Shown: positions 1-64,000 of the stretch, piece by piece | Numbering within the stretch: position 1 is the first letter of the stretch | Layout: every line of letters begins with the position of its first letter | Program-made: the position numbers and the translations under genes | Notes under the pieces: model-generated | Told to the model about the DNA's origin: nothing | The model's input: the letters and a program-made list of their open reading frames with translations, nothing else | Database searches by the model: none | Source: Dictyoglomus sp. | Lineage (GTDB): Bacteria > Dictyoglomota > Dictyoglomia > Dictyoglomales > Dictyoglomaceae | NCBI GenBank assembly: GCA_025060475.1 | Contig: JANXBZ010000002.1 | Location: forward strand, 62,001 to 126,000 | Direction of reading: 5' to 3' | DNA: 64,000 bases

Positions 1-125
1 AATAATTCAACCCCCATGTATCCTGAAGAGATAATCTTTTCCATTGCAAATATAGTTGCTTTTACTTTCTCTTCAGGACTACTTTCTGGATCCAAAAAAC
101 TTGCAGTGGAACATGAGATAAACAT
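1..125 (-). CDS. Partial unknown protein (N-terminal 41 residues)
   Basis: An open frame on the minus strand starts at ATG 125 and runs off the window edge. It begins MFISCSTASFLDPES and reads SGYMGVEL near the break. A weak GAG lies upstream and the start sits back to back with the tRNA-Ser promoter region. The frame uses normal codons for this genome and has no stop in 41 codons. I do not recognise the family from so short a piece, and it could be a chance open frame. Sequence to the left of the window would settle it. Confidence 0.45.
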   Translation of the reverse strand, partial: MFISCSTASFLDPESSPEEKVKATIFAMEKIISSGYMGVEL

Positions 126-166
126 TATTTTTTTCTCTCAAAAAACTTTTTTCTAATTATATACTA

Positions 167-175
167 TGATATAAT
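167..175 (+). promoter_or_regulatory. Extended -10 promoter of tRNA-Ser
   Basis: TGATATAAT is a consensus extended -10 element ending 11 bases before the mature tRNA 5' end, so transcription would start a few bases ahead of the tRNA. No good -35 hexamer is visible, as expected for extended -10 promoters. Confidence 0.65.
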
Positions 176-186
176 GAAAACACAAA

Positions 187-275
187 GGGGAGGTGTCCGA
201 ATTGGCAAGGGGCCGGTCTTGAAAACCGGTAAGGCCCTCGTGGCCATGTGGGTTCGAGTCCCACCCTCCCCGCCA
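187..275 (+). tRNA. tRNA-Ser (anticodon UGA)
   Basis: A full class II tRNA cloverleaf. The acceptor arms are GGGGAGG (187-193) and CCTCCCC (265-271), the discriminator is G272 and CCA is encoded at 273-275. The anticodon stem CCGGT/ACCGG encloses the loop CTTGAAA with anticodon TGA at 220-222. A long variable arm, diagnostic of serine tRNAs, lies between the anticodon and T arms. The T loop is TTCGAGT. It reads UCA and, by wobble, other UCN codons. A run of five T follows shortly after CCA. Confidence 0.96.
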
Positions 276-329
276 ACTTTTTAATTTTTAATAATTCTTT
301 TATTTATTTTTTTCATGGAGGTAATTTAT

Positions 330-821
330 ATGGTTAAAATCGGTGTAATATCTGACACGCATCTTCCTTCTCGTTCTCCTTTTTTACCTCCTATTATTTT
401 GGAAAAATTACACGGAGTTGAAATGATCCTTCATGCAGGAGACTGGGAGGAGTTATTCTTTTTAAAAGAATTGGAAAAAATAGCCCCTGTATATGGAGTG
501 CAAGGAAATATGGATTCCTTAGAAGTTAAGAAAAAATTTCCAGTAAAAAGAATTATAGAAGTAGAGAATATAAAAATTGGATTAATTCACGGCGGAGGAA
601 GTCCTTTTGGAATAAAGGAAAGAATAAAAAAAGAGTTTTTAGGAGAGGAAGTTAAGGCTATAGTTTTTGGCCATACTCATCATGCCTTAATGGAATGGGA
701 TGAGGATATATTTTTCTTTAACCCTGGCTCTCCTACTGATAAAATTTTTACCACGAAAAATTCTATTGGGTTTCTCTATGTGGATAAAGATAAGGTTTGG
801 GGAGAAATTGTAGAATTATGA
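330..821 (+). CDS. YfcE/MJ0936-type metallophosphodiesterase
   Basis: A 163-residue calcineurin-like phosphoesterase of the small YfcE/MJ0936 family, which hydrolyses phosphodiesters with two bound metals. The metal-ligand motifs appear in order: SDTHLP near the N-terminus, HAGDWE, GNMD, HGGG and GHTHHA. An ATG at 315 is in frame, but GGAGGT lies immediately after it and is correctly spaced for ATG 330, so I take 330 (MVKIGVISDTHLP) as the start. The stop overlaps the start of fhs as ATGA, so the two genes are translationally coupled. The physiological substrate cannot be read from the sequence. Confidence 0.9.
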   Translation: MVKIGVISDTHLPSRSPFLPPIILEKLHGVEMILHAGDWEELFFLKELEKIAPVYGVQGNMDSLEVKKKFPVKRIIEVENIKIGLIHGGGSPFGIKERIKKEFLGEEVKAIVFGHTHHALMEWDEDIFFFNPGSPTDKIFTTKNSIGFLYVDKDKVWGEIVEL

Positions 822-2455
822 AGAAGATTAGTGAAATTGCCGAGTATTTGAATATAGGTGAGGAGAATTATCAACCTTATGGATGGTATATTGCAAAGGT
901 TAATTGGAGTCTTTTAAAGTTTTTACAGGATAAACCTGATGGTAAATTAATTTTAATTACCTCTATAAATCCTACGCCTGCAGGAGAGGGAAAAACCACA
1001 ACAACGATAGGTTTAGGAGATGCCTTATCCTTATTAGGGAAAAAAACAATGATTTGCTTAAGAGAACCTTCTTTAGGTCCATTTTTTGGGGTTAAAGGAG
1101 GAGCTGTTGGAGGCGGAAAGGCAAAGGTTGTTCCCGATTTAGAGATCAATTTGCATTTTACAGGAGATATTCATGCAGTATCTTCTGCTCATAATCTTTT
1201 ATCAGCTTTGATTGATAATCATGTTTATCATGGAAATGAATTGAGAATAGATACAAGACAAATTCTGTGGAAAAGATGTATAGATATGAATGATAGACAA
1301 TTAAGATTTATAATAAGTGGACTTGGGGGAAAGAAAAATGGTTTTCCTCGAGAGGATGGTTTTGAAATAACTGCAGCTTCGGAGATCATGGCCATATTAT
1401 CTTTAGCAAAAAACTTAAAGGATTTAAAAGAAAGGTTAGAAAATATTATTATTGGGATTAATAGTGAGGGAAATCCTGTTTTTTGTAAGGATCTAAAGGC
1501 AGAAGATGCCATGTGTATTCTTTTAAAGGATGCTTTATCTCCCAATTTAGTTCAATCTCAAGAGGGCACTCCTGCTTTTATTCATGGTGGTCCTTTTGCG
1601 AATATTGCTCATGGTTGTAATTCTCTTATAGCTACAAAATTAGCTTTAAAGCTTTCTGATTATGTAGTTACAGAAGCAGGATTCGGTTCAGACTTAGGAG
1701 GAGAAAAATTTCTAAATATTAAATGCAGGATTGGAGAGATAAATCCATCTTGTGTGGTATTAGTGGTCTCTATTAGAGCTTTAAAGTTTCATGGTGGAGC
1801 TAAAAAAAGAGATTTAGATAAGGAAAATATTGATGCATTAAAAAAAGGTATTCCTAATCTACTTCATCATGTTTATATAATTAAAGAAATTTTTCATTTA
1901 CCTTTAGTTATTGCAGTAAATAAATTTCCCTTTGATTCCCAGAGGGAAATCGAAATTCTCGAAGAAATACTTAAAGAAAGAAATTTAAGATATGCAATCT
2001 CTGAAGTCTTCAATAAAGGAGGAGAGGGAGGAATTAATTTGGCTATAGAGGTTTTAAATGCTATAAAGGAAGATCCTAATGGCTTTAATAATCTGTACGC
2101 CTTAGAAGAATCTTATGAATCTAAAATTGAAAAAGTTGCAACAAAAGTGTATTCTGCAGAAAAAGTAATATTTAGTGATTCCGCAAAAGAGGATTTAGAA
2201 AGAATATATAAATGGGGATTCAATAATTTACCCATATGTATAGCAAAAACTCAATTTTCTCTTTCTGATAATCCTAAGCTTTTGGGAAAGCCAGAGAATT
2301 TTATCATTAATGTGAACAGATTAGAAGTCTGGGGTGGAGCAGGCTTTGTAGTAGTATATACAGGTGATATTTTGACTATGCCAGGGTTTCCTAAGATTCC
2401 ATCTGCTTTAAAGATGAATATAGATGAATTTGGAAATATAAAGGTAGGAGATTAA
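818..2455 (+). CDS. fhs: Formate--tetrahydrofolate ligase
   Basis: Makes 10-formyl-THF from formate, THF and ATP. The 545-residue length is normal for the family. The P-loop NPTPAGEGKTTTTIGL is near residue 60, followed by REPSLGPFFGVKGGAVGGG, FTGDIHAV, EAGFGSDLGGEKF and PGFPKIPSA near the C-terminus, all family signatures. ATG 818 overlaps the upstream TGA. An in-frame ATG at 797 would add seven residues that do not belong to the family, so I reject it. It is the first of four folate-linked C1 genes that follow with overlaps or a one-base gap, giving the formate-to-methyl-THF branch in one operon. Confidence 0.97.
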   Translation: MKKISEIAEYLNIGEENYQPYGWYIAKVNWSLLKFLQDKPDGKLILITSINPTPAGEGKTTTTIGLGDALSLLGKKTMICLREPSLGPFFGVKGGAVGGGKAKVVPDLEINLHFTGDIHAVSSAHNLLSALIDNHVYHGNELRIDTRQILWKRCIDMNDRQLRFIISGLGGKKNGFPREDGFEITAASEIMAILSLAKNLKDLKERLENIIIGINSEGNPVFCKDLKAEDAMCILLKDALSPNLVQSQEGTPAFIHGGPFANIAHGCNSLIATKLALKLSDYVVTEAGFGSDLGGEKFLNIKCRIGEINPSCVVLVVSIRALKFHGGAKKRDLDKENIDALKKGIPNLLHHVYIIKEIFHLPLVIAVNKFPFDSQREIEILEEILKERNLRYAISEVFNKGGEGGINLAIEVLNAIKEDPNGFNNLYALEESYESKIEKVATKVYSAEKVIFSDSAKEDLERIYKWGFNNLPICIAKTQFSLSDNPKLLGKPENFIINVNRLEVWGGAGFVVVYTGDILTMPGFPKIPSALKMNIDEFGNIKVGD

Positions 2456-2456
2456 A

Positions 2457-3308
2457 ATGGTAGAGATATTATGGGGAAAACCTTGTGCAGATGCATTAGA
2501 GAAGAGAATTAAGGAAGAAGTTATAGAGTTAAAAGAGAAAAAAATTTTTCCTACCCTTACAGTTTTAAAGATTGGAGAAGATAAAGAAGCAGAAGCTTAT
2601 TTAAAAAGTATTAAAAAGGTATTTGAGAAATTAGAAATTAAAGTAGATGAAAGAAATTATAATGAAAAGATTTCTTTCCAAGAATTAATGGATATTTATA
2701 GAGAACTTAGAGAAAATAGAAATATTCATGGAATTTTGCTGTTAAGACCTCTTCCTGCTCATCTTGAAAGTTCCAGGGCTTATGCTTTTTTACCTGAGGA
2801 GAAAGATATTGAAGGTTTAAGTTATATAAACTTGGGAAAATTGTTTGCAGGAGAAGAATGCTTTATTCCATGTACACCATTGGCAGTTATGGAGCTTTTA
2901 GATTACTATAATATTTCCTTAGAAGGAAAAGATACAGTAATAATAGGAAGAAGTATCTCTGTAGGAAGACCTTTGTCATTGCTTTTTTTAAAAAGAAATG
3001 CCACAGTAACTCTATGTCATTCAAAGACAAAGGATCTCTCTCTTTATACAAAAAGAGCAGAGATTGTTGTCTCAGCAGTGGGAAAGGCTGGTATAATTAA
3101 CGAGGAAATGATAAGGGAAGAAAGTATTTTGATAGATATTGGGACCAATATAGTAGATGGAAAATTAGTGGGGGATGTAGATTTTGAGAGGGTTAAAGAA
3201 AAGGTAAAAGCAATAACTCCTGTTCCTGGAGGAGTAGGGGTTATTACTGTTAGAGTTTTAGCTAAAAATTTACTGGAGGCTGTAAGAAAAAATGAAACTG
3301 GAAATTAA
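2457..3308 (+). CDS. folD: Methylene-THF dehydrogenase/cyclohydrolase
   Basis: Bifunctional cytosolic enzyme interconverting 10-formyl-, 5,10-methenyl- and 5,10-methylene-THF with NAD(P). At 283 residues it is normal length. Visible family motifs are EAEAYLKSIKK (substrate site with the conserved Tyr and Lys), GILLLRPLPAHL, the nucleotide-binding IGRSISVGRPLSLLF, and TPVPGGVGVITV near the C-terminus. It starts one base after the fhs stop. Its 3' end overlaps metV by 17 bases, so the operon continues without a break. Confidence 0.97.
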   Translation: MVEILWGKPCADALEKRIKEEVIELKEKKIFPTLTVLKIGEDKEAEAYLKSIKKVFEKLEIKVDERNYNEKISFQELMDIYRELRENRNIHGILLLRPLPAHLESSRAYAFLPEEKDIEGLSYINLGKLFAGEECFIPCTPLAVMELLDYYNISLEGKDTVIIGRSISVGRPLSLLFLKRNATVTLCHSKTKDLSLYTKRAEIVVSAVGKAGIINEEMIREESILIDIGTNIVDGKLVGDVDFERVKEKVKAITPVPGGVGVITVRVLAKNLLEAVRKNETGN

Positions 3309-3879
3309 AGAATGGGAGGAAATAGAAAGTTTTATAGGAAAAGAGGTCTTTGTATTTAGTTGTAATAGTTGTGGAGGAGAAGAGATTGATAGGAAAAATA
3401 TAAAAATAAAAGAGTTCTTGGAAGGGCATGGGATTAAAATATTAGGTATTATTAATTTAGAACCTAAGTACTGTAACATTAATTCTTTAAGAAAAATTTT
3501 AGAAGAAAACTTTATTTCTTCAAATTTTGTTCTTACCTTTACTTGTGGGGGATTGCCTCAAGTTTTGTCATCGCTTATAAATTCAAAGGTTATTCCTGCT
3601 GTAAATACCTTAAAGATAGAATTGGAGAGAAAATTGGGAAGTTTTGCAAGGTTATGTTCTGCTTGTGGAGAATGTTGGATTCATTATGTAGGTAATTTAT
3701 GCATAGAAAGACTTTGTCCTAAAAAAATGAGAAATGGTCCCTGTGGAGGAGCAAGAGATGGTTATTGTGAGGTATTTAGAGAAAGAATATGTCCTTTTAT
3801 AATTCTTTTTAAAAATAAAGGAGAGATAAAGGATATAATTCCACCCAAAAAATTTAGTAAAATCTTATTGCAAGAATGA
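3292..3879 (+). CDS. metV: MetV-type zinc/cysteine partner of MTHFR
   Basis: A 195-residue cysteine-rich protein matching the MTHFR C-terminal (MetV) family, the small subunit that pairs with MetF in many anaerobes. Cysteine clusters visible are CNSCGGEE near residue 23, FTCGGLPQ, CSACGECW, and then CIERLCPKK and GPCGGARDGYC, the typical ligand-rich C-terminal half. It lies between folD (17-base overlap) and metF (ATGA overlap), which fits a MetF partner. It probably brings electrons to MetF or stabilises it. Which cofactor it binds cannot be decided from sequence alone. Confidence 0.88.
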   Translation: MKLEIKEWEEIESFIGKEVFVFSCNSCGGEEIDRKNIKIKEFLEGHGIKILGIINLEPKYCNINSLRKILEENFISSNFVLTFTCGGLPQVLSSLINSKVIPAVNTLKIELERKLGSFARLCSACGECWIHYVGNLCIERLCPKKMRNGPCGGARDGYCEVFRERICPFIILFKNKGEIKDIIPPKKFSKILLQE

Positions 3880-4778
3880 CCTTTAAAGATAAGTTATTGT
3901 CTGGAAATTTTGTAATAACAGCAGAAGTTACTCCTCCAAGAGGTACAAATCTAGAATCCTTTATTAAGGGAAGTTTATTACTAAAAGATAGTTTAGATGC
4001 CTTAAACGTGACAGATTTTCAAAATGTAGGAGTAAGAATAACATCATTAGTAGGAAGTTATCTTCTTCTCAAGGAAGGTATTGAACCTATTTTTCAAATA
4101 ACTTCACGGGATAGAAATAGAGTTGCTATTCAAGGAGAGGTTTTAAGTGCGTATGTATTAGGAATTAGAAATGTATTAGTATTAACAGGAGATTACACTA
4201 CAACAGGAATAATGAAAGATGCAAAACCTGTTTTTGATATTGATGCAATAAATATTCTTCAGTTTATAAAAAATTTATGTGAAGGAAGGGATTCTGCTGG
4301 GAAAAAATTGAGTGGAGCTCCTGAGTTTTTCTTGGGTGCAGTCTTTAATCCTAACTTAGAGCCCTTAGATTTGGAGATATCTAAATTGGAAAGAAAGCAT
4401 AGAGCAGGAGCAGAATTTTTCCAATCCCAATTATTTTATGATCTTTCATTGATTGAGAGGACGAGAGAAAAAATAAAAGACTGGGAGCCTAGAATTTTAG
4501 CAGGAGTTACTATTTTTAAATCTAAAGAGATGTTTGAGTATATGATAAATAAAGTTCCTGGAATAAAGATTCCAAAAGAGATAATTGAAATCTTAGAAAA
4601 GAGTAAAGATATAAGAGAAAAAAGTATAGAGATTTGTGCAGAATTTTGTATGAAAATAAAAGAAAGTAAACTTCTAAATGGAATTCATTTTTTAGCTAGC
4701 AGACCAGTGGATATTTTAGAGGTATTGAGATTGCTTAAATGGAAGAAGGAGGAGAGCTCAAATGTTGAAGCCATCTGA
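3876..4778 (+). CDS. metF: Methylenetetrahydrofolate reductase
   Basis: Reduces 5,10-methylene-THF to 5-methyl-THF with a flavin. It is 300 residues, normal for the catalytic barrel. Seen are the N-terminal AEVTPPRGTNLESF (catalytic Glu region), NVTDFQNVGVR, QITSRDRNRVAIQGE, VLVLTGDYTT, and ELERKHRAGAEFFQSQLFYD-like C-terminal barrel segments. The start overlaps the metV stop as ATGA. Placement after fhs, folD and metV gives a complete formate-to-methyl-THF route. The methyl group could supply methionine or a Wood-Ljungdahl type reaction, and no CO dehydrogenase gene is in this window. Confidence 0.95.
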   Translation: MTFKDKLLSGNFVITAEVTPPRGTNLESFIKGSLLLKDSLDALNVTDFQNVGVRITSLVGSYLLLKEGIEPIFQITSRDRNRVAIQGEVLSAYVLGIRNVLVLTGDYTTTGIMKDAKPVFDIDAINILQFIKNLCEGRDSAGKKLSGAPEFFLGAVFNPNLEPLDLEISKLERKHRAGAEFFQSQLFYDLSLIERTREKIKDWEPRILAGVTIFKSKEMFEYMINKVPGIKIPKEIIEILEKSKDIREKSIEICAEFCMKIKESKLLNGIHFLASRPVDILEVLRLLKWKKEESSNVEAI

Positions 4779-5451
4779 TTTCTTTGAATTAGAGGATTTT
4801 GAAGGAGAAATTTTTGAAGGAGTTGAGTTTGTATGGGAAGCTCTTTTGAAACTATCTGCTTTTCTATCGAAATATGTAAAGCCAGAGATACATGGAAAAG
4901 TTTTAGGGGGGGTTTTTATAGAGGGACCTGTTTACGTGGGCAAAGGAACAGTAATAGAACCAGGAGTATATATAAAGGGTCCCACCTATATTGGGAAAGA
5001 TTGTGAAATAAGACAAGGTGCTTATTTGAGAGGTAATATTTTTATCGGAAATAATTGTGTGGTTGGTCATGCTACTGAAGTAAAGAATAGTATATTACTA
5101 AATAATTCTAGTGCACCTCATTTTAATTATGTGGGAGATAGCATTTTGGGACATAATACAAATCTCGGAGCAGGTACCAAGATTTCTAATCTAAAAATTG
5201 GTCCAGAATCTACAGTTAAAGTAAAAATTAATGATCAAATTATAGATACAAAATTACGAAAATTTGGCGCAGTAATAGGAGATTATAGTGAAACAGGATG
5301 TAATTCTGTATTAAATCCAGGAACAATTTTGGGAAAACATGTCTTAATTTATCCTAATGCAACAGTGAGAGGATATATACCTAACAATTCCATAGTAAAA
5401 TTTAAGCCTGAATTGGAGATAATTGAGATAAAACCTTACCAAGCTTTTTGA
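4762..5451 (+). CDS. Left-handed beta-helix transferase-like protein
   Basis: A 229-residue protein made mostly of hexapeptide repeats (for example GPVYVGKGTVIEPGVYIKG, YIGKDCEIRQGAYLRG, LGHNTNLGAG), so it folds as a left-handed beta-helix like the acetyltransferase half of GlmU. No nucleotidyltransferase domain is present, only about 45 helical residues before the helix. FNYVGDS resembles the Tyr-containing stretch of the GlmU active site. GGAGGAG precedes ATG 4762, and the start overlaps metF by 17 bases. The tail overlaps the convergent alcohol dehydrogenase. The fold is clear, but the acyl or nucleotide substrate is unknown and its link to folate metabolism is not obvious. Confidence 0.85.
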   Translation: MLKPSDFFELEDFEGEIFEGVEFVWEALLKLSAFLSKYVKPEIHGKVLGGVFIEGPVYVGKGTVIEPGVYIKGPTYIGKDCEIRQGAYLRGNIFIGNNCVVGHATEVKNSILLNNSSAPHFNYVGDSILGHNTNLGAGTKISNLKIGPESTVKVKINDQIIDTKLRKFGAVIGDYSETGCNSVLNPGTILGKHVLIYPNATVRGYIPNNSIVKFKPELEIIEIKPYQAF

Positions 5452-6578
5452 AGTAAATTTAGTAATATTTCTTCTCTTATTTCTCGGGGATTAGTTTTAA
5501 TAGATCTTGATTTTAACCCCTCTTTTGCAAGAAGAGGAAGATCCTCATATTTTATATTATAATTTCTAAGTCCTAGTCTTATATTTAAAGAATCAAAAAG
5601 ATCTTTGACTTTTTTCAAGATTCTTTCCTTTGCAGATCTAATAGAAAAGATTCCAAGAGTTCTTCCCAAAAGCATAAGCTTTTCTCGAGAGAGAATCTCT
5701 AAATTGTATTCTAAGACGGGCAAAGTAACAAGAGCAGTGGAAAGACCATGGGGAAGATTTCCAAATACACCAACGGGATGAGCTAAGGCATGAATGGCTC
5801 CTAGTCCTGTTAGGGTCAATGCTATTCCACTAAAAGTGCTTGCATAAAGAACTTTTTCTCTTAAATCTATTCTTTCTCCGTTTTTATATACGCGGGGTAA
5901 GTAACTATAGATTAATTTAATAGCTTTTAAAGATATAGATTCAGTAAGAAGATTATTGTTCAAAGATAAAAAAGATTCCAATGCATGAATAAAGGCATCT
6001 ATTCCTGAATAAGCAGTATAATCAGGAGGTAAAGTAAGGGTAAGATAGGGATCTACAATTGCCACATCAGGATATAGATAGTCACTAGCTATACTTAATT
6101 TTTCTTTTGTTTCAGGATTGATCAAGACGGATACCCTTGTGACTTCGCTCCCTGTACCTGCTGTGGTGGGAATAAGAATACATGGTAAACCTTTTTTTGG
6201 AATCTTGTCCGCTCCTATATAATTCCAAATAGAATCAGGAAGTTTGCATTTTACAGCAATAGCCTTTGCAATATCTAAAGCACTACCTCCACCGATTCCA
6301 ATAACTGCATCAATATTGTTATTTTCAATTATTTCTGCACCTTCATCAACAAAGTAATAGGGTGGCTCTGGAGGTATTTTATCATATATAAATAATTCAC
6401 ATTGATAATTGTTAAAGCTCTTTTCGATTTTTTCTAAAATTCCTGTCTCCTTTAGATGTCTCTTTCCTGTTACTAATAAAAATCTTCTTCCAAATTTTAA
6501 AGCTTCTTCTGCTAAATTTTCCCAAATTCCTATTCCAAATTTAATTCTTACAGGAAAGTAAAAAGAAAAATGATTCAT
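5436..6578 (-). CDS. Iron-containing alcohol dehydrogenase
   Basis: A 380-residue group III alcohol dehydrogenase: NAD(P)-binding GIGGGSALDIAKA near residue 95, TTAGTGSEVTR, and metal ligands in SGIDAFIHALES and ALAHPVG..NLPHGLSTA (Asp and three His). It starts directly after the LeuD-like stop codon, so it is the last gene of the homocitrate synthase/hydratase operon. Family members act on primary alcohols, diols, lactaldehyde or hydroxyacids and substrate cannot be told from sequence. The unusual partner genes suggest a specific role, possibly in the same pathway. The 3' end overlaps the convergent beta-helix gene by 16 bases. Confidence 0.9.
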   Translation of the reverse strand: MNHFSFYFPVRIKFGIGIWENLAEEALKFGRRFLLVTGKRHLKETGILEKIEKSFNNYQCELFIYDKIPPEPPYYFVDEGAEIIENNNIDAVIGIGGGSALDIAKAIAVKCKLPDSIWNYIGADKIPKKGLPCILIPTTAGTGSEVTRVSVLINPETKEKLSIASDYLYPDVAIVDPYLTLTLPPDYTAYSGIDAFIHALESFLSLNNNLLTESISLKAIKLIYSYLPRVYKNGERIDLREKVLYASTFSGIALTLTGLGAIHALAHPVGVFGNLPHGLSTALVTLPVLEYNLEILSREKLMLLGRTLGIFSIRSAKERILKKVKDLFDSLNIRLGLRNYNIKYEDLPLLAKEGLKSRSIKTNPREIREEILLNLLQKAW

Positions 6579-7079
6579 TTATAATTTAAAATCTCCTTCC
6601 TTTTTTAAGTATTCTACTAATCCTCCCTCTTTTAATATCTTTACCATAATTTCTGGAAGAGGAGAAAATATTTCTACTTTTATATTTTTACTCTTATTGT
6701 AAATTTCACCTTTAATCAAGTCTAAATATATTAAATCTCCATCCTCGATTAAATCTGTATTACACTCAAGTACAGGAAGTCCCACATTTATAGAATTTCT
6801 AAAAAATATTCTTGCAAAGCTTTTTGCGAGGACTGCGCTTATTCCTGCATGCTTAATTACCAAAGGTGCCTGTTCTCGAGAGGATCCACATCCAAAATTC
6901 TTCCCTGCTACTAAGATATCTCCTTTTGTTATCTTTTCATAAAAATTAGGATAAATATCCTCTAGTAGATGTTTTGCCATTTCATTAAAATCTAAGGACT
7001 TAAATTTATATTTTCCAGATATAATATAATCTGTATTTATATCATCTCCAAATTTATGAGCCTTTCCCTCGAATATCAT
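6579..7079 (-). CDS. leuD: 3-isopropylmalate/homoaconitate dehydratase small subunit
   Basis: The 166-residue swivelling small subunit of the prokaryotic IPM isomerase/homoaconitase family. It shows DDINTDYIISGKY, KNFGCGSSREQAPL, AKSFARIFFRNSINVGLP. In classical isopropylmalate isomerases the specificity loop after the ITD motif reads YLRT, whereas here it reads YKFK. That makes the substrate (isopropylmalate, homocitrate or another hydroxyacid) uncertain. GGAGGAG lies before the ATG. The gene sits between the large subunit and the iron alcohol dehydrogenase in one operon headed by a homocitrate synthase-like gene. Confidence 0.88.
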   Translation of the reverse strand: MIFEGKAHKFGDDINTDYIISGKYKFKSLDFNEMAKHLLEDIYPNFYEKITKGDILVAGKNFGCGSSREQAPLVIKHAGISAVLAKSFARIFFRNSINVGLPVLECNTDLIEDGDLIYLDLIKGEIYNKSKNIKVEIFSPLPEIMVKILKEGGLVEYLKKEGDFKL

Positions 7080-7090
7080 TTTTTCTCCTC

Positions 7091-8347
7091 CTAATCCATA
7101 ACTTCTAAAGGATTTGTAATTTCTCCTCTTATTGCAGATGCAGTAACTGTTAAAGGAGATGCTAAGTATATAAAAGCTTTATTATTTCCCATTCTTCCTT
7201 TAAAATTTCTATTTGCTGTGGAGATAACATTTTCTCCATCCGCTGGAACTCCTTGATGAGTTCCAACACAGGGACCACAGCCAGGATTTACAACGATTGC
7301 TCCTGCGGAAAGAAAAATTTCAATTAATCCTTCCTTTAATGCTTGTAGATATATTTTTTTGGATGCAGGAGCTACAATCATTCTTACTCCTTTTGCTACT
7401 TTTTTTCCTTTTAATAATTCTGCTGAAACCCTTAAATCTTCAAGTCTTCCATTGGTACATGTCCCTAAAAAGGCTTCCTGAATCTTAATTCTGTCTACGG
7501 AAGATATAGGAAATACATTGTCTACTTGATGAGGAAGAGCAACCTGAGGCTCCAAATTGCTAAGATCAAAATCATATACTTCGGAAAAATTAGCATCTTT
7601 ATCTGAAGAGATTCCTTCTTCTATATCAATTCCAATTTCTCTAAAAAATCCCTTTGTTTTTTCATCAAAGGGCATAATTCCAGCCTTTGCTCCCATTTCT
7701 ACTACCATGTTTGTTATGGTTGCTCTCCCATCGATGGATAATTCTCTAATTAATTCTCCATCAAATTCTATGGCTTTATAGGTAAGCCCATCCGCCTTAA
7801 AAAATCCCACAAGGTAAAGGATAACATCTTTAGCAGTGATTCCTTTTCTTAATTTTCCTCTTAAGATTATCTTTACTGTCTCGGGAACTTTAAACCAAAG
7901 TTTTCCAGTATACATAGCAGAAGCAAGTTCACTGGAGCCAACTCCTGTAGCAAAGCAATTTAAAACTCCATAGGTACAGGTATGGGAATCCGCTCCTATG
8001 ATTAAACTTCCTGGTAATGCTAGACCTCTTTCCATAAACACTTGGTGACAAACTCCTTCTCCAATCTCTGAAAGCTGAGTTCTATATTTTTCTGCAAAAT
8101 CCCTCATCAGTTTATGAAGATTAGCAACTCCTTCATTGGGAGGAGGAGCGGAATGATCTAAAACTAATAAAACCTTATTATTATCAATAGTCATCTTTCC
8201 TCCCAATTCTTCAAATACTTTTATAGCAAGGGGAGCTGTTCCATCCTGCCCCATTAACGCATCAACCTTTGCTACAACAATGTCTCCTGCTTTTACAGAA
8301 TTTCCTGAATGATTTGAAAAGATTTTCTCACTTATAGTTTTTCCCAT
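7091..8347 (-). CDS. leuC: 3-isopropylmalate/homoaconitate dehydratase large subunit
   Basis: The 418-residue large subunit carrying the [4Fe-4S] cluster, of the short archaeal/bacterial LeuC-2 type rather than the longer E. coli type. Motifs are VDALMGQDGTAPLA, LVLDHSAPPPNEG, IIGADSHTCTYG, FLGTCTNGRLEDL and NPGCGPCVGTHQG, and the SHTC, GTCTN and GCGPC cysteines are the cluster ligands. GGGGTG precedes the ATG, which lies two bases after the synthase stop. With the small subunit it would dehydrate and rehydrate a 2-hydroxy-tricarboxylate or isopropylmalate. Coupling to a NifV-type synthase favours homocitrate. Confidence 0.92.
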   Translation of the reverse strand: MGKTISEKIFSNHSGNSVKAGDIVVAKVDALMGQDGTAPLAIKVFEELGGKMTIDNNKVLLVLDHSAPPPNEGVANLHKLMRDFAEKYRTQLSEIGEGVCHQVFMERGLALPGSLIIGADSHTCTYGVLNCFATGVGSSELASAMYTGKLWFKVPETVKIILRGKLRKGITAKDVILYLVGFFKADGLTYKAIEFDGELIRELSIDGRATITNMVVEMGAKAGIMPFDEKTKGFFREIGIDIEEGISSDKDANFSEVYDFDLSNLEPQVALPHQVDNVFPISSVDRIKIQEAFLGTCTNGRLEDLRVSAELLKGKKVAKGVRMIVAPASKKIYLQALKEGLIEIFLSAGAIVVNPGCGPCVGTHQGVPADGENVISTANRNFKGRMGNNKAFIYLASPLTVTASAIRGEITNPLEVMD

Positions 8348-8349
8348 TT

Positions 8350-9498
8350 TTACACCCCTTTGGTCTCTGCTTTCTTATTTAAGTAATCCTGATATAGATA
8401 CATTAATTCTTTATCAAAAAGAGGTCTCTTTAACTCTACAGCTAAAGCTCTAACAGATTTAAGTAGTTCTGTTGCTTCTTCCTCACTTAGTTGAATTCCA
8501 TATTCGGAAAATTTTCTAATTAAAGCATGGGTTCCTGAATGTTTACCTATTACTATCTGTCTTTCTCCTCCTACCTCTTCGGGAGAAAAGACCTCATAAG
8601 TTTTTGGATATTTTAAAACTCCATCTGCATGGATTCCAGATTCATGAGCAAAAATGTTCTTTCCTACAATTGTTTTATTTAGTGGAAGCTCTCTTGCAGA
8701 TGCTTTTGCAACATATTCACAAATTTCTTTAAGTTTAAAGGTTTTTATATCTAAATCTACATTATAGATATATTTTAAAGCCATAACTACTTCTTCTAAA
8801 GCAGCATTTCCAGCTCTTTCTCCTAATCCGTTTACTGTTACTCCTACATAAGTTGCTCCTGCCTTAACTCCTGCTAAGGCATTAGCTGTAGCCATACCAA
8901 AATCATTATGAGTGTGCATTTCTACAGGAATTCCAACTTCATCTATTATTTTTTTCACAATCTCGTAAGTGGTAAAGGGTTCTAAAATACCTACAGTATC
9001 ACAAAATCTTAGTCTATCCGCCCCTGCTTGTTTTGCCAGTCTTGCAAATTCTAATAGAAAGTCTAGATCAGTTCTTGATGCATCTTCTGCATTTACAGAG
9101 ACATATACTCCATGTTTTTTAGCAAATTCACAAGCCTTTACCATGTTTTCTAATACCCATTCTCTTGTTTTTCTTAATTTATACTTTATGTGAATATCAG
9201 AAGTAGAAATGGAGATTGCTACTGCATCAACCCCACATCTTAAAGAAGCTTCAATATCGCTAATAACAGCCCTATTCCATCCCATAATACTTGCTTTAAG
9301 TCCAGATTTTACAATTGCCTTTATTGCTTCTTCTTCATCACCACCCATGACTGGAATTCCAGCCTCAATTTGATGTACTCCTAATTCATCTAACATTTTA
9401 GCGATCTGTACCTTTTCAGTTTTAGAGAATACTACACCTGCTGTTTGTTCTCCATCTCTTAATGTAGTATCTACTATTTTTATATCTTCTTTTTTCAT
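8350..9498 (-). CDS. nifV: NifV-type homocitrate synthase
   Basis: A 382-residue DRE-TIM metallolyase that condenses acetyl-CoA with a 2-oxoacid. Motifs are DTTLRDGEQTAGVVF, GISTS-like strand AISISTSDIHIKYKL, NAEDASRTD, RLRFCDTVG, HTHNDFGMATANALAG and NGLGERAGNAALEE. RFCDTVG and HTHNDFGMATAN follow the NifV/homocitrate synthase pattern rather than that of 2-isopropylmalate synthase, and the long LeuA regulatory domain is missing. No nitrogenase gene is nearby, so the alpha-aminoadipate lysine route is one possible role. GGGAGG is well placed before ATG 9498. A terminator-bearing leader precedes it. Confidence 0.88.
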   Translation of the reverse strand: MKKEDIKIVDTTLRDGEQTAGVVFSKTEKVQIAKMLDELGVHQIEAGIPVMGGDEEEAIKAIVKSGLKASIMGWNRAVISDIEASLRCGVDAVAISISTSDIHIKYKLRKTREWVLENMVKACEFAKKHGVYVSVNAEDASRTDLDFLLEFARLAKQAGADRLRFCDTVGILEPFTTYEIVKKIIDEVGIPVEMHTHNDFGMATANALAGVKAGATYVGVTVNGLGERAGNAALEEVVMALKYIYNVDLDIKTFKLKEICEYVAKASARELPLNKTIVGKNIFAHESGIHADGVLKYPKTYEVFSPEEVGGERQIVIGKHSGTHALIRKFSEYGIQLSEEEATELLKSVRALAVELKRPLFDKELMYLYQDYLNKKAETKGV

Positions 9499-9520
9499 AT
9501 TCTTACCTCCCTAAGGTTTT

Positions 9521-9561
9521 TAAAAAAGAAAGAGGTGCTTTGGAAATACTCCAAAGCACCT
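9521..9561 (-). terminator. Terminator hairpin in the leader of the homocitrate synthase operon
   Basis: Arms 9533-9544 and 9550-9561 form a perfect 12-bp stem (core GGTGCTTTGGA/TCCAAAGCACC) with a 5-base loop. On the minus strand it is followed directly by TCTTTCTTTTTT, so it reads as an intrinsic terminator. It lies between the extended -10 at 9599-9607 and the gene start at 9498. With no promoter visible after it, operon transcripts have to pass through it, as in an attenuator. It could also simply terminate the upstream TM2 gene. Confidence 0.7.
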
Positions 9562-9598
9562 TCGCTTTTTCTCCATAAAATTTTATTTTTATGGAATT

Positions 9599-9607
9599 AT
9601 TATATCA
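9599..9607 (-). promoter_or_regulatory. Extended -10 promoter of the homocitrate synthase operon
   Basis: TGATATAAT on the minus strand is a perfect extended -10 with a weak TTTGGA at -35 spacing. The predicted start is near 9592, giving a leader of about 95 bases. An AT-rich inverted repeat (CCATAAAA 9573-9580, TTTTATGG 9587-9594) lies near the transcript 5' end, ahead of the terminator hairpin. Confidence 0.6.
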
Positions 9608-9612
9608 CATTT

Positions 9613-9888
9613 TTACCATTTCCAAACCAAATTTCCATTAATATCCTTCATTTTTCCCATAATAATAGTTATAAGATCAATTAATACCCATATTATTAAG
9701 GGAATAAAAAGATACCAATAAAACATCTTTAGAGTTATAGATAATACTATCCACATGAATCCAATAAATAGCATAAGAAGTCCTGTTCCAATCTTTCCTA
9801 TATAGAATCTATGGGCTCCAAATATTCCAAGAAAAATACAAAGAAGAAGGGCAATTTTTCTTGATTTATCAGAGAATCCCCTTGCCAT
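9613..9888 (-). CDS. TM2-domain membrane protein
   Basis: A 91-residue protein with a TM2 domain: FLGIFGAHRFYIGKIGTG near residue 20 is the family signature, followed by two hydrophobic segments and a charged tail. The frame extends 19 codons upstream, but AGGAGG at 9893-9900 fits ATG 9888 (MARGFSDKSRK), so I use that start. Upstream on the minus strand is TGTTATACT, an extended -10 that overlaps the plus-strand promoter of the HD gene. The gene ends within the promoter region of the homocitrate synthase operon. The function of TM2 proteins in bacteria is not established. Confidence 0.85.
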   Translation of the reverse strand: MARGFSDKSRKIALLLCIFLGIFGAHRFYIGKIGTGLLMLFIGFMWIVLSITLKMFYWYLFIPLIIWVLIDLITIIMGKMKDINGNLVWKW

Positions 9889-9938
9889 AGGACTCCTCCT
9901 TAATTTTAAATTTTTTGTGAGTATAACATATTTCTCCT

Positions 9939-9968
9939 TTGACAAAAAGAGGTTAAATATATTATGAT
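9939..9968 (+). promoter_or_regulatory. Consensus promoter of the HD-GYP gene
   Basis: TTGACA (9939-9944), an 18-base spacer and TATGAT (9963-9968). Transcription would start near 9975, downstream of the in-frame ATG at 9964 and about 7 bases before ATG 9982. It therefore decides the start codon and predicts a nearly leaderless mRNA. Confidence 0.65.
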
Positions 9969-9981
9969 TATTCTAATACTT

Positions 9982-11289
9982 ATGTTTGAAGAAAAAGATA
10001 AAGAAATAACTGTGTCTTTGTTTGATATAATATTTTCTTTATCAAGTACCATGGATCTAGTAAGTCCTGAGATTGTGACCCATTCTCAGAGAGTAGCTTA
10101 TATCTCTTATAGTATAGCAAAAGAACTAGGATATTCTTGGGATAAAATATACGACCTTATATTGGCAGGAATGCTTCATGATTTTGGACTTTTATCTTAT
10201 AAAGATATATTATCCGAAAGAGAGTTTGAATTTGACTTTATAAGCAAAACTCCACATTCCCATTCTTTTCTTACCTACTATTTGTTAAAAGATTTTTCAT
10301 ATTTTGAGAGAATTGCTGAATATATAAAATATCACCATTTACTATGGGATAATGGAAAAGGAGAGGAATTTAATGGAGAGAAGGTTCCCATAGAAAGTCA
10401 TATTCTTCATCTTGCAGATAGAATTGAAGTCCTTATTCGTAAAGGAGAGCATATATTAAATCAAACGGAAAGAATAGTAAAAACTATAAGAGAAAACTCT
10501 GGAAGAATATTTGTGCCTTATCTAGTTGAAGCCTTCTATAACTTAATTGATAAAGAATATTTTTGGTTAGATCTTACTTCAAACTATATTCCCAATATAA
10601 TAGTTAAGAAAGTACAAAAGGAAGATAAAAACTTGAGTTTTGACGATTTTGAGAGGTTATCAGAGATATTAGCAAAAACCATTGATTTTAAAAGTCAATT
10701 TACTTCAATTCACTCAAGAACAGTATCTATAATTTCCGAGAGTTTAGGAAAATACTTAGGTTTTTCCAAAGAAAAAATAAGATTATTAAAAATTTCAGGT
10801 TTACTTCATGATCTTGGCAAATTAGCTATCCCATTGGAGATTTTAGAAAAGGAAGGATCATTAAGTAGGAATGAATGGATAATATTAAGGAGTCATCCCT
10901 ACAATACCCATAGAATACTAGATAATTTAAGGGGAATGGAAGCTGTTAGAGATTGGGCATCTTATCATCATGAAAGACTTGATGGTAATGGATATCCTTT
11001 TCATATTACAAAAGATGAAATTCCTATTGAGGCTCAAATTGTTGCAATAGCAGATGTCTTTACTGCTCTTTCTGAAGATAGACCCTATAGAAAAGCTCTT
11101 GGTATGGAAGATGTAATGAGGGAAATGGAAAATGAAGTAAATAATGGAGGAGTATGTAGAAATTTATATAATCAGTTAAAAGCTATTAGCAAAGATTTAA
11201 GAGATATAATAGTAAAAGCCTCTTCTTACTCAAAAGAGGAATACGAAAAATTCAGAGAATTTGTAGAAAGAACTTATAATCTAAATTAA
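9982..11289 (+). CDS. Tandem HD / HD-GYP domain protein
   Basis: A cytosolic 435-residue protein with two HD domains. The first has the His at residue 34 (THSQRV), LHDFG (HD at 66-67) and HHLLWDNGKG, but no GYP motif. The second has IHSRTV, LLHDLGKLAI (276-277), HHERLDGNGYP (329-339) and IADVFTALSEDRPYR, so it is a true HD-GYP, a family that hydrolyses cyclic di-GMP. The first is probably a divergent, sensory or phosphohydrolase copy. ATG 9964 lies inside the promoter, so I choose ATG 9982. No Shine-Dalgarno is present for it. It is transcribed divergently from the TM2 gene. Confidence 0.85.
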   Translation: MFEEKDKEITVSLFDIIFSLSSTMDLVSPEIVTHSQRVAYISYSIAKELGYSWDKIYDLILAGMLHDFGLLSYKDILSEREFEFDFISKTPHSHSFLTYYLLKDFSYFERIAEYIKYHHLLWDNGKGEEFNGEKVPIESHILHLADRIEVLIRKGEHILNQTERIVKTIRENSGRIFVPYLVEAFYNLIDKEYFWLDLTSNYIPNIIVKKVQKEDKNLSFDDFERLSEILAKTIDFKSQFTSIHSRTVSIISESLGKYLGFSKEKIRLLKISGLLHDLGKLAIPLEILEKEGSLSRNEWIILRSHPYNTHRILDNLRGMEAVRDWASYHHERLDGNGYPFHITKDEIPIEAQIVAIADVFTALSEDRPYRKALGMEDVMREMENEVNNGGVCRNLYNQLKAISKDLRDIIVKASSYSKEEYEKFREFVERTYNLN

Positions 11290-11829
11290 TTATTTAATTC
11301 TTCCTCTCCATTTTAAATTTTTCATTCCATTTAAAAATTCAGGTATTTTCTCTTTTGGAAATCTAGGCCACGTTATAACAATTAGAAAAATAAGATAAGT
11401 AACAATAAGGATTCCATAATTAAAGAGATTTCTAAACGCTATATAAATCATCATCCCATAAGGAACTGCTTCAAGTCCTTGAGCTAGTTGTTCCGAGGGA
11501 AAGGCCCAAAGTCCTAAAAAGGTTATTATCAAAAAAAGAATTGAGATAAAAACAGATATAAATCTACTGAAGGTAAGATAAAGAAGAACTCCAAAAGATA
11601 CCATCATATCTGCGTATAAATCATGGGCTCCTATCCATGTTTGATAATTTACCTTAGATTTTCTTGCGAAAAATCCATCTAATATGTCAGTAAACCATGC
11701 AAAAATAAGCCAAAGTATTGCAGAGGGAAGACCATTTTTCCCGTGAGATAAACCTATAAAAGCTATCCAAAAACCTATAAGAAATCTTGATAAAGTAAGT
11801 GAATCTGCTAAGAGTTTTATATAAGTCAT
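11290..11829 (-). CDS. CDP-alcohol phosphatidyltransferase family protein
   Basis: A 179-residue membrane enzyme of the CDP-alcohol phosphotransferase family, which swaps CMP for an alcohol to make phospholipids. Several hydrophobic helices are evident. The signature region reads TDILDGFFAR, ten residues, then GAHDLYAD. The family pattern DGxxARx(8-9)Gx3Dx3D is close, but the spacing between G and the next D is one residue short. The catalytic Asp residues are still present. Which lipid is made (glycerol, inositol or other) is not clear. GGGAGG precedes the ATG. The stop abuts the HD gene end. Confidence 0.8.
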   Translation of the reverse strand: MTYIKLLADSLTLSRFLIGFWIAFIGLSHGKNGLPSAILWLIFAWFTDILDGFFARKSKVNYQTWIGAHDLYADMMVSFGVLLYLTFSRFISVFISILFLIITFLGLWAFPSEQLAQGLEAVPYGMMIYIAFRNLFNYGILIVTYLIFLIVITWPRFPKEKIPEFLNGMKNLKWRGRIK

Positions 11830-11862
11830 TTTTATTTCCCTCCCTTTTTATTTATTAAATAG

Positions 11863-11871
11863 ATTTTATCA
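11863..11871 (-). promoter_or_regulatory. Extended -10 of the CDP-alcohol transferase gene
   Basis: On the minus strand TGATAAAAT is an extended -10 with a predicted start near 11856. The CRP-like palindrome at 11877-11892 would cover its -35 region. Confidence 0.5.
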
Positions 11872-11876
11872 TATTT

Positions 11877-11892
11877 TGTGATATATATCACT
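11877..11892. promoter_or_regulatory. CRP-like operator
   Basis: TGTGATATATATCACT is TGTGA-N6-TCACT, nine of ten bases of the CRP half-site consensus, built on a perfect 14-bp palindrome (11878-11891). Its centre (11884.5) lies about 41.5 bp before the predicted start of the PEGA gene, the classical class II activator position, and over the -35 region of the divergent gene. The Crp-family protein at 17442-18122 is a natural candidate to bind it. Confidence 0.6.
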
Positions 11893-11913
11893 TCTTATAA
11901 GAGAGAAATTTTG

Positions 11914-11919
11914 TATAAT
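11914..11919 (+). promoter_or_regulatory. -10 element of the PEGA gene
   Basis: TATAAT with no good -35 hexamer at the right distance, a pattern common for promoters that need an activator. The start is predicted near 11926, leaving a 28-base leader with GGGAGG ahead of ATG 11954. Confidence 0.55.
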
Positions 11920-11953
11920 AAATAACTAACTATAGAAAAGGGAGGTTATTTAA

Positions 11954-13999
11954 ATGAAGAGATTAATATTTACATTGATAATTCTTACTTTTTTAACATC
12001 TTTCTCTTTTTCTCAACAAATATCAATTCAGGAAAGACCAGCTTCTCCCTCTTGGGAAAAGATAATTATAGTCCCCAATCCAGAAACAAAATTACAATTG
12101 GATTTATGGCTGAATAAGCCAGAAGGAAGTGTATATAGAATAGGGGAAGAGTTGAAAATATTTGTAAGAGCAAATGATGATGTATATCTATACATATTTG
12201 ATTTAACTCCTGATGGAGATTTTAAACTGATTTTCCCAAATATGTATTCTGGAAATAATTTTATAAGAAAAGATCAAACTTATACCTTTCCTGATAAACC
12301 TGTGTATAGCTTTAAAGTGAGTCCCCCAGTAGGTAAGGAGTTTATCATAGGAATAATTTCTAAAAAACCATTAAATTTATTCCCTGGAAGAAAATTAGAG
12401 TCTTTAAAGCCTTTTGAATCCTTGGAGAAAAATATTGAAAAGGCTCTTAAGAATATAGAGAAGGTATTGATTGAAGAAAAAAAGGAAACTTGGGCTCAAA
12501 AGGTAACATATTTTTATGTACAAGAAGTAATAACTCAGGGAAGGGTAAAGATAAATTCAAATCCCTCAAGGGCACAAGTATATATTAACAATGACTATAA
12601 AGGAAATACACCTTTAACTTTAACTCTTTCCGAAGGAAGTTATAGGGTTCTTGTTAGATTAGAGGGATATAGAGATTATGAAACTAATATTATTGTAGAG
12701 GGAAATAGAGAAAAAGAATATACTTTTAATCTTTCTCCAAGATATGGAGATTTAACTATATTATCTACTCCTTCAGGAGCCTCCATTTATCTCGATGGAG
12801 TATATAGGGGAAGAACTCCTTTAACTCTTAAAAATCTTCTGGTAAAAACCTATGAATTGAAACTTACTTATCCAGGATATCAGGATAAAATAGAAAGGGT
12901 TGAGGTTAAAGAAGGAACTGAAATAAGAATAAATTTATCTTTACTTCCTACCTTTGGAAGTCTAAGCATATATTCTAATCCTTCAGGAGCAGAGGTATAC
13001 CTTAACGGTGTTCATAGAGGAATTACTCCTTTAACTATTTCTAATCTTTCTCCGGGCACATATCAAATTCAATTGAGAAAAAGTGGATATAAAGATCTTT
13101 TAAGCTCTGTAGTTGTAACCTCAGGAACTACATCTTCATATAATTTTAACCTTACTCCTCTCCTGGGAATGATAAATGTATTTTCTAACCCATCAGGTGC
13201 TGAAGTTTATATCGATAGAGTTTATAGAGGAAAAACTCCTCTTTCTCTTTCTGATGTTCCTTCAGGAACTTATGATATTAGAGTAGTTCTTTCAGGCTAT
13301 GAGGAATATTTTGAAAGAATTTCTCTCTCTCCAGGAGAAACAAAACAAATTACTGCAAATCTCAAACCTTTATATGGAGAAGTTTTAATTGATTCAAAAC
13401 CCCAAGGAGCAAAGGTTTATATAAATGGAAAATATCAAGGAAATACGCCTATTAATCTTAATCTTTTTGAGGGAAAATATAATTTAACTCTAAGTCTTTC
13501 TGGATATTATGAGGTGAATACAGAATTAAATGTTAAAAGTAAAGAAAAAAGTAGCTATGTATTTGTCCTCTCTCCTATAGAAGTACCCTATATCTACTCT
13601 CTTAGCTTTACGAAGGGTATTGCAGAAGGAAACTTAATAATAACAAGATTAGAAAATTCTATATTTAGCAAAGAAGATGGAGTTTTTAATTTGACAGTTC
13701 TTCCCTCGGGTATTTTAGAAACAAAAGTTCCCCTTTCAAGATTTAAGAAAATCTTTTTAAGGGTTAATTTCTCTATTTCTTCTGATAGCAAGGGAATTAT
13801 AAATCCCATATTCGAAATAACTCTTAATGGAAGATCTATAACACTACCCTTTGCCGTTGAAAGTAGAGAATATATAACAGTAAAGTGGGATATAACTTCT
13901 TATTGGCTACAAGATAAGGAAAACACTTTAAGTTTTTATGTGAGTAAAGGGGTAGAAGGTAGTTTAAAAATAAAAGAGATTTTCATAGAAGGAAAATAG
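11954..13999 (+). CDS. Exported DUF4384 + five PEGA-repeat protein
   Basis: A 681-residue exported protein. A signal peptide covers about residues 1-20. A DUF4384-like domain (IGEELKIFVRANDDVYLYIF, then DGDFKLIFPN) spans about 45-140. Five PEGA repeats of about 70 residues follow at roughly 196-264, 265-334, 335-404, 405-474 and 475-542, each with SNPSGAEVYLNGVHRG-like and TPL motifs. A non-repeat C-terminal beta domain of about 130 residues ends it. PEGA domains are surface or periplasmic beta modules, often binding cell wall or polysaccharide. The gene is monocistronic, behind a likely Crp-controlled promoter. The precise role is unknown. Confidence 0.88.
   Translation: MKRLIFTLIILTFLTSFSFSQQISIQERPASPSWEKIIIVPNPETKLQLDLWLNKPEGSVYRIGEELKIFVRANDDVYLYIFDLTPDGDFKLIFPNMYSGNNFIRKDQTYTFPDKPVYSFKVSPPVGKEFIIGIISKKPLNLFPGRKLESLKPFESLEKNIEKALKNIEKVLIEEKKETWAQKVTYFYVQEVITQGRVKINSNPSRAQVYINNDYKGNTPLTLTLSEGSYRVLVRLEGYRDYETNIIVEGNREKEYTFNLSPRYGDLTILSTPSGASIYLDGVYRGRTPLTLKNLLVKTYELKLTYPGYQDKIERVEVKEGTEIRINLSLLPTFGSLSIYSNPSGAEVYLNGVHRGITPLTISNLSPGTYQIQLRKSGYKDLLSSVVVTSGTTSSYNFNLTPLLGMINVFSNPSGAEVYIDRVYRGKTPLSLSDVPSGTYDIRVVLSGYEEYFERISLSPGETKQITANLKPLYGEVLIDSKPQGAKVYINGKYQGNTPINLNLFEGKYNLTLSLSGYYEVNTELNVKSKEKSSYVFVLSPIEVPYIYSLSFTKGIAEGNLIITRLENSIFSKEDGVFNLTVLPSGILETKVPLSRFKKIFLRVNFSISSDSKGIINPIFEITLNGRSITLPFAVESREYITVKWDITSYWLQDKENTLSFYVSKGVEGSLKIKEIFIEGK
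12539..13579 (+). repeat. Five tandem PEGA-coding repeats
   Basis: About 208 bp per unit, in frame, within the PEGA gene. The core coding for NPSGAEVY is nearly the same in units 3 and 4, while units 1 and 5 have drifted (NPSRAQVY, KPQGAKVY). The pattern suggests internal duplication with the central copies most recent or most alike. Confidence 0.8.
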
Positions 14000-14130
14000 A
14001 CAAGAAATTATGTCCTTACTCTTGGTACCGGGATTTCTGTTAAAGATCTAAAATAAAATTTCAAAGGAATTAGAGAAAAATTATTATCTTCTCAAAAAGA
14101 GGGAGTAAAAGATAGGAGAGGAGGAATGTT
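14000..14130. other. Gap between PEGA gene and hflK
   Basis: 131 bases. The PEGA frame stays open for 18 codons beyond its TAG stop (reading ...VLTLGTGISVKDLK, then TAA), probably by chance. I see no convincing terminator or promoter. GGAGAGGAGG near 14117 is the hflK ribosome binding site. Confidence 0.4.
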
Positions 14131-15120
14131 ATGAGAGAGTGGCCTAATTTTCCAACTTTTCCCAAGCATCAATTTTCCTTTCAAAATGTATTTTCTCTTA
14201 TAATAATAATCTTTGTAATATTAATCGCTCTAGGAAGTTTTTATTTTGTTGGTCCTGCTGAGGCAGGAATATTAAAGAGATTTGGAAAAATTATAGGAGT
14301 CTATGGACCAGGACTTCATTGGAAAATTCCTATTATTGATTCTGTTCATAAAATTGATATTGCAGCAATAAGGAGACTAGAAATAGGATTTAGAACTATA
14401 GATGTAGGACCCCCTGCAAGATATCAAGATATTAAGGAAGAGTCTCTTCTTCTTACAAAGGATGGAAAAATTGTAGATTTAGATTTTGTTGTCCAATATC
14501 AAATTTCAGATCCTGTAAAGTACCTTATGTATATAAGGGGATCAGAAAAACTTTTAAGAGATCTTTCTCAAGCTTCTATGCGGCAGGTGGTTGGAAATTT
14601 TCTATTTGATGAAATTCTTACAATATCTAAAGATGAGATCCAAAATAGTGTAAAAAATGTTCTTCAAGACGTTTTAAGTAAAAACAATTTTGGGATTAAA
14701 ATTATAAACGTACAGCTTCAAGATGTTGTTCCTCCAGAACCTGTTCAATCTGCGTTTCAGGAAGTTATCAATGCAAAATCTGAAAAGGACAAGTTAATTC
14801 TAGAAGCTCAAGCCTATTACAATCAAATTGTTCCTGAAGCAGAAGGACAAGCTGCTAAAATTATTGCTGAGGCGGAGGCTTATAAAAATGAACAGATTGA
14901 AAAAGCAAAGGGAGATGCTCAGAGATTTAAGGCTCTTTTAGAGAGATACAATAAAACTCCCTCTCTTATGAAGACAAAATTATACATGGAAGCTTTAGAG
15001 ATGATTCTACCTCAAACCAAAATAATAATTATTGATGATCCAAAGGGAAGTATAAAAATATTTAATCTTCCTGCAGATGTTTTTACAAAAACCATGACTT
15101 TGCAAGAAGGAGGAAAGTAG
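14131..15120 (+). CDS. hflK: HflK, membrane protease modulator (SPFH/band 7)
   Basis: A 329-residue band-7 protein with one N-terminal transmembrane helix (about 24-44), then the SPFH domain from about residue 45 (VGPAEAGILKRFGKI, GPGLHWKIPI), PEPVQSAFQEVINAKSEKDK and a long coiled-coil (EAEGQAAKIIAEAEAYKNEQ). In bacteria HflK and HflC form a cage in the membrane around the FtsH protease. FtsH is not in this window. hflC follows two bases after the stop. GGAGG precedes ATG 14131, with another out-of-frame ATG five bases earlier. Confidence 0.92.
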   Translation: MREWPNFPTFPKHQFSFQNVFSLIIIIFVILIALGSFYFVGPAEAGILKRFGKIIGVYGPGLHWKIPIIDSVHKIDIAAIRRLEIGFRTIDVGPPARYQDIKEESLLLTKDGKIVDLDFVVQYQISDPVKYLMYIRGSEKLLRDLSQASMRQVVGNFLFDEILTISKDEIQNSVKNVLQDVLSKNNFGIKIINVQLQDVVPPEPVQSAFQEVINAKSEKDKLILEAQAYYNQIVPEAEGQAAKIIAEAEAYKNEQIEKAKGDAQRFKALLERYNKTPSLMKTKLYMEALEMILPQTKIIIIDDPKGSIKIFNLPADVFTKTMTLQEGGK

Positions 15121-15122
15121 AA

Positions 15123-15968
15123 ATGAAATATATAATTCCTATAGCAATATTATTAATTCTTGTTTTTATTTTTATTACATCTACTTTTGTTGTAGATGTA
15201 ACAAAACAAGCTATAGTAATGGAATTTGGAAAGCCTATAAGAGTTATAAAAGAACCTGGATTGTATTTTAAAAAGCCCTTTATTCAGGAAGTGGTATATT
15301 TTGAGAAAAGAATATTAGAATATGATTCAGAACCTACTTTTGTGGTCACCAAAGATAAAAAATCTATGATTTTGGATTCCTTTGCTCTTTTTAGAATTTC
15401 AGATCCTCTTTTATTTCTCAAAACTGTAAGAGACGAAGCTGGAGCTCAAGCAAGATTAGATGATATCATTTACAGCGAAATGAGAAGAGTTGTAGGACAA
15501 TATGATTTTGATGATATTGTCTCTGGTAGGAGAGAAGAGGTATTCGAAGAAGTGACAAAGGCATCTCAAGTGAAAGCAAAGGAGTTAGGGATTGAGATAA
15601 ATACTGTTAGAATGAAGAGGGTTACAGTTCCTCAAGAAAATTTAATGAAAATTTATGATTCAATGATAGCGGAAAGACAGAGACAAGCATCTTTATATAG
15701 AGCAGAAGGACAAAGAGAGGCTCAAAGAATAAAATCAGAGGCTGAGAAGAAAAAAGTTATTATTTTGGCGTCTGCATATAGAAGAGCACAAGAGTTAAAA
15801 GGAGAAGGAGAGTCAGAGGCAGGAAGAATTTTACAATCTGCTCTTTCTGCAAATCCAGAATTTTACCAATTTTTGCGGACATTAGAGGTTTATAAAAAAG
15901 CTCTTCCTGGAAATGTTCTTATTATAACTCCAGAGTCTGAGATATTTAAATATTTAAAAGGAAAATAA
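15123..15968 (+). CDS. hflC: HflC, membrane protease modulator (SPFH/band 7)
   Basis: The 281-residue partner of HflK. It has one N-terminal membrane helix (about 4-22), VVDVTKQAIVMEFGKPIRV, GLYFKKPFIQEV, and the HflC-type RMKRVTVPQEN then YDSMIAERQRQASLYRAEGQ. A coiled coil and a hydrophobic C-terminal stretch (YKKALPGNVLIITPESEIFKYL) are typical. It is co-transcribed with hflK. The stop ends two bases from the convergent dnaA stop, with no room for a separate terminator. Confidence 0.92.
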   Translation: MKYIIPIAILLILVFIFITSTFVVDVTKQAIVMEFGKPIRVIKEPGLYFKKPFIQEVVYFEKRILEYDSEPTFVVTKDKKSMILDSFALFRISDPLLFLKTVRDEAGAQARLDDIIYSEMRRVVGQYDFDDIVSGRREEVFEEVTKASQVKAKELGIEINTVRMKRVTVPQENLMKIYDSMIAERQRQASLYRAEGQREAQRIKSEAEKKKVIILASAYRRAQELKGEGESEAGRILQSALSANPEFYQFLRTLEVYKKALPGNVLIITPESEIFKYLKGK

Positions 15969-15970
15969 AA

Positions 15971-17293
15971 TTATGTAGAGTTTCTTAATCTATTTTGTAT
16001 ATCCTGAATTATCTTTTTTATAGTAAGATCTGTTTGATATAATTCTTGAATTTTCTCGTAAGCGTGAAGAACAGTAGTATGATCTCTTCCTCCAAATTCT
16101 TCTCCAATTTTAGGAAGGGAAATATCGGTAAGAGTTCTTGCTAGATACATGGCAATTTGACGAGGTAATGCTATTTCCTGAGTTCTTCCCTTTCCTACAA
16201 TTTGATCAGGAGTAATATGGAAGTAATTAGCAACTTCTTGAATAATACTTTGAATGCTTATTGGAGTTATATTTGGTGGTTGTAAAATGTCTTTTAAAAC
16301 AGTCTTTACAAGGGAGAGATCAATAGGCATATTGTTCAAAGAAGCAAAAGCCACAGTTCTTATCAGTGCTCCCTCAAGTTCTCTTATGTTTGACTGAATC
16401 TGTTCTGCAATGAATTCTATGACTTCATCGGGAACTGTAACTTTTTCTGCTTCTGCTTTTTTCTTTAAAATAGCAATTCTTGTCTCCAAATCTGGGGGTT
16501 GAATATCTGCCATAAGTCCCCACTCAAATCTTGATCTTAATCTGTCCTCTAAGGTCGGAATTTCCTTTGGTATTCTATCGCTGGTTATAACAATTTGCTT
16601 TCCTGCCTCATATAGAGCATTGAAGGTATAGAAGAATTCTTCCTGAGTTCTTTCTTTCCCTGCTAAGAATTGAATATCATCAATTAACAAAATATCTATA
16701 TTCCTATATCTTGATCGGAACTTACTCATTCCATCTTCCTTTATGGCATCAATTAGCTCTACAGTAAATTTTTCCATAGATGAATATATTACTTTTAATT
16801 GAGGGAATTTTTCTCTGATATAATGGCCTATGGCATGGATAAGATGAGTTTTTCCTAGTCCTACTCCTCCATATATAAAGAGAGGATTATAGGCTTTTCC
16901 AGGATTTTGACTTACTGCTAACGCTGCTGCATGAGCAAATCTATTGCTATCTCCCACTACAAAAGTATCAAAGGTATATTTAGGATTTAGATTAAGATGG
17001 TACAAGACCTCTTCTGAAATTCCTTTTTGAGGACGTTCTTCCTCATTATCTTCCGCGAATAATTCAATTTTCCATTCTTTTTGAGAAGTTTTTCTTAATG
17101 CTTCTTCAATTAGTTCCACATAATGATCTTGAAGCCACTCTTTGGAAAATCTATTAGGAGTTTGAAGAATAAACTTTTCTCCTTTAATTCCTAAGGGTTT
17201 TAAAGTCTTTATCCATGTTTCAAATCCAGGCCTACTTATTTCCAAAGAAATAATATCTAATGCCTTTTCCCAAGCAATTTTCCAGTCTTCCAT
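15971..17293 (-). CDS. dnaA: Chromosomal replication initiator DnaA
   Basis: The 440-residue AAA+ protein that opens the replication origin. It has domain I (about 1-80), Walker A GGVGLGKTHLIHAIG, Walker B ILLIDDIQFLAG, sensor TSDRIPKEIP, and the domain IV DNA-binding signature GGRDHTTVLHAYEKI. A TTG two codons upstream is in frame, but AAGAGG (17301-17305) is spaced correctly only for ATG 17293, so I start there. dnaN and recF do not follow, so the gene is separate from the usual dnaA-dnaN cluster. No clear DnaA boxes flank it, so this need not be the origin. Confidence 0.97.
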   Translation of the reverse strand: MEDWKIAWEKALDIISLEISRPGFETWIKTLKPLGIKGEKFILQTPNRFSKEWLQDHYVELIEEALRKTSQKEWKIELFAEDNEEERPQKGISEEVLYHLNLNPKYTFDTFVVGDSNRFAHAAALAVSQNPGKAYNPLFIYGGVGLGKTHLIHAIGHYIREKFPQLKVIYSSMEKFTVELIDAIKEDGMSKFRSRYRNIDILLIDDIQFLAGKERTQEEFFYTFNALYEAGKQIVITSDRIPKEIPTLEDRLRSRFEWGLMADIQPPDLETRIAILKKKAEAEKVTVPDEVIEFIAEQIQSNIRELEGALIRTVAFASLNNMPIDLSLVKTVLKDILQPPNITPISIQSIIQEVANYFHITPDQIVGKGRTQEIALPRQIAMYLARTLTDISLPKIGEEFGGRDHTTVLHAYEKIQELYQTDLTIKKIIQDIQNRLRNST

Positions 17294-17378
17294 AACCAAC
17301 CTCTTAAAAAAAGATTATATAAAAACGCTTAAATTAATTTTAACAAATATATTTTTGTAGAGCAATTAAAAATTTTTC

Positions 17379-17407
17379 TTGGAGAAATCAGTATTTTCAT
17401 GTATAAT
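17379..17407 (+). promoter_or_regulatory. Promoter of the crp-like gene
   Basis: TTGGAG (17379-17384), a 17-base spacer and TATAAT (17402-17407). Transcription would begin near 17414. This rules out the in-frame TTG at 17379 as the start and supports ATG 17442. Confidence 0.65.
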
Positions 17408-17441
17408 TAAAGCAAAAGACGTTATTCAAACGTGTAGGAAG

Positions 17442-18122
17442 ATGGAGGGAAAGGAATTTCTTAGAAAAGTTCCATTATTCTCTGAACTCTCAGAAGAGGA
17501 TCTAGATCGTCTTATTAATATCTCAAGAGAAAAATTTTATCCAAAGGATTCAGTAATTTTTCAAAGAGAAGAGGTTGGTAATTTCTTTTTTATTATTTGT
17601 TCTGGAAGGGTAAAGGTAGTAATAGAGACAGAAGATGGAAAAGAGGCAATTCTTTCTATTCTTTATCCCACAGAATTTTTTGGGGAAATGTCTTTATTAG
17701 ATGGAGAACCAAGGTCTGCATCTATTGTTGCGCTTGAGGATACTCGAGTTTTAATAATCCAGAGGGACGAATTTTTAAAACTTCTTTATACCCATCCTGA
17801 AATGTCTTTAAAAATTTTAAAGACTCTTTCCCTTAGACTTAGAAAGGCAAATAGACAGATTGAAACTCTGATGTTTTTTGATGCGCCGGGGAGAATCGCG
17901 AGAATCCTTCTTGATATTGTTCTAGATAAAGGGATAAAAACAGAGAAGGGAATTGCAGTAGATTTAGATTTTACAAGACAAGAGCTAGGAAGTCTTATAG
18001 GTGTTTCTAGAGAAACAGCTACAAGAACCCTAAAAGCCTTTGAAGAGGAAGGAATAATAACTGTAGAAAAGAATCATATTATAGTTCATAATTTAGAAAA
18101 GCTTAAGAAAAGAATATATTAA
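17442..18122 (+). CDS. Crp/Fnr-family transcription regulator, Crp-like
   Basis: A 226-residue dimeric regulator. The N-terminal cyclic-nucleotide domain (about 8-130) has FGEMSLLDGEPRSAS with E82, R91 and S92 in the places of the cAMP-contacting residues of E. coli CRP. A dimer helix and a winged helix-turn-helix follow. The recognition helix reads GVSRETATR, with R190, E191 and R195 matching CRP R180, E181 and R185, which contact TGTGA. No FNR cysteine cluster is present. I infer a cAMP-type (or other cyclic nucleotide) regulator of TGTGA sites. The stop overlaps the start of the RluD gene by one base. Confidence 0.9.
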   Translation: MEGKEFLRKVPLFSELSEEDLDRLINISREKFYPKDSVIFQREEVGNFFFIICSGRVKVVIETEDGKEAILSILYPTEFFGEMSLLDGEPRSASIVALEDTRVLIIQRDEFLKLLYTHPEMSLKILKTLSLRLRKANRQIETLMFFDAPGRIARILLDIVLDKGIKTEKGIAVDLDFTRQELGSLIGVSRETATRTLKAFEEEGIITVEKNHIIVHNLEKLKKRIY

Positions 18123-19033
18123 TGCATCAAAGACAAGTTATAAAAATAAAAGAGCCTGTAGAAGATAGGCTTGATAAATATTTAGCTCAGATATTACCCC
18201 TTACGCGTTCTCAAATCCAAAAGCTTATAAAAGATGGAAATATAAAAGTAAATGGAAAACCTGCAAAAGGAAGTCAAAGAGTAAAAATAGGAGATGAGAT
18301 TGAGATAGAAATACCACCTCCAGAATCTACTGATTTAATCCCAGAAGATATAAAATTAGATATTATTTATGAAGATGAAGATCTCTTAATAGTGAATAAG
18401 CCAAGGGGTATGGTAGTCCATCCTGCTTGTGGTCACTATTCTGGAACATTAGTTAATGCATTGTTACATCACGTAGGTAGTCTTTCTCAGATCGGAGGAA
18501 AAATAAGACCTGGGATTATTCATAGATTGGATAAAGATACTACAGGACTTATTTTAATTGCTAAAAATGATTTTACCCATTTGGCTCTTTCGGAACAATT
18601 AAAAAACAGAACATTAAAAAGAATATATTGGGCTTTAGTGGAAGGAGAAGTTCCATGGGAGGAAAAAAGAGTAGAATTACCCATTGGAAGACATCCTGTA
18701 TATAGAAAAAAAATGGCGGTAGTGTCTTCGGGAAAATCTGCAATAAGCTATTTTAAAGTGTTAGAAAGATTCAAAGGCTATACTCTTCTTTGTGTAAATC
18801 TTGAAACGGGAAGAACTCATCAGATTAGAGTACATCTAAGTTATTTAGGGATTCCTGTGGTAGGGGATGCTATTTATGGTAAAAAAGATAAAAAATTTGG
18901 AGTATCAGGCCAGCTTCTTCACGCAAAAGAAATAGTCTTTTTTCATCCGAGAAAGAGGGAATATATGAGTTTTTCTTCAGATTTACCTTCGGATTTTAAA
19001 GAAGTATTAAACCAATTGAGAAATAATATCTAA
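18122..19033 (+). CDS. rluD: RluD/RluA-family pseudouridine synthase
   Basis: A 303-residue enzyme converting uridine to pseudouridine, probably in 23S rRNA. The N-terminal S4 RNA-binding domain (EDRLDKYLAQILPLTRSQIQ) covers about residues 10-70. The catalytic domain has GIIHRLDKDTTGLILIAK with the catalytic Asp in HRLDKDT, and ETGRTHQIRVHL. Its start overlaps the crp-like stop (TAATG), so the pair is one transcript. The tail overlaps the convergent rqcH gene by 27 bases. The RluC/RluD sub-family is not certain from sequence alone. Confidence 0.92.
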   Translation: MHQRQVIKIKEPVEDRLDKYLAQILPLTRSQIQKLIKDGNIKVNGKPAKGSQRVKIGDEIEIEIPPPESTDLIPEDIKLDIIYEDEDLLIVNKPRGMVVHPACGHYSGTLVNALLHHVGSLSQIGGKIRPGIIHRLDKDTTGLILIAKNDFTHLALSEQLKNRTLKRIYWALVEGEVPWEEKRVELPIGRHPVYRKKMAVVSSGKSAISYFKVLERFKGYTLLCVNLETGRTHQIRVHLSYLGIPVVGDAIYGKKDKKFGVSGQLLHAKEIVFFHPRKREYMSFSSDLPSDFKEVLNQLRNNI

Positions 19034-20746
19034 TGCTTTTTCCGGCTTTACAAAAATTGTTTTCTCATTTTTATATATTACAAATCCAGGTTTTCCTTCT
19101 TTTGGTTTTTGTACGTATTTTCTTTTCGTATAATCAATGGCAACATAGTTCGAATTTTTCCCTTTACTGAAATATCCTGCTAGTTCTGCAGTTTTCTCTA
19201 TGATTTCAAAAGGTATTTCTTCTTTTGATTTCAATTTTAGAACTACATGGGCTCCTGGTATACCCCTTGCATGAAACCATAAATCTTCTGGGCCTGCAAT
19301 ACTGAAAGTAACGTAGTCATTTTGTTTATTATTCTTTCCCACATATATTTCATATCCTTCTAAAATGAACTTATATGGTTCTGACTTTTTCTTTCTTTTC
19401 TCTCTTTCTTTCTTCTTTTTAATATATCCTTCATTAATTAATTCTTCTTCTATTTCCTGAAGTTCAAAGAAACTATTAGTATTTTCTAGGGATATCTCCA
19501 AGGAATTTAGATAATATATTTCTTCTTCTATTCTCTTCAACTGTTCCCTTAGTATTTCAATTCCCTTTTTTAGTTTTTTGTATTTCTTAAAATATCTTTG
19601 AGCATTATCCACAGGAGATAAAGAGGGGTCTAATTCTATCTCTATAAGTTCTTTGTTTTCGTTATAAGGATTAGGAAGGATTATTTTTTCTGTTCCCTTT
19701 TTAATTTCCTTCTGATAAAAAAGTAGTAGATCTCCTTTTATTTTCAAAACTTCTGCTGATTCACCTTCTTTTATCTTTTGTAAAAATTCTTCTTTTTTCT
19801 CAAGAACCTTCTCTAAGTTACTCTTTATAATATCTTGCAGTTTCTTTTTAAGTTGATCTATAAGGAAACTTTCTAAGGAATAAGAGTAGATATAATCTAT
19901 TGTTTCAGTAAGATTCTTGAATTCCTTTCTCTTAAGATTTTCAAATATTTCTAAAGAAAAAAGAGAAAAGGTATAGGGTTTGTTTTCTACAAAATATACT
20001 AAAAACTGAAACTTTCTTTTTAAGATTTTATCTTTTATTTTAAAGATTTCTTTCTTTAGTTTTTCTCTATCCTCAATTTCTAAAGAAGCATAGGTCCCTT
20101 CTTTAATATCTCTTGTTATTTCTTCCGCCAACAATGGATTAATATATAAGATATCCTTTATAAGCACCTCTTTAACTGGTTTTTCCTTATTTAAGAATTT
20201 TTCTACAGTTTCTTCTTCTATATCTAAAAGAGAAAACTTTTCTATTTTTGGAGGATATAGATATACTTCTCCCGGCAACACTTCTCTATATCTGCTTTTT
20301 TCAGAACTTACATGTTTTATAGCATCTAAAATAATATTATTTTCACTTGTAAGAATTATATTACTATATTTCCCCATAAGTTCCACAATAAGTTTTTTTC
20401 TTGATTCATCAAATCTCTGAAATATAAATTCTACTATTCTCTCTTGAGGAATAATATGCCAATCTAGAATTCTCGCCCCCTCCAAATGCTTCCTAAGAAA
20501 CATAACAAAGGGAGGAGGATTCAAAGGATAGGGAAATTCTTTTCTAGTTAACTGTATTCTATATAATTGAGGATGAACTGAAAGGGAGAGAATTAATTTT
20601 CCCTCCCTTGGAGAATATATATGAAAAAAAAGCTCTGTATTTCCTATTTGATAGATTTTTTCTACTAAAGAATTTTTAACTCTATCATAAAGTTCCTCAT
20701 ATAAAATTTCCAAAGTTAAAAGATCAAAATTTAGCTTTAAATTCAT
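19007..20746 (-). CDS. rqcH: NFACT protein RqcH (ribosome quality control)
   Basis: A 579-residue NFACT protein, also called fibronectin-binding protein or Rqc2 homologue. It binds stalled large ribosomal subunits and adds alanine tails. The NFACT-N domain has RKHLEGARI, ERIVEF, and VELMGKYSNIIL. A long coiled coil (about 280-430) follows, with two charged stretches, then the NFACT-R domain with GKNNKQNDYVTF, DLWFHARGIPGAHVVLK and KGKNSNYVAIDYT. In Bacillus RqcH the N-terminal pair is Asp-Arg, and here it is Glu-Arg (QERIVEF). It is followed by an aldo/keto reductase, itself upstream on this strand. Confidence 0.92.
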   Translation of the reverse strand: MNLKLNFDLLTLEILYEELYDRVKNSLVEKIYQIGNTELFFHIYSPREGKLILSLSVHPQLYRIQLTRKEFPYPLNPPPFVMFLRKHLEGARILDWHIIPQERIVEFIFQRFDESRKKLIVELMGKYSNIILTSENNIILDAIKHVSSEKSRYREVLPGEVYLYPPKIEKFSLLDIEEETVEKFLNKEKPVKEVLIKDILYINPLLAEEITRDIKEGTYASLEIEDREKLKKEIFKIKDKILKRKFQFLVYFVENKPYTFSLFSLEIFENLKRKEFKNLTETIDYIYSYSLESFLIDQLKKKLQDIIKSNLEKVLEKKEEFLQKIKEGESAEVLKIKGDLLLFYQKEIKKGTEKIILPNPYNENKELIEIELDPSLSPVDNAQRYFKKYKKLKKGIEILREQLKRIEEEIYYLNSLEISLENTNSFFELQEIEEELINEGYIKKKKEREKRKKKSEPYKFILEGYEIYVGKNNKQNDYVTFSIAGPEDLWFHARGIPGAHVVLKLKSKEEIPFEIIEKTAELAGYFSKGKNSNYVAIDYTKRKYVQKPKEGKPGFVIYKNEKTIFVKPEKALDIISQLV

Positions 20747-20751
20747 AATTT

Positions 20752-21690
20752 TTAAGTTTCTAAGAGAATATTATCAATTTTCTTTAAAACCTCTTCGCTC
20801 AATTTAATTCCTGATGCTTTTACGTTTTCTAAAATTTGTTCGGGTTTACTAGCTCCTGTAATAACACTACTTATTTCTGGTTTTCTTAATATCCAGGCAA
20901 GGGCAAGTTGGGACATTGTTATTCCTATATCCTTTGCAAGTTCTGTAAGTTTTCTTACTTTATTTATATTTTCTTCTGTTAGATCTCTTCGAATCCATTC
21001 ACTCCACTCTGCTCTTGTTTTGCTGGGTATTCCCTCATTATATTTTCCTGTTAATACTCCTTGAGCTAAAGGACTGAATACAGTTATCCCTATTCCATAC
21101 ATACTACAAGTAGGTATAATCTCTTGTTCAATATGTCTATCCAACATATTATATCTTGGCTGTTCTACTTGAGGCTTATAGCAATTTAGTTTTTCGCATA
21201 TTCCTACAGCTCTTTCAATCTGGGCTGCAGTCCATAGGCTAGTTCCCCAATAAAGAATCTTTCCTTGATGTACTAAATCGTCCATTGCTCTTACTACCTC
21301 TTCCAATGGAGTTTCTGGGTCAAACCTATGACAAAAATAGATATCTAAGTAATCAGTACCTAATCTTTTCAAGGAACCCTCTATGGATTCCATAATATGT
21401 TTTCTACTTAACCCTCTGTCATTTACATTATCGCTCATAGGCCAATATACTTTACTTGATATAACTAAATCCTGTCTTCTAAAATCTTTTAAAATTTTTC
21501 CTACAACCCTTTCAGCTTCCCCTTTGGCATAAACATCTGCAAGATCGAAAAAATTTATCCCATTTTCAATTGCAATATATATACATTTTTTAGTAACTTC
21601 AAAATCTACAGATTCCCCATAAGTTAACCATGCTCCTAAAGAGATTTCGCTAACCTTAATTCCCGCTTTTCCTAATTTTCTGTACTCCAT
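20752..21690 (-). CDS. Aldo/keto reductase
   Basis: A 312-residue NADPH-dependent aldo/keto reductase, of the potassium channel beta-subunit/YghZ-like kind. The catalytic residues are visible as INFFDLADVYAKGEAE (Asp, Tyr), VISSKVYW (Lys) and YFCHRFDPETPLEE (His). The C-terminal ILRKPEISSVITGASKPEQ binds the nucleotide. The frame extends to 21753, but AGGAGG fits ATG 21690 (MEYRKLGKAGIKVSE), the usual family start. The longer version would overlap the preceding gene for 52 bases. Substrate is unknown. Confidence 0.92.
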   Translation of the reverse strand: MEYRKLGKAGIKVSEISLGAWLTYGESVDFEVTKKCIYIAIENGINFFDLADVYAKGEAERVVGKILKDFRRQDLVISSKVYWPMSDNVNDRGLSRKHIMESIEGSLKRLGTDYLDIYFCHRFDPETPLEEVVRAMDDLVHQGKILYWGTSLWTAAQIERAVGICEKLNCYKPQVEQPRYNMLDRHIEQEIIPTCSMYGIGITVFSPLAQGVLTGKYNEGIPSKTRAEWSEWIRRDLTEENINKVRKLTELAKDIGITMSQLALAWILRKPEISSVITGASKPEQILENVKASGIKLSEEVLKKIDNILLET

Positions 21691-21701
21691 TTTAACCTCC
21701 T

Positions 21702-21989
21702 CTATTCTTTTATTATTTCTCCGCCTTCTACCTCTTGGGAAATAATTTTCCAATCAGGTTCAAATTCTACGTGTAATCTTATAAGATTAGAACATTTTTC
21801 TCCTAAGATATCTTTCCATAATTCATATTTTATAATTTCATCGTTGGGACCAAATTCTGGATTAGATTCTTCTCTTGGTCTTATTCTTACAGAAATAATT
21901 TCTCCGCATCTTTTGCATTTAACTTTAATATCAAAAGTCTGAGGAGAGAAGGGGGGTGGAGAAAAAAGTTTTTTTAGCCAATTTAACAT
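21702..21989 (-). CDS. Small conserved protein with CxxC motif
   Basis: A 95-residue protein with KCKRCGEIISVRIRPREE near residue 25, a two-cysteine zinc-knuckle-like start, and one further cysteine (GEKCSN). The rest is acidic, with FEPDWKIISQEVEGGE near the end. AGGAGG precedes the ATG and the aldo/keto reductase follows 11 bases after the stop. It may bind zinc. I do not recognise a named function, and one of the usual four ligands is missing. Confidence 0.7.
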   Translation of the reverse strand: MLNWLKKLFSPPPFSPQTFDIKVKCKRCGEIISVRIRPREESNPEFGPNDEIIKYELWKDILGEKCSNLIRLHVEFEPDWKIISQEVEGGEIIKE

Positions 21990-22021
21990 ACTTTTTTACC
22001 TCCTAAACATTTTTATATATT

Positions 22022-24457
22022 TTAACCCATTTCTACCTCCACAAAATGAGTTTTTCCATCTCCAAATATAGGAAGAATATTTCCTGAGATCTCTTTTCCA
22101 TCGACAATTATCTTTTTAATTCCCTTGGAAACGTGTTTTGGATTTTTAATCTCAATTCTATAATTAGCTCCTCTAAAGTAACGAGTAACAGCAAATCTTT
22201 CCCAATCCTTTGGAATGCAGGGATCAATTTTTAAACCATTAAATTCAGGTTTAATTCCTAAAATCCATTGAGACATAACTACAAAGGCCCAAGATGCAGT
22301 TCCCGTGAGCCAAGAATTTTTTCCTTCCCCATGTCTTTTTGCGTCCTTTCCTGCAACCATCTGACAATAAACATAGGGTTCTACTTTATGTATATCACTT
22401 TCTTCTTCAAAAAAGGCGGGAGTAATTTTACAATAGGCTTCATAGGCGCGATCCCCTCTTCCAATAACTGTTTCTCCTGCAATAACCCATGGGTTATTAT
22501 GACAGAAAATTCCAGCATTTTCTTTGTATCCAGGAGGATAAGAGGAAATTTCTCCTAGTTCTAAATAATATTTACTATAAGCAGGCTGTTGAAGTACCAT
22601 TCCATATTTAGTATCAAGATATTTCTTGCATGAGTCTAAAGCAAGTTTTGCTTTTCCATCATTTATGCCTATTCCAGCCATGGTACATATTCCTTGAGGT
22701 TCTATAAATATCTTTCCCTCTTCACATTCTTTACTTCCTACCTTTCGTCCAAAAGCATCATAGGCTCTAAGAAACCATTCCCCATCCCAACCATGTTCTA
22801 ATATTGCAGAGACCATTCTATTACAGGCTTCTTTTGCCCATTCTGCTTCTTGATATTCTCCCATTTTTTTGCATATTTCTATATAATCAGGAGAAACAAA
22901 GACAAAGAGCCCTGCTATAAAAATAGATTCAGCAATTTTCCCCTCTTGGTTTGTTGTTGTCTGAAAGGATTCATCTGGATTTTTAGAGAAGCAGTTAAGA
23001 TTTAAACAATCATTCCAATCCGCTCTTCCTATAAGAGGTAGTCCATGGGGTCCTAGATTATTAGTAACGTGGTGATAAGCCTTCTTTATATGCTCATAAA
23101 GGGTTCCCTTTTTTGTTATATCGTTATTATAGGGAATTACCTCATTAAGAATAGACCAATCTCCTGTTTCTTTTATATAAGCAGATGTAGCAAGAATTAT
23201 CCAAAGGGGATCATCATTAAAATTTCCTCCTATATCATTATTTCCTCTCTTTGTTAGAGGTTGATACTGATGATAAGCTCCACCATCTTCGAACATGGTA
23301 GAGGCAAGATCTAAAATTCTCTCTCTTACTCTTTCAGGAATAAGATGAACTACTCCTAAAATGTCCTGATTAGAGTCTCGAAATCCTATACCTCTACTTA
23401 TTCCTGATTCAAAATAAGAGGCACTTCTTGCTAAATTAAAGGTAACCATACATTGATATTGATTCCAAATATTCACAACTCGTGATAATATCTCCGATGG
23501 ATGTTCAAGATGATATTTTGATAATAAATTATTCCAGTAATTTTTTAAATCGTTAAAGGCTTTTTCTACATCTTCGACTTTTTTGAACTTATTTATTATC
23601 TCATAGGCTCTTTTCTTATTAATTATACCCTTCTTCTCCCATTTTTCTTCTTCTGGATTTTCCACGTATCCCAGTATAAATATAAAATCCTTAGATTCAA
23701 AGGGTTCTAAAGAAATTTCTAAATAATGAGAAGCAATAGGTGCCCAACCTTCCGCAATGGAGTTTGTTGGTTTTCCATCAACAACAGCCTTTGGTGCAGA
23801 AAAATCATTATATAATCCTATGAAACTATCTCTATCAGTATCAAATCCTTGTATGGGAACATTTACAGAATAAAAAGCAAAGTGATTTCTTCTTTCTCTA
23901 TACTCAGTTTTATGATAGATACAAGATCCCTCTACTTCTACTTCTCCTGTAGAAAAATTTCTTTGAAAATTTGTCTGGTCGTCCCATGCATTCCAAAGAC
24001 ACCATTCAATAAAAGAAAAAAGTCTAATTTCTCTTCTCTTTGAGGATAAGTTTTTAATAGTTAATTTCTGAATTTCTGCATTTACTCCAAGGGGAACAAA
24101 AAATAATATTTCACAGGACAATTCATTTCTTTCGCCTAAAATTCTTGTGTAAGAAAGCCCATGGCGACATTCATATTTGGAAAGATCTTTTTTAACAGGT
24201 TTCCAACTAGGAGACCAAAAATCTCCTTTTTCCCATATATAAAAATATCTACCTCCATTATCAATGGGTACATTATTATATCTATACCTTGTTATTCTTC
24301 TTAATCTTGCATCCTTATAAAAGGCATAACCTCCAGCAGTGTTTGATATTATTGAGAAAAATTCTTCACATCCTAAATAGTTTATCCATGGATAAGGAGT
24401 CATGGGATTTGTAATTACATATTCTCTATTTAAATCATCAAAATATCCAAATTTCAT
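22022..24457 (-). CDS. Cellobiose phosphorylase (GH94)
   Basis: An 811-residue cytosolic enzyme splitting cellobiose with phosphate into glucose 1-phosphate and glucose, saving ATP. It matches the clostridial cellobiose phosphorylases closely: [45 protein letters not shown] with the catalytic Asp at about 483, and [12 protein letters not shown]. The final [18 protein letters not shown] is the C-terminal sugar-binding region. AGGAGG precedes the ATG. A second GH94 gene lies immediately upstream with a 27-base gap, so the two are one operon. Confidence 0.95.
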
Positions 24458-24484
24458 TTATATTAAACCTCCTTTTGTTAAATT

Positions 24485-26908
24485 TTATCCCATTATTACT
24501 AAGACTTCATTTTCGTCTTTCATCTCGTTAATGGGGATAAAATTCCCAGGAATCTCCTTTTCATTTATTATTATGTACTTAACTCCCTTCTGGACTCCAT
24601 TAGGATTTTCAACTTTTATTTTTAACTTTTTACCTCTAAAAATTCTTTCTATATAAAATTCCTTCCAATCCGAGGGTACACATGGATCAATTTTTAATCC
24701 ATCATAATCGGGCTGAATACCAAGAATTCCTTCTATAGCAGATGTTTGTATTGAAGCTGCTGTTCCAGTAAGCCAGTGAACATGAGCTCTTCCATGAAAA
24801 GGACTGTCTTTTCCTTCGGTGAATTGACAATGTACATAGGGTTCTGCTTGTCTTATTTCTGCCTTATCATTCATATTTACAGGATTATTTTCCTGATAAT
24901 ATTTAAAAGCTCTATTTCCATTTCCTAGCATAGTTTCTGCCCTTATTAACCATCCTTGAGTATGAGAAAATATTCCTGCGTTTTCTTTCATGCCAGGAAG
25001 GAAAAGAATCATTCTTGCTACAGGAAATCCATAGTTTTTAACAGGAGGATACATAATCATAGCTCCATAATCAGTATTTAGAATTTTTTCAACATTGTCC
25101 ATTATTATTTTTCCTTGATTTTCATCTGCAACTCCACTTAATACTGCCCAAGTTTGGGCATTTAACCAAAAACTCGCTTCTTCACAGTTTTTTGATCCAA
25201 TAACTTCATCTCCTCTAAAGGCTCTAACAAATCTGTCTCCTTCCCAAGCATATTTTTGTAAATTTTCATATAGTTTTTTGCTTTCTCTTTCTGCCCATTC
25301 TTTGTCCTCTATTCTTTGTTTCTTTTCTGCAAATTCAGCAAAAATTTTTAATGCAAGGTATAGTTGAAAAGAAGCAAAGACACTTTCTCCTTCTTTTCCA
25401 AGCCTTAGGCAATCATTCCAGTCCGCATCTAATCCTAAAACAAGTCCATGTTTTCCTAATCTTTCTAAACTAAAGATTAAAGCTCTTCTTAAATGTTCAT
25501 ATACTGTGTCCTCTCCTTTATCAGAATAAGGTATCACTTCATCTAGAAATCCAATATTTCCACTTTCCTTAATATATTGTCTTACTGTAATAAACAACCA
25601 GAGATGATCATCACATCTATATTCTGTATATCCTGTTCTTTTAACGTATTCAGGATTTTCAAGGGACAAATTGGATTTGGGAGTATGGTCAAAGAAAACT
25701 AAGGGTAAGCCTGCACCGTTAGAGACTTGACCTGATAGCATTAATCTGAGTCTTTCCCCTGCAGATTCGTGATCTAAATGCATAATTCCTTGTATATCTT
25801 GAACAGTATCTCTATATCCATATCCATCTCTAAGACCTACATATATCAAGGATGCGGCTCTTGACCAGAAAAAGGTAATAAAACATTGATAGGCATTCCA
25901 AATATTAACCATAGTATCAAAAGTTTCCGATGGTGTTTTAACTTTAAATTTTTCTATCTTAGAATGCCAATAATTTATAAGGTCTCTTACTTCTTTTTCT
26001 ACCCTTCCTTTTTCTTCGTATTTTGCCATTATTTTTCTCGCTTTTGCCTCATTTCCTTCTCCCACCACATAAACTATTTCTTTTTCTTCCCCATTATCAA
26101 GTTCTAGAAATACCTGCATTGCTCCGCAACTATTTCCTCCATAATTTAAAGAGTTACTGCACATACCCTTAACAACTGCTATAGGATCCCCATAAGTTCT
26201 ATAGTTTCCAATAAAGGTATCTCGACATCCATCAAAGGAGATAACTTTTGCTCCTATTACTCCTGAAAACCTATTAAATCTTCTTCCTCCCATACCTTCT
26301 TCTAATTCTATTTTTTTTCCAATTTCTGTGTAATTCTCGTTTATAGTTTGTATTATGAGATTATCCCTATAATAGGTTCGGGAAATAAAAAGAGTATATT
26401 GAAGATTAACAAGATCTTGATTTTCATTAGGCTCGTTAGTAAATTCAACAAAATTAAAAATAGAAATTCTTCTTTTTCTATTGGAGTTATTTTTTATTCT
26501 TAATGCCCAGACCTCATAAAGTTCGTTAAGAGGAACATAGTAGGTTACTTCTGTCTCTATTCCAGAATATTTTGAGGAAATAATAGTATAAAAGGTTCCA
26601 TGTCTACATAGGGATTGATATTCTGATAAGTCCTTTTTAACAGGAAGCCATGTTGCAGACCAGTAATCTCCACTATCCATGTCTCTCAAGTAAATATATC
26701 TTCCAGAACTTGTTCCAAGAATCACATTAAATCGAGAACGAATGATTCTTCCACTAGCTCCCGATTTTACAAAGCTATACCCTCCTCCATTATTTGTTAT
26801 AATAGCACCATATTCCAAAGAGCCAAGATAATTTGCCCATTCTCGAGGAGTATCAGGTCGAGTAATTACGTATTCTTTTCTTTCATTATCAAAATATCCA
26901 AATCTCAT
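24485..26908 (-). CDS. GH94 glycoside phosphorylase, substrate unassigned
   Basis: An 807-residue GH94 paralogue of the next gene, with ADWNDCLRLG carrying the catalytic Asp, WANYLGSLEYGAIITNNGG, DMDSGDYWSATWLPV, DDHLWLFITVR, ENAGIFSHTQGW and IDPCVPSDWKEFYIERIFRG. The C-terminal and middle motifs resemble the chitobiose phosphorylase branch more than cellobiose phosphorylase, but the acceptor-site loops differ from both. It could act on cellobiose, laminaribiose, N-acetylchitobiose or another beta-glucoside. GGAGGT precedes the ATG. It is transcribed divergently from the ROK regulator gene. Confidence 0.88.
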   Translation of the reverse strand: MRFGYFDNERKEYVITRPDTPREWANYLGSLEYGAIITNNGGGYSFVKSGASGRIIRSRFNVILGTSSGRYIYLRDMDSGDYWSATWLPVKKDLSEYQSLCRHGTFYTIISSKYSGIETEVTYYVPLNELYEVWALRIKNNSNRKRRISIFNFVEFTNEPNENQDLVNLQYTLFISRTYYRDNLIIQTINENYTEIGKKIELEEGMGGRRFNRFSGVIGAKVISFDGCRDTFIGNYRTYGDPIAVVKGMCSNSLNYGGNSCGAMQVFLELDNGEEKEIVYVVGEGNEAKARKIMAKYEEKGRVEKEVRDLINYWHSKIEKFKVKTPSETFDTMVNIWNAYQCFITFFWSRAASLIYVGLRDGYGYRDTVQDIQGIMHLDHESAGERLRLMLSGQVSNGAGLPLVFFDHTPKSNLSLENPEYVKRTGYTEYRCDDHLWLFITVRQYIKESGNIGFLDEVIPYSDKGEDTVYEHLRRALIFSLERLGKHGLVLGLDADWNDCLRLGKEGESVFASFQLYLALKIFAEFAEKKQRIEDKEWAERESKKLYENLQKYAWEGDRFVRAFRGDEVIGSKNCEEASFWLNAQTWAVLSGVADENQGKIIMDNVEKILNTDYGAMIMYPPVKNYGFPVARMILFLPGMKENAGIFSHTQGWLIRAETMLGNGNRAFKYYQENNPVNMNDKAEIRQAEPYVHCQFTEGKDSPFHGRAHVHWLTGTAASIQTSAIEGILGIQPDYDGLKIDPCVPSDWKEFYIERIFRGKKLKIKVENPNGVQKGVKYIIINEKEIPGNFIPINEMKDENEVLVIMG

Positions 26909-26963
26909 TCCATTACCTCCTCTAAGTTAAATTTCATAAGGAAACTTTTAATTTTTTAGTAAG

Positions 26964-26990
26964 AGTATAATATTATCTTGCTCATGTCAA
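26964..26990 (-). promoter_or_regulatory. Probable promoter of the GH94 operon
   Basis: On the minus strand TTGACA (26985-26990), a short 15-base spacer and TATACT (26964-26969). The short spacing suggests weak basal activity or activator control. A GGAAACAATTTCC inverted repeat lies just upstream at 27008-27020. Confidence 0.45.
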
Positions 26991-27007
26991 GCTATGAAAG
27001 CTTAACA

Positions 27008-27020
27008 GGAAACAATTTCC
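27008..27020. promoter_or_regulatory. Possible ROK operator
   Basis: GGAAA-CAA-TTTCC is a small dyad in the 236-base gap between the GH94 operon and the ROK gene. A second palindrome, AAACGTTT, is at 27042-27049, just before the ROK -35. Both are candidates for a regulator site. The arms are short, so I give them low weight. Confidence 0.3.
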
Positions 27021-27061
27021 AGGGGAAGAATTGATTTTTTTAAACGTTTTCTTTTTAGTTC

Positions 27062-27091
27062 TTGACAAGATAGGATGTAAAATTTTAGAAT
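27062..27091 (+). promoter_or_regulatory. Promoter of the ROK regulator gene
   Basis: TTGACA (27062-27067), an 18-base spacer and TAGAAT (27086-27091). Start near 27098 and a leader of about 47 bases with AGGAGA ahead of ATG 27145. Confidence 0.6.
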
Positions 27092-27144
27092 TAATTTGAA
27101 TTTCTTTCTTTATGAAATAAAATTTAAAAAAGGAGAAAGAAATT

Positions 27145-28332
27145 ATGGTATTTATAAGAACAGGAGAGACAGGAAAGGTTGCTCAGCAAAGAGAAATTAA
27201 TAGAACAATTATATTAAATGGATTTTTAAGATATAAAAATATCTCAAGAACTGATTTAGCTAAGAAATTCAATCTTAGTAAAAGTACTGTTACCCGTCTT
27301 GTAAACCATCTTATCTCTGAAAACATGATAAGAGAAGTAGGAAGCCTATCCAGAGGATTGGGAAGAAAGGCAATTGTATTAAGTTTAAATCCTGATTACA
27401 AAAAGGCTGTTGCTATTAAGATTGGAGTTACGATGTCTACTATAGCAAGAATAAATTTTGCTATGAAAATTGAAGATTATTTAAGCTTTTCTACCCCCGA
27501 AGATCCTTATGAATTTATAAATAATGTTATTGAAGGAATAAACAGATTATTTCCTGAAAAAAAGGATAAAATTCATGCTATAGGAATTGGGGTTCCTGGA
27601 ATTGTAGACAATAGTTTCCAAAATATAATTGTTGCACCAAATTTAAGATGGAAAGATGTCCCTTTAGCTTCTCTATTAAGTGAAAAAATTAAAGAGTTTC
27701 TAGAAATTGATGTGCCAGTAAAGATGGATAATGAGGCAAATTTAGCGGTAATTGCTGAAGGAATGTTAGGGACAAAAATAGGATATAATGATTTGAATAT
27801 AGTTTATGTTTTTATAGGTGAGGGAATTGGAACAGGATTAATTATTGATGGAAAATTACATAGAGGAAGTAAAAACACAGCTGGAGAATTTGGCCATATG
27901 GTAGTATCCAAGGATGGAATTCCCTGTAAATGTGGAAATGAAGGATGTTGGGAAAGGTATGCATCATTATCTAGCTCGGTGAGTAAAAATTTGGGAATTG
28001 ATCTTAGGAAAGAAAAAATCGGTGATAAGGATGAAAATCTTTTAAAGGATTTTGCTTACGAAATTTCTGTAGGGATAATAAATATCGTGAATGGTCTTAA
28101 TCCTGATGTAATTATTATTGGTGGTCCCTTAGTAACATCGAAATTTGTCTCCTTTTGGGAAGAAGTAAGAGATGAAGTTGTGAAAAATGTAAGAAAATAC
28201 AGTATTACTCCTTCTGCGGGAGAAGTGAAAATCGAGCTTACATCCTTCTTAGATTGTCCTGCAGAGTTAATAGGAGCTGGTATTTGGGCCTTTTGGGATA
28301 TTTTTGAGGGCCCTGTTCTTTCTACTATTTGA
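27145..28332 (+). CDS. ROK-family transcriptional regulator
   Basis: A 395-residue NagC/XylR-type regulator. The N-terminal winged helix-turn-helix (about 15-75, SRTDLAKKFNLSKSTVTRLVNHLI) precedes a ROK sugar-binding domain with GIGVPGIVD, DNEANLAVIAE and GEGIGTGLIIDGKLHRGS. The ROK zinc motif is visible as GHMVVSKDGIPCKCGNEGCWE. The inducer sugar is unknown. Its position divergent from the GH94 operon and near a GT35 phosphorylase suggests control of disaccharide use. The 3' end converges on the GT35 gene, separated by 64 bases of no evident content. Confidence 0.92.
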   Translation: MVFIRTGETGKVAQQREINRTIILNGFLRYKNISRTDLAKKFNLSKSTVTRLVNHLISENMIREVGSLSRGLGRKAIVLSLNPDYKKAVAIKIGVTMSTIARINFAMKIEDYLSFSTPEDPYEFINNVIEGINRLFPEKKDKIHAIGIGVPGIVDNSFQNIIVAPNLRWKDVPLASLLSEKIKEFLEIDVPVKMDNEANLAVIAEGMLGTKIGYNDLNIVYVFIGEGIGTGLIIDGKLHRGSKNTAGEFGHMVVSKDGIPCKCGNEGCWERYASLSSSVSKNLGIDLRKEKIGDKDENLLKDFAYEISVGIINIVNGLNPDVIIIGGPLVTSKFVSFWEEVRDEVVKNVRKYSITPSAGEVKIELTSFLDCPAELIGAGIWAFWDIFEGPVLSTI

Positions 28333-28396
28333 ACTTCAATTATCTCTAGAATTTGTAGGAAAAATACAAGGTTAAGACAGAATATTAAAAGATATT

Positions 28397-30097
28397 TCAT
28401 AATCGCCTAAAATATGCATCAGTTATATATCTTTTCATCATTCTATGGGTATTAAAATAAGACGCAATACTTCCGATGGAATTTTTCATCATGCGAATCC
28501 ATTGATCTATCTGATTATAATACATAGGAATTATTATATACTCAAGTTTATTATATAAATCATCAATTTCCTCTTGTAAATGATTTTCTATGCCCTTTTC
28601 ATCTTTTGGGGAAGGACCAATAGACCATCCTGTTACTCCTTCTAAACATCCCTCAATCCACCATCCATCAAGGACACTGAAATTAATTACTCCGTTATGT
28701 GCTGCTTTCATTCCACTAGTTCCTGACGCTTCTAGGGGTCTTTGTGGTGTATTTAACCAGACGTCAACCCCAGCAATAATTTTTTTCGCCATTGTCATAT
28801 TATAGTCTTGAAGATAAACAATATTAATATCATCTTTTAATTCTCTAATATAGTTAAAAATTTCTTTTATTAATCTTTTTCCTTCTTCGTCCCTTGGATG
28901 AGCCTTTCCTGCGTAAACAATCTGAATAGGTCCTTTTCTTTTTACCCTTCTTAGACGATTGATATCAGAAAAGAGGAGATGAGGCCTTTTATATGCAGTG
29001 GCTCTTCTTGCAAATCCAAGAGTAAGAATATTTTCTTGAAATTTAATATTTGTTTGGGAATATATTAAATCTATTAATTCTCTTTTTGCTTGTTGATGAG
29101 CTTCCCATATTTTCTCATTAGGAATGATACCTACTCTTGCTAAAAGTTCTGGCTCATTTGCCCATCCAGGTATATATTCATCATATAATTTTCTAAAACT
29201 TCCTGAGGTCCAGGTGAAGGAATGAACACCGTTTGTAACTGCAGATATTTTTCTTCCTGGAAACATAGCAGAGGAAATTTCTTGATGCCTTTTAGCGACA
29301 CCGTTTACATATCCCGAAAGATTTAAAGCTAAGAGGGTCATATTTAATTCCCTTTCTCCCCCAAATTTTATTAAAAGATCATAGGAAATAAAATCTCCAA
29401 GAATCTTTTTTACTAAATCATAAGAGAATTTATCATGTCCCGCTTCTACTGGAGTGTGAGTTGTAAAAACGCATTTTTCCCTTACTGTTTCTATTCTTTC
29501 CTCTATAGGTCTTCCATCGGTTTTCTTTAATATTTCTAAGGTAAGTAATGCTGAATGTCCCTCATTTATATGATATTTCCTTATATTAAGTTTCAAAGCT
29601 TCTAATACTCTTACCCCTCCAATTCCAAGAACAATTTCTTGTTTTAAACGATAACTGGCGTCACCGCCATAAAGATAATCAGTGATAATTCTGTCTTCAT
29701 CTGTATTCTGGGGAAGATTTGTATCTAAAAAAATAACAGGGACAGTGGACCCTGTATAAGAAGTCCAATAATAAACCCATGGCTTAATAAATACTCTTCT
29801 TCCTTCAATATCTACAGAAACCTCTATAGGTAAAGGAGTTAAAATATTTTCAGGTTGCCATTCATGAGGTAATTCTTTCTGAGTACCATCTTCACTAATT
29901 ACTTGTTTAAAATAACCTTTTCTGCTTATAAGGGTTACTGCAACAAAGGGAATATTGAGATCTGCAGAGGTTCTTACTATATCTCCTGCTAAGACTCCTA
30001 ATCCTCCACTATAGGTAGGAATATCTGGTATCAAGGCAATTTCCATAGAGAAATATGCTATAACTTGTTCCTTTCTTAATATCTCAAAAATATCCAT
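28397..30097 (-). CDS. Short-form alpha-glucan phosphorylase (GT35)
   Basis: A 566-residue phosphorylase releasing glucose 1-phosphate from alpha-1,4 glucans. It belongs to the short bacterial and archaeal form, which lacks much of the 800-residue enzymes' N-terminal region. Motifs are IAYFSMEIALIPDIPTYSGG, HINEGHSALL, TPVEAGHD, TNGVHSFTW, GFARRATAYKRP and EASGTSGMKAAHNG, where the Lys carries pyridoxal phosphate. AGAGGAGG lies before the ATG. The gene converges with the ROK regulator and would be part of starch or glycogen breakdown. Confidence 0.93.
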   Translation of the reverse strand: MDIFEILRKEQVIAYFSMEIALIPDIPTYSGGLGVLAGDIVRTSADLNIPFVAVTLISRKGYFKQVISEDGTQKELPHEWQPENILTPLPIEVSVDIEGRRVFIKPWVYYWTSYTGSTVPVIFLDTNLPQNTDEDRIITDYLYGGDASYRLKQEIVLGIGGVRVLEALKLNIRKYHINEGHSALLTLEILKKTDGRPIEERIETVREKCVFTTHTPVEAGHDKFSYDLVKKILGDFISYDLLIKFGGERELNMTLLALNLSGYVNGVAKRHQEISSAMFPGRKISAVTNGVHSFTWTSGSFRKLYDEYIPGWANEPELLARVGIIPNEKIWEAHQQAKRELIDLIYSQTNIKFQENILTLGFARRATAYKRPHLLFSDINRLRRVKRKGPIQIVYAGKAHPRDEEGKRLIKEIFNYIRELKDDINIVYLQDYNMTMAKKIIAGVDVWLNTPQRPLEASGTSGMKAAHNGVINFSVLDGWWIEGCLEGVTGWSIGPSPKDEKGIENHLQEEIDDLYNKLEYIIIPMYYNQIDQWIRMMKNSIGSIASYFNTHRMMKRYITDAYFRRL

Positions 30098-30212
30098 ATC
30101 CTGCCTCCTCTAGTAAATAATTCTAAAAATCACAGAATAATAATAACTCAATTCGATTTAAATGTAAATTTAATAAAAATGAAATTTAATTTTAAATTAT
30201 TTCAAAAAACTA

Positions 30213-30241
30213 TTGCAAAAATTTAAGGTTTTATTTATAAT
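30213..30241 (+). promoter_or_regulatory. Promoter of the SHOCT/DUF4097-like gene
   Basis: TTGCAA (30213-30218), a 17-base spacer and TATAAT (30236-30241), leaving a leader of about 35 bases with AGGAGG before ATG 30283. The rest of the 185-base divergent gap is AT-rich and shows nothing else I can name. Confidence 0.6.
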
Positions 30242-30282
30242 TTTATCAAAAGCCAATCAAAGTTCTTAATAGGAGGAAAAAT

Positions 30283-31062
30283 ATGGAAGAGGTAAGAAGG
30301 ATCTTAAAAATGTTGGAGGAAGGAAAAATAACTGCAGAGGAAGCAGAAAAGCTAATCTCTGCGATTGAAGAAAAAGGTAGAAAGGAGAGGGGAATATTAA
30401 ACTTTGGAAAAATTATAGGTGATACAGTTTCGTCTGCTCTGTCTGTTATTCCTGAGATTTTAGGAAGTGTCCTCTTCTTTTCTGAGAAAGAAATTTTGGA
30501 CGAGAAAAAGACTCTTCCCTTTAATAAAGAAGAACCTTTAGAAATAAATATATCTGGAGGAGACTTAAGCGTTAAAATTGGAGAAACAGATGAGGTAATA
30601 TTGAAGGGAAAGGGAAGATATAATTTTAGTGAAAATAAGCTTGTTTTATCTGCTGGAGACTTTTTTTTGAGTTTACCAAAGCTTAAGGAGTTAAAATTAA
30701 TAATAAATGCTGGGGATTTTAATGGTGAGATATATGCGGATAAAATTAATATCATCTTAAATGCAGGAGATGCAGATATATTTTTAAAATCTTTTGAGGT
30801 AAATTGCATTGTAAATATGGGAGATATGGATATAAAATTTATGGAAAATCCTAAAAGGGCATTATTAAACTGTAGTATGGGAGATTTATCTGTAGTCCTT
30901 CCAGATAATTTTGATGGAGTTTTAACCTCTAAGGTTTCTCTTGGTGATTTTTCTATTTTGAAAGAGGGCTATAGATACAAAGATAAAAAATATATCTTTG
31001 GAACAGGAGAAAAGGGAGAGATTGAGATTTATTGTAAAATGGGAGATGTCAAAGTAAAGTAA
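30283..31062 (+). CDS. SHOCT-like + DUF4097-like repeat protein
   Basis: A 259-residue protein. The N-terminal SHOCT-like helix pair (EVRRILKMLEEGKITAEEAEKLI) is followed by a hydrophobic patch (about 48-65) and then a beta-repeat region of about 170 residues. That region repeats a Gly-Asp turn about every 20-25 residues: SGGDLS, SAGDFF, NAGDFN, NAGDAD, NMGDMD, SMGDLS, SLGDFS and KMGDVK. The pattern matches DUF4097 beta-solenoids, which in Gram-positive bacteria are often linked to envelope stress. The cell location is uncertain. It is the only gene of its unit, and its role is unknown. Confidence 0.75.
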   Translation: MEEVRRILKMLEEGKITAEEAEKLISAIEEKGRKERGILNFGKIIGDTVSSALSVIPEILGSVLFFSEKEILDEKKTLPFNKEEPLEINISGGDLSVKIGETDEVILKGKGRYNFSENKLVLSAGDFFLSLPKLKELKLIINAGDFNGEIYADKINIILNAGDADIFLKSFEVNCIVNMGDMDIKFMENPKRALLNCSMGDLSVVLPDNFDGVLTSKVSLGDFSILKEGYRYKDKKYIFGTGEKGEIEIYCKMGDVKVK

Positions 31063-32220
31063 TTAAACATCTTTAAAAACAATTTCTCCCTCAACAATAG
31101 TCATTCTAACCTGAAAATTGTTATCAAAGATAACAATATCTGCATCCTTTCCCACATCAAGACTTCCTTTTATATTTTCTATTCCTAAAAGCAAAGCGGG
31201 AGAATAAGATGCCATAAATACAGCATCTTCTAATTTAATTCCCCCCATTTCCATCATGTTTTTTACCGCAATATTTAAAGTTAAAGTACTTCCTGCAATG
31301 GTGCCATCATATAAAGTTGCCTTCCCATTATTAACAGTTACCTTCTGTCCTGCCAGTTGATATTCTCCATCGGAAAGACCTGTTGCCATCATAGAATCAG
31401 TTACTAAGATTAATTTTTCTTTTGGTTTTGTCTTTATTAAAAGTTTTAGTATATATGGAGAAAGATGAATTCCATCTGCAATAACTTCTAAGCTTAAACT
31501 ATTCATTACCAATGCTATTCCTACAACTCCTACCTCTCTATGATGAAGAGGACGCATTCCGTTGAATATGTGGGTAATATGAGATAAGCCCAAAGATATA
31601 GCTTTTTCCATGTCTGAGGTTTTAGCATTGGTATGTCCTGCAGATATGATAATTCCTCTTTCTCTAAGATAATTTATAATCTCAAAACTTCCTTCCACCT
31701 CGGGAGCAATAGTAACTAATTTTACCTTTTCTCTCAATAATCTTTTTAAGATATTTATATCAGGTGACATAATACAATCTTCTCTTTGAGCTCCCTTATA
31801 TTTTTTATTTAAAAAGGGTCCCTCTAAATTAATTCCTAAAATCTTTGCTCCTTCAATTTTTCTTTCTTGTTTTTTAATATAATTTTCAATAGCATTTATA
31901 GCTTTCTCCATATCTTCTAAGGGAGCAGTGAGAACTGTGGGAAGAAATCCTGTTGTTCCCTTACTTGCAATGAATTTTGCTATGGTGTCAAGGGCAGATT
32001 CTTCCCCTTCAATAACATCTCTTCCAAAGGCACCATGAATATGAATGTCGATAAATCCTGGAGAAATGAAAAAATCTTTAAAATTATAAATTTCCTCAAA
32101 ATCCTTTAAGTTTCTGTCCTCTCCCACATAGATAATTTTACTTCCTTCTATTCCAATAGCTCCTTCCTCAATTATTCTATTAGGAGTAATGATTTTTCCA
32201 ATAATTAAAGTTTTCTCCAT
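31063..32220 (-). CDS. nagA: N-acetylglucosamine-6-phosphate deacetylase
   Basis: A 385-residue amidohydrolase that removes acetate from GlcNAc-6-phosphate. Motifs are SPGFIDIHIHGAFGRDVI (metal-binding HxH), GTTGFLPTVLT, NLEGPFLNKKYKGAQ, ISAGHTNAKTSDME, THIFNGMRPLHHREVGVVG, VTDSMMATGLSDG and GSTLTLNIAV. The family Asp is in VTDSM. GAGG precedes the ATG. It ends right at the stop of the convergent DUF4097-like gene. GlcNAc use fits cell-wall recycling or chitin-derived sugars, and no nagB is beside it. Confidence 0.93.
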   Translation of the reverse strand: MEKTLIIGKIITPNRIIEEGAIGIEGSKIIYVGEDRNLKDFEEIYNFKDFFISPGFIDIHIHGAFGRDVIEGEESALDTIAKFIASKGTTGFLPTVLTAPLEDMEKAINAIENYIKKQERKIEGAKILGINLEGPFLNKKYKGAQREDCIMSPDINILKRLLREKVKLVTIAPEVEGSFEIINYLRERGIIISAGHTNAKTSDMEKAISLGLSHITHIFNGMRPLHHREVGVVGIALVMNSLSLEVIADGIHLSPYILKLLIKTKPKEKLILVTDSMMATGLSDGEYQLAGQKVTVNNGKATLYDGTIAGSTLTLNIAVKNMMEMGGIKLEDAVFMASYSPALLLGIENIKGSLDVGKDADIVIFDNNFQVRMTIVEGEIVFKDV

Positions 32221-32237
32221 TATTTTTCCTCAAAATA

Positions 32238-33884
32238 TTAAATTTTTCTCAATAATAATTTTACTCTTTCTCTTTGAAATTTACTATCAAAATAATAGAG
32301 GGAAAGAATTGTAGGGTTTTTTCTTAAGTTAAATTTTCTAATAAAGCCTTCAAGATCAATAATAGAAGGAAGGTTAATTTTCCATTTTCTATTGAATCTT
32401 ATATAATTTCTTACAAAAATATCTATTAAATTTCTATCTTTTTCTTCCAAATTTACGTAGAATTCTATAAACTCATCTCTTCTAATTTTTGAAAGACCTT
32501 TTAAAAAATTCAAGACAAGTTCTCTTCTTGCTGAATATAATGGATATTGGAGATTTACCATATTATTAAAAAATTTTATTAGTTCATAATCCTTCTTAAA
32601 TAAATTTATGAAATTTTGGGGATCTTCTAAGAGAGTTTTATAAAATAGCTTTAATCTATTTTTTCTAGATATATAAAAATTTTTTCCCCTTAAAATTCCC
32701 ATATATGTGGATATAAAAAGCAATATCCTTTCTTCTTGTGGAATTTTTAAGAATTGTTCTAAGTTATTTTTGAACTCCTCTTCTATTTTTATTTTTATGT
32801 ATTCTGTTATAAAAGGTATGGGAGTTTCTAATATATTTATGGGAATCTTCAATTTTTCCATAAATTTTCTTATAGTTTTATCTTTTATTTTCTTTGTTTT
32901 TCCTCTTAGAAGTAAAGATAAATTACAAGAAGTTATACCCAAAATTTTAGATAATTCACTAAGTTTTTCTGCTTTTTTAAGATTTAACAAATATTCTCTT
33001 AATTCCTTTGTATTTTCATAGGCTTTACTTTTGATATTAATATTATACTTTTTTGCAAAATCTATAGTGTTTTTGTAGTATTCCCTTGTCCCCCAACCTG
33101 AACCTTTTGGTAGACTTTTTTCAAAATAATTTATTATATTTATTGTCTCAAAGATAGATAGATCATTATTAATTTTTTGGACTTCAAGAGAGGTATCCAA
33201 TAAAAAAAATATATTACTAATATCTTCCCTATACCAACCTGCAAAATATAATGCTTTATTTGATAATTTTAAAGAGAATTTGGGATGCTTCTCTTTGAGA
33301 TACCATGCAGAGTTATTTAAGCTTAATATGATTCCTGTGGGATGGGGAATGTTTTTTGAAATCTTAAAGCATTCAAAATATAAAGAAATTCCATACCTTA
33401 GATTTCTTTTAACTTCCATTCTTGCCTTTGCTAATAATAAGAAAAGATAAGATGATCTATCAAGCTTATATTGTTTACTCCAAAATCTTATCTTTTGAAG
33501 ATTTAAATCTTCATATTTATGAACAAAGTAGTCAAAAAGGGTAGGGGCGGTTATTTTTCTTGCAAGACTTGGAATTTTAGCATAATTTTTTCTCAAATCC
33601 TGAAATAATCGATCTCCCTCAGGATTATTTAGATTCTTTAAATATAAAATCTTTTCTGAATATAATAAATAAAAGAGAGTTAGATTTTTCTTACAGTATT
33701 TTAAACCTTCTTCTATTTCTTTAAGAGCATTTTTGTAATTTCTTTCCCACTCTAATTTTTGAGCCTTAAAATAATGTTTCCATGCTCTATGGATCTTTTT
33801 CTCAAGGATAAAATTAAGAAAAGGTTTTGAAAACACTCCATATTTAAAAAGTATATATGCAATATTGGGAACTTTTCTGTTCAT
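32238..33884 (-). CDS. Large TPR-like / HTH regulator of unknown family
   Basis: A 548-residue, lysine-rich, mostly helical protein. Residues about 31-100 look like TPR helices (AWKHYFKAQKLEWERNYKNA) and 145-220 like further TPR units. A Cro/XRE-like helix-turn-helix is visible at about 296-345 (LSKILGITSCNLSLLLRGKT). About 200 helical residues follow, with no name I can give. ATG 33884 is four bases from the predicted transcript start and has no ribosome binding site. TPR plus HTH beside a small secreted-peptide gene recalls RRNPP peptide regulators, though those have the HTH at the N-terminus. Function is inferred, not shown. Confidence 0.6.
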   Translation of the reverse strand: MNRKVPNIAYILFKYGVFSKPFLNFILEKKIHRAWKHYFKAQKLEWERNYKNALKEIEEGLKYCKKNLTLFYLLYSEKILYLKNLNNPEGDRLFQDLRKNYAKIPSLARKITAPTLFDYFVHKYEDLNLQKIRFWSKQYKLDRSSYLFLLLAKARMEVKRNLRYGISLYFECFKISKNIPHPTGIILSLNNSAWYLKEKHPKFSLKLSNKALYFAGWYREDISNIFFLLDTSLEVQKINNDLSIFETINIINYFEKSLPKGSGWGTREYYKNTIDFAKKYNINIKSKAYENTKELREYLLNLKKAEKLSELSKILGITSCNLSLLLRGKTKKIKDKTIRKFMEKLKIPINILETPIPFITEYIKIKIEEEFKNNLEQFLKIPQEERILLFISTYMGILRGKNFYISRKNRLKLFYKTLLEDPQNFINLFKKDYELIKFFNNMVNLQYPLYSARRELVLNFLKGLSKIRRDEFIEFYVNLEEKDRNLIDIFVRNYIRFNRKWKINLPSIIDLEGFIRKFNLRKNPTILSLYYFDSKFQRERVKLLLRKI

Positions 33885-33894
33885 AATAATTTTA

Positions 33895-33903
33895 ATTATA
33901 TCA
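33895..33903 (-). promoter_or_regulatory. Extended -10 promoter of the TPR/HTH gene
   Basis: TGATATAAT on the minus strand puts the transcript start near 33888, four bases before ATG 33884. It implies a nearly leaderless mRNA. The rest of the 181-base gap to the peptide gene is AT-rich, with no plus-strand promoter I can call with confidence. Confidence 0.6.
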
Positions 33904-34065
33904 GAAAAAATTGTATAAAAAGAAATTTATAAGAATTGAAAAATAAAGAGAAAAAAGAAATTTTTAAATAAGATTTGATAAGAGATTTTAAAAGGAAAAA
34001 TTTTGAAAGTCAAATGATTCTTGATAAAGTAAAATCCAGAAAATTATTTGTTTAGGAGGTTAAAA

Positions 34066-34215
34066 ATGAAAAAAAGAATTTTATCTATAGTTTTAATAAT
34101 TATCTTATTTCTTTTTAGTATTGCAATAGCAGATCCCAATGAGGCTGATGGGAATCAAACTACAAGTCTTCTGCCAGTGGTTAAAATAGAAAGGGAGGTT
34201 TCTGTAAAAGATTAA
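34066..34215 (+). CDS. Small secreted peptide precursor (49 codons)
   Basis: ATG 34066 is preceded by AGGAGG at ideal spacing. The product starts MKKRILSIVLIIILFLFS, then IAIADPNEADGN: lysine/arginine head, a hydrophobic core of about 15 and an AxA-type cleavage site (IAIA|D). Mature length would be about 27 residues, ending SLLPVVKIEREVSVKD. A strong terminator follows 15 bases after the stop, which is unusual for random frames. I know no family. Its size and build resemble pro-peptides of bacterial signalling systems, and the divergent neighbour is a TPR/HTH protein. Other options are a membrane-interacting or regulatory peptide. Confidence 0.7.
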   Translation: MKKRILSIVLIIILFLFSIAIADPNEADGNQTTSLLPVVKIEREVSVKD

Positions 34216-34229
34216 AAAATTATTCTTAA

Positions 34230-34260
34230 ATGGGGAAGGTTATTCTTCCCCATATTTTTT
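34230..34260 (+). terminator. Intrinsic terminator after the peptide gene
   Basis: ATGGGGAAG (34230-34238), a 6-base loop and CTTCCCCAT (34245-34253) form a 9-bp stem followed by ATTTTTT. It ends about nine bases before ATG 34269 of the sensor gene. Expression of the sensor therefore depends on readthrough or on a promoter I do not see. Confidence 0.85.
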
Positions 34261-34268
34261 GAAAATAA

Positions 34269-36560
34269 ATGAGAAAAATTATAATTATTTTTTTAAACAT
34301 ACTAATAATATCCTTTCTTTTTGGAGAGACAAATAAAGATTATATCCATATAGCAGGAGATTATAAATTTCCACCCTTTGAATACTTAGATGAGGATGGA
34401 AATGCGAGGGGTTTTTCTGTAGATATTATTAATGAACTTAGTAAAGAGCTTAAAAAAAATGTAGTTATTGAACTTATACCATGGGAACAAGCAATTTCTA
34501 AACTAAGGAAAAAAGAGGTAGATGGAGTAGCATTGATGAGAATTACTGAGGAAAGAAAAAAGGAATTTGATTTTGTTCCCTATTTTGAAAATTTTAGCGT
34601 CATAGTTGTTTTAAAAGACTCTCCTATACAAAACTTTATGGATTTAAGGGGTAAAAAAATCTCTTGTTTAAATTTGGATGTTGCTCATAGTTTTCTTTTA
34701 AAAGTGGGAGAGGTATTTCCTAAAACTTCTTCTGAAGAAGTATTAAGATCAGTTTTAAACAAAGAAGTATCTGCAGGAGTTGTTAATTACTATGTGGCAA
34801 GATGGATAATAAATAAAAATGATTGGCATGATAAATTAAAAATTCTTTCCGATAAACTTTTTACAAATTATGCAGGTATAGCTCTTCCCAAAGATAGTCC
34901 TTATTTAGATGAAATTCAAAGGGGAATTTCTAAGATTATTAAAAGTCCTGTTTACAATAATCTTATTTTAAAATGGTTTGGAGAAGAAGTTATCTTAAAG
35001 GAAGAAGTAAGAAGAAAAGAAATTTTTAGCCAAATTCTAATTTATATTTCTCTTTTCATTCTGCTACTTCTTTTAGGAGTTTTTATTAGTAGAAGATATT
35101 TAAAAAAAGAAATATATAGACAAATCCTTTACATTAGAAGTCTTTATAATTTTCTAAAGGATACCTTTTCTAAGGAAATAGAAGAAATAGAAGAAATATA
35201 TTTTGAAAAAATAAAAGAGATATTTCCTAAGTGTAAAATAAAATATTTTAAAAAAACTAACGGAGATTATTTATTATTAAAATCTTATCCCGAAGAGAAA
35301 AGTTATTCCCTTAATTTGGAGAGCTTAACAGAAATTCCAGGGGAAAAGTATTTTTTCAAGGACACCAAAAAGGTTTTTTCCTGTGTTGTAATTGAGGGAG
35401 AGACGGAAAAATATAAAGAAGTTTTTCAAATCTTATCTAAGGAGTTTGAAACTCTTCTTTTAAATCTTGAGTCAGAAAGAAAATTAAAGCAATCTGAAGA
35501 ATTTTCTAAACTTTTAGATTCTTTTTCTTCTATATATAGGGATAAATCTTTAAACTTAGAAGATTTTCTTAATAGAATTATAAAATGTTTACAAGGGGAT
35601 GCAGGATCAATCATGATTTATTTCGAAGAGGAAAAGGTTCTTAAGATAAAGGCGAGTGTGGGTCTTCCTGAGGAAGTTGTGGAAAAAACGGTATTAAAAC
35701 TGGGAGAGGGAATTGCAGGGTGGGTTGCTGAGAATAAAGTACCTTTAATTTTAGAAGATGTTTACAAAGATAAGAGATTTAAAATTATTGAACCTAGAAT
35801 AAATATTAAATCTTCCATTTCTTATCCCTTAATCCATGAAGGAGAATTAATAGGAGTTTTAAATATAAATAGTTTTAAAGAATATAGAAAATTTACCGAA
35901 GAAAACCTCTTAATAATTGAAAAGATAGCCCCTCTCTTAGCATTAGCTTTATATAAAGAAGAATTAAGAAATAAGATAAAAATATTAGATCGAGAAGCAT
36001 TATTTATATTAGTAGAAGCTATAGATGCAAGGGATCCATATACAGGAGGTCATTCTCGAGGTGTGAGAGATTTTTCTATGGAGTTAGGGAGGAAAATAGG
36101 ATTGGATGAGGAAGATTTAAAAAAATTAGAATATGCAAGTTATCTTCATGATGTAGGAAAGATAAAAGTACCTGATTTCATATTAAGAAAACCAGGAAGG
36201 TTAACTGAAGAAGAATATAATGTGATAAAACTTCATACCATATGGGGAGAGGATATTGTTAAGAATTTTTCAGTTTTTAAAGGAATTAGTTCCATTATAA
36301 GATATCATCATGAAAGATGGGATGGAAAAGGATATCCCGATGGTTTAATAGAGGAAGAAATTCCTCTTTTCTCAAGAATTATTGCACTATCTGATAGTTT
36401 TCAAGCAATGACCTCTTTCAGACCTTACAGAAAAAAACTTACTTTAGAAGAGGCAATAGAAGAAATAAAGATAAATAGGGGTAAGCAGTTTGACCCCTAT
36501 TTATCTGATATATTTATAGAGACAATATTAGAGAAAATGAAAAAGAGTTTAATCCTCTAA
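34269..36560 (+). CDS. Membrane sensor: SBP-type domain, GAF, HD-GYP
   Basis: A 763-residue membrane protein. It has a signal peptide (about 1-19), a bacterial extracellular solute-binding domain family 3 (about 24-240, GDYKFPPFEYLDEDGNARGF), one membrane helix (about 255-275), a GAF domain (about 425-565, GDAGSIMIYF, GEGIAGWVAENK) and an HD-GYP domain (about 590-755) with YLHDVGKIKVP (H627, D628) and HHERWDGKGYPDGL. HD-GYP domains hydrolyse cyclic di-GMP, so it could turn an outside small-molecule or peptide signal into a change of that messenger. No ribosome binding site precedes ATG 34269, which follows directly on a terminator. The C-terminus overlaps the GH1 gene by 12 bases. Confidence 0.88.
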   Translation: MRKIIIIFLNILIISFLFGETNKDYIHIAGDYKFPPFEYLDEDGNARGFSVDIINELSKELKKNVVIELIPWEQAISKLRKKEVDGVALMRITEERKKEFDFVPYFENFSVIVVLKDSPIQNFMDLRGKKISCLNLDVAHSFLLKVGEVFPKTSSEEVLRSVLNKEVSAGVVNYYVARWIINKNDWHDKLKILSDKLFTNYAGIALPKDSPYLDEIQRGISKIIKSPVYNNLILKWFGEEVILKEEVRRKEIFSQILIYISLFILLLLLGVFISRRYLKKEIYRQILYIRSLYNFLKDTFSKEIEEIEEIYFEKIKEIFPKCKIKYFKKTNGDYLLLKSYPEEKSYSLNLESLTEIPGEKYFFKDTKKVFSCVVIEGETEKYKEVFQILSKEFETLLLNLESERKLKQSEEFSKLLDSFSSIYRDKSLNLEDFLNRIIKCLQGDAGSIMIYFEEEKVLKIKASVGLPEEVVEKTVLKLGEGIAGWVAENKVPLILEDVYKDKRFKIIEPRINIKSSISYPLIHEGELIGVLNINSFKEYRKFTEENLLIIEKIAPLLALALYKEELRNKIKILDREALFILVEAIDARDPYTGGHSRGVRDFSMELGRKIGLDEEDLKKLEYASYLHDVGKIKVPDFILRKPGRLTEEEYNVIKLHTIWGEDIVKNFSVFKGISSIIRYHHERWDGKGYPDGLIEEEIPLFSRIIALSDSFQAMTSFRPYRKKLTLEEAIEEIKINRGKQFDPYLSDIFIETILEKMKKSLIL

Positions 36561-37892
36561 TCCATTTTGTTCAATTACTTTTTTATAAAAATAGGCAGAA
36601 TCCTTTAAGATTCTCTTTTGGGTTTCATAATCAGTATAAACTATTCCAAATCTTTTACTATAGCCATGAGCCCATTCAAAATTATCCATTAAGCTCCAGA
36701 CAAAATATCCCCTTAAATCTACTCCATCCTTTAATGCATTGTAGGCTTCTTTTATATGTTCCTTTAGGTAATTAATTCTTTTTTCGTCTTTTACTTTACT
36801 ATCCTCTAATAATACATCATTAAATGCGGCTCCATTTTCTGTTATATAAATAGCTTTGGGATAATCTTTTTTAAGTCTTATTAGGAGTTCATAAAGTCCC
36901 TTAGGATATATTTCCCATCCCATTTCTGTTTTTTCTTTTTCTGTGGATACAAATTTAATTCCTAAAAAAGGATTCTCTGGATCTTTCTTAACAATTGATC
37001 TTGTGTAATAATTTACCCCAATAAAGTCAAAGGGAAGATTTATGGTTTTAAAATCGTCAAGAGGGAAATCAAAAGCCCATTTATTCTTTTCTAATATTTT
37101 CCATATATCTTCAGGATATTTCCCATAAAAGAGAGGATCTAAAAACCATCTATTTACAAATCCATCTTGAATCTGAACTGCTTCCCAATCTTCAGGGATA
37201 TTTTCTCCGGGATGTATGGGAGAAAGATTTAAAGATATGCCAATTTGTCCTCTAATCCTATTCTCAAAAAAAGATTGAACAGCTAAGCCATGAGCTAAAA
37301 GAAGATTATGGCTTGCAATAAAAGCTCCTTTCATGTCTCTTTTTCCTGGAGCATGAACTCCAAAGCCATAACCTAAAAAGGCATGAACCCAAGGTTCATT
37401 TAGAGTAATCCAAATAATATCGTATTCTTTGAAGGTTTTAAACATAAAGTTTGCATATTCAGAAAAGTATTTTGAGGTATCTCTATTCAACCACCCTCCT
37501 TTATTCTCTAAGGCTTGGGGAAGATCCCAATGATAAAGGGTTATAGCAGGTTTAATATTTTTTGATAATAAGGTTTCTATAAGTTCTCTATAAAAATTAA
37601 GACCTTTTAGATTTAAAGATCCCTTTCCTTCAGGAAAAATTCTTGCCCAAGATATGGAAAAACGATAAGCATTTAGACCAATAAATTCCATAATTTCTAC
37701 ATCTTCTTTCCATCTATGATAGTGATCACATGCTATATCTCCATTTTGATTTTGATAAATAGTTCCAGGGGTGTGAGTGAATCTATCCCATACTGTCTCT
37801 CCCTTTCCATCTTCATAGACTCCTCCTTCAATTTGATAAGATGCTGTCGCTGTTCCCCATAAAAATCCCTTCGGAAAGATATATTTTGCCAA
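36549..37892 (-). CDS. Beta-glucosidase/beta-glycosidase, GH1
   Basis: A 447-residue GH1 glycosidase. FPKGFLWGTATASYQIEG is the N-terminal signature, TLNEPWVHA carries the acid/base Glu and IYITENGAAFND the nucleophile Glu. GTG 37901 is part of the ribosome binding site GGAGGTG, and the spacing points instead to TTG 37892 (reading M-AKYIFPKGF) as the start. It acts in the cytosol, since no signal peptide is present. It would cleave cellobiose-like and other beta-glycosides, backing up the phosphorylases. The gene overlaps the sensor gene at its 3' end. Confidence 0.93.
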   Translation of the reverse strand: MAKYIFPKGFLWGTATASYQIEGGVYEDGKGETVWDRFTHTPGTIYQNQNGDIACDHYHRWKEDVEIMEFIGLNAYRFSISWARIFPEGKGSLNLKGLNFYRELIETLLSKNIKPAITLYHWDLPQALENKGGWLNRDTSKYFSEYANFMFKTFKEYDIIWITLNEPWVHAFLGYGFGVHAPGKRDMKGAFIASHNLLLAHGLAVQSFFENRIRGQIGISLNLSPIHPGENIPEDWEAVQIQDGFVNRWFLDPLFYGKYPEDIWKILEKNKWAFDFPLDDFKTINLPFDFIGVNYYTRSIVKKDPENPFLGIKFVSTEKEKTEMGWEIYPKGLYELLIRLKKDYPKAIYITENGAAFNDVLLEDSKVKDEKRINYLKEHIKEAYNALKDGVDLRGYFVWSLMDNFEWAHGYSKRFGIVYTDYETQKRILKDSAYFYKKVIEQNGLED

Positions 37893-38137
37893 AAATATCA
37901 CCTCCAGTTTTTTAAAACTTTCTCTCTCTTAAGGGTAAAATCAGGCAAGACAGAAGATATTAATTTAGGGGATATATCACTAATTCTAGAAAAACTAATG
38001 TTGTGTCTCCTTTTATTTCTCTCCTGTTCTATAAATCTTTATCAAATAAAAATTTAGGGAAGTAGGTATAAAGTTTTTTAAGTTTTATTCTATCTAAATC
38101 TCCTACTTCCCCGATAAGAAGTTTTACTTAAAAAAAC
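37893..38137. other. 245-base gap with long-loop hairpin
   Basis: Between GH1 and tRNA-Asn. It holds the GGAGGT site for GH1 (37894-37901 region), T7 directly after the tRNA CCA on the minus strand, and the inverted repeat annotated separately. A TGATATATC sequence near 37980 could be part of the GH1 promoter, but I cannot support it well. No ORF of note was found. Confidence 0.5.
38057..38111 (-). other. Perfect 10-bp inverted repeat with 35-base loop
   Basis: GGGAAGTAGG (38057-38066) and CCTACTTCCC (38102-38111) are perfect complements around a 35-base AT-rich loop. On the minus strand the repeat is followed by TAAATTTTTATTTG. It lies 26 bases beyond the tRNA-Asn 3' end. It may be a tRNA transcript terminator, or a structured leader or regulatory RNA. 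Its loop is unusually long for a terminator. Confidence 0.5.
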
Positions 38138-38212
38138 TGGCTCCTCGGGCAGGATTCGAACCTGCAACCCGCCGGTTAACAGCCGGCCGCTCTACCGTTG
38201 AGCTACCGAGGA
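38138..38212 (-). tRNA. tRNA-Asn (anticodon GUU)
   Basis: Minus strand. The 5' end is TCCTCGG at 38212-38206 and pairs with CCGAGGA. The discriminator is G and CCA is encoded (38140-38138). The anticodon loop CTGTTAA gives GTT. The sequence from TCCTCGGTAGCTC to GAGGAGCCA is close to E. coli tRNA-Asn. A run of seven T follows CCA after one G. Confidence 0.96.
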
Positions 38213-38226
38213 GCGATTTTGATAAA

Positions 38227-38255
38227 ATTATATATAAGAGTCTGGAAAAAATCAA
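38227..38255 (-). promoter_or_regulatory. Promoter of tRNA-Asn
   Basis: On the minus strand TTGATT (38250-38255), a 17-base spacer and TATAAT (38227-38232). Transcription would start about eight bases ahead of the tRNA. It overlaps the short control region of the divergent archaemetzincin gene. Confidence 0.7.
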
Positions 38256-38279
38256 TACTATTGAGTTAAAATAAAATTA

Positions 38280-38819
38280 ATGAGAGATAAAAAAATATAT
38301 CTTGTTCCCATAGGAAAGGTTAGAATTGAAATTTTAGAGTATTTAAAGGAAAACTTATCCTTAATTTTTCCATATTTTTTTGAAGTAAGCGATGAAATCT
38401 CAATTCCTGAAAATAGTTTGAATGTAAAAAGAAATCAATATTTTTCTCCGTTATTTTTAGAAAAGCTCTCTAAATTAGAACTAGAGCAAGCCTTTAAAAT
38501 TCTCGGAATAACAGAAGTAGACTTATATGTTCCAGATTTAAATTATATTTTTGGTCAAGCAAAGATTAGAGGTAGAGAGGCTTTGATTAGTTTAGCTCGT
38601 TTAAACAATACTTTTTATGGATTACCTGAGAATATAAAACTTTTGAAGGAAAGAGCAATAAAAGAAGCTGTGCATGAGTTAGGCCATACCTTTGGTCTTG
38701 AGCATTGTTCCAATCCTAAATGTGTTATGTTTTTTTCTAACAGCTTAAAAGATACTGATCATAAGAAAGAAAAATTTTGTAATCGTTGTTCCTCTCTTAT
38801 TTCTCAGTTTTTTACATAG
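38280..38819 (+). CDS. amzA: Archaemetzincin zinc metalloprotease
   Basis: A 179-residue zinc peptidase. The motif HELGHTFGLEHCSNPKCVMF matches HExxHxxGxxH followed by CxxxCxM, and a C-terminal CNRC gives the second zinc site, which is the archaemetzincin layout. The family is common in archaea and patchy in bacteria, so transfer from archaea is possible. No signal peptide is present. ATG 38280 has no ribosome binding site, and a TAAAAT -10 at 38267-38272 would start transcription at about the ATG, so the mRNA is probably leaderless. Natural substrates are unknown. Confidence 0.9.
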   Translation: MRDKKIYLVPIGKVRIEILEYLKENLSLIFPYFFEVSDEISIPENSLNVKRNQYFSPLFLEKLSKLELEQAFKILGITEVDLYVPDLNYIFGQAKIRGREALISLARLNNTFYGLPENIKLLKERAIKEAVHELGHTFGLEHCSNPKCVMFFSNSLKDTDHKKEKFCNRCSSLISQFFT

Positions 38820-41247
38820 CTTTCTCTAATTTAATCTCGTTAAAGCTCTTAATCTTTAAATTTTTCTCAATGTAATCTAAATCATGAATAGTTTTAAAGT
38901 AAATAGAATATTCCTCTTTGGGATAGAGATTAAAATAATTATCCTCCCATTCTGTATTATCTAGTTCTAGAGCAAGCCACAAAACAATATTATTCGATTC
39001 GAATTTTATTCTGTAATTTTCTCCTTCTTTTTCAATTTTATAAAGTACTTTTGCTTGGGGTAAATTGATATGTTTAAATTCTTTAAAGAAATATTCGTTT
39101 CTATCTATTAAATTTCCATTCTTAGAAAATAGGTTTACTTTCAAAAATTCTTTATTTGGATCAGGGTTTAATTTTGAAAGAGAATAGAGCTTAACACTAG
39201 AGTTAGATGGAATCCTTATCTCTAAATCGTAGTTTCTCCTTTTTTCACCTATAAAGGATAAAAGTTGAATGTTTAATTTCCCTTCAAAATCTTCTAGGGT
39301 ATCATTCACCCCAAAAATTATTAGCTCCTTTTCTTTTTCTTCTATATTTACTTTTATTGGTTTAAAAGCTCTTTTTACAAAATAATATGAGGGTTTTTCC
39401 CTTTTATAATAATCTATAATGCTCCATGAAATCACAGGCCAACAGTCATTCCATTGCCATATTAATGTTCCTGCTGTGTCAAATTTATTATTTCTCCAAT
39501 GTTCTATTCCAGTTTTTAAGGCTAAACCTTGATTTATTTGAGCAAGATATATATACTCTTCCATATCTGAGGTAATCTTAAAATGTTCCGCAAGAAATCT
39601 AATTATTCTTTCTGTTCCTTGAGTTTGTTTATTATGAAATTCTATTTCTTCACTTTGAGGATAATATTCCTCAGGAGATGTTATAAATTTCATTATTGTA
39701 TCTTTATGGGGAGGAGCTTGAAATCCAAATTCACTTATAAATCTCCCATTATCCTTCAGATATTCCTTGTAATCTGACCAACCAGACCATACAGACCAGC
39801 TGTGCCTATCTCCCTCTTTTTCACTATTAGGATCTTTTCCTCCAAAGGGACTACTAGGCCAGTAGGGTCTTGTCATATCCAATCTTGCGCATACGTCGGG
39901 AAGGATTTTGTGGTATATGCTCTCACCCCAGAATCTTTCTCTTTCTCCCCACCATTTTGCATGATAACCCCAATCATTTTCATTATTTCCACACCATAAA
40001 ACAATAGATGGATGATTTCTTAGCTTTTTAATTATAATTTCTGCTTCTTCTCTTATTTTTTCTAAGAATTCATCACTTTCAGGATACTCTCCACAAGAAA
40101 ACATAAAATCTTGCCATATCATAATTCCCATTTCATCACAAAGATCATAAAAGATATCTTTTTCGTAGATTCCTCCTCCCCAAACCCTAATCATATTTAC
40201 TCCTATATCTTTAGCTTTTTTAAGAAGAATTCTGTAATCCTCATCTTTCACTCTTGGAAGAAAAGAATCACAAGGAATCCAATTAACTCCTTTTGCGAAT
40301 ATAGGGATATTATTTATATAAAAAATAAAGCTATCTTTCTCCTCCCTTTGGGTTATTAGATCTACCTTCCTTATTGCGAACTTTTGCTCCTTTCTATCTA
40401 AGATTACTCCGTTTTGATCTACTAACGCTAATTGGAGAGTATATATAGGTTGAGGTCCATAACCATTAGGATACCAGAGTTTAGGGTTAGAAATGGTCAA
40501 TGGAATCTTTATAAATACCTTTCCTTCTGGAAGAGTTAATCTTAACTTTTTTTCAAGAACTATTTTTTCAATGGAAATTCTTAGTGGGACATCAAGGGTA
40601 GAGTTTTCCATTAATTCTATCTCCAATTCCAAGTTTATCTGAGCTCTGTCCTCCATAATTCCTACAGGAATCCATATATCTTTTATCCTTGCTTTTCTCC
40701 ATCCTCTTAGATATACATCTCTAAAGATCCCTGAAGTTGCAAGTCTTGGACCCCAATCCCATCCAAAAGAATATTGTGCTTTTCTTCCAAAAACTCTATA
40801 AGGGTAAAAAGCTCCTTTTAGAGGGGGATAATTTTGGGCCTTCTCTTCTAAAACCCTTGATGGAGAATAAAAATACACTTCTAAGGTATTTTCTCCCTCT
40901 TTTAAATAAGGTTTAATTTCAAAATTCCATGGAATAAACATGTTATCTGTTTCTCCGATTTTATGTCCATTTAAATATATTTCAGTAAAGGTGTCTAAGC
41001 CTTCGAAAGAAAGTTCAATTGAAGGATAGTCTAAGAATTCTTTATGTATTTCAAATTTTTTTTGATAAATCCAATCCTTTTCTTCTACCCAACTTACTTT
41101 ATTCTCATTCTTTCCTATAAAAGGGTCAGGAATTAAATTATTTTCCATTAAGTCTAAATGAATACATCCAGGGACCTTTCCTTTATACCATTTATTTTCC
41201 TTCGATTCCCTAAAAAGCCAAATCCCAGAAAGACTTATCTTTTCCAT
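38812..41247 (-). CDS. Beta-mannosidase-like GH2 enzyme
   Basis: An 811-residue GH2 enzyme of the beta-mannosidase branch. The beta-galactosidase-type N-terminal jelly-roll (SLSGIWLFRESKENKWYKG, GCIHLDL, EGLDTFTEIYLNG) is followed by the catalytic barrel with GVNMIRVWGGGIYE, WCGNNENDWG (acid/base Glu) and FISEFGFQAPP (nucleophile Glu). No signal peptide is present. It would release mannose from mannan-derived oligosaccharides in the cytosol. GGGAGGG precedes the ATG. The 3' end overlaps the convergent archaemetzincin by eight bases. Confidence 0.92.
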   Translation of the reverse strand: MEKISLSGIWLFRESKENKWYKGKVPGCIHLDLMENNLIPDPFIGKNENKVSWVEEKDWIYQKKFEIHKEFLDYPSIELSFEGLDTFTEIYLNGHKIGETDNMFIPWNFEIKPYLKEGENTLEVYFYSPSRVLEEKAQNYPPLKGAFYPYRVFGRKAQYSFGWDWGPRLATSGIFRDVYLRGWRKARIKDIWIPVGIMEDRAQINLELEIELMENSTLDVPLRISIEKIVLEKKLRLTLPEGKVFIKIPLTISNPKLWYPNGYGPQPIYTLQLALVDQNGVILDRKEQKFAIRKVDLITQREEKDSFIFYINNIPIFAKGVNWIPCDSFLPRVKDEDYRILLKKAKDIGVNMIRVWGGGIYEKDIFYDLCDEMGIMIWQDFMFSCGEYPESDEFLEKIREEAEIIIKKLRNHPSIVLWCGNNENDWGYHAKWWGERERFWGESIYHKILPDVCARLDMTRPYWPSSPFGGKDPNSEKEGDRHSWSVWSGWSDYKEYLKDNGRFISEFGFQAPPHKDTIMKFITSPEEYYPQSEEIEFHNKQTQGTERIIRFLAEHFKITSDMEEYIYLAQINQGLALKTGIEHWRNNKFDTAGTLIWQWNDCWPVISWSIIDYYKREKPSYYFVKRAFKPIKVNIEEKEKELIIFGVNDTLEDFEGKLNIQLLSFIGEKRRNYDLEIRIPSNSSVKLYSLSKLNPDPNKEFLKVNLFSKNGNLIDRNEYFFKEFKHINLPQAKVLYKIEKEGENYRIKFESNNIVLWLALELDNTEWEDNYFNLYPKEEYSIYFKTIHDLDYIEKNLKIKSFNEIKLEKAM

Positions 41248-41286
41248 TTAGTCCCTCCCTTAGTTATAATAAAATTATTATATCAA

Positions 41287-41388
41287 TTATTTTGATGCCT
41301 TCAATTGTTGAGCAAGTTTTTTCTTTCTTCTTTTTTCTCTTGCTTTTCTTCTTTTTCTTTTTTCTCTAACTCTCCATTGTCTTCCCAT
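41287..41388 (-). CDS. 33-residue highly basic protein
   Basis: A tiny gene with AGGGAGGT at ideal spacing before ATG 41388 and a clean TAA. The product reads MGRQWRVREKRKRRKAREKR, then RKKKLAQQLKASK, with more than half of residues Lys or Arg. Length and charge resemble small ribosomal proteins such as bTHX, but I see no direct match to its motif. It has its own extended -10 promoter in the palindrome at 41429-41451, and the GH2 gene follows on the same strand. A role in ribosomes or nucleic acid binding is plausible. It might equally be a regulatory leader. Confidence 0.7.
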   Translation of the reverse strand: MGRQWRVREKRKRRKAREKRRKKKLAQQLKASK

Positions 41389-41428
41389 ATTTACCTCCCT
41401 AATACAAAGATTATATAAATCGTCAAAT

Positions 41429-41451
41429 ATTATACCAAAACATGGTATAAT
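41429..41451. promoter_or_regulatory. Palindromic divergent extended -10 promoters
   Basis: ATTATACCA (41429-41437), spacer AAACA, TGGTATAAT (41443-41451) is a perfect 9+5+9 inverted repeat. Each arm is a consensus extended -10 (TGGTATAAT), one per strand. The plus copy would drive the cyclase-like gene and the minus copy the basic-protein gene. RNA polymerase probably cannot occupy both at once. Confidence 0.65.
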
Positions 41452-41481
41452 TTAACTAAACAAAATTGTCGAGGTGAAAAT

Positions 41482-42084
41482 ATGAGTAAATTTGAAATAA
41501 TAGATCTCACCTTAGAACTTTCACCCGATATGATTTTTCCTGAAGAATCTCATTCTATTTTTAAACTAAGCGAATTAGGCAAGACAAGTTTTTGGAATTC
41601 TCCTTTTTATAAAATAGAAATTTCATCTCATACAGGCACTTATATAGAAATTCCTTGGAATGAATTTCCAAAGGATTTCCTTTTAAGGGAAGCTGTTGTT
41701 GTAGATTTATCAGAGATTTGGATGAGAGATGTAATTACCGAAGCAAAGTTTGAGAATTTATATATAGATGGGGGAATGGGAGTTATTTTAAAAACAAAAT
41801 GGTATTCTCGTTGGACATCTGGAGAAATATTTAAAGATTACCCTGTGCTTTCTCTTCCTGCATGCAATATTCTAATTGAAAAAAGAATAAAATTTATTGG
41901 AGTCGATTTTCCCATAAGTAAAGAAGCTCATGATTTATTTTTATCTAGAGATATCTTTCTAATTCATAATCTCTATAATCTTCTTTCCATTAAAAAGGAA
42001 AAGATTTTTTTAGTAATTGCTCCATTGAGCATTAAAGCTTTAAAAATTATTCCCTCAAGAGTTTTTGCGCTTCAACCTGTTTAA
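41482..42084 (+). CDS. Cyclase/kynurenine-formamidase-like protein, variant motif
   Basis: A 200-residue member of the cyclase (kynurenine formamidase-like) family by overall pattern: an N-terminal DLTLELSPDMIFPEE, the motif region SSHTGTYIEIPW, and a C-terminal IIPSRVFALQPV. The family metal-site motif is HxGTHxDxPxH. Here GTY replaces GTH, Glu replaces Asp and the final His is absent, so the usual metal hydrolase activity is doubtful. GAGGTGA precedes the ATG. It ends four bases inside the end of the convergent DivIC-like gene. Confidence 0.7.
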   Translation: MSKFEIIDLTLELSPDMIFPEESHSIFKLSELGKTSFWNSPFYKIEISSHTGTYIEIPWNEFPKDFLLREAVVVDLSEIWMRDVITEAKFENLYIDGGMGVILKTKWYSRWTSGEIFKDYPVLSLPACNILIEKRIKFIGVDFPISKEAHDLFLSRDIFLIHNLYNLLSIKKEKIFLVIAPLSIKALKIIPSRVFALQPV

Positions 42085-42374
42085 TTTTTAGAGTTTTTTT
42101 CAATAATGAGAATAGGAATTTCGCCGGGTCTCACCATAAATAGTTTTTCTCTAGCTAGTTTTTCTATAATATACGGATCATTAAGGTTATTAACTATTTC
42201 CTTGAGGTCTTCTACTTCCTTAATTAATTTTTCATATCTTTTTTTATTTCTTTCCAGCTCTTTTTTATAATAAAAGTAGTCCTTAATTCCAAAATAAAAT
42301 GATGGAAAGAGATATAAAATTATAAGAATTAGAAATATTCTATTGTATTTTTTCTTACGTTGTGCGGATAACAC
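42081..42374 (-). CDS. FtsB/DivIC-like septum protein
   Basis: A 97-residue membrane protein with a short cytosolic head rich in Lys, one transmembrane helix (about 14-30), a coiled coil (about 35-65, YYKKELERNKKRYEKLIKEV) and a C-terminal NDPYIIEKLAREKLFMVRPGE, which is the DivIC/FtsB signature. These proteins bridge FtsL and FtsQ in the division complex. It begins at GTG 42374, overlapping the pyruvate kinase gene end by 20 bases. The start codon is not well supported by a ribosome binding site. Confidence 0.85.
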   Translation of the reverse strand: MLSAQRKKKYNRIFLILIILYLFPSFYFGIKDYFYYKKELERNKKRYEKLIKEVEDLKEIVNNLNDPYIIEKLAREKLFMVRPGEIPILIIEKNSKN

Positions 42375-44097
42375 CTCTATATATCACCCCTCTTTCAGGA
42401 TCTATAGTAATTATCTCTCCATGAGATAATTTATCTCTTATCTTTCCTGTGCCAACTATAATTCCTAAACCTTTACTTCTCCAAGGAATAAGATCTGGGG
42501 GAAGTTTTCTACTCTCTATAACTAAACCTCTTATTTTATCTAATATAGCAATAAGTTCTGGAAAGAAATCTGAAATAATAAGAATGTCCCCCTCTTGAGC
42601 TTTACTAAACACTTCTTTCTCGTTCTCTGGAATACATGCTCTTGCAGTTTTAGTTTCACCACCTAGTCCATGCCCCTTTCCAATGATCTCAGATATTACA
42701 TGAACTTTTATTAAGTTTGTCATTCCTGAGATTCCCATGGGAATTCCTGCAGTAATTACTACTGTATCGCCACTTTTTATATAATTTTTTTGTAAAAGAA
42801 TTCTTGTAGATTTCTCAAACATTTCATCGGTAGTATAAAAGACTTCAGTAAGGAGAGGAATTACACCCCAAGATAAGTTTAATCTTCTTTGAACTTCAGG
42901 AAAATGAGTTATAGCGAAAATAGGAGAAAAAGGCCTGTATTTTGATATCTGTTGTGCAGTAAAGCCACTATGGGTTGCAGTGATTATAGCTTTTGCTTTT
43001 ATTTGACGAGATATTTCACATGCAGAATAAGTGATTGACTGAGTTATGTTTTCATCAGAGGGAGGAATTAAAAAGCTTTCATAGGGAAATTCCTCTTCTA
43101 CTTTTCTTGCTATTTTATCCATCATTTTCAAACTTAAAACAGGATATTTTCCAACAGCAGTTTCATTTGAGAGCATAACTGCATCTGTTCCATCTAATAT
43201 GGCGTTGGCAACGTCACTAACTTCTGCTCTTGTAGGAGTGGGATTATTTACCATGGAACTTAGCATTTGGGTTGCAGTTATTACTGGTTTTCCTGAAATT
43301 CTTGCTTCTTTTATAATTCTTTTTTGTAATAAAGGAACATTTTCATTAGAAATCTCAACCGCAAGGTCACCCCTTGCCACCATAATACCGTCAGAAACCT
43401 CTAAAATTTCTCTAAAATTTTGTATAGCTTCTCTTTTTTCAATTTTGGCAATTACTGGAATTCTTGCATTATATAATTCTAAGAACTCTTTTAATTCCAA
43501 AATATCTCCAGCTTTTTTTACAAAGGATAAAGCAATGAAATCTACACCTTTTTCTATTCCAAAGAGGACATCCCTTTTATCCTTTTCTGTAAGCGCAGAT
43601 ACCCTTAATTCAGAATCAGGGAAATTTACTCCCTTCTTTTCCCATAATTCTCCACCATGAATTACTCTACATATAACTTTGTCTTTTTTTATTTTCTCTA
43701 TTCTAAGCTCTATTAAGCCATCATCTAATAAGATTCTTTCTCCTTCTTTTAAATCTTCCGAAAGATAAGGATAATTAATATAAGCTATTTTTTCATTTCC
43801 TATACATTCTTCAGAAGTTAAACAGAATTCCTGTCCATCTTCAAGAAAAATCTTTTCTTTTTCAAATTTTCCAATTCTTATTTTAGGACCTTGAAGATCT
43901 TGAAGAATGGCAACACTTTTATCTAATTCTTCAGATATTTTTCTTATAAGCTCAATTCTTTTGCCATGAACTTCATAATCTCCATGAGAAAAATTTAATC
44001 TTGCTACATCCATCCCACAAGAGATGAGTTCTCTTAATGTTTTTTCATCTTCACTTGCAGGTCCGATGGTACACACTATTTTTGTTCTTCTGAACAA
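42355..44097 (-). CDS. pyk: Pyruvate kinase
   Basis: A 580-residue enzyme making pyruvate and ATP from phosphoenolpyruvate. MFRRTKIVCTIGPASEDEKT, NFSHGDYEVH, KIENREA-like IAKIEKREAIQN, MVARGDLAVE and TATQMLSSMVNNPTPTRAEVSDVA are clear. About 105 extra C-terminal residues match the PEP-utilising mobile domain found in Bacillus-type kinases (GETKTARACI, VGTGKIRDKLSHGEIITI, VIYRGVIRTT), but the SHAA histidine motif is not seen, so that part is likely structural. It is preceded by a 72-residue gene and overlaps the DivIC-like gene. Confidence 0.95.
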   Translation of the reverse strand: MFRRTKIVCTIGPASEDEKTLRELISCGMDVARLNFSHGDYEVHGKRIELIRKISEELDKSVAILQDLQGPKIRIGKFEKEKIFLEDGQEFCLTSEECIGNEKIAYINYPYLSEDLKEGERILLDDGLIELRIEKIKKDKVICRVIHGGELWEKKGVNFPDSELRVSALTEKDKRDVLFGIEKGVDFIALSFVKKAGDILELKEFLELYNARIPVIAKIEKREAIQNFREILEVSDGIMVARGDLAVEISNENVPLLQKRIIKEARISGKPVITATQMLSSMVNNPTPTRAEVSDVANAILDGTDAVMLSNETAVGKYPVLSLKMMDKIARKVEEEFPYESFLIPPSDENITQSITYSACEISRQIKAKAIITATHSGFTAQQISKYRPFSPIFAITHFPEVQRRLNLSWGVIPLLTEVFYTTDEMFEKSTRILLQKNYIKSGDTVVITAGIPMGISGMTNLIKVHVISEIIGKGHGLGGETKTARACIPENEKEVFSKAQEGDILIISDFFPELIAILDKIRGLVIESRKLPPDLIPWRSKGLGIIVGTGKIRDKLSHGEIITIDPERGVIYRGVIRTT

Positions 44098-44103
44098 CCT
44101 TTT

Positions 44104-44322
44104 TCACCCCTTTATCTCTTTTGTGTAAATTTTTGCTCCCTCATATAAAGCGCCTTCTAATCCAATCTCAAATCCATTCTCATCTAACACTATACATTCT
44201 CCATTTTCACAAGATTTATAAAGAAAATAATCAAAAGAAATCAAGGCATGCTTTACCTGCATGCCTTGATAGATTTTTACCGGTTTGTTATTTACGTAAA
44301 CAGTAATAATTTCAACCATCAT
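44104..44322 (-). CDS. Conserved 72-residue protein of unknown function
   Basis: A small protein MMVEIITVYVNNKPVKIYQG followed by MQVKHALISFDYFLYKSCEN and a C-terminal GALYEGAKIYTKEIKG, with two cysteines in CENGEC. The pattern of beta strands looks like a ubiquitin-like or ferredoxin-like domain, but I cannot name it. The start overlaps the 5'-nucleotidase stop by four bases, and pyk begins six bases beyond the stop. A perfect hairpin lies inside its coding region (44240-44270). Confidence 0.75.
   Translation of the reverse strand: MMVEIITVYVNNKPVKIYQGMQVKHALISFDYFLYKSCENGECIVLDENGFEIGLEGALYEGAKIYTKEIKG
44240..44270 (-). other. Perfect 12-bp intragenic hairpin
   Basis: ATCAAGGCATGC (44240-44251), 7-base loop, GCATGCCTTGAT (44259-44270). 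On the minus strand the stem is followed by TTTCTTTTG, so it looks like a terminator inside the coding sequence of the 72-residue protein, upstream of pyk. It encodes YQGMQVKHALI and so the coding constraint is not enough to explain the perfect symmetry. Confidence 0.65.
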
Positions 44323-45836
44323 TTTATTATAACACTTCTTCCTTCAACCTTTGGAGAAATGGGAGAATATTTCTTTAAATATTCTACAAAGACATCCCTT
44401 AGCATATCTCCGTAAACTAAATTTTTTCCCTCTTTGAAAGTTACGAAATTATCTCCACCTGCAGCTAAAAAGTCATTGGTTACTACTTTATATACCTTAT
44501 CAAGTTCTAAGGGTTTATCTCCAACAAGTACTTCTACAACTCTTTGTCCTATAGGTTTTCTCATATCATATTTTACCTTTAATCCTGATTGTTGCAATAT
44601 TCCCTTTTCTAAAGTAGCACTCTGCTCTAAAAGTTTTAAGATCTGTGCTCCAGTAAGATCCATGACTACCAATACATTATCAAAGGGAAGAAGAGTGTAG
44701 ACCAATTCCATAGTAATAGGTCCTTTATTTATATCTGTTCTTATTCCTCCACTATTTTGAAAAGCAATATCTGCCTTTGCTGCTTCTCTCATAGCATCAC
44801 ATATTACATTTCCTACATTGGATTCTTCGTTATAGTTTCTTACTAGATTTACTAAGGTTTCTCCTACCACCTTTGCAAATTCGTCCTTTAATTGATTATT
44901 ATATTTTTCCACAATTTGAGCTACTTTTTCGTCAAATTTGTTTTCAGGTCCAGCAAAAACAGTTTTTAAGGCATTTTCTTTTGTATAACCTAAAATCATA
45001 TATGTATCAGGCTGAATTTTTAATTCTAAAACTCCTAGATATATTCCATTATATCCTGCCTGAGTTATGATTACTCCTCTAACTACTACTGGATTAGTAA
45101 CTACAGTATGACTATGTCCTCCAACTATAACATCAATACCTGATACTTTTTCTGCTAATTTTTTATCCGCTTCAAATCCTAAATGGGAAAGAACTATTAC
45201 TAAATTTGCTCCCTTTTTCCTTACTTCATCAATTATTTTTGGAAGAACTTCTGCTGGATCTTTAAAAATTAAATTTTGTACATAATCAGGTTTTGTAATA
45301 TATGCAGTTTCTGGAGTTATTAATCCAATAACTGCAATCTTTAATCCTTTCCTTTCAAGAATTACATAAGGCTTCAAATAAGATGGGTAATTTCCATTTT
45401 TATCGAGAATATTTGCAGAAAGATAGGGAAATTTAGAAAGAGAAACTAATTTCTGTAAAGTTTCCTGTCCCCAATCAAACTCATGATTCCCAACTGCCAT
45501 GGCATCAAAATTAAGAATATTCATTATTTCAACTACAGGTTCTCCTCTAAATATGTTAGATTGGGGTGTTCCTTGAAACATGTCTCCTGCAGAAAGAAGA
45601 ATAGTTCCCTCAGGATTTTTAGATCTTTCTTCCTTTATCAACTGAGCAAGATAAGCCACACCGCTTACTGGAACTTTTTCACTTATACTTCTCACAGTAT
45701 ATGGAAGAAGTCTTCCGTGAAAATCATTAATATGAAGAATTGTTAAATTTATGCTGGGAACAGACTGAGCAAAAATAAAAGAGAAAAGAATAAAAATAGC
45801 TAAGGAGATAATTAAGGATTTTATAAATTTTTTCAT
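44319..45836 (-). CDS. Secreted 5'-nucleotidase/2',3'-cyclic phosphodiesterase
   Basis: A 505-residue UshA-type enzyme. A signal peptide covers about residues 1-23 (cleavage near AQS). The metallophosphatase domain has HINDFHGRLLPY, AGDMFQGTPQS, AVGNHEFDWG and VVLSHLGF, GGHSHT. The C-terminal nucleotidase domain has AFQNSGGIRTDINKG, YTLLPFDN and FLAAGGDNF. It would dephosphorylate nucleotides outside the membrane. GGGAGG precedes the ATG. It is followed by the 72-residue gene, pyk and the DivIC-like gene, all on one strand. Confidence 0.93.
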   Translation of the reverse strand: MKKFIKSLIISLAIFILFSFIFAQSVPSINLTILHINDFHGRLLPYTVRSISEKVPVSGVAYLAQLIKEERSKNPEGTILLSAGDMFQGTPQSNIFRGEPVVEIMNILNFDAMAVGNHEFDWGQETLQKLVSLSKFPYLSANILDKNGNYPSYLKPYVILERKGLKIAVIGLITPETAYITKPDYVQNLIFKDPAEVLPKIIDEVRKKGANLVIVLSHLGFEADKKLAEKVSGIDVIVGGHSHTVVTNPVVVRGVIITQAGYNGIYLGVLELKIQPDTYMILGYTKENALKTVFAGPENKFDEKVAQIVEKYNNQLKDEFAKVVGETLVNLVRNYNEESNVGNVICDAMREAAKADIAFQNSGGIRTDINKGPITMELVYTLLPFDNVLVVMDLTGAQILKLLEQSATLEKGILQQSGLKVKYDMRKPIGQRVVEVLVGDKPLELDKVYKVVTNDFLAAGGDNFVTFKEGKNLVYGDMLRDVFVEYLKKYSPISPKVEGRSVIIK

Positions 45837-45891
45837 AAAATATACCTCCCAGAAAGATTTTATGATTTAATTTTACACTAAATATATATTC

Positions 45892-47100
45892 TTAAAAATT
45901 AAAAATTTTTAAAAAAAAGTTAAAAATTATTAAAATAATTCCTGCTTTTATTACTTCTGGATAAAGCTTATTCCACTCTGCTTGATAATACTCCCTTGTC
46001 AAGACTAAGCATAAATGAGCAGGAGACATCATAACTCCAATATAACCACTTATAAAAGAAAAAGTAACCCACTTTATGCTTTCTCCATAGGGTATAAGAG
46101 AAAGAATAATAGGAAAGGTTATTCCGATAGAAGCCTGAGTTACTCCAGTAAGAAGTCCCACTAGAAAGGGTAGGGTGAAGAAAATTATAATTAAGGGAAT
46201 ATTTAAGGAAGAAAAGAAGTAAGAAATATCACTAACGGCATTTACTCTTTCCAAAAGTCCCTTAAAAACCATTACCGCAATAATCAACAGTAGATTTTCT
46301 ATTTTTAGAGATTCTATTAGAGTATTTTTAATTTCTAAAGGAGTATATCTAAAGATCAATAATAAAAGAATTAATATTAATAAAAGAACAAAAAGAATAT
46401 CAAAATGAAGAACTAAAACAGAAAAAAGAATAATAATAAAAGGCCAGAAAGATGTGAAAAAATTAAATAACTCATTTTTCCAATTACTTTCAGTAACCTC
46501 TTCTTTATTTAAAGATAACTTATAAAATCCTATAAAAAGTCCTATAATAAAAACAGCAAGACCATAAGGTAGTGCTTCTTTTATTAATATAGGTAATGAT
46601 ATCCCTGAGAGGGTAGAGGCTAAAATTATTCCTGGATATACAGGAAGAAAAGGTTCCCAAACATGTCTAAACCAGAAATTTAAAAATCCCTTCTTCTCAG
46701 GAGAGATATCATTTCCAGAAGATGCTTCTTCTAAGAGAGGCGCAGAGAAAAGGGCTCCTCCAACAGAAGGAAGAAGTCCCATAATCATAGGCATGGAAAT
46801 TAAGGTAAGTCTTGGATCTTTGATGAGATTTTTTAGGGATTGGACCATATTTTTTAACATTTCTTTATTTCTTAATATATTTTCTAATATGGCAATAAGG
46901 TAAAGAACAATAACGATCTTAAGAGTATTCCAAGAAATAGTCGAGGAAAGCGCAGATTTAAATATTTCTATTAATGGAAGACCAAAACTCACACCTAGTA
47001 TAAAACTTCCACCAAAAAGAGCCCAAACTAAGGGAAGTTTATTTATAATAGCGCTAACAATAAGAGCAAAAATAATAGTTACTTTTAGAAATGCTATCAT
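45892..47100 (-). CDS. DUF401-family integral membrane protein
   Basis: A 402-residue protein with about ten hydrophobic helices, matching DUF401 by length and conserved stretches such as MGLLPSVGGALFSAPLLEE, FWFRHVWEPFLPVYPG and LTGVTQASIGITFPI. The transported solute is not known. GAGGTG precedes the second of two ATGs (47098-47100). The other ATG is cut short by a stop. A -35/-10 pair (TTGATT, 18 bases, TAAAAT at 47154-47183 on the minus strand) lies upstream. The 55 bases to the 5'-nucleotidase show no terminator. Confidence 0.85.
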   Translation of the reverse strand: MIAFLKVTIIFALIVSAIINKLPLVWALFGGSFILGVSFGLPLIEIFKSALSSTISWNTLKIVIVLYLIAILENILRNKEMLKNMVQSLKNLIKDPRLTLISMPMIMGLLPSVGGALFSAPLLEEASSGNDISPEKKGFLNFWFRHVWEPFLPVYPGIILASTLSGISLPILIKEALPYGLAVFIIGLFIGFYKLSLNKEEVTESNWKNELFNFFTSFWPFIIILFSVLVLHFDILFVLLLILILLLLIFRYTPLEIKNTLIESLKIENLLLIIAVMVFKGLLERVNAVSDISYFFSSLNIPLIIIFFTLPFLVGLLTGVTQASIGITFPIILSLIPYGESIKWVTFSFISGYIGVMMSPAHLCLVLTREYYQAEWNKLYPEVIKAGIILIIFNFFLKIFNF

Positions 47101-47153
47101 ATCATATCACCTCTATTCTTAGTTTAAATCTATAAAAAGTTTATATGGATAGT

Positions 47154-47183
47154 ATTTTAGCAGTAATTAATCAAAAGAATCAA
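47154..47183 (-). promoter_or_regulatory. Probable promoter of the DUF401 gene
   Basis: On the minus strand TTGATT (47178-47183), an 18-base spacer and TAAAAT (47154-47159). It overlaps the end of the gap to the RNase J-like gene, which lies upstream on the same strand. Confidence 0.5.
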
Positions 47184-47197
47184 GAAAAAAGTAAAAA

Positions 47198-48742
47198 TCA
47201 AAAATCTACTATTTCTCCCTTATTAGGGAACAATACTTTGCAAAATCCTTTAAACTTTTCAAAAAAGTTTTTATTTTTAGTATGAATAGGAATAAGGATC
47301 TCTGGTTTTGAAGATTCAATTATTTCTATAATTCCTTCCTCATGAATATGTCCACTGGCGTGAAGAGGAGATTCTTCTCTTTTTTCTACCAAATTTCCTC
47401 TAATCTCTAAATTGAAATATTTCAACCAATTTTCTATTTTTTGTTGATCAATTCTCATCTCTTCGTTGTAGGCTTCACTGGAAGAAAAGATATATACTCC
47501 TGAATTGGGAAGAATATCAAGAAGAAGATGAAAATCGTAATAAGAAATACAGAGAATATAGTCCCTAGGATTTTTCTTAAGTTCTTCCGAATTTATGCCT
47601 TTTCCTTGAACTCTCATATATCTTTCTATAAGATTTTCCTCCCAAGTTTCGTACCTTCCTTTAGGCTCTAAATAAAAAGTAATATACTCATCCTCTAAAG
47701 GATCTGGAAAACCTAAAAGAGATAAAGATTCTAAAAGGTATATATCTTTTAAGGTCAATAATAGCTTTCTTCCTGTTTCTTTTCCTATCTCTAAAAAGGT
47801 TATTAATCTATCTATATTTCTAGAACCAAAGTCCGCGATAACATAGCTTTTTGCTGATTTTACAATTCTATATGCAGTTTCTTTCACATCATCTTCTGAA
47901 TGAAGATTTTTTAAATCGGGATGGGTTCCTTCACATAATAGCACCTTTATGGGAATTTTTTTTAGCTCCTCTAAAAATTTTCTTGTAAGTTCTGCATTTC
48001 TCCCATGAATTCTTAAGTCACCAGTGTAAACAATCCAGCCTGAGGATGTTTTAACTCCAAAACTTAATGCTCCAGGAATGGAATGGTCTACAGGAAAAGC
48101 TTTTATTTCAAAGGGACCTAATCTTAATACTTCTTTTACTATTTCTAATTCTCTTTCTAATATTTCAAAAGAAGTTTTTCTTTCTATTTTTTTCCAAAAA
48201 TTGATAATATCAGAATTCAATTTCTCTCCAAATACTGTATATGGTCTTTTTATGAAAACTCCCTTTTCTGTCTGAAGAATCCCATCCTTATATTCTCTTT
48301 TCTTAATAAGACAGAAATCTGAAAGATTTTTACTTGTATCTTCTAAACTTTTTATAATTAATGAAGAGGTAAGAGAAGTTATAATAGGAATATCATGAGC
48401 AATGTAAGATATATATCCCACATGATCTAGATGGGCATGAGAAATTAAAACACCAATAGGATCGACTTTTCTATAATGATTATGATTTTTAAATTTATCA
48501 AAAAGACCAGGCAAAACTAAGTCATCTCTATATAAGCCCTCAAGGGGAGGAATAAGATTTAAATTTAATAGATCATATATTCCTAAGATATTTCTTGGTC
48601 TTAAAAACTCATCAAAATATTTTCCTTCTTCATTAAAATTAATTCCAAAATCAAAAAGAATTGAAAAATTATTTTCTTCCAGCAAGATTTTATTTCCACC
48701 TATACAATCTACTCCATCATAGAAAATAAGTCTTGCTCCCAC
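47198..48742 (-). CDS. RNase J-like metallo-beta-lactamase fold protein
   Basis: A 514-residue protein with a metallo-beta-lactamase domain (SHAHLDHVGY, and AFPVDHSIPGALSFG, YTGDLRIHG), a beta-CASP-like insert (about 260-400) and the closing HASGHIHEEGIIEII, ILIPIHT motifs. This layout matches RNase J and related RNA-processing nucleases. The HxHxDH set is present as HAHLDH. Length is close to RNase J (about 550). GTG 48742 is the start, with GGGAG upstream. Whether it cuts RNA or another substrate cannot be settled. The unit is convergent to none and faces the sugar operon. Confidence 0.82.
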   Translation of the reverse strand: MGARLIFYDGVDCIGGNKILLEENNFSILFDFGINFNEEGKYFDEFLRPRNILGIYDLLNLNLIPPLEGLYRDDLVLPGLFDKFKNHNHYRKVDPIGVLISHAHLDHVGYISYIAHDIPIITSLTSSLIIKSLEDTSKNLSDFCLIKKREYKDGILQTEKGVFIKRPYTVFGEKLNSDIINFWKKIERKTSFEILERELEIVKEVLRLGPFEIKAFPVDHSIPGALSFGVKTSSGWIVYTGDLRIHGRNAELTRKFLEELKKIPIKVLLCEGTHPDLKNLHSEDDVKETAYRIVKSAKSYVIADFGSRNIDRLITFLEIGKETGRKLLLTLKDIYLLESLSLLGFPDPLEDEYITFYLEPKGRYETWEENLIERYMRVQGKGINSEELKKNPRDYILCISYYDFHLLLDILPNSGVYIFSSSEAYNEEMRIDQQKIENWLKYFNLEIRGNLVEKREESPLHASGHIHEEGIIEIIESSKPEILIPIHTKNKNFFEKFKGFCKVLFPNKGEIVDF

Positions 48743-48845
48743 CTTTAAACTCCCAAAAGGAAAAACTTAAATATATTTTAACATTTCAAATACTAAAACT
48801 AGCTTTTCCAATAAAATAACCAAAAGCTATAACCTCAAGTTTAGG

Positions 48846-48867
48846 TCAAATATTTATCAAATATTTA
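48846..48867 (+). repeat. Perfect tandem 11-bp repeat
   Basis: TCAAATATTTA occurs twice in a row, one helical turn apart, 27 bases before the -35 of the glycan operon. Spacing and place suit a regulator that binds in tandem. It may also be chance in AT-rich sequence. Confidence 0.5.
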
Positions 48868-48893
48868 CACGTCCATAGTTAAAACAATAAAAA

Positions 48894-48922
48894 TTGAAAG
48901 CATTAAATATATATGCTACACT
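48894..48922 (+). promoter_or_regulatory. Promoter of the rfb/glycan operon
   Basis: TTGAAA (48894-48899), 17-base spacer, TACACT (48917-48922) with TGC before it as an extended -10. Start near 48929, so the leader is about 86 bases. Confidence 0.55.
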
Positions 48923-49014
48923 TATCTGTAAAATAGACTTAATTTATAGCATAGGTTGAATAATGTTTATTCAAAAAAGATTTTTCAATAAAAGAAGAGA
49001 GAAATTCTAAAACT

Positions 49015-49746
49015 ATGAAAGGAATCATATTAGCAGGGGGGACAGGCTCAAGATTAAGACCATTAACGAATGTGACAAACAAACATCTTCTTCCTGTAGG
49101 AAGATATCCTATGATTTTTTATCCCATATATAAACTTAAGAAAGCAGGAATTTATGAAATATTGATAGTAACAGGAAGAGAGCATATGGGTGATGTGATA
49201 GAACTTTTAGGAAGTGGAAGAGATTTTGGAGTGGAGTTTACGTATAAAGTACAAGATGAAGCAGGAGGGATAGCACAAGCTCTTGGGCTTGCAAGGCATT
49301 TTGTAGGAAATGATAGATGTGTAGTAATATTAGGAGATAACATATTTGAAGATGATATAACTCCATATGTAGAGAGATATAAGAAGCAAGAAAGAGGGGC
49401 AAAAATATTGTTAAAAGAGGTACCAGATCCTCATAGATTTGGAGTTCCTGAAATAAAAGATGGAAAAATAATAAAAATAGAAGAAAAACCCAAAGAACCA
49501 AAAAGTAGATATGCAGTAACAGGGATATACATGTATGACTCAGAAGTTTTTGAAATAATAAAGACTCTAAAGCCATCTGCAAGAGGAGAGCTTGAAATAA
49601 CTGATGTAAATAATGCTTATTTAGAAAGGGGAACATTAACCTATGATATCTTAAAGGGATGGTGGACAGATGCAGGAACTCCTGAATCTTTATTTAGAGC
49701 AAATCATCTTACTCAAGATATAATTTTAAATTTTAATGAAACATGA
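49015..49746 (+). CDS. rfbA: Glucose-1-phosphate thymidylyltransferase
   Basis: A 243-residue sugar nucleotidyltransferase making dTDP-glucose. MKGIILAGGTGSRLRPLT is the nucleotide loop, followed by NKHLLPVGRYPM, QDEAGGIAQALGLA, VVILGDNIFED, PDPHRFGVPE, EEKPKEPKS, GIYMYDSEVF and WWTDAGTPESL. It is slightly shorter than E. coli RfbA (about 290), as in some other bacteria. It heads a ten-gene operon with rfbD overlapping its stop (ATGA). The four rfb genes give the full dTDP-L-rhamnose pathway. Confidence 0.93.
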   Translation: MKGIILAGGTGSRLRPLTNVTNKHLLPVGRYPMIFYPIYKLKKAGIYEILIVTGREHMGDVIELLGSGRDFGVEFTYKVQDEAGGIAQALGLARHFVGNDRCVVILGDNIFEDDITPYVERYKKQERGAKILLKEVPDPHRFGVPEIKDGKIIKIEEKPKEPKSRYAVTGIYMYDSEVFEIIKTLKPSARGELEITDVNNAYLERGTLTYDILKGWWTDAGTPESLFRANHLTQDIILNFNET

Positions 49747-50633
49747 AAATTGTAATCTTAGGAGCATCAGGACAATTGGGAAAAGAATTTGAGAATTATT
49801 TAAGAGGAAAAGAAGAAATTTATGCTCTAACTCATGCCCAATTAGACATTTTAGACTTCAAGAAACTATCTGAAAGCTTAAATAAGATAAAGCCCGACTG
49901 TGTAATAAACTGTAGTGCATATACAAAAGTAGACATGGCTGAAGATGAAATAGAAGAATGTTTTAAAGTAAATGCAATAGGAGCGAAGAATGTATCCTAT
50001 GCATCCTACAAAATAAATGCCAAGGTAATATACTTTAGTACAGATTATATATTTGATGGAAACAAAGATAGTCCATATACAGAGTTTGATGAGCCAAATC
50101 CTTTATCTTTTTATGGGAAATCAAAGCTTTTAGGGGAAGAATACACAAAGATATATAATCCAAATCATTTAATATTAAGAATTTCATGGCTTTATGGGAT
50201 AAACGGAAGAAATTTTGTGAAGACTATAATTCAAAAAGGTATAAAAGAAAGGGAGCTTAAAATTGTAGATGATCAGGTAGGAAGTCCTACATATACCTTA
50301 GATGTAGTGAGACAGACATTGAAACTTATAGAAGAAGATAAAGTAGGGATTTATCACTCATCAAACCAAGGAGAGATAAGTTGGTATAAATTTGCGAAGA
50401 AGATATTTGAGATATTAAATATAGATAACATAAATATTCTTCCTATAAAGACAGAGGACTATCCAGCTAAAGCGAAAAGGCCTAGATATTCAGCTCTTGA
50501 AAACTACCTATTAAAGCTTGAGAATTTAAATATAATGAGAGATTGGGAGAGAGCATTAACTGATTTTCTAAATACCTATGGTTCATTTCTCATAAATTCC
50601 TATCATGAAAAAGGAGAAATCAAAAGTGTATAA
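49743..50633 (+). CDS. rfbD: dTDP-4-dehydrorhamnose reductase
   Basis: A 296-residue short-chain dehydrogenase-like protein. It has GASGQLGKEFENYL (nucleotide loop), CVINCSAYTKVDMAED, YFSTDYIFDGNK, SFYGKSKLLGEEY (YxxxK catalytic pair), RISWLYGINGRNFV and VDDQVGSPTYTLD, all RfbD features. It catalyses the last step to dTDP-rhamnose. Its start overlaps rfbA by four bases and its end overlaps rfbB. Confidence 0.94.
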   Translation: MKIVILGASGQLGKEFENYLRGKEEIYALTHAQLDILDFKKLSESLNKIKPDCVINCSAYTKVDMAEDEIEECFKVNAIGAKNVSYASYKINAKVIYFSTDYIFDGNKDSPYTEFDEPNPLSFYGKSKLLGEEYTKIYNPNHLILRISWLYGINGRNFVKTIIQKGIKERELKIVDDQVGSPTYTLDVVRQTLKLIEEDKVGIYHSSNQGEISWYKFAKKIFEILNIDNINILPIKTEDYPAKAKRPRYSALENYLLKLENLNIMRDWERALTDFLNTYGSFLINSYHEKGEIKSV

Positions 50634-51654
50634 AAAAACAATACTTGTAACAGGAGGAGCTGGATTCATAGGCTCAAATTTTATACATTACATTCTCCAC
50701 AAATATTCTGAATATAAAATAATAAATCTAGATAAACTTACATATGCAGGGAATCTTGAAAATTTAAAAGAAGTAGAAAGAAATCCCAACTATTATTTTG
50801 TGAAAGGAGATATTTCCAATAGAGAACTTGTAGAGCATATATTTGAAGAATTTAGTCCAGATTATGTAATAAATTTTGCAGCAGAGTCACATGTAGACAG
50901 AAGTATAGAAGGGCCAGAGATATTTATAAAAACAAATGTATATGGAACCCATGTATTATTAGATGTAGCGAAAGAATATTGGTATAAAGAAAGTAAAGAT
51001 GAAGTAAGATTTGTTCAAATAAGTACTGATGAAGTATATGGATCATTAGATCTCGAAAGCAAAGAGAAATTCAAAGAAGAATCTTTATTGAAGCCAAATA
51101 GTCCCTATTCTGCTTCTAAAGCAGGAGCAGACCTTCTTTGTAGGGCATACTTTGTAACCTATAATTTTCCAGTAATAATAACAAGATCATCAAACAACTT
51201 TGGTCCAAGGCAATACCCAGAGAAATTAATACCTCTTACCATAAAAAGGGCATTAGAAGGAAAAGAAATACCGGTATATGGAAATGGACAGAATGTAAGG
51301 GATTGGCTTTATGTAGAAGATAATTGTAGAGGGATAGATATAGTATTACATAAAGGAAGTATAGGTGAGATATACAATATAGGTGGAGGGAATGAATGGA
51401 AGAATATTGAGCTTGTAGAGCTAATATGTAAAATTCTTGCGGAAGAGACAGGAAAGAAAGAGGAAGAATATAAGAAATTAATTACCTTTGTAAAAGATAG
51501 ACCTGGACATGATAAAAGATATGCGTTAAACACTGAGAAAATAGAAAAAGAATTAGGATGGAAGCCCCAATGGAAATTTGAAGAAGCTTTAAGAAAAACA
51601 ATAAGGTGGTATTTAGAGAAATGGGGAAATTTAAATTTAAAGAAGGGCCAATAA
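50626..51654 (+). CDS. rfbB: dTDP-glucose 4,6-dehydratase
   Basis: A 342-residue extended SDR enzyme, with TILVTGGAGFIGSNFIHYIL, FAAESHVDRSI, QISTDEVYGSL, SPYSASKAGADLL (Tyr/Lys catalytic pair) and RSSNNFGPRQYPEKLIP. Two starts are possible. ATG 50605 has no ribosome binding site, but AAGGAG ahead of GTG 50626 fits well, and the latter gives a normal N-terminus. I chose GTG 50626, overlapping the rfbD stop by eight bases. Product is dTDP-4-keto-6-deoxyglucose. Confidence 0.94.
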   Translation: MYKKTILVTGGAGFIGSNFIHYILHKYSEYKIINLDKLTYAGNLENLKEVERNPNYYFVKGDISNRELVEHIFEEFSPDYVINFAAESHVDRSIEGPEIFIKTNVYGTHVLLDVAKEYWYKESKDEVRFVQISTDEVYGSLDLESKEKFKEESLLKPNSPYSASKAGADLLCRAYFVTYNFPVIITRSSNNFGPRQYPEKLIPLTIKRALEGKEIPVYGNGQNVRDWLYVEDNCRGIDIVLHKGSIGEIYNIGGGNEWKNIELVELICKILAEETGKKEEEYKKLITFVKDRPGHDKRYALNTEKIEKELGWKPQWKFEEALRKTIRWYLEKWGNLNLKKGQ

Positions 51655-52208
51655 AAGGATTAATAATAATAGAGCCAACAGTTTATAGAGATGAGAGAGG
51701 TTTTTTCATGGAAACTTATAATTTAAAGGAATTTAAAGAACTTGGACTAAACGTAGATTTTGTTCAAGATAACCATTCAAGATCTAAGAAAGGAGTTTTA
51801 AGGGGACTTCATTTTCAAAGGAAATATCCTCAAGGCAAATTAATAAGAGTAATAAGAGGAAGAATTTTTGATGTAGCAGTAGATATAAGGAAAGAATCAG
51901 CTACATTTGGAAAATGGTACGGTATAGAACTATCAGAAGAAAATAAGCTTATGTTTTATATACCTGAAGGATTTGCTCATGGATTTTTAGTACTTTCAGA
52001 AGAAGCAGAGGTTTTATATAAGACAACAGAATATTACCATCCAGAAGATGAGGGGGGAATAATCTGGAACGATCCAGATATAGGTATAAATTGGCCTCTT
52101 GAGGAAATAGATGAGATAATTCTTTCTGAGAAAGATAAAAAATGGGAAAGATTGAGAAATGTTGTAGTTTTAAACTATAGGGGTGAAGAATATGGAGAAA
52201 TTTTTTAA
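51621..52208 (+). CDS. rfbC: dTDP-4-dehydrorhamnose 3,5-epimerase
   Basis: A 195-residue cupin-type epimerase with GLIIIEPTVYRDERGFFMET, VDFVQDNHSRSKKGVLRGLH, KLIRVIRGRIFDVAVDIRK, MFYIPEGFAHGFLVLS and GGIIWNDPDIGINWP. An in-frame GTG at 51606 would add five residues (VFRE), not typical of the family, so I begin at ATG 51621. The 5' end overlaps rfbB by 34 bases. It completes the four-enzyme rhamnose set. Confidence 0.93.
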   Translation: MGKFKFKEGPIKGLIIIEPTVYRDERGFFMETYNLKEFKELGLNVDFVQDNHSRSKKGVLRGLHFQRKYPQGKLIRVIRGRIFDVAVDIRKESATFGKWYGIELSEENKLMFYIPEGFAHGFLVLSEEAEVLYKTTEYYHPEDEGGIIWNDPDIGINWPLEEIDEIILSEKDKKWERLRNVVVLNYRGEEYGEIF

Positions 52209-53151
52209 GGGAAAATTAGTATTAGTTACAGGTGGTGCTGGATTTATTGGAACAAATCTCGTAAGACGTTTATTAAAAGAAGGAGCTAAAGTTAGAGTTT
52301 TAGATAATTTTTTCACAGGATTAAAAGAAAATTTAAAAGATTTAGATATAGAAATTGTAGAAGGGAATGTTGAAAATTTAGAAGATGTTTATAATTCCTT
52401 AAAAGATATCGAAATAGTATTTCACCTTGCAGCAAGAAATATCATCGCTTCTACAAAAGAACCTTATAAAGATTTTCTAACAAATGTTTTAGGAACTATT
52501 AATATTTTAAAGGCGTGTTTAGAAAAAAATTTTAAAGTTAAAAAAATTGTTTATGCTTCTTCAGTTTCCATATATGGAAATGCAAAGTATCTTCCTATAA
52601 ATGAGGAAGATTCTAAAATAATCCTAAATCCATATGCTGCTAGTAAGCTTTCAGCTGAAGCCTATTGTTCAGCTTTTTTTGAAACATATGGGATACCAAT
52701 TAATGTGGTTAGATATTCGAATGTATATGGGCCTTATCAAAATCCTTTAAATCCATATTGTGGGGTAGTATCTAAGTTTATCACGTGGGCATTATCAGGG
52801 GAGCCAATTCTAATTTATGGTGATGGTGAGCAAACAAGAGACTTTACTTATGTTGAAGATGTGGTTGAAGCCACATTAAAAGCAGCCACTATTATGCCAG
52901 GTTTGACTTTTAATATAGGTTCAGGAATAGAAACAAGTATTAATAAACTTGCCCAATTGATCATAGAACTTACTGAGAGTAAATCTCAGATATTGCATAT
53001 AGAGAAAAGAGATATTGATGATGTAAGAAGAAGAGTATTAAATATCGAATTTGCTAGGAGGGTTTTACGTTGGAGTCCTAAGATAGATTTATATCAGGGA
53101 TTAAAAAATACAATAGATTGGGTAAAAAGCCAACTTGCTCTTAATAAATGA
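52192..53151 (+). CDS. NAD-dependent epimerase/dehydratase
   Basis: A 319-residue extended SDR protein: GKLVLVTGGAGFIGTNLVRR, EIVFHLAARNIIAS, YASSVSIYGNAKYLPI, NPYAASKLSAEAY and RDFTYVEDVVEA. Its likeness is to UDP-glucose 4-epimerase and related sugar-nucleotide epimerases. An in-frame GTG at 52183 is possible, but AGGGGTG fits ATG 52192. It overlaps rfbC by 17 bases. It could make UDP-galactose or another sugar nucleotide for the glycan; the exact substrate is unclear. Confidence 0.88.
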   Translation: MEKFFKGKLVLVTGGAGFIGTNLVRRLLKEGAKVRVLDNFFTGLKENLKDLDIEIVEGNVENLEDVYNSLKDIEIVFHLAARNIIASTKEPYKDFLTNVLGTINILKACLEKNFKVKKIVYASSVSIYGNAKYLPINEEDSKIILNPYAASKLSAEAYCSAFFETYGIPINVVRYSNVYGPYQNPLNPYCGVVSKFITWALSGEPILIYGDGEQTRDFTYVEDVVEATLKAATIMPGLTFNIGSGIETSINKLAQLIIELTESKSQILHIEKRDIDDVRRRVLNIEFARRVLRWSPKIDLYQGLKNTIDWVKSQLALNK

Positions 53152-53160
53152 GGTGTGAGT

Positions 53161-54165
53161 ATGGTATTTCCTACTTTATCTGTGATTATTGCTAATTATA
53201 ACTATGGAAAATATATAGAAGAAGCAATTGATAGTGTTATCAATCAAGATTTCCCTAAAGATGAAATAGAATTAATTGTAGTAGATTATGGCTCTAATGA
53301 TGATTCTATCGAAAAAATTAACAAGTACAAAAATATTATTAAGATTTTTTTACAAAAAGTAACTTATATAGATGCTATAAACAAAGGAATTTCACTCGCC
53401 AAAGGAAAATACATAGCTTTTTTAGGATCTGATGATAAATGGAAAAGAGAAAAGAGTAAATTACAGGTTGAATATTTAGACAAAGAAAAGGATATTGGTT
53501 TAATCTATTCTGACCTAACTTTGATTGACGAAAAGGGTAGAGAACTATATTCTTCATTTTGGAAATGGCAAAGAATAACGCCTTATAAAGGATACGTTTT
53601 AGATAAACTAATAGTGGGTAATTTTATTTCTGGGGGAACTATTATGGTACGTTCGAAAGATAAAAACTTATTTTATCCTATTCCGAAGTCAAAAGGATTC
53701 GATAGGTGTGAAGATTGGTGGATAGCTTTTAATATAGCTAGACGATATAAAGTTGATTATATACCATTACAGCTTACATTATACAGAATGCATGATAAAA
53801 ATATGGTCCTACAAGATTTTAAATATAAAAATATTTATATAAAAAACATAATATCAGAACTTAATGAAGATATAAAAAGAAGAGAAACAATGATAAGTAT
53901 TATCCTAGAGGACAAAAATTGTTATCTTTCTGAAAAAAAGATACATTTGTTAATTAATTATAATAAAAAAACCAAATTTAAGAAAGAAATATTAGAAAGT
54001 AACAGAAAAAATTTACTTAAAAAATTAATTTTGTACTTTAAGAATTATAAGAATTTTATAGAAATTGAAAATTACTTAATTATCTTTAAGGTTGTTATAC
54101 TTCGACTTAATCCTAAGTTATATAATAAGCTACGAAAATTTAAATTTAAATTATTTAATCCATAA
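53161..54165 (+). CDS. Family 2 glycosyltransferase
   Basis: A 334-residue GT-A enzyme. It has SVIIANYNYGKYIEEAIDSV, VDYGSNDDSIEKI, NKGISLAKGKYIAFLGSDD (the DxD-like metal site is GSDDKW) and FDRCEDWWIAF. The C-terminal third is AT-rich and not recognisable. GAGGTG ahead of ATG 53161 fixes the start. The sugar donor and acceptor are unknown. Confidence 0.88.
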   Translation: MVFPTLSVIIANYNYGKYIEEAIDSVINQDFPKDEIELIVVDYGSNDDSIEKINKYKNIIKIFLQKVTYIDAINKGISLAKGKYIAFLGSDDKWKREKSKLQVEYLDKEKDIGLIYSDLTLIDEKGRELYSSFWKWQRITPYKGYVLDKLIVGNFISGGTIMVRSKDKNLFYPIPKSKGFDRCEDWWIAFNIARRYKVDYIPLQLTLYRMHDKNMVLQDFKYKNIYIKNIISELNEDIKRRETMISIILEDKNCYLSEKKIHLLINYNKKTKFKKEILESNRKNLLKKLILYFKNYKNFIEIENYLIIFKVVILRLNPKLYNKLRKFKFKLFNP

Positions 54166-54191
54166 ATTTTAGAAAATAATATAATATCTTG

Positions 54192-55280
54192 ATGTTTTTT
54201 ATGAGAGTTTTGAGAATTTCAATAATTATCCTAAATTACAACGGTTGGCAGGATACAATAGATTGTTTAGAATCTGTATATCAAACTGATTATTCTAATT
54301 ATGATATGGTTTTAATAGATAATGGCTCTAACGATGATTCCATCGAGAAAATAAAAAAATATTGCTGTGGAGAAATAGAGGTAAAATCAAAATTTTTCGA
54401 ATATAATCCCAATAATAAACCAATTAGAGTCTTTGAATATGAAGAAGGAATGGAGAATTATGATATTAAAGAATACAAAAGTCTAGATTCAGATAGAAAA
54501 TTAATACTCATAAGGAATAAAAAAAATTACGGATTTACAGAGGGAAATAATATTGGAATAAGATTTGCTCTAAAAAATCTAAATCCCGATTATATTCTAC
54601 TCTTAAATAACGATACAGTCATAGAAAAAGATCTTTTGAAAGAATTGGTAAAAACAATTCTTGAAAACTGTAGGATAGCTTTAGTTCAACCCAAAATTAT
54701 AAGCTATCAGGATCTTTCAATTGATAATTTAGGTTTTTCATGTGATTTCTTAGGTAATACACGTCCTAAAAAAGTTTTAAATAATAAAAATTTGTTTTAC
54801 TTAAGTGGTGCATGTCTTTTAATAAATACGGATTTTATTTCAGAAATCACTAAAAATGGAGAAATATTTGACAAAGAACTATTCGCTTATTTTGAAGATG
54901 TAGATTTATCATGGAGAGCTCGTTTGCTTAGGTATGAGCTTAAAGTTAATATAAATACTATTTGCTATCATAAAGGTTCTAAAACAGTTAAAAAAATAAA
55001 TTTAAACACTTATTATTTGGATTATAGGAATAAACTTAGAGTTTTCATAAAGAATTTATCATTACCTTATTTATTTATATATTTATTTTTAAGCCTACCA
55101 ATAAAATTTCTCCTAGCTGTAATAAAGTCAGTTAAAAGTATAATATGGAATATTAAAAACTTAGGAAATACACTTAAATATAGAGTTGCCGTTCAAAAAA
55201 CTAGAAAGATCTCAGACAAAGAAATATTAAAACGTATGATTTTAATTTTTAATTTTAATAAGGATAGAATAATATTATGA
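54192..55280 (+). CDS. Family 2 glycosyltransferase, rhamnosyltransferase-like
   Basis: A 362-residue GT2 protein: ISIIILNYNGWQDTIDCLESV, IDNGSNDDSIEKI, YGFTEGNNIGIRFAL, YILLLNNDTVIEK and ELFAYFEDVDLSWRARLL, a layout shared with rhamnosyltransferases. C-terminal hydrophobic stretches may anchor it to the membrane. TATAAT at 54180-54185 suggests transcription starts at about ATG 54192, and no ribosome binding site is present, so it may also be made from a leaderless internal transcript. Confidence 0.88.
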   Translation: MFFMRVLRISIIILNYNGWQDTIDCLESVYQTDYSNYDMVLIDNGSNDDSIEKIKKYCCGEIEVKSKFFEYNPNNKPIRVFEYEEGMENYDIKEYKSLDSDRKLILIRNKKNYGFTEGNNIGIRFALKNLNPDYILLLNNDTVIEKDLLKELVKTILENCRIALVQPKIISYQDLSIDNLGFSCDFLGNTRPKKVLNNKNLFYLSGACLLINTDFISEITKNGEIFDKELFAYFEDVDLSWRARLLRYELKVNINTICYHKGSKTVKKINLNTYYLDYRNKLRVFIKNLSLPYLFIYLFLSLPIKFLLAVIKSVKSIIWNIKNLGNTLKYRVAVQKTRKISDKEILKRMILIFNFNKDRIIL

Positions 55281-56269
55281 AGCCAAATAATAAAATTTTA
55301 TTTTTCGCGTATGGACCTCACTATTTTCATAAGGCTATTGCAGATTACCTAAAATGCGAATATTCTGATATTCTTGACTACAAAAAAAGTAATTCTTACA
55401 AAGTGATAGCATATTTTATTAATTCCATTTTAGGAAATTATCAAAAATATTCCACTTTTCTTTGCGAGGGAACATTCCTGATTCCTAGTTTGTTTAAATA
55501 TCTTCCTATTAAAAGATTTAAAAAGAATATAATAAATATTTCTGCAGATCCTTCTTTTTATTATTATATTATTAGAAGAACAAATTTTTTAAAAAGAATT
55601 TTATTTAAAAAAGCCTTGAGAAAAGTAGATTTATTCATATGTGTAGGGGAAATGGTGAGTAAATTCTTGAGACAGATCTTTCCTAATGCTAAATATATAA
55701 TTATATATCCCTATATTGAAGAAGAAAGGTATAAGAAACTTCTTTATATTACTCCTAAAAATCTTTCTAACCACAATATACTTTTTATTTCCAATGGTCC
55801 AGATTGGTATTATAAGGGTCTAGATCTTATCATAGATTCTTTCAAGGAAATTAGGAAAGAATTTCATGATTCTAAACTTTTTATACTAGGGCATTGGGAT
55901 GATAAAATAAAAGAAAAATTTAAAAGCGATGGAGTATTCTTTTTGGGATATAAGAAAGTAGAAGAGTTTATTCCTGAGTGTTCTTTATACTTGCATACAG
56001 GAAGAGGAGAAGTTTTTTCTGTAAGCACATTAGAAGCTCTTTTAGGAGGACTTCCTGCTATTGTTTCTGAGTTTACTGGAGTAAAAGAAATAATAAAAGA
56101 ACTTAATGAAAATTTTGTTGTGCCTTTAGATAGAGAGAAGATAGCTAAAAAGGTCATAGAATATTTCAATCTATCTCTAGAGGAAAAAATTAGATTGTCC
56201 AATAGAGCTAAGGAATTAGGAGCAAGATTCACTAAAGATAACTTGAGGATTTTATCAGTTCTTCTTTAG
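55277..56269 (+). CDS. GT4-like glycosyltransferase
   Basis: A 330-residue GT-B enzyme. The N-terminal half is atypical; the C-terminal half has LFISNGPDWYYKGLDLIID, LFILGHWDDKIKE and LHTGRGEVFSVSTLEALLGG, the usual donor-binding region. It overlaps the previous gene by four bases (ATGA). Substrate unknown. The sequence is low in G and C, like its neighbours. Confidence 0.85.
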   Translation: MKPNNKILFFAYGPHYFHKAIADYLKCEYSDILDYKKSNSYKVIAYFINSILGNYQKYSTFLCEGTFLIPSLFKYLPIKRFKKNIINISADPSFYYYIIRRTNFLKRILFKKALRKVDLFICVGEMVSKFLRQIFPNAKYIIIYPYIEEERYKKLLYITPKNLSNHNILFISNGPDWYYKGLDLIIDSFKEIRKEFHDSKLFILGHWDDKIKEKFKSDGVFFLGYKKVEEFIPECSLYLHTGRGEVFSVSTLEALLGGLPAIVSEFTGVKEIIKELNENFVVPLDREKIAKKVIEYFNLSLEEKIRLSNRAKELGARFTKDNLRILSVLL

Positions 56270-56277
56270 ATAAAGAC

Positions 56278-57240
56278 ATGAAAATATATGTTATTATAAT
56301 CCATTATAAAGGACTAAAGGATACTCTAAATTTGCTAGAAAATCTTTTAAATTTAAATTATCAAGATTTTCAAATAGTTCTGATTAATAATAACCCTTCA
56401 GAAGATTTAAAAGAAAATTTATTAAAGTTTTTTAAAGATAAGAACTGGAGTAATGAATACTATGTAGAGAGAAATAATAGAATTATTTTTGGATCTTATA
56501 ATCTTAAATATCCAATTGTCTTAATAAACCAAGAAAACAAAGGTTACGCAGGAGGAGTTAATACTGGTCTTAGGTATGCCTTAGAAAAAAATGATTTTTC
56601 GTATGTCTGGATATTAAATAATGATTTAATATTAGACTCGTCTTCTTTAATAGAATTAATAAATTATGCGGAGGAGAAAAAAAAGAAAGGAATAAAAGTT
56701 GGTATTATAGGCTCAAAACTCTTGTATTATTGGAATCCTAGAATTTTTCAAGGAATAGGAGGTAGATTTAATAAATATTTAGCCTTAACAAGCCATATAG
56801 GAGGTTTTGAAGAAGATAAAGGACAGTATGATAAAGAAATTTACAATATAGATTATGTTATTGGTGCATGTATGTTTGTTCCAAAAGAGTTTATACTAGA
56901 TGTGGGATTAATGGATGAGAAATATTTTTTATATTTCGAAGATTTGGATTGGAGTGAAAGGGCAAAAAGAAAAGGTTATAAGCTTCTTTATTGTTGGAAA
57001 AGTAAAGTCTATCATAAGGAAGGAGAAAGCATAGGTTCAAGTTCAATAGGAAAGGAAAAAAGTGAAATTGCTGATTATTATTGGATGAGAAATAGAATAA
57101 TTTTTACAAGAAAATTTTATCCGCAATATTTAGTTTTTGTTTATTTGAGTTATCTTGGTGTTTTAATAAATAGAATTAAGAGGAAACAATTTAAAAGAGT
57201 TGGACTTATGTTTAAAGCTATAAAGGATAGTAAATGTTGA
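56278..57240 (+). CDS. Family 2 glycosyltransferase
   Basis: A 320-residue GT2 enzyme: YVIIIHYKGLKDTLNLLENLL, ENKGYAGGVNTGLRYALEK, YVWILNNDLILDSSSL and YFLYFEDLDWSERAKRKGY. These are the donor-binding and metal-binding motifs of rhamnosyl- and related transferases. The ribosome binding site is weak and the start overlaps no gene. The next gene overlaps its end by seven bases. Confidence 0.88.
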   Translation: MKIYVIIIHYKGLKDTLNLLENLLNLNYQDFQIVLINNNPSEDLKENLLKFFKDKNWSNEYYVERNNRIIFGSYNLKYPIVLINQENKGYAGGVNTGLRYALEKNDFSYVWILNNDLILDSSSLIELINYAEEKKKKGIKVGIIGSKLLYYWNPRIFQGIGGRFNKYLALTSHIGGFEEDKGQYDKEIYNIDYVIGACMFVPKEFILDVGLMDEKYFLYFEDLDWSERAKRKGYKLLYCWKSKVYHKEGESIGSSSIGKEKSEIADYYWMRNRIIFTRKFYPQYLVFVYLSYLGVLINRIKRKQFKRVGLMFKAIKDSKC

Positions 57241-58334
57241 ATCTAATTCTTGACTGTCGCATGATAGATTTCTCTGGAATAGGGACATATCTCCAGAATT
57301 TAATACCCTATCTAAATAAGGAGATAAATTTAATTTTTTTAGGAGATAAGGAAAAAATTAAAAAATATGTAGCTAATGAAAGTATTGAAGTTATTACTGT
57401 TAAATCTTCGATCTATTCTCCTTTTGAACAGATAGAGCTTCCTTGGAAGATTAGAAAATGTGATATTTTTTGGTCTCCCCATTTTAATGTACCAGTTTTA
57501 CCAATTAAAGCAAAGAGAAGATTAGTAACGATACATGATGTTTTTCATCTTGCTTTTTCTGGTATATACAATTATTTTGAAAGAAATTATGCAAAATTTC
57601 TTGTAAATTCTGCGGTAAGATTATCGGATAGGGTTATTACAGTCTCAAATTTTTCTAAACAAGAAATTATTAAATATACAGGAGTAAAAAGAGAAAAGAT
57701 TACAGTTATTTATAATGGTGTTGATACTAATATATTCAAGAAATATGATAAAAAAGATCTTAAGAATATAATCTTTAGATATAATCTTCCAGAAAAATTT
57801 ATCTTATATGTGGGAAATGTGAAACCTCATAAAAATCTTAAAAATACTCTTTTGGCTTTTAAAATAGTAAAAGAGGAAATTGATGATTTAAGTTTAGTTA
57901 TTGTTGGGAAAAAAGAGGGATTTATAAAAGAAGATATTGAAGTTTTTAATTTATTATCAAAAGATAATGATCTACAGGAAAGAGTTGTTTTTACTGGTTA
58001 CGTGGAGAAGTTCGATATTCCTAAGATATATAACTTGGCAAGTATACTTGTATTTCCCTCAATCTATGAGGGATTTGGTCTTCCTCCTCTTGAGGCTATG
58101 GCATGCGGATGTCCAGTAGTTGCATCAGATATTCCAGTAATTAGAGAGATATGTGAAGATGCTGTATATTATGTAAACCCCTATAATCCTATGGAAATAG
58201 CTAAGGGAATCATATCAGTTTTTCAAGACAGAAATTTAAGAGAAAGATTAATTGAAAAAGGCTGGAGAAGAGTTAATAAATTTACATGGGAGGAATCCGC
58301 TAAAAAACATTTGGAAGTAATATTAGAGATATGA
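57234..58334 (+). CDS. GT4 glycosyltransferase
   Basis: A 366-residue GT-B protein with RMIDFSGIGTYLQNL, LVTIHDVFHLAFS, VITVSNFSKQEIIKY, LYVGNVKPHKNLKNTLLAF and EGFGLPPLEAMACGCPVVAS, the standard GT4 set (mannosyl- or other hexosyltransferase). It overlaps the preceding gene by seven bases and is the last gene of the glycan operon. Five transferases but no flippase, polymerase or ligase are seen in this block. Confidence 0.92.
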   Translation: MLNLILDCRMIDFSGIGTYLQNLIPYLNKEINLIFLGDKEKIKKYVANESIEVITVKSSIYSPFEQIELPWKIRKCDIFWSPHFNVPVLPIKAKRRLVTIHDVFHLAFSGIYNYFERNYAKFLVNSAVRLSDRVITVSNFSKQEIIKYTGVKREKITVIYNGVDTNIFKKYDKKDLKNIIFRYNLPEKFILYVGNVKPHKNLKNTLLAFKIVKEEIDDLSLVIVGKKEGFIKEDIEVFNLLSKDNDLQERVVFTGYVEKFDIPKIYNLASILVFPSIYEGFGLPPLEAMACGCPVVASDIPVIREICEDAVYYVNPYNPMEIAKGIISVFQDRNLRERLIEKGWRRVNKFTWEESAKKHLEVILEI

Positions 58335-58350
58335 AAAATTAATAGACTCT

Positions 58351-58379
58351 TGCATTCATAGAAAGAAGGTTATATAGTT
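58351..58379 (+). promoter_or_regulatory. Promoter of hypCDE
   Basis: TTGCAT (58351-58356), 17-base spacer, TATAGT (58374-58379). Start near 58386, giving a short leader with GGAGGA before GTG 58408. Confidence 0.6.
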
Positions 58380-58407
58380 AATCTGAGAGAAAACTTGGAG
58401 GAAGGCT

Positions 58408-58617
58408 GTGTGTCTTGGAGTACCATTAAAAGTGATAGAAATAAAAGATGATAATGTTGCTCTTGTAGATATGGGAGGGGCTACTATTGAAATAAGTACT
58501 ATTTTTACCCCAGAAGTTAAAATAGGAGATTATGTGATTGTCCATGCTGGATTTTCAATAAGTATTCTTTCTCAAGATGAAGCAGAGGAGGTTCTTGAAA
58601 TTTTAGAAAAATCTTAG
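58408..58617 (+). CDS. hypC: Hydrogenase maturation chaperone HypC
   Basis: A 69-residue chaperone that carries the Fe(CN)2CO group in NiFe-hydrogenase assembly. It begins MCLGVPLKVIEI, with the essential N-terminal Cys at residue 2, then DMGGATIEI and VIVHAGFSISIL. The start codon is GTG with GGAGGA upstream. hypD follows two bases after the stop. HypA, HypB and HypF genes and the hydrogenase itself are not in this window. Confidence 0.95.
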   Translation: MCLGVPLKVIEIKDDNVALVDMGGATIEISTIFTPEVKIGDYVIVHAGFSISILSQDEAEEVLEILEKS

Positions 58618-58619
58618 TA

Positions 58620-59684
58620 ATGAAAGTGAAAGATTTTGTAGAAAGGATAAAGGATATATCGAAAAAAGAAATAAATATAATGGAATTTTGTGGAACCCAT
58701 ACTCATGAGATTTTTAGATATGGAATTAGAGAAATTTTACCAGAAAATATTCATCTTTTCTCGGGTCCTGGGTGTCCTGTATGCGTAACAGCAGAAGAAG
58801 ATATTGATTATATCTTATTTCTCTCAGAAAATTACAATTTTGGAATAATTACTTTTGGAGATTTAATAAATGTTCCAGGTTCCACGGGAAGTTTAAATTA
58901 TTTAAGAGCAAAGGGAAAGGAAGTAATTGTTATATACTCTCCCCTTGAGGCATTAAATATAGCTAAAAAAAATAAAAATAAAAAATATATTTTAGTGGGA
59001 ATCGGTTTTGAGACTACAGCTCCTAACTTTGCTTATACTTTAATAAAAATAAAAGAAGAAAATATTCCCAATTTATTCTTTCTTTCTCTTCATAAATTAA
59101 CTCCTCCTGCTATTAAGGCAATACTTGATATGGGAGAGGTAAAACTTGATGGGATTATTGGTCCAGGACATGTATCTACTATTATTGGAAGAAAAGGATG
59201 GGAAGAGGTTTTTAATCAATATAATATTCCCTTCGCAATTACAGGTTTTAAACCTGAAGAAATTTTATATGGCATATATCTTTTGGTAATTACTATTGAG
59301 GAAGGAAAAGCTTCTCTTATAAATGCCTATAAAAAGAGCGTAAAAGAAGAAGGTAACAAAAAAGCTTTAGATTTCATATATAAGGTTTTTAAAAAAGGAC
59401 CTGCAAAATGGAGAGGGTTTGGTATTATTGATAACAGTGGTCTTATACTAAAAGAAGAATTTGAAGATATCGATATAAGAAAAATTTATCCTGTAAAGAT
59501 TGAATCTAAGGGGAATTTATTATGTAAATGTGGTGAGGTACTAAGAGGTGTATTAAAACCTCCAGAGTGTCCCCTTTATGGAAGGATATGTACTCCTGAA
59601 AATCCAAAGGGTCCCTGTATGGTTTCTTCTGAAGGGACATGTTCTGCTTATTATATTTATGGGGGAAATAGATGGAAGAGATAA
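58620..59684 (+). CDS. hypD: Hydrogenase maturation protein HypD
   Basis: A 354-residue iron-sulfur protein that, with HypC and HypE, assembles the iron-cyanide group. It shows MEFCGTHTHEIFRYG, SGPGCPVCVTAEEDID, FGDLINVPGSTGSL and GFETTAPNF. Cysteine-rich C-terminal motifs CKCGEVLRG, CPLYGRICTPENPKGPCMVS and GTCSAYY provide the 4Fe-4S ligands. It overlaps hypE by 13 bases. Confidence 0.95.
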   Translation: MKVKDFVERIKDISKKEINIMEFCGTHTHEIFRYGIREILPENIHLFSGPGCPVCVTAEEDIDYILFLSENYNFGIITFGDLINVPGSTGSLNYLRAKGKEVIVIYSPLEALNIAKKNKNKKYILVGIGFETTAPNFAYTLIKIKEENIPNLFFLSLHKLTPPAIKAILDMGEVKLDGIIGPGHVSTIIGRKGWEEVFNQYNIPFAITGFKPEEILYGIYLLVITIEEGKASLINAYKKSVKEEGNKKALDFIYKVFKKGPAKWRGFGIIDNSGLILKEEFEDIDIRKIYPVKIESKGNLLCKCGEVLRGVLKPPECPLYGRICTPENPKGPCMVSSEGTCSAYYIYGGNRWKR

Positions 59685-60673
59685 TTCTTCTTTCTCATGG
59701 AAGTGGAGGAGAACTGACAAAAAGGCTTATTGAAGAGGAAATTTTAAAATATTTTGGAAATGAAATATTAGGTGAGTTATTAGATTCAGGAGTTTTTAAT
59801 ATAGAAGGAAAGATTGCTTTTACTACTGATTCTTTTGTAGTATCTCCTATCTTTTTTAACGGAGGAGATATAGGAAAACTTTCTATTTATGGAACTGTAA
59901 ATGATTTATCGGTAATGGGAGCAAAACCTTTATATTTGAGTGTGGGATTTATTATTGAAGAGGGTCTAACTTTAAATGAATTTAGAAAAATCCTCCAATC
60001 TATGAGTAATGCAAGTAGGGAATGTGGAGTAAAAATTATTACAGGGGATACAAAAGTTGTAGAAAAAGGAAAAGGGGACAAGATTTTTATAAATACAACT
60101 GGCATTGGAATAATAGAAAAAGATTTGGATTGGAGAGGGAGAAAAATAGAGGAGGGGGACTTGATAATTGTTAATGGAGGAATTGGAGAACATGGGATTT
60201 CTCTAATGCTTCAAAGATTAGGAGTTAAAATAGGAGAAGAAATAAAGTCAGATCTTGCTCCTTTAAATTCTCTAACTTTACCTCTTCTTTCATTTTTTAA
60301 AGGAATTAAATTTATGAGAGATCCCACAAGGGGTGGAGTTGCGGGAGTTTTAAATGAGGTTGCTCAGAGATATAATGTGGAAATAGAAATTGAAGAAGAA
60401 AAGATTCCTCTAAAGGATTGGGTGAGATCTGCAAGTGAGATTTTAGGCATAGATCCTCTTTATTCTGCTAACGAAGGAAAGGTAATTATTATAGTGACAA
60501 GGGAAGAAGGAGATAAAATTGTTGAATTTTTGAATAAACATGAACTAGGAAAAGAAGGAAGAATTATTGGAGAAATTAAAGGTAAGGGAAATAAGGTGTA
60601 TTTAAGGACTAAGATTGGTACAAGAAGAATTTTAGATCCATTAAGAAAGGATCTCCTTCCAAGAATATGTTAA
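59672..60673 (+). CDS. hypE: Hydrogenase maturation protein HypE
   Basis: A 333-residue PurM-like ATPase that turns a thiocarbamate on its C-terminal Cys into thiocyanate, donating cyanide to iron. ILLSHGSGGELTKRLIEEEI begins it, with FTTDSFVVSPIFFNGGDIGK, GTVNDLSVMGAKP, ITGDTKVVEKGK and DPTRGGVAGVLNEVA. The required C-terminal ending PRIC is present. Overlaps hypD and the next gene (7 bases). Confidence 0.96.
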   Translation: MEEIILLSHGSGGELTKRLIEEEILKYFGNEILGELLDSGVFNIEGKIAFTTDSFVVSPIFFNGGDIGKLSIYGTVNDLSVMGAKPLYLSVGFIIEEGLTLNEFRKILQSMSNASRECGVKIITGDTKVVEKGKGDKIFINTTGIGIIEKDLDWRGRKIEEGDLIIVNGGIGEHGISLMLQRLGVKIGEEIKSDLAPLNSLTLPLLSFFKGIKFMRDPTRGGVAGVLNEVAQRYNVEIEIEEEKIPLKDWVRSASEILGIDPLYSANEGKVIIIVTREEGDKIVEFLNKHELGKEGRIIGEIKGKGNKVYLRTKIGTRRILDPLRKDLLPRIC

Positions 60674-61551
60674 AGGATAATAAAGAATTTTTAAAAAGAA
60701 ATCTACTTTTTGATGGTGCTATGGGGACAGAGCTTCAAAGAAGAGGTCTTCCCATAGGAATACCTCCAGAGCTTTGGAATATGGATAATCCTAATATTGT
60801 TGAGGATATCCATAGAGATTATATTTCTTCTGGGGCTATGGTGATTGAGACTAATACTTTTGGAGGAAACAGGTTAAGATTAAAAAGAAAAGATCTAGAG
60901 GGAAAAGTTAAAGAAATAAATAAAAGGGCAGTAGAGATTGCATTAAAATTTAAAAGTAAGGGAATATTAATTGCAGGGTCGGTAGGACCTTTAGGAGAAC
61001 TTATTGAGCCATATGGGGATATTACAGAAGAAGAAGCAGAAGAGATTTTTTCTGAACAGATAGAAATATTGAGAGATTCAGGGGTGGACTTTATTCTTAT
61101 AGAGACCATGATTTCCTTGAATGAAGCGAAAATAGCCTTAAGATCCGCAAAAAGGTTAGGATGTATAGTAGGTGTCACTATGAGTTTTGAATGGGGAGCA
61201 AAGGGTGGAAGAACTCCCTTTGGAGATGAGGTAGAAATATCTATGAGGGAGTTGGAAAAGGAAGGGGCAGATTTTGTGGGAGCAAATTGTGGAAAAGGAA
61301 TTGAAGATATGAGAAAAATAGCACCTATACTTAGAAAGTCAACAAATCTTCCTATTTTAATACAGCCCAATGCAGGTATGCCTCAAATTATTAATAGAAA
61401 ATTGGTTTATTCAGAATCTCCCTCTAATTTTGCAGTTTTTGTTGAAGAAATGTTAGATTTAGGAGTAAATTTTATTGGGGGATGTTGTGGAACAAATCCT
61501 GAATTCATAAAGGAAGCTTATAAGATTTTTAAAGAAAAAGGTAGAATATAA
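60667..61551 (+). CDS. Homocysteine S-methyltransferase-family protein
   Basis: A 294-residue protein of the homocysteine/betaine methyltransferase barrel family, equal to the N-terminal domain of MetH. LLFDGAMGTELQRRG, ETNTFGGNRLRL, GSVGPLGELIEP, VGANCGKGIEDM and the zinc-binding FIGGCCGTNPEF are all visible, with Cys residues placed as in BHMT. It lacks the cobalamin domains. It starts inside the end of hypE. It may transfer a methyl group from methyl-THF (see metF) or another donor to homocysteine, working with partners elsewhere. Confidence 0.88.
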   Translation: MLKDNKEFLKRNLLFDGAMGTELQRRGLPIGIPPELWNMDNPNIVEDIHRDYISSGAMVIETNTFGGNRLRLKRKDLEGKVKEINKRAVEIALKFKSKGILIAGSVGPLGELIEPYGDITEEEAEEIFSEQIEILRDSGVDFILIETMISLNEAKIALRSAKRLGCIVGVTMSFEWGAKGGRTPFGDEVEISMRELEKEGADFVGANCGKGIEDMRKIAPILRKSTNLPILIQPNAGMPQIINRKLVYSESPSNFAVFVEEMLDLGVNFIGGCCGTNPEFIKEAYKIFKEKGRI

Positions 61552-61552
61552 T

Positions 61553-61573
61553 GGGGAGGGAATATCCCTCCCC
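61553..61573. terminator. Bidirectional hairpin terminator
   Basis: GGGGAGGGA (61553-61561), 3-base loop, TCCCTCCCC (61565-61573): a strong 9-bp G/C-rich stem between the convergent methyltransferase and GH53 genes, ending 5 bases before the GH53 stop. Flanking T-runs are poor on both strands (TATAATTATT, ATTATATT). Confidence 0.65.
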
Positions 61574-61578
61574 TATAA

Positions 61579-63447
61579 TTATTCTTCTGTTAATTCAAAA
61601 TCATCAATCCAGCCCCAATTTCCTGTATTACCATCAACTATAATACTAATTTTACATTGACCGTTGGAAACTTTTATTCCTTTTATAGTAGGATTACTCC
61701 ATTTAAGCCATCCAGTATTTACAATATCTAGAATCAAATCTTCTCCTCCATATTCGCTTACTTTAAGTTTCAGAATATTCTCTCCTCCTCCACCTTGAAT
61801 CCAAAAACTTACTTTGTAATTTCCATTTTTCAGTCCCTTAATTAGTTGGTACATTTCAAATTTAAATGGCTTATCAAGCCAATAATTTACTGCATATTCT
61901 CCAGATTTAGCATTCTGAGGAGGACTTGCTTTAACTACTTTTACTGCAGTTCTATCTCCTACTACTATCCAGGGATCAAAACTTCCTGACTCGAAACTTG
62001 GATTCTGAACAAAATTCTTTTCTCCAATAACAGTTATTTTTGCAAATACATTAATATTTACATCTCTGGCAACACCTTTTATTTTAAAGGTTCCTGGTGT
62101 AGAAATTAATGATTTATCAATCTCTTCCCATGTAACTGGAATTGATCTTATAGAATCATCAGAAAATAAGATTTTAACCTTTTCAGGAAGTCGCGGTATT
62201 TCGCCTGTAGAAGTTTTTATATTTACGTCAGAAAGCAATTCCCTGGGTTCAGGCTTTATGTAGGATTTTCCATAAACAAGATTAAAAACATCTAGGGAGG
62301 GTAGAGCATTCCCATTAAAATCAAATAAGGCTTGATTTTCCCAGGGATTTCCTTCTCCAGTTTTCCAACCTGCTCCCTTTACAGGTATCCAACATCCTTC
62401 CCAGTAAAATATTCCTAAGCCTCTTTTGTTGGGAACTTGAGCAACAACTTCCATAATGTCTCTTATTGCAGTAGCCTGCCCCTGAATTGTTGCTTTATAT
62501 CCTCCCATTACTTCCATATCTCCCCCAAAAATATTGGGATGTCCATCCACGTCTTGTAAGGTCCATGCATAAGCAGTTTCAAGAATTACTACATCCTTGT
62601 TAAATCTTTGGGAAATATCATTTAAGTTTGCTTTTAATTCTTCGAGAGTTCCATGCCAGTAGGGATAATATGATACTCCAATAATGTCAAAATCTACCTT
62701 TCTTGCTACCATTTCTGCAAAGAACCAGCGATATAAAGAATTATTCCCACCATCGGATAAATGAAGAGCAATTTTAATAGACTTACTTATTTTTCTCACA
62801 GCGCTGATTCCAGCATTTAGTAGTTTTACAAATCCATCAAATCCTCCTACATTTACCCCAATAAGTTGTCCATCAGGCCATAAAAATCCATTGTTTATTT
62901 CGTTTCCTAATTGGACCATATCAGGAAGGGCATTATTCTTTTTCATGTAATCTAAAACTTTAGTAGTAAAATTAGACACTTCTTTAACTAAGGATGTTCC
63001 TTTTAAATCTTTCCATGCTTTTGGCTTTGTCTGTTTTCCTGGATCTGCCCACCAATCACTATAGTGAAAATCAAGACATACCTTTAATCCTAAAGCTTTT
63101 GCTCTTTGAGCAATTTTTGTCATTTTTATGTAATCACAGTTTCCTCCTCCTAGGGGTTGTCCCTTCTCATCATAGGGATCATTCCAAACTCTTAATCTTA
63201 TCCAGTTTACTCCATGGTCCTTTAATATCTTAAGAGGATCCTTTTCTATGCCATTGTCGTAAAATTTACCACCATTCTCTTCAATCTGATAAAGCATTGA
63301 AACATCAATTCCTTTAATAAAATCTGGTGGTAGATTCTCAATGGGATTTACAAATATTTTGGTTTCTGAAAATCCTGGTACAAGAAAGGAAACTAGTCCC
63401 AACATGGTCATTATTTTAAATATTGAGAAAAGTTTATTGGATCTCAT
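61579..63447 (-). CDS. Secreted arabinogalactan endo-1,4-beta-galactanase (GH53) with CBM61-like module
   Basis: A 622-residue secreted enzyme. Signal peptide at about 1-28, GH53 barrel at about 40-400 with GIDVSMLYQIEENGGKFY, LDFHYSDWWADPGKQ, MVQLGNEINNGFLW (acid/base Glu), and DVVILETAYAW (nucleophile Glu). A bacterial Ig-like (Big_4) domain (about 405-470) and a C-terminal galactan-binding module like CBM61 (about 480-620, NFVQNPSFESGSFDPW, NWGWIDDFEL) follow. GTG 63456 is in frame but lies within the ribosome binding site GGGAGGTG; ATG 63447 is the start. It works outside the cell, feeding galacto-oligosaccharides to the ABC permease just upstream. Confidence 0.92.
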   Translation of the reverse strand: MRSNKLFSIFKIMTMLGLVSFLVPGFSETKIFVNPIENLPPDFIKGIDVSMLYQIEENGGKFYDNGIEKDPLKILKDHGVNWIRLRVWNDPYDEKGQPLGGGNCDYIKMTKIAQRAKALGLKVCLDFHYSDWWADPGKQTKPKAWKDLKGTSLVKEVSNFTTKVLDYMKKNNALPDMVQLGNEINNGFLWPDGQLIGVNVGGFDGFVKLLNAGISAVRKISKSIKIALHLSDGGNNSLYRWFFAEMVARKVDFDIIGVSYYPYWHGTLEELKANLNDISQRFNKDVVILETAYAWTLQDVDGHPNIFGGDMEVMGGYKATIQGQATAIRDIMEVVAQVPNKRGLGIFYWEGCWIPVKGAGWKTGEGNPWENQALFDFNGNALPSLDVFNLVYGKSYIKPEPRELLSDVNIKTSTGEIPRLPEKVKILFSDDSIRSIPVTWEEIDKSLISTPGTFKIKGVARDVNINVFAKITVIGEKNFVQNPSFESGSFDPWIVVGDRTAVKVVKASPPQNAKSGEYAVNYWLDKPFKFEMYQLIKGLKNGNYKVSFWIQGGGGENILKLKVSEYGGEDLILDIVNTGWLKWSNPTIKGIKVSNGQCKISIIVDGNTGNWGWIDDFELTEE

Positions 63448-63462
63448 GAATTTCACCTCCCT

Positions 63463-64000
63463 TTATCCCTTTACTGCTCCCTTAGTAAGTCCAGAAACTA
63501 TATATCTTTGAAGGGAAAGGAATAAAATAGTCATAGGCAACATTCCAAGAAGGGCAGCTGCTGTGAATAAGCCCCATTCTGTAAGATATGGTCCTGAGGA
63601 GAAGGTCCAAAGTCCAATAGCATATGTATAATTTTTGGCATCTCGCAATATAATTCTTGCAAAGATGAATTCATTAAAGACACTCATAAAAGTTAAAATT
63701 ACTACTACTGCGAGAATAGGTCGAGCAAGGGGAATAACTATCTTATAAAAGGTTTGAAATCTTGTGGCACCATCAATCATTGCGGATTCTTCTAAAGAAT
63801 CAGGAATGGTGTCGTAAAATCCTTTGATTATATACATGTTATATGCAATGTTGCCAAGATAAACAAAGGTAAGTCCTGTTAGAGTATCCAAGCCTAAAAA
63901 GGGAATAAACTTCCCTAATAAATTGAGAAGGCTATATATAGCGATCATATAAACTGCACTGGGAAACATCTGGATTAGAAGAAGAGTCATTATTCCATAT
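63463..64000 (-). CDS. ABC sugar transporter permease, MalG-type (partial)
   Basis: The C-terminal 179 codons or so of a binding-protein-dependent permease, open to the window edge. Motifs are FPSAVYMIAIYSLL, YNMYIIKGFYDTIPDSLEESAMIDGATRFQTF with the EAA loop, PLARPILAVVVILTF and the C-terminal QRYIVSGLTKGAVKG, as in the MalG family. Several membrane helices are visible. The frame continues beyond position 64000, so the gene starts outside. It ends 15 bases ahead of the GH53 start, so transporter and enzyme form one operon for galactan uptake. Confidence 0.93.
   Translation of the reverse strand, partial: YGIMTLLLIQMFPSAVYMIAIYSLLNLLGKFIPFLGLDTLTGLTFVYLGNIAYNMYIIKGFYDTIPDSLEESAMIDGATRFQTFYKIVIPLARPILAVVVILTFMSVFNEFIFARIILRDAKNYTYAIGLWTFSSGPYLTEWGLFTAAALLGMLPMTILFLSLQRYIVSGLTKGAVKG

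Follow-up and report, generated by a model that had tools for sequence, protein, structure and literature searches.

Locus and promoter architecture

The 64-kb stretch of Dictyoglomus sp. DNA analyzed here (the window) contains a short region between two divergent genes, one for a PEGA/DUF4384 protein and one for a CDP-alcohol phosphatidyltransferase family protein (Table 1). In this region we predict a CRP-type operator, TGTGATATATATCACT. The 14 nucleotides GTGATATATATCAC inside this 16-mer (11878-11891, centre 11884.5) form a perfect palindrome, so the TGTGA-N6-TCACT site described in an earlier sequence-only reading of the window is indeed there. The PEGA protein has a signal-like segment at its N-terminus. 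A gene for a CRP homologue lies approximately 5.5 kb downstream of the palindrome.

Table 1. Features of the operator region and the gene for the likely regulator (positions in the window)
Feature	Position	Strand	Basis or remark
CDP-alcohol phosphatidyltransferase family gene, divergent	11290..11829	-	CDP-OH_P_transf match; predicted to be (weakly) repressed
-10-like hexamers of the divergent gene: TAAAAT (11863-11868), TATGAT (11868-11873)	11863..11873	-	Sequence
CRP-type operator (predicted), TGTGATATATATCACT	11877..11892	+	Sequence search; comparable site before the PEGA gene in 7/7 genomes
-10 element TATAAT of the PEGA gene	11914..11919	+	21 nt past the operator; no -35
Gene for PEGA/DUF4384 protein, 681 aa	11954..13999 (ATG at 11954)	+	Five PEGA stretches plus DUF4384; predicted activated target
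Gene for CRP homologue, cNMP_binding and HTH_Crp_2	17442..18122 (ORF open from 17379; probable start 17442)	+	Profile matches

The PEGA promoter has a consensus -10 element and, as the sequence-only reading proposed, no TTGACA-like -35 (scores of 3/6, 1/6, and 1/6 at spacers of 16, 17, and 18). With the transcription start placed about 7 nt beyond the -10 element, the operator is centred at approximately -41.5, a figure that is right if the start sits where such a -10 usually places it. The gap in the window fits the E. coli geometry, in which 21 nt lie between the 16-mer and the -10 element when a class II CRP site is centred at -41.5. The PEGA promoter thus has the layout of a class II CRP-dependent promoter (a site near -41.5, a -10, and no -35), its start being a predicted one. 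The palindrome is very probably the binding site of an activator of the cAMP-receptor type.

On the other side, the -10-like hexamers of the divergent gene are 3 and 8 nt past the operator, so that the operator covers the spacer or the -35 of that gene. This agrees with the proposed position over the -35 region of the transferase gene. Given this overlap, the transferase gene may be repressed.

Occurrence of the motif in three Dictyoglomus genomes

Matches to the motif with up to two mismatches are not in excess in the window (14 found, 18.35 expected). Across the whole genome (1.72 Mb in 81 contigs), exact TGTGAN6TCACA occurs six times and the reversed pattern is absent. The pattern with one mismatch, the class to which the PEGA operator itself belongs, gives 32 matches and its reversed control 18; it is too loose to predict a regulon. 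Significance therefore comes from the exact motif, from a refined motif, and from the conservation described below. The refined motif, GTGATNNNNATCAC, which the PEGA operator fits exactly, was chosen after viewing the one-mismatch list of the window's genome (G000), so two congeneric genomes (G001 and G002) are its independent test. It occurs 9, 8, and 11 times in G000, G001, and G002, and its reversed control occurs in none of them. The genome scan that had been suggested as a check on the original claim thus finds other sites of the TGTGA-N6-TCACA type.

Together, the two exact motifs have 11 sites in G000; ten of these have intergenic centres, and the fetched G000 stretches are 95% coding by our ORF rule. 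The remaining site is inside an EPSP synthase gene. For the refined motif, intergenic centres number 8 of 9 in G000, 7 of 8 in G001, and 7 of 11 in G002; the last figure indicates that some matches are due to chance. Exact refined sites are few in four genomes of another genus (5, 1, 2, and 1), with one control match in G006. We examined 18 of the 32 one-mismatch places in G000, 17 of them in fetched stretches or at the PEGA operator and one elsewhere in the window. The extra places included L023-L027, which were picked by eye; the matches of L023, L024, L025, and L026 are inside called genes and that of L027 is outside. A one-mismatch site in the window, TATGATAGTGATCACA at 37715-37730, falls within the ORF at 36549-37901 (a glycosidase by eye), and this coding-sequence match is probably a chance one.

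We scored class II spacing as a TA...T hexamer with at least five of six matches to TATAAT at a gap of 20-23 nt from a site. It is present in 23 of 60 orientations (30 intergenic sites in both directions), compared with a mean of 2.95 and a maximum of 7 in 80 other windows. The 30 sites are all those in the fetched stretches plus the PEGA operator, and they include L033 4060, counted as intergenic though the early start chosen by the ORF caller covers it. Where a called gene start is within 150 nt, the count is 20 of 41 orientations (mean 2.25, maximum 7), leaving 21 that have a nearby gene start and no class II -10. Orthologous sites are not independent, so the count was also made with one sequence per hand-made group, and 11 of the 24 groups have class II spacing (mean 1.38, maximum 6). 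In an earlier list compiled by hand, the count was 20 of 37 (mean 2.3, maximum 7 in other windows); that list omitted the plus orientations of L013 and L016, the minus orientation of L020, and the minus orientations of L017, L029, L032, and L037. The promoter-proximal half ends in TCACT in 11 of 20 class II sites.

Some sites occur in tandem, exactly 23 bp apart in four of four pairs (L017 4013/4036, L029 3993/4016, L031 10864/10887, and L033 4037/4060). These pairs represent three gene groups (Hsp20-lon, an exported 278-aa protein, and a UPF0164-like protein), and the spacing suggests two dimers side by side. At L017 (2609-4050), the distal tandem site lies between the divergent Hsp20-lon genes and a gene for an exported 434-aa protein. 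It has a -10 at class II distance on either side, so the two promoters may share one operator.

The likely regulator

The CRP homologue encoded in the window matches PF00027 (94.2 bits) and PF13545 (70.4 bits), both above cut-off. Homologues are present in all seven genomes of the phylum that we examined (as two partial matches in G004). In each of G000, G001, and G002 this protein is the sole HTH_Crp_2 match above cut-off, with 2, 5, and 6 matches below it. Counting from the methionine at 17442, the residues that had been named as cyclic nucleotide and TGTGA contacts (E82, R91, S92; R190, E191, R195) are correct. The recognition helix, S-R-E-T-A-T-R, aligns with S-R-E-T-V-G-R of E. coli CRP, and the S-R-E-T...R contacts are identical; in E. 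coli, R180, E181, and R185 read TGTGA. The G-E and R-S of the cyclic nucleotide phosphate pocket, which in E. coli CRP includes E72, R82, and S83 as phosphate and ribose contacts, are invariant in all five aligned rows.

The adenine contacts of E. coli CRP are T127 and S128, and the four Dictyoglomus-family rows have A and N at these positions. The best full-length sequence matches are CRP/FNR proteins (PDB 4byy, 3r6s, and 4cyd), which we take to be of the actinobacterial GlxR type; these share the N at the S128 position, whereas at the T127 position they have T and the Dictyoglomus protein has A. Overall protein identity to E. coli CRP is 30%. The score against the NCBIfam CRP equivalog PRK11753 is 130 bits, below the 266-bit cut-off, so the protein is CRP-like and is not filed as that equivalog. 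Because of this score and the A/N pair, the ligand is likely, not certainly, cAMP. We consider the CRP homologue of the window the likely regulator acting at the PEGA operator.

A second candidate is the redox repressor Rex, which would repress the PEGA gene in response to NADH/NAD+. The Rex consensus, TTGTGA-N6-TCACAA, has the half-sites and spacing of the PEGA operator, so a TGTGA-N6-TCACA site is compatible with it, and a protein with a Rex N-terminal domain is present in G000 and G001. However, a search of G000-G002 gave no Rex match in G002 (99% complete), yet this genome has 11 refined sites, including that of its PEGA gene. Moreover, the position of the operator is that of a class II activator site, at a promoter that lacks a -35, and few predicted targets are redox genes, one being the Fe-ADH gene in G001. 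We regard a Rex operator as very improbable and rejected Rex because G002 keeps the sites without a Rex match.

Conservation before PEGA orthologues

PEGA orthologues were found in 7/7 phylum genomes examined, which comprise three Dictyoglomus genomes (G000, G001, and G002) and four of another genus (G003-G006). A comparable site precedes each orthologue. It matches 11 of 12 consensus letters in each Dictyoglomus genome, 10 in G004 and G005, and 9 in G003 and G006. In the alignment of these sites, ATCACTT on the promoter side is invariant in all seven, while the central bases and surroundings diverge. TATAAT (TATACT in G003) follows at a gap of 21 or 22 nt in every genome, and none of the seven promoters has a -35 scoring above 3/6 at spacers of 16-18. 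The class II distance claimed for the window, which depends on a predicted start, is thus maintained across both genera, and this supports the reading of the PEGA gene as an activated one. We consider activation of the PEGA gene by a CRP-type regulator well supported by this comparison of promoters.

The operator could instead act mainly as a repressor site for the divergent CDP-alcohol transferase gene, with the PEGA gene incidental. The site does overlap a plausible transferase promoter at its spacer or -35, and the same type of gene is divergent in G002 as well. However, the site stays with the PEGA gene when the neighbour is another one: a divergent gene of the phosphoglycerate mutase type in G001, and a co-directional upstream gene with a GGDEF motif (read by eye) in G003-G006. 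Since the neighbour changes while the site stays, the operator belongs to the PEGA gene, and a role mainly in transferase repression appears very improbable. Any repression of the transferase would be confined to the two of seven genomes (G000 and G002) in which that gene is divergent.

That the palindrome is merely chance AT-rich sequence without a regulator, as the lack of a loose-motif excess in the window, its centre of alternating TATATA, and the 18 one-mismatch control matches might suggest, is scarcely credible and is contradicted by the comparable site in 7/7 PEGA upstream regions with diverging centres and surroundings, together with 28 refined sites and zero reversed-pattern controls across three genomes.

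Adenylate cyclase operon

A class III cyclase is encoded in all three Dictyoglomus genomes and is linked to a CHASE2 domain in the tested G000 copy. Positions D432, K472, D476, T546, N553, and R557 are invariant in the three genomes; we take them to have metal, substrate, and transition-state roles and to fit an adenylate rather than a guanylate cyclase. The operon is closely packed, in the order FecR-domain gene, class III cyclase gene, and GAF-HD gene (L018 1-4807; the last assigned from the G002 copy, with an orthologue in G000). G002 also has a second class III cyclase match (L012, a 672-aa frame), with none found in G000 or G001. In G000, a second and shorter FecR-like copy (G000:C10:39865-40389, a 241-aa frame) resembles the N-terminus of the FecR protein of the cyclase operon.

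A CRP-type site is located 70.5-80.5 nt before the FecR start in 3/3 Dictyoglomus genomes, with TATAAT at a gap of 20 nt. The G001 site, AGTGATCTTCGTCACA, is on the other strand and is missed by the refined motif. No CRP-type site was found at the FecR operon in the four genomes of the other genus, where the G003 FecR match is partial and has an internal stop. A cyclase-operon site as a phylum-wide feature is thereby ruled out: the predicted autoregulation is seen only in the genus Dictyoglomus, whereas the PEGA site is phylum-wide in the seven genomes.

Predicted regulon

We took the regulon to be the genes behind a site with class II spacing in at least one genome, which gives 15 groups. These are the PEGA gene, the FecR gene, a DUF6941 gene, a gene with a weak UPF0164 match, genes for three unknown exported proteins (513, 400, and 278 aa), for an exported 352-aa protein whose TraF_2 match falls below the cut-off, for an exported 434-aa protein (divergent from Hsp20), for a pilin-like N_methyl protein, and for a CHASE4-GGDEF sensor, a polysaccharide-synthesis gene, a DUF4388 gene, an Fe-ADH gene, and Hsp20 (followed by lon). 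An N-terminal hydrophobic segment is present in 12 of the 15 groups; among the genes of the fetched G000 stretches the figure is 26 of 97 (Fisher one-sided p 0.0001). For this comparison the threshold was chosen after the data had been viewed, and one member (2.52) is barely above it; the targets are drawn from three genomes, and some of them are also in the baseline. Without the gene for the 434-aa protein, the proportion is 11 of 14 (p 0.0003). The predicted targets thus appear to be mostly exported or membrane proteins. There is no sugar-uptake gene among the 15 groups; GH4 and GH1 glycosidase genes are near or under weaker matches (L016 on the plus strand, 287.5 nt away, and window position 37715, inside the ORF).

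Several loci have features of their own. In G002, a CRP-type site at class II spacing precedes the type IV pilin-like gene (N_methyl; L042 195-730). At L022 (3998-8001), a CRP-type site precedes the DUF4388 gene, a gene of the Zn-dependent phospholipase C type, and apparent methylthioadenosine-salvage genes (PNP, IF-2B type, and amidohydrolase); the site at the DUF4388 locus is kept in 3/3 congeneric genomes (L022, L034, and L043). The UPF0164-like gene at L014 (approximately 4075-4100) appears to start with ATA, and its G001 orthologue starts with ATG after a similar ribosome-binding site; the ATA may be an assembly error, an unusual start, or a loss.

Proposed mechanism

Starting from the motif, geometry, conservation, regulator, and cyclase observed in these genomes, we infer binding, an effector, and a direction of regulation as follows. 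A cyclic nucleotide, most likely cAMP, would be made by the CHASE2 class III cyclase encoded elsewhere in the genome. The ligand-bound CRP dimer would bind the palindrome at about -41.5 and recruit RNA polymerase to the -10-only promoter by class II activation, which would turn on expression of the PEGA surface protein. A small regulon in which envelope and exported proteins are common may be controlled by this regulator with the same geometry. The FecR-cyclase operon would belong to this regulon in Dictyoglomus, creating positive feedback, and in the species of the window the bound protein may also impede the promoter of the divergent transferase gene. Class II activation of the PEGA gene by a cAMP-type CRP homologue, with a small envelope regulon, is as a whole the best explanation of what the genomes encode, and we hold it with considerable confidence.

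A wider role can be suggested only tentatively, and we think it rather doubtful. In this scheme, cAMP-CRP of Dictyoglomota would be a switch for an envelope programme, not a catabolite regulator. An envelope-sensing FecR/CHASE2 cyclase would make cAMP, and CRP would activate genes for PEGA, outer-membrane-like, and pilin proteins, polysaccharide genes, and, in Dictyoglomus, the operon of the cyclase itself. The resulting bistable loop could drive the formation of multicellular spherical bodies with a single shared outer membrane. D. thermophilum can form spherical bodies within a common outer membrane (PMC3162934). Tying this report, and those on FecR/CHASE2 and Clr cited below, to the regulon is speculation.

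These predictions suggest that CRP acts by class II activation in these thermophiles and mainly targets surface proteins. They give a little-studied phylum a regulator, an operator, and a target set that can be tested. We found no paper on a Dictyoglomus CRP/cAMP regulon in the open-licence PMC literature, and the main text of the D. turgidum genome paper contains none of the terms CRP, cAMP, and adenylate cyclase (PMC5167688).

Comparison with known systems

The system is of a known kind, CRP class II activation, of which the Dictyoglomus operator and target set would be a new example. E. coli class II promoters, such as those of the galP1 type, have a TGTGA-N6-TCACA site at about -41.5, a -10, and no -35, as the PEGA promoter does. 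The targets of E. coli CRP are in sugar catabolism, whereas those predicted in Dictyoglomus are mostly envelope or exported proteins.

Clr of Sinorhizobium meliloti is described as a 3'5'cAMP-dependent CRP-type regulator in a bacterium with a CHASE2 cyclase, a combination like the one predicted here (PMC5498481). The main text of the same paper does not contain the word PEGA; the Clr targets it describes include a FecR-domain protein, whose gene Clr controls, and a periplasmic protein (PMC5498481). The Clr box given there, HGTYHCNNNNGRWACA, differs from the Dictyoglomus motif (PMC5498481).

In Campylobacterota, a CHASE2 cyclase is reported to be clustered with a FecR-domain protein and a phosphodiesterase (PMC9239204). 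Those clusters share the FecR and CHASE2 cyclase genes with Dictyoglomus, in which the third gene encodes a GAF-HD protein (G002 copy). A further difference is the CRP-type site that the Dictyoglomus FecR/CHASE2 operon carries.

Follow-up and report, generated by a model that had tools for sequence, protein, structure and literature searches.

A candidate peptide communication module formed by a secreted-peptide gene and a divergent TPR/HTH regulator in Dictyoglomaceae and a second thermophile phylum

Genes and features of the locus

The window (the whole 64-kb stretch of Dictyoglomus sp. DNA that was analysed) contains a 49-aa propeptide gene on the forward strand (34066-34215), flanked by a divergently encoded regulator and followed by a membrane sensor. 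The product combines a Sec signal with an exported part of ~27 residues containing the core NQTTSLLPVV. The signal peptide is MKKRILSIVLIIILFLFSIAIA, with an AxA site and cleavage before D; signal-peptide calls were made throughout with our own heuristic, not with SignalP. A ribosome binding site, AGGAGG, is found in the sequence at 34054-34059 (+), and an intrinsic terminator lies in the gap between the peptide and sensor genes (34230-34263, +), with a stem at 34230-34253 followed by ATTTTTT. The strong ribosome binding site, signal peptide, AxA-type site and own terminator of the 49-codon gene in the preliminary description could each be located. The same terminator was also present in loci L018, L019 and L024. 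With the scan used here, this ORF was the only one in the window that is short, encodes a signal peptide and lies outside genes. It is under protein-level conservation (Ka < Ks in every pair), and an Rfam search near the gene returned no RNA element or riboswitch.

The peptide promoter consists of a -35 element, TTGAAA (34003-34008, +), assigned by promoter scan and cross-locus comparison, and a -10 element, TAAAGT (34025-34030, +), 16 nt past it. The scan alone did not beat chance (29 sites versus 25.6 expected), and the assignment at 34003-34030 was accepted because the arrangement was conserved on comparison. Overlapping the -35 element is an imperfect, operator-like palindrome, TTTGAAAGTCAAATG (34002-34016, +), which finds no second exact copy in this genome, where the full palindrome, TTTGANNNTCAAATG, is likewise unique. 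One-mismatch matches were rejected as real sites, the majority falling within coding sequence, and were taken as chance. Many of the peptide genes are preceded by an operator-like motif, TTGANNNTCAWATG, embedded in the promoter; it is matched exactly in 15 of 36 loci and with at most one mismatch in 22 of 36, compared with none and 0.7%, respectively, in Markov shuffles. Across trio loci the operator arms are constant and the spacer is variable.

The regulator (548 aa; 32238-33884 on the reverse strand) is receptor-like and part of a large family that has no description in Pfam or NCBIfam and is covered by no model of either. Its AlphaFold model (pLDDT 92, pTM 0.91) places an HTH between two helical halves. 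The N-terminal half, residues 1-280 (33045-33884, -), is a TPR superhelix with a putative peptide groove, in which H181, L189, N190, W194, D230 and T231 are conserved across the family. The central HTH, of Cro/C1 type, spans residues 293-345 (32850-33008, -), and the C-terminal all-helical domain of the model spans residues 356-547 (32244-32819, -). Domain matches in family members reached E-values of 9.8e-10 for TPR_12, 4.2e-08 for HTH_26 and 8.1e-08 for HTH_3, and the window regulator by itself gave a weak HTH match (HTH_26, E = 0.028); the TPR and HTH assignments are therefore firm at the family level only. The preliminary description had called the protein TPR-like by eye and placed its HTH centrally; the structure model predicts the superhelix, and both the HTH position and the divergent orientation were correct. 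The regulator gene is also co-oriented with nagA, located 17 bp downstream, which suggests an additional role for the regulator.

The third gene (34269-36560, +) encodes a 763-aa SBP-TM-GAF-HD-GYP protein, a predicted c-di-GMP phosphodiesterase with matches to SBP_bac_3 (5.4e-28), GAF_2 (6e-15) and HD_5 (3e-40). The outer solute-binding and c-di-GMP hydrolase domains ascribed to it earlier were thus recovered from its sequence. The HD-GYP domain, residues 581-744 (36009-36500, +), retains the HHE-x-x-DGxGYP motif intact as HHERWDGKGYP. The periplasmic SBP_bac_3 domain was delimited to residues 26-239 (34344-34985, +) by domain match and residue comparison. Of the pair that clamps the ligand backbone (R77 and D161 in LAO), the Arg is kept and the Asp is replaced by Asn in 5/5 orthologs; because this Asp binds the alpha-amino group, the ligand is not expected to be a plain amino acid held in the usual way. 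Domain order and motifs are otherwise ordinary for SBP-GAF-HD-GYP phosphodiesterases, from which this protein differs only by its conserved place behind a peptide gene.

Conservation in Dictyoglomaceae and a second phylum

The trio was found with unchanged gene order in three other Dictyoglomaceae genomes (L018, L019 and L024), so that both the small ORF and its synteny are conserved, as the preliminary description had proposed to check. The peptide and regulator genes are separated by 181 bp in a conserved divergent arrangement, and the sensor lies immediately 3' of the peptide gene at every Dictyoglomaceae locus with an intact trio. Peptide and regulator have both been lost in G001 and G002, which may reflect one deletion in each genome. 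In G002 the regulator is gone and the peptide gene lacks its promoter and start codon; the sensor there is intact with unchanged pocket residues. In G001 nagA still adjoins a regulator relic, and in L018, L019 and L025 a SIS-domain ORF and nagA come after the regulator gene. Regulator paralogs in G003 and G004 were rejected as full trio copies, being devoid of an HTH and located at bacteriocin/RiPP islands. A profile built from the first eight homologs contained no conserved stretch for a related-locus search, a three-sequence profile recovered one known Dictyoglomus MAG and nothing else, and no match indicating phage or plasmid carriage was found.

The regulator family is also represented in a second phylum, most likely Thermotogota, with matches in 59 of 103 genomes. 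One genus of that phylum carries the trio (L090, L143, L144 and L145) with a GAF-HD-GYP protein without an SBP domain as its third gene. Intact family members span 473-628 aa. The HTH is absent from 10 intact paralogs through at least two losses; these retain the TPR, and 6 of the 10 retain a divergent peptide. Among the 75 family members with upstream sequence, a set that includes near-duplicate paralogs, a short ORF with a Sec signal lies no more than 700 nt upstream in 46, divergent every time. No divergent ORF of this type was found for 153 control genes (one when any orientation is counted), and the density per kb of non-coding DNA was 0.70 for the family versus 0.07 for controls. The other 29 members gave no strict peptide match; 10 of them match under relaxed criteria that also match 38/153 controls. 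Peptides of both phyla can be aligned and share the core [NYS]xTxSxxPx[IV], with exported parts of 20-30 residues that are acidic and not hydrophobic. Only a minority of peptide-regulator pairs are accompanied by an SBP-type sensor. Most relatives instead have a radical-SAM peptide-modification/ABC exporter operon beside the pair. Oligopeptide importer ATPases were present in 8/8 genomes tested.

Comparison with known peptide systems

TPR receptors that bind secreted peptides in the cytoplasm have been described as particular to Bacillota (PMC10075063, PMC9765709). In RRNPPA systems the HTH, when present, is N-terminal and the TPRs are C-terminal (PMC9765709, PMC12700828); receptors are ~250-500 aa, RRNPP_detector rejects those with an N-terminal TPR (PMC10075063), and an outgroup search has been named a useful approach (PMC12700828). 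As in PlcR-PapR, NprR-NprX and Rap-Phr of Bacillota, a TPR-superhelix receptor (AlphaFold pLDDT 92; TPR Pfam matches in the family) lies here beside a small Sec-exported propeptide, whose 49 aa fall within the 10-100 aa expected of RRNPPA propeptides (heuristic signal call). Receptors with an HTH (PlcR/NprR) and without one (Rap) occur in both families, as do biosynthetic clusters under known or proposed receptor control and oligopeptide importers. Unlike RRNPPA receptors, the regulator has its HTH at residues 293-345 and, at 548 aa, exceeds their size range; the new family is non-Bacillota and always divergent, and some members head a c-di-GMP operon. A PDB sequence search with the regulator matched no RRNPPA member. 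Foldseek searches with two regulator models returned generic TPR proteins only, none with E < 0.001 (PlcR-PapR ranked 37 with the first model and NprR-NprX 46 with the second), and were not accepted as evidence for kinship with RRNPP. The RRNPP-type system proposed earlier therefore holds for the secreted peptide and TPR-HTH pair, the synteny and the predicted TPR superhelix, and fails for the N-terminal HTH and sequence kinship; because these two failed, the module was not classed as RRNPP. By analogy it would work like an RRNPP peptide system, with peptide binding and signalling both inferred, while departing from features that define RRNPP.

In streptococci, radical-SAM RiPPs are under the control of Rgg/SHP (review, PMC13361665), a situation that resembles the peptide-receptor pairs beside radical-SAM peptide operons in most relatives here. 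The present propeptides differ in having Sec signals and acidic exported parts rather than being short hydrophobic peptides, and the receptor family is unrelated in sequence. Peptide-based quorum sensing with exopolysaccharide raised at high density is described for Thermotoga maritima (Johnson et al. 2005, as cited in PMC4187201). This is a peptide signal in the other phylum that carries the regulator family. The abstract of the T. maritima study reportedly also ties quorum sensing to c-di-GMP proteins, and the signal peptide is said to be TM0504, adjoining groES. No ORF of the propeptide kind was found upstream of groES in G473, so TM0504 was rejected as the same peptide and appears to be a different gene.

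Proposed mechanism and alternative explanations

We consider it probable that the secreted-peptide gene and the TPR/HTH regulator constitute a peptide communication module. The propeptide would be exported by the Sec route and trimmed. The mature peptide, probably carrying the conserved core, would then re-enter the cell through an oligopeptide ABC importer of the kind present in these genomes and dock into the TPR groove of the regulator that is transcribed divergently. Given the conserved operator, the HTH and the divergent layout, the regulator is expected to bind the TTGANNNTCAWATG operator over the -35 element of the peptide promoter, a position from which it is proposed to control peptide expression together with the downstream operon. 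Because the gene behind the peptide in the Dictyoglomus lineage encodes an HD-GYP phosphodiesterase, the proposed output there is the cyclic-di-GMP level, with the SBP domain contributing a small-molecule cue of its own. The operon of most relatives would instead yield a radical-SAM-modified peptide and an ABC exporter.

The strongest alternative, although an unlikely one, is that the small protein serves as an effector released from the cell or as a peptide of the envelope, of bacteriocin-like or structural type, under a regulator that senses another cue, with no peptide signalling. The radical-SAM/ABC peptide-modification operons adjoining many relatives would suit such a product, as would the acidic, non-hydrophobic character of the 20-30 exported residues. 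Against it, the exported core is conserved over two phyla whether the neighbour is a modified-peptide operon or an HD-GYP gene, and the divergent pairing with a TPR receptor is one-to-one, HTH-less receptors included.

The preliminary description had assigned the peptide two receivers, namely the TPR regulator in the cytosol and the SBP domain that the HD-GYP sensor exposes to the periplasm. The place of the sensor directly 3' of the peptide gene in every intact Dictyoglomaceae trio and the Asp-to-Asn change favour this arrangement. It is nonetheless doubtful and was not upheld: trios of the second phylum carry an HD-GYP protein devoid of an SBP domain, most pairs have no such sensor, the G002 sensor is unchanged after loss of peptide and regulator, and SBP_bac_3 homologs of solved structure bind amino acids. 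An output role is more likely for the HD-GYP protein than that of a second peptide receiver.

That the regulator serves local amino-sugar (nagA) metabolism, with the peptide incidental, would fit the closely spaced, co-oriented nagA of the window and the SIS-domain ORF and nagA in L018, L019 and L025. This is very improbable, however, since a crude neighbour listing showed no nagA by the Thermotogota-like regulators, where the divergent peptide is mostly present, and nagA persists in G001 beside a regulator relic. An attenuator or leader-peptide role, in which translation of the ORF sets read-through into the sensor gene, can be practically dismissed: despite the terminator between ORF and sensor in 4/4 intact Dictyoglomaceae loci, the ORF has Ka < Ks and a conserved signal peptide, also precedes unrelated operons, and lies near no known RNA element in Rfam.

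On a broader version of the communication module, for which the case is about evenly balanced, two deep-branching thermophile phyla have their own peptide-communication family, unconnected with RRNPPA or only remotely related to it, that repeatedly lost its central HTH. Through this repeated loss, HTH-less receptors and HTH-bearing paralogs would share one conserved operator and form a network. Modified-peptide operons would serve as outputs of this family, with cyclic-di-GMP hydrolysis taking that role in one or more lineages of each phylum.

Conservation of the trio in Dictyoglomus-type bacteria, and the recurrence of peptide and regulator dozens of times in a second thermophile group, point to an undescribed chemical communication outside the known phylum. 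If Thermotogota-like bacteria and Dictyoglomota do have similar receptors built in another domain order, such signalling would have either an ancient origin or two origins. For hyperthermophiles with reported peptide signalling we know of no identified receptor; candidate signals, receptors and an operator are now on hand for cultivable hyperthermophiles.

Gene organization and conservation of the trio

The source genome, G000 (Dictyoglomaceae, 1.72 Mb, 81 contigs; window C2:62001-126000), contains the three genes as the preliminary description had them. The regulator (32238-33884, minus strand) is divergent from a 49-codon peptide gene (34066-34215, plus strand) that is preceded by AGGAGG and encodes a K-K-R n-region, a long hydrophobic stretch and an A-I-A cleavage site. 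A terminator (34230-34253) separates it from the sensor (34269-36560, plus strand), which contains SBP_bac_3, GAF and HD_5/HD-GYP domains with intact HD-GYP motifs. By a signal-peptide heuristic, the 49-codon gene is the sole short signal-peptide ORF with an RBS outside genes in the 64 kb. A nagA-like gene (31063-32220, minus strand) lies 17 bp downstream of the regulator in the same orientation, and an SIS-domain ORF lies between the two in L018, L019 and L025.

The predicted conservation of synteny was borne out: the trio occurs in identical order in G003 (L019) and G004 (L018), which belong to another genus and encode the peptides MKKIIAIVIIALLTLLNIVLADEAPGGNQTFSSKPPIEVVLEVSSK and MKKIIAIIIIVVLTLLNAVLADEVIIANQTCISKPPVEIVVETSSK, respectively, and in G006 (L024), where a contig end truncates the regulator. 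Every intact trio locus of these three genomes has a terminator 3' of the peptide gene, and Ka was below Ks in all peptide pairs, with synonymous change saturated in distant pairs. A single deletion in G001 eliminated the peptide along with the regulator's N-terminal half and a portion of the SBP. The regulator is absent from G002, where a peptide frame remains without promoter or start codon and the sensor is complete. Peptide and regulator were thus lost jointly twice, the sensor persisting without them; because each loss may be one deletion, this pattern is only suggestive.

A profile search built from regulators identified an equally complete homolog (L090:7032-8603) in G056, a genome of a second phylum, most likely Thermotogota. 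A Sec-type ORF of 51 codons (L090:6827-6672) lies divergently from it and is followed by a GAF-HD-GYP protein without an SBP, giving the same trio. Three further genomes of this genus carry the trio (L143, L144, L145) and a fourth carries it with a broken regulator (L155). The regulator family is present, often in many copies, in 59 of 103 genomes of the second phylum; in a 386-genome domain-wide sample it was confined to Dictyoglomaceae and two genomes of that phylum, and plasmid and phage collections gave no match at the sensitivity used. In G329 (second phylum), a relic of a regulator C-terminus (L092:5986-6303) lies ~3 kb from an SBP-GAF-GGDEF sensor (L092:9430-11301).

Peptide pairing and the shared promoter element

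A strict Sec-type short ORF lay within 700 nt upstream of 46 of the 75 regulators whose upstream sequence was long enough, and it was divergent in every case. Several loci are near-identical paralogs or orthologs and are not independent. The same scan of 153 other genes from these loci gave one match, none divergent. ORF density per kb of non-coding DNA was 0.70 near regulators versus 0.07 elsewhere (n = 7 distant matches, two resembling the same peptide). Relaxed criteria added 10 regulators, most resembling the same peptides, but also matched 38 of 153 controls. In the alignment the peptides share the signal peptide, a short stretch that is acidic or Asp-Pro, and a core (e.g. NQTTSLLPVV, NKTNSVSPIV, YKTDSINPQI, SSTNSSNPQI). 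In G473 (L157, L158), a 20-kb region with radical-SAM and ABC genes includes three regulators, each of which has a Sec-type ORF divergent from it. These T. maritima regulators (G473:1333316-1352490) presumably belong to the stationary-phase locus TM1298-TM1336 described by Frock et al. 2013.

The peptide promoter of the four intact Dictyoglomaceae loci contains TTTGA-N3-TCAAAT, with invariant arms and variable spacers (AAG, TTA, TTA, CTG). G000 and G006 each contain the full palindrome TTTGANNNTCAAATG a single time, in both cases at the peptide. Of 36 peptide loci drawn from both phyla, 15 have TTGANNNTCAWATG without a mismatch and 22 with at most one, compared with 0 and 0.7% in Markov shuffles. 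The element supplies the -35 together with a portion of the promoter spacer, and the -10 follows 16-17 nt on. All exact TTGAAAGTCAWATG sites in Dictyoglomaceae genomes fall within promoters: that of the window's peptide in G000, those of islands of radical-SAM, Cys-rich peptide, bacteriocin-like and ABC genes in G003 and G004, and that of one ABC transporter in G002. Three second-phylum loci (L136, L137, L139) encode HTH-less receptors, and the divergent peptide there likewise has an exact copy of the operator; an HTH-bearing paralog presumably acts there in trans.

In G002, which has no regulator, the exact TTGAAAGTCATATG element before the ABC transporter (C17:26659, L071) faces a divergent nucleotidyltransferase-like ORF. 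At ~217-256 kb of G004 C1 (L022, L026), repeated radical-SAM/ABC/Cys-rich peptide and bacteriocin-like cassettes each lie behind TTGAAAGTCATATG; some adjoin HTH-less TPR paralogs, and several propeptide copies are decayed.

Predicted regulator structure and comparison with RRNPPA receptors

The AlphaFold model of the regulator (58 homologs; pLDDT 92, pTM 0.91) agrees with the TPR fold and mid-protein HTH proposed earlier, placing a helical-hairpin superhelix at 1-280, the HTH at 293-345 and a further helical domain at 356-547. No Pfam or NCBIfam family covers the protein; the sole matches of family members are to generic HTH_26, HTH_3 and TPR models. Foldseek returned TPR proteins, with LGN bound to extended peptides among the top matches; PlcR-PapR ranked 37th with the first model and NprR-NprX 46th with the second, and no match had E below 0.001. 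Residues H181, L189, N190, W194, D230 and T231 are near-invariant, and N190/N191 are located in a TPR A-helix, where TPRs known to bind peptides employ Asn. Ten intact relatives are missing exactly the HTH segment, which requires at least two losses on the tree; the HD-GYP partner label requires two changes as well.

RRNPP_detector looks for a small Sec propeptide, adjacency and a TPR receptor of ~250-500 aa (PMC10075063), all of which except receptor size apply here. N-terminal TPR architecture was, however, a ground for discarding clusters in that work. RRNPPA receptors, described from Firmicutes, have an N-terminal HTH (PMC9765709, PMC12700828). Of the RRNPP-type system proposed initially, the predicted secreted peptide adjoining a TPR/HTH regulator stands; tests for an N-terminal HTH and sequence kinship found neither, so the system is not classed as RRNPPA, though it probably works like one. 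A search of open-access literature found no publication that links RRNPP-type peptide receptors to Dictyoglomus or Thermotogae. We know of no receptor for the peptide quorum sensing of T. maritima. A report of such signaling is cited in PMC4187201.

Probable sensor output and proposed mechanism

Established features of this system are the conserved pairing, a conserved operator in the divergent promoter, the HTH and TPR domains, and protein-level conservation of an exportable peptide. Its probable function is that of a peptide receptor with HD-GYP as output. A second receiver, the periplasmic SBP of the sensor, had also been proposed. The SBP retains the ligand Arg, and Asn replaces the backbone-binding Asp in all five orthologs, relative to a LAO reference sequence. 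The five include that of G002, where the peptide gene is non-functional, and the HD-GYP partner of the second phylum has no SBP. Two receivers are therefore quite unlikely; these sequence comparisons argue for an SBP that responds to something other than the peptide, with the conserved link running to c-di-GMP output.

For the peptide-receptor function, the peptide would be exported and then processed, re-imported (oligopeptide importers are present) and bound in the regulator groove. The proposed scheme would extend to the sign of regulation by the regulator and, through the HD-GYP partner, to an effect on c-di-GMP.
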